From Lachnospiraceae bacterium (lineage in GTDB: Bacteria; Bacillota_A; Clostridia; Lachnospirales; Lachnospiraceae), in NCBI GenBank assembly GCA_017620055.1, contig JAFZRD010000142.1:1-11541 (forward strand): a stretch of DNA of 11,541 nt, written 5' to 3'. A program made the translations under genes and the position numbers. Shown here piece after piece: positions 1 through 11,541 of the stretch (position 1 is its first letter; each line of letters begins with the position of its first letter). Under the pieces are notes generated by a model that did not search any database, was not told the origin of the DNA, and saw only the letters and a list, made by a program, of their open reading frames with translations.

Positions 1-1
1 C

Positions 2-742
2 AGGATCCACGAGAAGCCCGATATGGACAAGATCAGGAAACTGGCAACGTTCATCAGAAACTTCGGTTACGGGATCAAGGTGAAGGGCGATGAGGTGCAC
101 CCGAAGGAGCTTCAGAAGCTTCTTGCCGGGATAGAGGATACGCCGGAGGAATCGCTCATAAGCCGCCTGACGCTCCGGTCTATGCAGCGTGCCAAGTATT
201 CGCCGTGCTGTGAGGGCCACTTCGGCCTGGCGCTCAAGTATTACTGCCATTTCACGTCACCGATACGACGCTATCCGGACCTGCAGATCCACCGCATAAT
301 CAAGGAGTACCTGCGCGGGGACTTAAATGATGAGCGTATGGAGCATTACAGGAAGATTCTCAGTGATGTGTGCAGCGAGTCGAGCAGACAGGAGCGTGTT
401 GCCGATGATGTCGAGCGAGAGGTTGATAAGCTCAAGAAGGCCGAATTCATGCAGGATCACATCGGTGATGTGTATGAAGGCGTGATCAGCGGTGTCACTA
501 ACTGGGGCATATATGTTGAACTTCCGAACACGGTCGAAGGACTGGTGCATGTATCGAAGATAGAAGGCGACTATTTCACATACAACGAGGATACGTACGA
601 ACTCGTCGGCAGCTCAACCGGCCGCCGTTACGCCCTCGGCACGAAGATACGTGTTGTCTGCAATATGGTCGACCTTGCCACCCGCGCGGTGGACTTCATC
701 CTTGCGGACGATGTCAGCGCACTTGACACGGATATATATTAG
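2..742 (+). CDS. rnr: Ribonuclease R, C-terminal part (5' end outside window)
   Basis: This is the last 246 codons of a 3'-to-5' exoribonuclease of the RNase II/R family. The reading frame is open back to base 2 (RIHEKPD before the internal Met at 23), so the gene starts upstream of the window and the Met at 23 is not its start. The RNB-domain signature HFTSPIRRYPDLQIHR is encoded near 248-295. A C-terminal S1 RNA-binding domain follows, about 464-715 (GDVYEGVISGVTNWGIYVEL and on). The protein ends ...ALDTDIY soon after S1, without the long lysine-rich tail of some RNase R proteins. RNase R degrades structured RNA and, with SmpB and tmRNA, non-stop mRNAs. The smpB-ssrA pair directly downstream is the classical arrangement and supports RNase R over RNase II. 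The catalytic aspartates lie upstream of the window and cannot be checked. Confidence 0.95.
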   Translation, partial: RIHEKPDMDKIRKLATFIRNFGYGIKVKGDEVHPKELQKLLAGIEDTPEESLISRLTLRSMQRAKYSPCCEGHFGLALKYYCHFTSPIRRYPDLQIHRIIKEYLRGDLNDERMEHYRKILSDVCSESSRQERVADDVEREVDKLKKAEFMQDHIGDVYEGVISGVTNWGIYVELPNTVEGLVHVSKIEGDYFTYNEDTYELVGSSTGRRYALGTKIRVVCNMVDLATRAVDFILADDVSALDTDIY

Positions 743-756
743 CGTCAAAAGGGACG

Positions 757-859
757 ATGAGAATAGGGGACGGTTCCGAATTCTCATTTTCCCGAGGGAT
801 ATTCAAAAGGTTCAGTTGATTCTGAAAAATGAGAATTCGGAACCGTCCCCTATTCTCAT
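757..859. repeat. REP/BIME-like double palindrome (34-bp perfect inverted repeat)
   Basis: Two perfectly complementary 34-nt arms (757-790 and 826-859) flank a 35-nt centre. Each arm is also a smaller stem-loop: ATGAGAAT pairs with ATTCTCAT (757-764 with 780-787, and 829-836 with 852-859) around a loop containing GGGGACGGTTC. The element is therefore two REP-like units in opposite orientation, as in BIMEs. I recall the AGGGGACGGTTC core from dispersed repeats around REP-associated tyrosine transposases (RAYT/IS200-like) in many bacteria; that link is from memory and not tested here. No transposase is present in the window. The element sits just after the rnr stop codon and could also act as a transcript-end hairpin, though it has no clear U-tract. 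Confidence 0.8.
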
Positions 860-867
860 TCATTCCG

Positions 868-876
868 TGATATAAT
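868..876 (+). promoter_or_regulatory. Extended -10 promoter of smpB
   Basis: TGATATAAT (868-876) is a perfect extended -10 element (TGn-TATAAT). No recognisable -35 hexamer sits 17 nt upstream, because that position is inside the right arm of the repeat element; extended -10 promoters often do without one. It would start transcription near 883, about 20 nt before the smpB ATG at 904. This would make smpB independent of rnr readthrough. Confidence 0.55.
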
Positions 877-903
877 TGAAAAAGAAAGAAGCCGATATAA
901 GAT

Positions 904-1374
904 ATGGGTAAAGAGAACAGTGGCATCAAACTGATCGCCAACAACAAAAAAGCATATCACGATTTTTTTATTGAGGAGAAGTACGAGGCCGGCATAGAGC
1001 TGTCGGGCACGGAGATAAAATCCCTCCGCCAGGGTAAATGCTCAATAAAGGAGTCATACATCGGGATCGAGAATCTTGAGGCTTTCATATATGGCATGCA
1101 TATCCCGCCGTATGAGAAAGGCAACATCTTCAACAAGGATCCGCTCCGTACGAGGAAACTGCTCCTTCATAAGCAGGAGACCAGAAAACTTCTCGGGAAG
1201 CTGACGGAAAAAGGATACACGATCGTTCCTTTGCAGGTGTACCTTAAAGGGAGCCTTTGCAAAGTGGAGATAGGACTTGCGAAAGGAAAGAAGCTTTACG
1301 ATAAGCGTGAAGCGATCGCGGCAAGAGATCAGAAGAGGGAGGCTGAGAGAGATTATAAACAAAGAATAAAGTAG
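904..1374 (+). CDS. smpB: SsrA-binding protein SmpB
   Basis: A 156-residue protein, the usual SmpB size. SmpB binds the tRNA-like domain of tmRNA and brings alanyl-tmRNA to ribosomes stalled on mRNAs without a stop codon; its C-terminal tail enters the empty mRNA channel. Visible family motifs are [19 protein letters not shown] (15-33), [11 protein letters not shown] (35-45), the central IPPYEKGN (67-74) and the basic tail starting KGKKLYDKR (127-135), which continues as a lysine/arginine-rich helix to the end. The ATG at 904 is supported by the conserved N-terminal sequence and the extended -10 just upstream. The Shine-Dalgarno is weak (A/G-rich stretch 881-889). The partner RNA ssrA lies 125 bp downstream on the same strand, and the two could be co-transcribed. 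Nothing looks broken. Confidence 0.97.
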
Positions 1375-1400
1375 GGAGACATCAGGACTCCGTATTTATT

Positions 1401-1498
1401 GGAGCGTCGCGCATTAGAATCACCTTCGGTGATGAGCGCTCCGCGTGAAGGAAGGGATCTTCCCAATTCACTTCGTGAATAGGGCCCCTCCTTCCTTC
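1401..1498 (+). other. Two stacked hairpin modules in the tmRNA leader
   Basis: The smpB-ssrA gap holds two successive nested hairpins. Module 1: GGAGCG (1401-1406) pairs with CGCTCC (1437-1442), enclosing ATCACC-TTC-GGTGAT (1419-1433). Module 2: GAAGGAAGG (1447-1455) pairs with CCTTCCTTC (1490-1498), enclosing ATTCAC-TTC-GTGAAT (1466-1480) and a small GGGA-TCT-TCCC (1454-1464). Both inner hairpins have 6-bp stems closed on TTC. Neither module is followed by a U-tract, so they do not look like intrinsic terminators. Module 2 ends one base before the predicted mature tmRNA 5' end. I see no convincing promoter between smpB and ssrA. Confidence 0.6.
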
Positions 1499-1499
1499 C

Positions 1500-1845
1500 G
1501 GGCCTGTACCGGTTTCGACGGGGGTCTAGAACTTAGGATAGCCATCCGCGGCCTCATACCGCGTCAACAAATGAGAAACTTAAATTTAAACGCAGACAAT
1601 AGTTACGCGTTCGCAGCCTAAGCGCTGCGTGTCGCCCGCAGGTAGCCTACTGCTTGCGGATACGGCATCAACCAGGTAGGGAACTTCACCTGCAAAGCTT
1701 TGAGCGGGCGGAAGAAACATGAAGCTACCGGCGTTGCCGGTTTGTCATTTGTCTTACATCGCCGGGAATCTTTAACAAATGACTGTGATGGGAGAAGTCT
1801 TAACGGAAGGGCTTTCGGACAGGGGTTCAACTCCCCTCAGGTCCA
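1500..1845 (+). ncRNA. ssrA: Transfer-messenger RNA (tmRNA)
   Basis: This one-piece tmRNA rescues stalled ribosomes and tags the unfinished protein for proteolysis. The tRNA-like ends are visible: the 5' acceptor strand GGGCCTG (1500-1506) pairs with CAGGTCC (1838-1844, one G-U), followed by the discriminator A1845. The T-arm AGGGG-TTCAACT-CCCCT (1821-1837) and the 5' consensus GGTTTCGACGGG (1511-1522) match the family. The next bases are CTC, so CCA is not encoded and must be added by nucleotidyltransferase. The length of about 346 nt is normal. The tag reading frame starts at the GCA at 1592. The gene is directly downstream of smpB and ends in a double hairpin/terminator. It is probably matured by RNase P from a longer leader, since no promoter is seen at the expected distance. 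Confidence 0.95.
1592..1621 (+). other. tmRNA proteolysis-tag reading frame (ADNSYAFAA, stop)
   Basis: Resume codon GCA (1592-1594) follows the A-rich stretch TTTAAAC. The frame encodes A-D-N-S-Y-A-F-A-A and ends at TAA (1619-1621). With the alanine carried by the tmRNA itself, the added tag is AADNSYAFAA. The terminal A-A after a hydrophobic residue is the known recognition end for ClpXP-type proteases. Nine encoded residues is one fewer than the ten of E. coli (ANDENYALAA). Confidence 0.85.
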
Positions 1846-1847
1846 CT

Positions 1848-1868
1848 CACATATACATGATATATGTG
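1848..1868 (+). other. Short hairpin directly after tmRNA 3' end
   Basis: CACATATA (1848-1855) and TATATGTG (1861-1868) form an 8-bp stem around CATGA. It starts two bases past the predicted discriminator base, so it is placed to define or protect the 3' trailer before processing. It has no U-tract. Confidence 0.5.
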
Positions 1869-1872
1869 CTGA

Positions 1873-1903
1873 AAAAGAGTATAGCTGAACGCTATACTCT
1901 TTT
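1873..1903 (+). terminator. Rho-independent terminator of ssrA
   Basis: A 13-bp perfect stem (AAAAGAGTATAGC 1873-1885 with GCTATACTCTTTT 1891-1903) closes on a 5-nt loop TGAAC. The A-tract on the 5' side and T-tract on the 3' side make it potentially usable in both directions. It separates the trans-translation block from the hipBA promoter 13 bp further on. Confidence 0.85.
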
Positions 1904-1915
1904 CGTCTCTTATTA

Positions 1916-1944
1916 TTGACCTTAACAAATAAACCGTTTATAAT
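1916..1944 (+). promoter_or_regulatory. hipBA promoter (TTGACC-17-TATAAT) with palindromic operator candidate
   Basis: -35 TTGACC (1916-1921), a 17-nt spacer and a perfect -10 TATAAT (1939-1944) form a near-consensus sigma-A promoter. In-frame TTG at 1916 is therefore the -35 box and not a start codon. A 13-bp palindrome ATAAAC-C-GTTTAT (1929-1941) lies in the spacer and overlaps the first half of the -10, a typical place for an autorepressor site. HipB-family proteins are known to repress their own operon, so this is the best candidate HipB operator. Its sequence is unlike the E. coli HipB site. Predicted transcription start is about 1950-1952. Confidence 0.75.
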
Positions 1945-1951
1945 AATATAC

Positions 1952-2311
1952 ATGAAAAAGAAATCTGATAATTTAGATAGAGTGAATGCTCCTGTAAACG
2001 GCTCTAAACCCAGGAAATCCAACAAGGCAGTTGTCATGCCTAAAACGATCAGGCAACTTGAGACTGTCGGTGAACAGATCCGCCTTGCCAGACTCAGACG
2101 GAAGTATTCAGTAAATCTGATAGCCGAAAGAGCCGGAATCAGTCGCGCAACTCTTTGGAAGGTTGAGAAAGGAGATCCCGGAGTAGCAATAGGCATATAT
2201 GCCAAAGTTCTTGCGGCCATAGGTTTGCCAAACGATATCACGCTACTTGCCAGGGACGATGAACTGGGAAGGATAATACAGGATTCAGAGCTGTTGAATA
2301 AAAGAAAATGA
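1952..2311 (+). CDS. hipB: HipB-like antitoxin / Xre-family repressor
   Basis: A 119-residue helix-turn-helix protein of the HipB type. The HTH_3 domain spans about residues 39-95: VGEQIRLARLRRKYSV, then LIAERAGISRATLWKVEKG as turn and recognition helix, then VAIGIYAKVLAAIGL. The tail ARDDELGRIIQDSEL is characteristic of antitoxins paired with HipA. It should bind operator DNA as a dimer, neutralise HipA and repress the operon. Start is uncertain: ATG at 1952 coincides with the predicted transcription start (a leaderless reading). ATG at 2036 has a fair Shine-Dalgarno (AAGGCAG 2024-2030, 5-nt spacing) and gives the more usual 91 residues. The coordinates are the longest ATG reading the promoter allows; the extra 28 residues are K/N-rich and look unstructured. 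It overlaps hipA by 4 nt (ATGA), implying translational coupling. Confidence 0.88.
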   Translation: MKKKSDNLDRVNAPVNGSKPRKSNKAVVMPKTIRQLETVGEQIRLARLRRKYSVNLIAERAGISRATLWKVEKGDPGVAIGIYAKVLAAIGLPNDITLLARDDELGRIIQDSELLNKRK

Positions 2312-3537
2312 TCAATTCATTTGAAGTTCATGCCGGATGGTTAAACGATCCGGAACGTATTGGAGTATGTTATATTGAACGGTCAAGAGGAAACGAGGTA
2401 ATATCGTTTTCTTTTGATGAGTCTTGGCTTTCAAGATATCCCGGTTTTATCATGGATCCGGATATATCTGCTGCTCCGGGGAGGCAATATCCGTCGGCTG
2501 ATAAGCCTTGCTTCGGCTTCCTGAGTGATACCGCCCCTGACAGATGGGGACGGAAACTGATGATGCGACGGGAAAGCATCGAAGCCAAAGAACAAAACCG
2601 TCCGCGCAGGACTCTTATGGAAAGTGATTATATTCTTGGGGTAAATGATCCCGGACGTATTGGCGCATTGAGATATTATGATCCTGAGAATGATGTTTAT
2701 ATGTCTGATCGAAGCATTATGGCTGCTCCGCCTATCGAAAAATTAAGGGATCTTGAAAATGCTTCGTTAAAGATGGAAGATAATAATGAAGAAGCAAGAT
2801 GGGTTAAAAACCTTGTGGATCCCGGATCATCTCTTGGCGGTGCCCGACCGAAGGCTAACGTTATAGATGAAAAAGGTAATCTTTGGATCGCTAAATTCCC
2901 TTCGAAGAATGATGAGACAGATATCGGTGCGTGGGAAATGACTGCCCATGAACTTGCTGTTAAATGCGGACTTAAGGTTCCTGAAGCCCGTGTAATGAAA
3001 CTGTCCTCGTACGGAAGTACTTTTTTATCCAAACGGTTTGACAGGAATAAAGATGCGCGAATTCATTTTGCCTCTGCAATGACAATGCTGGGACAGACTG
3101 ATGATTCCGACGATGATATCAGCTATGTGGATATAGCTTCGATCATAGAAGAGATATGCATCCACCCCGAAGAGGACCTTCGCGAATTATGGAACAGAAT
3201 GATTTTTAATATTCTTATATCTAATACGGATGATCATCTGAGAAATCACGGATTTGTATTGCTTGAATCGGGATGGTCGCTGTCCCCGGGGTACGATATT
3301 AATCCGGGTGTTGATAAAGAGGAGTTGGCATTGGCTATTATGAATAGCCATGCAAAGGATACTCATGAAGCCATCGAAGCGGCGCCTTTTTTCAGGCTGA
3401 CAGTTGTTGAAGCAAATGATCGTTTAAAGAAAATGAAAGATATAATTGAGAAGAACTGGAGATATGAAGCTTCACGTTTTGGAATCTCCAGATCAGAACA
3501 GGATCATATGGCGGGAAAAATGGATGTATCAGCATAA
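2308..3537 (+). CDS. hipA: HipA-family serine/threonine kinase toxin
   Basis: A 409-residue HipA kinase. Characterised HipA toxins phosphorylate aminoacyl-tRNA synthetases (GltX in E. coli; others in relatives), causing growth arrest and persistence; the target here cannot be told from sequence. The N-terminal subdomain covers about 1-140, with the family motif CFGFLSDTAPDRWGRKL (68-84). Kinase core: loop SLGGARPKANV (175-185), where S175 aligns with the E. coli autophosphorylation site S150; ATP-binding lysine in IAKFPS (K196); catalytic NTDDHLRN (306-313, D308 matching E. coli D309); metal-binding D330 in SPGYDIN. All key residues are present, so it should be active. Its start overlaps the hipB stop (ATGA), with no strong Shine-Dalgarno. 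By eye it is more AT-rich than rnr or the right-hand genes, consistent with transfer. Confidence 0.93.
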   Translation: MINSFEVHAGWLNDPERIGVCYIERSRGNEVISFSFDESWLSRYPGFIMDPDISAAPGRQYPSADKPCFGFLSDTAPDRWGRKLMMRRESIEAKEQNRPRRTLMESDYILGVNDPGRIGALRYYDPENDVYMSDRSIMAAPPIEKLRDLENASLKMEDNNEEARWVKNLVDPGSSLGGARPKANVIDEKGNLWIAKFPSKNDETDIGAWEMTAHELAVKCGLKVPEARVMKLSSYGSTFLSKRFDRNKDARIHFASAMTMLGQTDDSDDDISYVDIASIIEEICIHPEEDLRELWNRMIFNILISNTDDHLRNHGFVLLESGWSLSPGYDINPGVDKEELALAIMNSHAKDTHEAIEAAPFFRLTVVEANDRLKKMKDIIEKNWRYEASRFGISRSEQDHMAGKMDVSA

Positions 3538-3549
3538 ACGAAGTGTGAT

Positions 3550-3555
3550 AAGGAG
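3550..3555 (+). promoter_or_regulatory. Ribosome binding site fixing the histidine kinase start
   Basis: AAGGAG ends 4 nt before the ATG at 3560. The frame is open further upstream to an ATG at 3446 inside hipA, but that start has no such site. It would also add 38 residues translated from hipA sequence in another frame. The start at 3560 is therefore preferred. Confidence 0.8.
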
Positions 3556-3559
3556 TAAT

Positions 3560-6184
3560 ATGAAAGAAAAAAACTCAAAAAACAAGATCATTTCCGAGGA
3601 ATCCCGGGTTTCTTTCTGGGATTTGTTCAGAGTATACGGATTCAAAAGATTTCTGATATTCCCCGTTATTGCGCTTGTGTTTATAGCGATAATAATCGTC
3701 TATCATTCACTTCTTATGACATATGCAAGACGAAATATCCGTGAGAACGGAGAACACAACGCGAGACGCTCTTCGACAGAGATAGAAATGTATCTCACGT
3801 CCGGGAGGGATACACTCGAAGAGGCTGCCTATACCCTTGACAGGATGATAATCGAGGGTGCGCCCGAGGGAGAGGATCTTAATTATCTTACCCGGGAGAC
3901 AGAGATACTTGAGAGCACAACGTTTATAGATACGACAGGTCTGTATGCATTCATGCACGGGGTGTATCATGACGGCTCGGGCTGGGACCCGGGGCCCGAC
4001 TTCGATGCTTCGGACCGCCCGTGGTACACTGAAGCGATAGCCGGAAACGGAGAGATCGTTCTTGTTAATCCGTATCTTGATATGTACTCCGGCAAGATGG
4101 TAATGACGATTGCAAAGAGCCTGACTGACGGAGAGAGCGTTGTTGCTCTCGATGTTATGCTGGGAAAGATACAGGAGATCATTGAAGCCCATTCGAAAGA
4201 GTACGGCAACTCGATCAATATGGTGATCAGCGGCAACGGGATGGTGGTAGCGCATACCGACATTTCAGAGATAGGGAAAAATTACCTTGAGGAATCCGAT
4301 TCACCGGGCGCTGAGGCATATAAAATAGCCCTCAGGGACGTTTCGGATGGAGGGTTTGATTTCGATTACGGAGACACCAGTTATACGGCAAGTGTCGTAC
4401 AGATCAGTAACGGCTGGGTTGATATCTCGATCGCCGATTCGGAGACGGTATACACACCGGCAAAGAGGATGGTGCTGTTCAGCGTTCTGACGATACTGAT
4501 CACACTGGTCGTATTTACTCTCATAATGTTTTATACCGGCAAGAAAGATCTTAAAACAAAACGCCTGGAGTCGCTTCTGAAATCATCAGCCGATATTTAC
4601 ATGTCGCTTTGTGAATTCGATCTGCAGAACAATACCGTTACCGAAGTCAAGAATGTCAATCCCGCCATATCGAATGCTGTCAAAATGGTCGATCACAATG
4701 CCAATGAAGTGTTCAAAAATGTCATGAGCATGCTTCCGGACAGTCCGACGAAGAAGATGGCGGTTGATTTCACTGATCTTGATACGCTCGACGAGAGAAT
4801 GAAGGATACGGATACGGCTACCATAGAGTACTACAGCTTTGGCGGCAACTGGGTAAGAGCCAGACTGATCGTATCAGAACGTACAGCTGAAGGAAAGGTA
4901 GCACACGTTCTGTGGATGCTTGAGAATATAACGAAGGAAAAAGAAGAGCGAGACAGCCTCATAGATTTATCCGAGCGGGCTGTTGCGGCAAGCGAAGCCA
5001 AATCCGCATTTCTGTCAAATATGTCCCATGAGATCAGGACACCTATAAATGCGATCCTCGGAATGAATGAAATGATCCTTCGGGAATCTGATGACGATAC
5101 TATCCGGGGTTATTCAAATACGATCAAAAGTGCGGGTAACTCGCTGCTTGGTCTGATCAACGATATTCTTGATTTTTCCAAGATCGAATCGGGTAAAATG
5201 GAACTCGTTCCCGCAGAATATGATACTGTGACAATGCTCAATGACCTGATCAACATTATCCGGGTCAGGATGGATGAAAAGGGTCTTGAATTCAGGATTG
5301 ACATTGATCCTGAACTTCCGAAGGGACTGTTTGGTGATGAGGGCAGACTCAAACAGATACTCACGAATATACTTACCAATGCGGTAAAGTATACGGAAAA
5401 AGGAAGTGTTACTTTCAAGGTTACACTCGACAAGGTTGCTTCCGACGATAAAAGGGCAATGATCGCATTCTCCGTGAAGGATACGGGTATCGGAATACGC
5501 AAGGAAGATATGGGTAAACTGTTTACCGAGTTCGAGCGTATTGATGTCAAGAAAAACCGCAAGATAGAGGGGACCGGCCTTGGCATGGCCATATCAAAGA
5601 ACCTTCTTGAAATGATGGGATCGCATCTTCATGTTGCGAGTGAATACGGCAAGGGATCGGAATTCTCCTTCGCGGTGAGCCAGGAGATCATAAACGGTAA
5701 GCCGATCGGCGATTTCAAGAATGAATCGGATTCACTTGCGGGAAAACAGCAATACTATGTTCCGCAGTTTAACGCACCCGATGCACGTGTTCTCATGATC
5801 GATGACGTGAGGATCAATCTTGTTGTGTTCAAAGGACTCCTTAAAAAAACCGGGATAAAGATAGATACGGCCGGAAGTGCTAAAAACGGTATAGAACTGA
5901 CCAGGATCAACAAATATGATATTCTTTTCATCGATCATCTTATGCCGGAGATGGATGGAATTGAGACGCTTTCGGTCATAAGGGGAGATGAGAACAATAT
6001 CAATCATGAAACTGTTTCGGTCTGCCTTACGGCGAATGCGATCTCGGGAGCGAGAGAGTTCTACATGGAGAACGGATTTGATGATTATCTCACGAAACCG
6101 ATCAATCCACAGCAGCTTGAGAAGATGATATTCAAGTATCTCCCGGAGACTCTTATAAAGAAAGATCATCCGGAAGGATCATGA
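3560..6184 (+). CDS. Membrane hybrid histidine kinase (dCACHE, HisKA, HATPase, REC)
   Basis: 874 residues. A short basic N-terminus is followed by TM1 (about 31-53) and an extracellular double-CACHE-like sensor (about 55-303) carrying the family motif DASDRPWYTEAI (149-160). TM2 is about 304-325, then a PAS-like cytoplasmic segment (about 335-460) and a short coiled coil. HisKA has phospho-acceptor H490 in NMSHEIRTP. The HATPase domain has the N-box (N607), G1 DTGIGI (641-646) and G2 GTGLGM (671-676). The C-terminal receiver has acidic pair D748/D749, phospho-acceptor D792 in FIDHLMPEMDG, T824 and K846. All phosphorelay residues are intact. There is no Hpt domain or partner regulator in the window, so the relay must continue elsewhere. 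CACHE sensors bind small extracellular molecules; the ligand is unknown. The gene begins 22 nt after hipA without a visible promoter, so readthrough from hipBA is likely. It converges on the next gene with 9 bp between stop codons. Confidence 0.93.
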   Translation: MKEKNSKNKIISEESRVSFWDLFRVYGFKRFLIFPVIALVFIAIIIVYHSLLMTYARRNIRENGEHNARRSSTEIEMYLTSGRDTLEEAAYTLDRMIIEGAPEGEDLNYLTRETEILESTTFIDTTGLYAFMHGVYHDGSGWDPGPDFDASDRPWYTEAIAGNGEIVLVNPYLDMYSGKMVMTIAKSLTDGESVVALDVMLGKIQEIIEAHSKEYGNSINMVISGNGMVVAHTDISEIGKNYLEESDSPGAEAYKIALRDVSDGGFDFDYGDTSYTASVVQISNGWVDISIADSETVYTPAKRMVLFSVLTILITLVVFTLIMFYTGKKDLKTKRLESLLKSSADIYMSLCEFDLQNNTVTEVKNVNPAISNAVKMVDHNANEVFKNVMSMLPDSPTKKMAVDFTDLDTLDERMKDTDTATIEYYSFGGNWVRARLIVSERTAEGKVAHVLWMLENITKEKEERDSLIDLSERAVAASEAKSAFLSNMSHEIRTPINAILGMNEMILRESDDDTIRGYSNTIKSAGNSLLGLINDILDFSKIESGKMELVPAEYDTVTMLNDLINIIRVRMDEKGLEFRIDIDPELPKGLFGDEGRLKQILTNILTNAVKYTEKGSVTFKVTLDKVASDDKRAMIAFSVKDTGIGIRKEDMGKLFTEFERIDVKKNRKIEGTGLGMAISKNLLEMMGSHLHVASEYGKGSEFSFAVSQEIINGKPIGDFKNESDSLAGKQQYYVPQFNAPDARVLMIDDVRINLVVFKGLLKKTGIKIDTAGSAKNGIELTRINKYDILFIDHLMPEMDGIETLSVIRGDENNINHETVSVCLTANAISGAREFYMENGFDDYLTKPINPQQLEKMIFKYLPETLIKKDHPEGS

Positions 6185-6193
6185 TCTGACGGC

Positions 6194-9100
6194 TTATCTG
6201 AGTATTCTGTGGGCGATGTTCCTGAGCATATGATTGACGATTCCGTAGTCACGCGTCAGTGACTGCGGGAGCGTAGGTATGCGGTCGTAGAGGATCTCGT
6301 TGTATTCATCCGCAACATCATCAAGGTTCATGATCTCAAGCCCGAGCACACACGAATCCCTGTGCCTTGAATATGTTATCGAAGTAGTGAAGCATGACAG
6401 CTTCACTTTTTCATTTTCGGACGCAAGTTCGACTTCGGTACGGTCCCCTATACGGAATCCTTCTGCCTCGTCCATGAACACCTTCAGATTATGGGATGTC
6501 ATGTAAGTCGTGATGCCCTCGCATGACCTGCCGTCCGCATCATCCTCGACCCGGATCGTAACGGGCTCGGCATCGATCACCGTAACGTCATCGCTCTCAC
6601 CGTCCCTTCCGTCGATAAGGAACACCGACATAACAAGGAAATATGTGTTCCTTATAAGCCAGAACAGCAGCACGAACAGACCTACCGCCTTTATCACGGT
6701 CAGTATGTATATCGACCGAATTATACCGAACGTGCACAGTGCGATCAGGATCAGGAACGGCATCATCGAATGCAGGTCTGTCCTTCGCTTCATGTTCTTC
6801 TTGGATTTGTCCGTGACCTCGAAAACGGAAGTCGTGATACCGAACGTTTCCTTGATTACAGGGATCAGAAGATGAGGCATAACGCTCGTCTCGTATATAC
6901 CGCTCCATTTGAGCGACACGGCGTTGCCGGAAAATACCCTCAGCGCAACGTCCTGCATTATGAACATCGGCAGCCAATACATGAGAAGATCTAGCCATCC
7001 GCACTTGAACACGGGGATCGCAAAGCAAGCGAAGAACAGCGGTGATATGAGATATATCAGGTTCTTCAGGGACGAATACCAGTAGACGACGGAACTTAAG
7101 TATGACAGCTTCTGCATGAACGAAAGGCCTTTGCGGCGTATGAGATGAAGCTGTTTGCCGGTACTGATGACACCGCGCCCCCAGCGCTTTCTCTGCTGGA
7201 TATGTTCCTTGTATGTACTCGGGGTCATTCCGGATGCAAGCGGTTCGGGTGTTGCAAGACTTACATATCCCGCGGACTCTATTAGCATTCCGGTCGCAAA
7301 ATCCTCGGTGATGGATCCGGTATAGAATCCCCCGATCGCATCGAGCGCCTCGCGCGCTATGACTGTGTTGGAGCCGCCGTATATAACGGAATTCGAACTC
7401 GTTTTGGAAACCTCGATAGTGCGGTAGAAGAAGTCCTGCTCGTTCGGCGCGGTCTTCTCGGAATAGAGCGCATACTGGAACACATCGGGAGTATAGAAGC
7501 ACTGCGGCGTCTGCAGAAGCCCCAGAGTGATCTTCTTATCGTCGGGAAGCTTTTCGGACCTCTTCTTCGCATCGATAAAATACGGGATCGTCTTCATCAG
7601 GAAACAGCTCCTCGGTACCATATCCGCATCGAGCGTTACGACATACGGCGACGAGGTCAGCCCGAGCGCGTGGTTGAGATTGCCGGCCTTGGCTCCCTTG
7701 TTGTCGGGACGGTCAAAATAACCGACATGCATCTGTTCGGCGAGCTTCTTCATCTCGGGCCGTCTGTTGTCATCGCACAGCCATATGTGCACTTTATTCT
7801 TATCGGGATACTTGAGATGATTACATCCGTTTATCGTCTTGCGCAAAAGATCGCACGGCTCGTTGTATGTCGCGATGAAGATGTCGACATCCGGGTATTC
7901 GTCATCGGCTATATCCGGAAGCGGATGCTTGCGAAGCCCCATGAGATTCCTGTACAGGATCAGCGACTCGAAGAATCCGAGTATCTCAACCGCAAGCAGC
8001 AGAAGGTTTCCGGTCACGGCAAGCCACCCCGCCTTTACGGGGACCGAAAATCGTATGCGCCAGATTATATACATCAGCGTAAAGAATACGCTCACTATGA
8101 TCACGGTTCGCTGGAGTAGGATCCTGCCCCTGTCGGAGGATGCGTCAAGTTCCTCTTTGCTGTAGATATCATCGTAAGTATGGTAGTGCCTTGTCCTCCT
8201 CGATGAAGCGGCCATCGCGATAACGGTGCAGATCGTTACAAAAAGGACGGTGGCAACTGCAATAAGAGGCCATGCTTTTGCAACATCAAGATCCTCGGTC
8301 TGCAGTATCTTTAAGAAGAACGCAGTCACTTCGGACATACCCTGATCGGAAGGTATGTTAATGTTACGCGGGTCCTCGCCTTTAAGAAGAGACGAAACCC
8401 ATCTTCCAGCACGCGATATATCTTTGGCCTCGATCGGCTGCGGAGGCTGGTATGAGGGCAGCAGGAGAGCCGATGACTCGTTCTTGTTAGAAAGGCTCCA
8501 TATTGCATAACTGGTGTTATTTTCTTCGAGGAGTGAAAACCACGAAGCGGCTGATTCAAAGTCAAGATTGCCGGTCCCGCTCAACTCCGAAAGGCCGCAT
8601 TCCGAGACGAAGATAGGCAGACCCATCTCGCGCGCGGATGAATACTCGCGGCGCAGATCGTCCTTGTGCGTTGCGGCATAGAAATGCAGCGTGTACATGA
8701 TGTTATCGTATTTGATGGAATTACGTGCGGCGGAAATGAGATTTTTACAATAGTTGGGTGTCCCTATAAGGATAACGCTTCCTGGGCTGTTTGCTCTTAT
8801 AACGGGTATGACATCGTACGCATAGTTGCGGATGTCCGACCACGTTGTTTCGCCGTTCGGCTCGTTGCATATCTCGTATATTATGTTGGGACAGTCACCG
8901 TATTTGGATGTTATCTTCTCAAACAGGTCGATCGCTTTGTCTTTGTGGGTGTTGGGATCGGGATCCTCGAGTATGTGCCAGTCGACGATAACGTACATAT
9001 CGGCCTCGATCGCATCGTCAATGGCCCGCTGTGCCACCTCAAGGCTGTTCTGTTTATCCCTGATATACTCGTCGGAATAGATCGGAACGCGGATCAGATT

Positions 9101-9364
9101 GGCATTCCAGTCCTTGGATACCTGCATGAAAATGTCATCATCGACGAATTCGGGAAACCACGTGACTCCGTGCAGACTGACTCCGTGCAGGACGACCTTG
9201 TTTCCGGCCGCATCGCGGAGGTTCGCCGCATCTACATGAAGCTGTCCGTTCACGGAAGGCCTTGCAAGGACGGCATCTCCTCCCTTGGCATAAACATCGG
9301 TGTTTAACGTAAGTACCGCCGCGGCCGCGAAAATCGCGACGGTCAGGGCTTTGATACGAGACAT
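6194..9364 (-). CDS. GH5_2 endoglucanase fused to cellulose-synthase-type GT2 with PilZ-like tail
   Basis: 1056 residues in one chain. A signal peptide (1-26, ending VYA) leads to a GH5 subfamily 2-like domain (about 35-330) very close to Bacillus endoglucanases: VVLHGVSLHGVTWF, VIVDWHIL, acid/base E168 in NEPNG, nucleophile E255 in FVSECG, HFYAATH, IWSLSNK. A membrane segment (about 362-386) and two more (417-436, 447-470) lead to the cytoplasmic GT2 domain. Its BcsA-type motifs are DDN (531-533), DAD (579-581), TED (686-688) and QRKRW (724-728). Further TM segments follow, and gating loop FEVTDK (848-853) matches BcsA FxVTxK. Residues about 930-1015 are PilZ-like but lack RxxxR and DxSxxG. 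Likely role: synthesis and export of a cellulose-like beta-glucan with a tethered outer-surface hydrolase. The start at 9364 was chosen for a Shine-Dalgarno 8 nt upstream; starts at 9370 or 9418 are possible. Polymer identity is unproven. Confidence 0.92.
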   Translation of the reverse strand: MSRIKALTVAIFAAAAVLTLNTDVYAKGGDAVLARPSVNGQLHVDAANLRDAAGNKVVLHGVSLHGVTWFPEFVDDDIFMQVSKDWNANLIRVPIYSDEYIRDKQNSLEVAQRAIDDAIEADMYVIVDWHILEDPDPNTHKDKAIDLFEKITSKYGDCPNIIYEICNEPNGETTWSDIRNYAYDVIPVIRANSPGSVILIGTPNYCKNLISAARNSIKYDNIMYTLHFYAATHKDDLRREYSSAREMGLPIFVSECGLSELSGTGNLDFESAASWFSLLEENNTSYAIWSLSNKNESSALLLPSYQPPQPIEAKDISRAGRWVSSLLKGEDPRNINIPSDQGMSEVTAFFLKILQTEDLDVAKAWPLIAVATVLFVTICTVIAMAASSRRTRHYHTYDDIYSKEELDASSDRGRILLQRTVIIVSVFFTLMYIIWRIRFSVPVKAGWLAVTGNLLLLAVEILGFFESLILYRNLMGLRKHPLPDIADDEYPDVDIFIATYNEPCDLLRKTINGCNHLKYPDKNKVHIWLCDDNRRPEMKKLAEQMHVGYFDRPDNKGAKAGNLNHALGLTSSPYVVTLDADMVPRSCFLMKTIPYFIDAKKRSEKLPDDKKITLGLLQTPQCFYTPDVFQYALYSEKTAPNEQDFFYRTIEVSKTSSNSVIYGGSNTVIAREALDAIGGFYTGSITEDFATGMLIESAGYVSLATPEPLASGMTPSTYKEHIQQRKRWGRGVISTGKQLHLIRRKGLSFMQKLSYLSSVVYWYSSLKNLIYLISPLFFACFAIPVFKCGWLDLLMYWLPMFIMQDVALRVFSGNAVSLKWSGIYETSVMPHLLIPVIKETFGITTSVFEVTDKSKKNMKRRTDLHSMMPFLILIALCTFGIIRSIYILTVIKAVGLFVLLFWLIRNTYFLVMSVFLIDGRDGESDDVTVIDAEPVTIRVEDDADGRSCEGITTYMTSHNLKVFMDEAEGFRIGDRTEVELASENEKVKLSCFTTSITYSRHRDSCVLGLEIMNLDDVADEYNEILYDRIPTLPQSLTRDYGIVNHMLRNIAHRILR

Positions 9365-9371
9365 TTTCATT

Positions 9372-9379
9372 TCCTCCCT
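9372..9379 (-). promoter_or_regulatory. Ribosome binding site of the GH5-GT2 gene
   Basis: On the minus strand this reads AGGGAGGA. Its GGAGG core lies 8 nt before the ATG at 9364 but only 2 nt before the ATG at 9370, so 9364 (MSRIK...) is the better start. It also begins the signal peptide in the usual way. Confidence 0.8.
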
Positions 9380-9388
9380 ATCCCTTCG

Positions 9389-9418
9389 ATTATACTCGCA
9401 AACCTCGCGAAATAACAA
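9389..9418 (-). promoter_or_regulatory. Promoter of the GH5-GT2 gene (TTGTTA-18-TATAAT)
   Basis: Read on the minus strand, a perfect -10 TATAAT (9394 down to 9389) is preceded by an 18-nt spacer and TTGTTA (9418 down to 9413, 4 of 6 matches to TTGACA). The predicted start is near 9382, giving a short leader that contains the ribosome binding site. A small inverted repeat AACAA-TTAT-TTGTT (9414-9427) overlaps this -35 and lies between the two divergent promoters; it is a weak operator candidate. Confidence 0.6.
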
Positions 9419-9437
9419 TTATTTGTTGCAAAAATCA

Positions 9438-9466
9438 TTGACATGAAAATAGTAAAAAAGTATGAT
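9438..9466 (+). promoter_or_regulatory. Promoter of the tandem-CNB gene (TTGACA-17-TATGAT)
   Basis: A perfect -35 TTGACA (9438-9443), 17-nt spacer and TATGAT (9461-9466) give a strong sigma-A promoter with start near 9473. A perfect 5-bp inverted repeat ATGAT-AAA-ATCAT (9462-9474) overlaps the -10 and the start site and could bind a regulator. The -35 boxes of this promoter and the divergent one are about 20 bp apart, close enough for shared control. Confidence 0.75.
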
Positions 9467-9510
9467 AAAATCATTAATATGAATCTTTTGGAAAGGTGGG
9501 TACACTAAAC

Positions 9511-10470
9511 ATGACAGAGAAGCAGTTTAATAAAGGTGACGTGATCTTCCGTGAGGCTGATATGGGAGATACCCTGTATCAGATAATCGACGGTACCGTA
9601 GGTATATTTGCGGCATACGGCGAGAGTGATCAGCAGCTTCTTGTTGAACTCGGCAAGGGCAAGTTCTTTGGCGAGATGGCAGTTATCGAGGCATATCCGA
9701 GAAGCGCGACGGCAGTTGCGAATTCAGATGTGAAGGTTCTCGAGATCGGATGCGGCGAAGTCAGTGAGTACTTCAAGTCCGAACCTGACCGCATCATGGA
9801 TATCATGAAGAGCCTTGGCGACCGTCTCCGCGATCTTACGGTTGATTACAGCGAAGTCAGTGCCACCATCAAAGAGCTCGGCGTTAGCGAAGGTCAGGAG
9901 AAGAGTGCGGGTCTTCTTGAGAAGATCAAGAAGTTCGCGGGCGTTTACAAGAAGAGCAAGAACGCAGACGCCATCAGCCAGGAAGCACTCCGCAAGATCT
10001 CACAGAAGGGTCATGCCGACGGATATACAACAAAGGTTGAGAAGTACAAAAAGGGAACCGTGATCTTCAAGGAAGGCGAGACCGGCGACTGCATGTACGA
10101 TATCCATTTCGGAACAGTCGGTATCTACAAGGGATACGGCACATCGGAAGAGAAGCTCCTTGCAAAGCTTTCAACGGATGAGTTCTTCGGTGAGCTCGGA
10201 ATGATCGAGAATGTCAAGAGAAGCGGAACCGCAGTTGTCCTTGATGACGATACGACTCTTGAGATAATCACTCCTTCGGATCTTACGAATCTGTTCTCAC
10301 AGAATCCTCCCAAGGTTGAGATGATCCTCGAGCATGTATCATACAGACTCAGGAAGCTCACCAAGGAATACATGGCAGCCTGCAGCCTTGTCAGCAAAGT
10401 TGCGGACGGCAATGACGGTGATGACGTGAAGAATGCGGTAAAGGGATATACACAGAACCTTTACGACTGA
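9511..10470 (+). CDS. Tandem cyclic-nucleotide-binding-domain protein
   Basis: 319 residues made of two CRP/PKA-regulatory-type CNB domains: about 1-115 and 175-290, joined by a lysine-rich helical linker. The halves are clearly duplicated: KGDVIFREADMGDTLYQIIDGTVGI (9-33) aligns with KGTVIFKEGETGDCMYDIHFGTVGI (181-205). Phosphate-binding cassettes are FFGEMA...PRSAT (52-67; E55, R64) and FFGELG...KRSGT (225-240; E228, R237). The glutamate and arginine that contact the cyclic phosphate and ribose in CRP are kept in both. There is no DNA-binding domain, signal peptide or membrane segment, so it is probably a cytosolic cNMP reader acting through protein contacts, like PKA regulatory subunits. 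ATG 9511 is preferred over GTG 9496 because the AGGTGG site (9494-9499) overlaps the latter. It is divergent from the glucan synthase, with a cyclase gene 85 nt downstream. Confidence 0.9.
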   Translation: MTEKQFNKGDVIFREADMGDTLYQIIDGTVGIFAAYGESDQQLLVELGKGKFFGEMAVIEAYPRSATAVANSDVKVLEIGCGEVSEYFKSEPDRIMDIMKSLGDRLRDLTVDYSEVSATIKELGVSEGQEKSAGLLEKIKKFAGVYKKSKNADAISQEALRKISQKGHADGYTTKVEKYKKGTVIFKEGETGDCMYDIHFGTVGIYKGYGTSEEKLLAKLSTDEFFGELGMIENVKRSGTAVVLDDDTTLEIITPSDLTNLFSQNPPKVEMILEHVSYRLRKLTKEYMAACSLVSKVADGNDGDDVKNAVKGYTQNLYD

Positions 10471-10501
10471 TCAGGAATTTGATAGGTTATGATTTTCGAT
10501 G

Positions 10502-10527
10502 CAGCCTGCTCTTTTGAGAGCGGGCTG
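10502..10527 (+). other. Hairpin between CNB gene and cyclase gene
   Basis: CAGCCTGCTCT (10502-10512) pairs with AGAGCGGGCTG (10517-10527) over 11 bp with one G-U and loop TTTG. The following bases are TATTGGAG, not a U-tract. It looks more like an attenuating or RNA-stabilising hairpin within an operon than a full terminator. The downstream cyclase has no clear promoter of its own in the remaining 28 nt. Confidence 0.55.
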
Positions 10528-10555
10528 TATTGGAGAATAAGGAAAGTCAGGACAG

Positions 10556-11541
10556 ATGGGAAGCAGCGATCCGGAAATAACAAGACCCGATAATGATGTG
10601 GATGAGTCCATAGAAGTGATCAGGAGCAGGATACTTTCAGATATTACGGAAGGCATCATGCTGATCGGGTTCAACGGGTTCATAATGTATGCGAACGCGA
10701 CCGCATCGAAGATCCTCGGAATCCCCGAGGATGAGATGATGGGGCATAGTTTTGCGTCGCTGTTTTTTGACAAACCGGAGAATGACGAATTCTCACAGGC
10801 GGTCATCGAGAGCATCTACGACAGGGAGAGACCGCATGACAACATACTGACATATACAACGAAGGAGAAATCTCTGACGCTTCGTATGAAGACGTCTTTC
10901 TATATAGACGGCGTTGAGCGCAAAGGTATAATCGCCGTGTTCTCGGATGTGACCGAGTTCATGGAACTGCAGGATGCCGTCAAGTCGATGAAGAAGATAC
11001 AGGCACTCAATGACAAGCTCGAACTTCGCAACAAGCTTATATCTGAAACGTTCGGACGGTTCCTGTCGGATGAGATAGTCAAGAAGCTCCTTGATACGCC
11101 CGACGGTCTCAAACTCGGTGGAGAGAAGCGTACGCTCACTATCATGATGAGCGATCTGCGCGGGTTCACGGCATTATCCGAGAGACTCGATGCGGGTGAC
11201 CTTATCAAACTCCTCAATCATTATCTTGAGGAGATGACCGGCGCGATCCAGAAGTATGGCGGAACGATAATCGAATTTATCGGTGACGGGATACTCGCGA
11301 TATACGGTGCTCCCGATTACTTTGAGGATCATGCGGCAAGGGCTGTTGCGGCCGCGATCGAGATGCAGTCGAGGATGCCTGATATCAACAAATGGAATGA
11401 GAAGAAGGGATACCCGCCTCTTGAGATGGGGATAGGTATCAACACCGGCGAAGTGATCGTCGGAAATATAGGTTCCGAGAAGAGGACCAAGTACGGAGTG
11501 GCAGGCGCCGCAGTCAATATGTGCGGAAGGATCGAGAGCTA
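10556..11541 (+). CDS. PAS-domain class III nucleotidyl cyclase (3' end outside window)
   Basis: 328 codons are visible and the frame is open to the right edge. A PAS domain (about 22-135: GIMLIGFNGFIMYANATASKILG ... GIIAVFSDVTEF) is followed by a coiled coil (about 137-162), the segment FGRFLSDEIVKKLL (166-179) and a class III cyclase homology domain from about 188. Metal-binding aspartates are D200 (MSDLRGFT) and D244 (FIGDG); transition-state residues N321 and R325 (VNMCGR) are present. Substrate-specifying positions are unusual: E240 where adenylyl cyclases have Lys, and G314 where Asp or Thr is usual. It could thus make cGMP or have relaxed specificity; I call it nucleotidyl cyclase for that reason. 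No TM segment is seen, so it is cytosolic. Start: in-frame TAA at 10538, then only ATG 10556, with AAGGAAAG (10539-10546) upstream. It probably supplies the ligand for the preceding CNB protein. Confidence 0.92.
   Translation, partial: MGSSDPEITRPDNDVDESIEVIRSRILSDITEGIMLIGFNGFIMYANATASKILGIPEDEMMGHSFASLFFDKPENDEFSQAVIESIYDRERPHDNILTYTTKEKSLTLRMKTSFYIDGVERKGIIAVFSDVTEFMELQDAVKSMKKIQALNDKLELRNKLISETFGRFLSDEIVKKLLDTPDGLKLGGEKRTLTIMMSDLRGFTALSERLDAGDLIKLLNHYLEEMTGAIQKYGGTIIEFIGDGILAIYGAPDYFEDHAARAVAAAIEMQSRMPDINKWNEKKGYPPLEMGIGINTGEVIVGNIGSEKRTKYGVAGAAVNMCGRIES

Follow-up and report, generated by a model that had tools for sequence, protein, structure and literature searches.

A single gene of a Lachnospiraceae bacterium joins a GH5 glycosidase to a BcsA-like GT2 synthase in one protein, in which both active sites are conserved and are separated by an odd number of membrane spans, and the c-di-GMP motifs of the C-terminal barrel are absent. 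The fused copies found in other genomes are of common ancestry, and constant neighbour genes are absent. We consider it probable that this one gene is sufficient to specify a beta-glucan synthase carrying an endo-beta-1,4-glucanase in cis, which would trim the chain that the same protein makes. The gene lies in a window of 11,541 nucleotides, the whole stretch of DNA that was analysed.

Results

Architecture of the fused protein

Translation of the minus strand from 9364 to 6194 gives one reading frame of 1056 amino acids without an internal stop. A single chain combining GH5 and GT2 had been proposed in an earlier note on this DNA, and the open frame and the Pfam domains bear the proposal out; the residues named there (E168, E255, DDN, DAD, TED, QRKRW and FEVTDK) are all where the note placed them. 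The sequence GGGAGG stands 8 bases upstream of the ATG at 9364, and a second in-frame ATG is found two codons upstream of that ATG. Promoter-like sites of the grade listed below are not above chance, with 3 in the region and 4.5 expected. The features of the gene are as follows.

6194-9364, minus strand: whole fusion gene, 1056 amino acids, with signal-like N-terminus, GH5, transmembrane, GT2 and PilZ-like parts
9389-9418, minus strand: promoter-like site TTGTTA-18-TATAAT (10/12), upstream of the fusion gene
9287-9364, minus strand: probable signal peptide, approximately residues 1-26, from the hydrophobic N-terminus, its end judged by eye
8372-9265, minus strand: GH5 domain, residues 34-331, Cel5A fold
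8861-8863, minus strand: E168, acid/base glutamate of NEP, from the alignment of homologs
8600-8602, minus strand: E255, nucleophile glutamate, from the alignment of homologs
8291-8371, minus strand: linker between GH5 and TM1, residues 332-358
8186-8290, minus strand: TM1, residues 359-393, read as running from outside to inside, from a model and hydropathy
7940-8131, minus strand: TM2 and TM3, residues 412-475, from the predicted structure and a structural match
7151-7912, minus strand: GT2 catalytic core, residues 485-738, from Pfam and a structural match
7769-7774, minus strand: DD, residues 531-532 (of DDN 531-533)
7622-7630, minus strand: DAD, residues 579-581
7301-7309, minus strand: TED, residues 686-688
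7181-7195, minus strand: QRKRW, residues 724-728
6611-7075, minus strand: four more TM helices and an interface helix, residues 764-918, from the predicted structure
6806-6823, minus strand: gating-loop motif FEVTDK, residues 848-853
6197-6610, minus strand: PilZ-like beta-barrel lacking the c-di-GMP motifs, with the C-terminal helices, residues 919-1056

The glycosidase domain is matched by the Pfam family Cellulase (PF00150) at residues 51-295 with an E-value of 2.4e-54, and Pfam finds neither a GH17 match nor a carbohydrate-binding module in the fusion protein. Of the residues conserved in the GH5 fold, R, H, NE, HxY, E and W are all present. Among 121 fused proteins, the window's included, E168 is a glutamate in all 120 that have a letter at this position and E255 in 121 of 121; in a second set, consisting of 80 loci and the window and overlapping the first, no row with a letter lacks either glutamate (80 of 80). 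The nearest enzymes in sequence and fold are endoglucanases of the Cel5A type, of which 3pzu, 1a3h and 6gjf share the fold and active-site residues of the domain at 38-42% identity; these enzymes were solved as lone catalytic domains, whereas the fused GH5 is tied to a synthase. A CcsZ-like origin was considered and rejected, because the CcsZ structure 6uje scores 47 bits against 260 bits for 6gjf, and because CcsZ is described, in the part of its report available to us, as a member of another subfamily, GH5_25 (PMC7710045). Cysteine at position 256, following the nucleophile, was likewise rejected as a hallmark of fused domains, since cysteine occurs in 8 of 17 stand-alone GH5 domains and serine in 5 of 31 fused ones.

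In the synthase part, Pfam places GT2 families within residues 491-779 and Cellulose_synt (PF03552) at residues 677-823, and the GT2 aspartates, QxxRW and FxVTxK are intact in 121 of 121 proteins and in 81 of 81 loci rows. By analogy with BcsA, D688 of the TED motif is the putative catalytic base. The best NCBIfam model, TIGR03030 (CelA), covers residues 413-996 with 345.2 bits, under its cut-off of 699 bits, and at the acceptor site the fusion has QTPQ and YGGS in place of the BcsA motifs QTPH and FCGS; for both reasons the polymer may not be cellulose. No sequence rule predicting the product was found. Counting first matches, QTPQ occurs in 106 of 121 fused proteins and in 70 of 120 that are unfused, and [IV]YGGS in every member of either group (121/121 and 120/120).

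Three membrane spans separate the two domains in the predicted structure (pTM 0.64), and because this number is odd the GH5 domain is predicted to lie outside and the GT2 domain inside the membrane, the helix count thus agreeing with the outer hydrolase and inner synthase suggested previously. Residues 386-415 contain 6 basic and 6 acidic residues, and charge alone is insufficient to fix the topology; in 2 of the 81 loci rows, the hydropathy of TM1 does not reach the threshold. A hydrophobic N-terminal stretch is present in 114 of the 118 homologs that have at least 15 amino acids ahead of the GH5 domain. Linker sequences have a mean identity of 24% over the 80 loci and the window. The distance from G329 to W365 is 37-41 amino acids in 118 of 121 homologs and in 70 of 81 loci rows (outside this range in 11 of 81), and this near-constant length supports the short tether proposed in the earlier note.

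A PilZ-like barrel without c-di-GMP motifs

The earlier note, right in its GH5 and GT2 assignments, had overlooked the C-terminal barrel, and Pfam makes no PilZ call on residues 919-1056 of the fusion protein. One loose pattern requiring both PilZ motifs in order is matched by 118 of the 120 unfused relatives listed versus 2 of 121 fused proteins, and when the C-terminal part is considered the pattern is found in 0 of 121 fused proteins and 0 of 81 loci rows. At the aligned positions, RxxxR and [DN]xSxxG occur in none of the 121 fused proteins and none of the 81 rows of the loci set; an isolated [DN]xSxxG-like string is seen near those positions in 3 of 121 fused proteins. GGDEF domains are encoded in all 10 fusion-bearing genomes checked, which belong to the genus or family of the window, with 18 to 53 matches each, so that a c-di-GMP signal is probably available in those hosts. 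The fused enzyme itself, to judge from its motifs, would ignore it.

Distribution

When about 5.8 billion proteins were searched, 1368 of the 7992 scored candidates were matches, and each of the best 120 of the 1368 carries PF00150 and GT2 domains in 846-1110 amino acids; the GH5-GT2 architecture that had been proposed is thus present in 120 of 120 listed homologs. The loci set consists of the best 80 of 123 relatives from a scan of one genome per species, and its record titles name Bacillota (73), Actinomycetota (4) and Fibrobacterota (3). An uninterrupted fusion frame of at least 1042 amino acids is present at 77 of these 80 loci, and there the frameshift or stop between GH5 and GT2 against which the earlier note had warned is not seen; the exceptions are L069, which is interrupted, and L082 and L100, which end at contig ends. 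A herbivore host or gut site is named in 18 of the 80 record titles, and 35 further titles carry RUG or RUI names, which we take to be a rumen series, for a total of 53 of 80 pointing to herbivore guts; 27 of 80 are unclassed. Carriers with strain names, which look like isolates, include Pseudobutyrivibrio MD2005, Oribacterium C9 and, in Butyrivibrio, LC3010, XPD2002, NC2002 and AC2005. Butyrivibrio FCS014 has a copy with a disrupted 5' end, and the gene is interrupted or fragmented in L040, L069, G391, G536, G540 and G549.

The fusion gene is patchy in its occurrence. In the genus of the window a full-length match is present in 7 of 37 genomes, with one copy split on two contigs and two represented by the C-terminal end only, and in its family 2 of 397 genomes drawn have a full-length match and a third carries the gene as two pieces. 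For the genus to which L103 (titled Fibrobacter succinogenes) belongs, there is a full-length match in 21 of 80 genomes, 3 of which were already in the 80-loci scan, and pieces in two more, while 60 relatives of L073, titled uncultured actinobacterium, include 5 with full-length copies and two (G549 and G540) with pieces. At most 2 candidates were scored per genome in the 397-genome family search and at most 9 in the L103-genus search, so more copies may have been missed. Mis-binning of the Fibrobacter copies is thought unlikely given the 21 genomes of the genus with a full-length match, and one copy lying beyond position 705,000 of its contig also argues against it. Fibrobacter possesses a periplasm. 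Occurrence of the fusion in these 21 of 80 genomes therefore weakens the suggestion that tethering serves Gram-positive cells that have no periplasm.

Origin of the fusion

Trees were made for each domain with 31 of the 81 fused sequences. The fused GH5 domains group together, apart from 17 stand-alone GH5 domains, and so do the fused GT2 domains of the same 31, apart from 20 unfused GT2 domains taken from the 120; either clade has an SH-aLRT support of 100. Distances in the two domains are correlated over 78 sequences (Pearson 0.79, Spearman 0.68). From these sequence comparisons, a single fusion event followed by common inheritance is the simplest reading. In a quick tree built from the window, the 80 copies of the loci set and four synthases that are not fused, with SH-aLRT as its only support measure, a branch with support 100 sets the fused copies apart, and the three Fibrobacteraceae rows group in one clade. 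The tree requires 9 changes for Lachnospiraceae, 4 for Erysipelotrichaceae, 3 for Oscillospiraceae and 2 for Atopobiaceae. This pattern suggests horizontal transfer of the fusion and is not proof of it, because ranks were taken from submitters' titles and bins may hold foreign contigs. L078, titled Atopobiaceae, has flanking genes in common with L073, as judged by eye.

Neighbouring genes and an unfused sister synthase

In the window, the fusion gene is divergent from a gene for a cyclic-nucleotide-binding protein, which is followed by a PAS-cyclase gene. The window holds no BcsB-, BcsZ- or BcsC-like gene, and the 8 window proteins scanned by Pfam include neither CcsZ (GH5_25) nor an MBOAT/DHHW pair. 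Neighbourhoods were counted over 80 loci with 814 ORFs, including the 80 fusions, where ORFs of at least 80 amino acids were taken under an overlap rule without a gene caller. No neighbour family is constant across the 80 loci, where flanks are often short, and the commonest, an ABC ATPase cluster, is found at 13 of 80. Relatives of the window's genes occur near the fusion at 6 of 80 loci for the cyclase, 5 of 80 for the cyclic-nucleotide-binding protein and 10 of 80 for the histidine kinase, which belongs to a large family; two STAS clusters occur at 7 and 6 of 80. A constant regulatory neighbour is not claimed, as counts of 5-10 of 80 loci are too few; flanks are short at many loci. In Butyrivibrio LC3010 (L054), a STAS-APH gene lies within about 10 bases downstream of the fusion and is followed by an RsbW-like ATPase gene.

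An unfused synthase adjoins an AlgX/DHHW-like gene in all five genomes inspected by eye (G010, G033, G023, G013 and G037), and it stands behind MBOAT, CotH, DUF4956 and VTC genes in the four loci that reach that far, also by eye; the VTC gene is cut by a contig end in one locus, and Pfam was run on L122 only. MBOAT and DHHW proteins are the O-acetylation pair of the ccs locus, according to the available part of its description (PMC7710045). With the whole fusion protein as query, no separate GH5 match was found at E 0.001 in these five genomes. Fusion and unfused synthase occur together in G010, G033, G023 and G037, the fusion of G037 being on two contig pieces. The earlier note, in which the fusion was correctly recognized, had missed its spread over three phyla, the lack of constant neighbours and the unfused sister operon.

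Discussion

Relation to described systems

According to the earlier note, known cellulose systems keep the synthase and its endoglucanase on separate polypeptides. For BcsZ (GH8) and CcsZ the published text available to us agrees, but a fusion precedent exists in the GH17-GT2 'Orphan' proteins of pseudomonads, in which a hydrolase is fused to a BcsA-like GT2 (PMC10237404). That a hydrolase can be joined to such a synthase is thus already known. As far as that paper's available sections describe them, 'Orphan' and NdvB BcsA-like proteins resemble the present fusion in having a signal peptide, an outer TIM-barrel glycosidase, a transmembrane segment and a cytosolic BcsA-like GT2, and 'Orphan' and fusion are both without c-di-GMP motifs; the 'Orphan' glycosidase, in contrast, is GH17 rather than GH5, with a beta-1,3-glucan proposed, the PilZ domain is missing whereas the fusion keeps a degenerate PilZ-like barrel, and the hosts differ (PMC10237404). 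The clostridial acetylated-cellulose locus ccsZABHI also pairs a BcsA-like GT2 with a GH5 endoglucanase, but in the portion of the report at hand CcsZ is a separate GH5_25 protein alongside an O-acetylation pair, and CcsA has a PilZ domain predicted to bind c-di-GMP, whereas in the fusion the hydrolase is in cis and the barrel lacks the motifs (PMC7710045).

RiGT2 of Romboutsia ilealis, a (1,3;1,4)-beta-glucan synthase that makes mixed-linkage glucan, shares with the fusion seven predicted TM helices (TMH2-8 of BcsA), the FxVTxK gate and the absence of an adjoining bcsB; the accessible part of its description reports no hydrolase domain and, unlike the fusion, RiGT2 retains the RxxxR and NxSxxG letters (PMC10374906). 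The same text states that RiGT2 needs its PilZ domain though no c-di-GMP effect or binding was detected (PMC10374906). BcsA itself has the GT2 motifs, TM channel, interface helix and PilZ-like fold in common with the fusion, which differs from it in identity (24% over the structural match), in scoring under the CelA cut-off, in lacking c-di-GMP motifs and in carrying the hydrolase in cis. No description of a GH5-GT2 fusion was found in the open-licence PMC literature, searched by titles and the starts of abstracts with preprints excluded, and in a published bcs locus with a GH5, as the available text presents it, the GH5 is a separate gene. Within the literature searched, what is new is the GH5 version, the kept barrel without c-di-GMP motifs, and a distribution over three phyla in which most records come from herbivore guts, as far as their titles show.

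Proposed function and alternatives

We infer that the cytosolic GT2 domain would use UDP-glucose as the donor to extend a beta-1,4-containing glucan, either cellulose-like or mixed-linkage, and that the growing glucan would be pushed out via the seven-helix channel. The GH5 domain, held outside by TM1 and the short linker, would cut the emerging chain, which would release trimmed glucan and limit chain length or aggregation, and the PilZ-like barrel would be kept as a structural part that has lost its c-di-GMP reading. That GH5 cuts the GT2 product is suggested by the intact active sites, the topology from the helix count, the short linker, the co-inheritance of the domains and the analogy with the 'Orphan' proteins. 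More tentatively, the gene may be a portable pathway, complete in itself, to beta-1,4-glucan of controlled length (a cello-oligosaccharide or short soluble product), with the endoglucanase sitting where the channel opens, freed from c-di-GMP and from partner genes and spread horizontally over three phyla. On this reading its hosts would be herbivore-gut bacteria, monoderm as well as diderm, some of which would have it alongside a conventional operon like that for acetylated cellulose.

GH5 enzymes are retaining and capable of transglycosylation. The main rival is accordingly that the GH5 domain acts mainly as a transglycosylase, which remodels, cyclises or grafts the nascent glucan as proposed for the 'Orphan' GH17, a family whose layout, in the part of its description available, is the same (PMC10237404); the closeness of the domain to Cel5A-type endoglucanases by sequence and fold speaks against this, and we regard it as rather unlikely. 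The two activities could also be independent, a membrane-anchored cellulase for plant glucan sharing a chain with a synthase by chance, as might be expected of carriers many of which live amid plant fibre and in whose related genomes GH5 relatives without a GT2 part are common. Against such an accident stand a near-constant linker length, one clade in both domain trees, the occurrence in three phyla, retention of both sites in all readable copies of two sets, and the lack of any carbohydrate-binding module detected by Pfam, and we think it unlikely.

Quite improbable, in our view, is a GH5 domain serving as a brake that holds surface glucan low and leaves little free product, as for Salmonella BcsZ, which according to the title of the paper inhibits biofilm phenotypes via blocked cellulose production (PMC5070118); a covalent 1:1 tether would presumably act constantly, and nothing favours a brake above the release of trimmed chains. 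The chance that an assembly error or frameshift joined two genes is negligible. No point was found in its favour, and it is refuted by the homologs with both domains (120 of 120 listed), the loci with an open frame (77 of 80, at least 1042 amino acids) and strain-named records, including Butyrivibrio XPD2002, Oribacterium C9 and Pseudobutyrivibrio MD2005, that carry an open fusion.

Implications

The presence of a cellulase in systems that make cellulose is an old puzzle, extending from bacterial BcsZ to plant KORRIGAN. Here synthase and cellulase are fixed 1:1 in one chain, so that a point mutation in either site would put the puzzle to a direct test. In this family there is, moreover, a BcsA-like synthase that lacks c-di-GMP motifs in GGDEF-rich hosts, beside unfused relatives that keep those motifs. 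Its occurrence suggests that a beta-glucan of their own is both made and cut by some of the gut bacteria that digest fibre.

Genes accompanying the fusion gene

The window begins with an ordinary trans-translation cluster, in which the tmRNA gene directly follows smpB, and beyond it stand two tandem genes whose Pfam assignments predict a toxin-antitoxin pair of HipBA type. Divergent from the gene for the GH5-GT2 fusion protein are cyclic-nucleotide genes, the cyclase gene being incomplete because it runs off the window end:

2-742, RNB/S1-domain end, RNase R-like
904-1374, smpB
1500-1846, tmRNA gene, encoded tag ADNSYAFAA
1916-3537, HTH gene, then HipA-like kinase gene
9496-11539, protein with two cyclic-nucleotide-binding stretches, then PAS-adenylate/guanylate cyclase

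Relatives of these cyclic-nucleotide-binding and PAS-cyclase genes also lie near the fusion gene in L031, L049 and a few more of the related loci.

In Butyrivibrio, the genes close behind the fusion gene encode what is probably a partner-switch module, as judged from Pfam matches for L054 (Butyrivibrio LC3010) alone; L067 and L093 show the same arrangement:

L054 7678-9281, STAS-APH protein and RsbW-like ATPase

A disrupted copy, a second partial match and a related synthase

The fusion gene of Butyrivibrio FCS014 (L040) is naturally disrupted, a transposase-like ORF, recognized by eye, separating a short piece resembling the fusion N-terminus from the remaining gene:

L040 6236-7886, disrupted stretch with the transposase-like ORF

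A genome of the Fibrobacter genus (G463, contig C2) possesses a full-length fusion and a second, partial match to the GT2 side (residues 644-1055, 52% identity).

A different GT2-PilZ protein is encoded at another locus, L009, adjoining a VTC-like gene identified by eye:

L009 562-3912, GT2-PilZ protein, 1116 aa

Its N-terminus weakly matches a Gram-positive pilin type and it carries additional hydrophobic stretches; this protein is perhaps another case of an outward domain joined to a related synthase.
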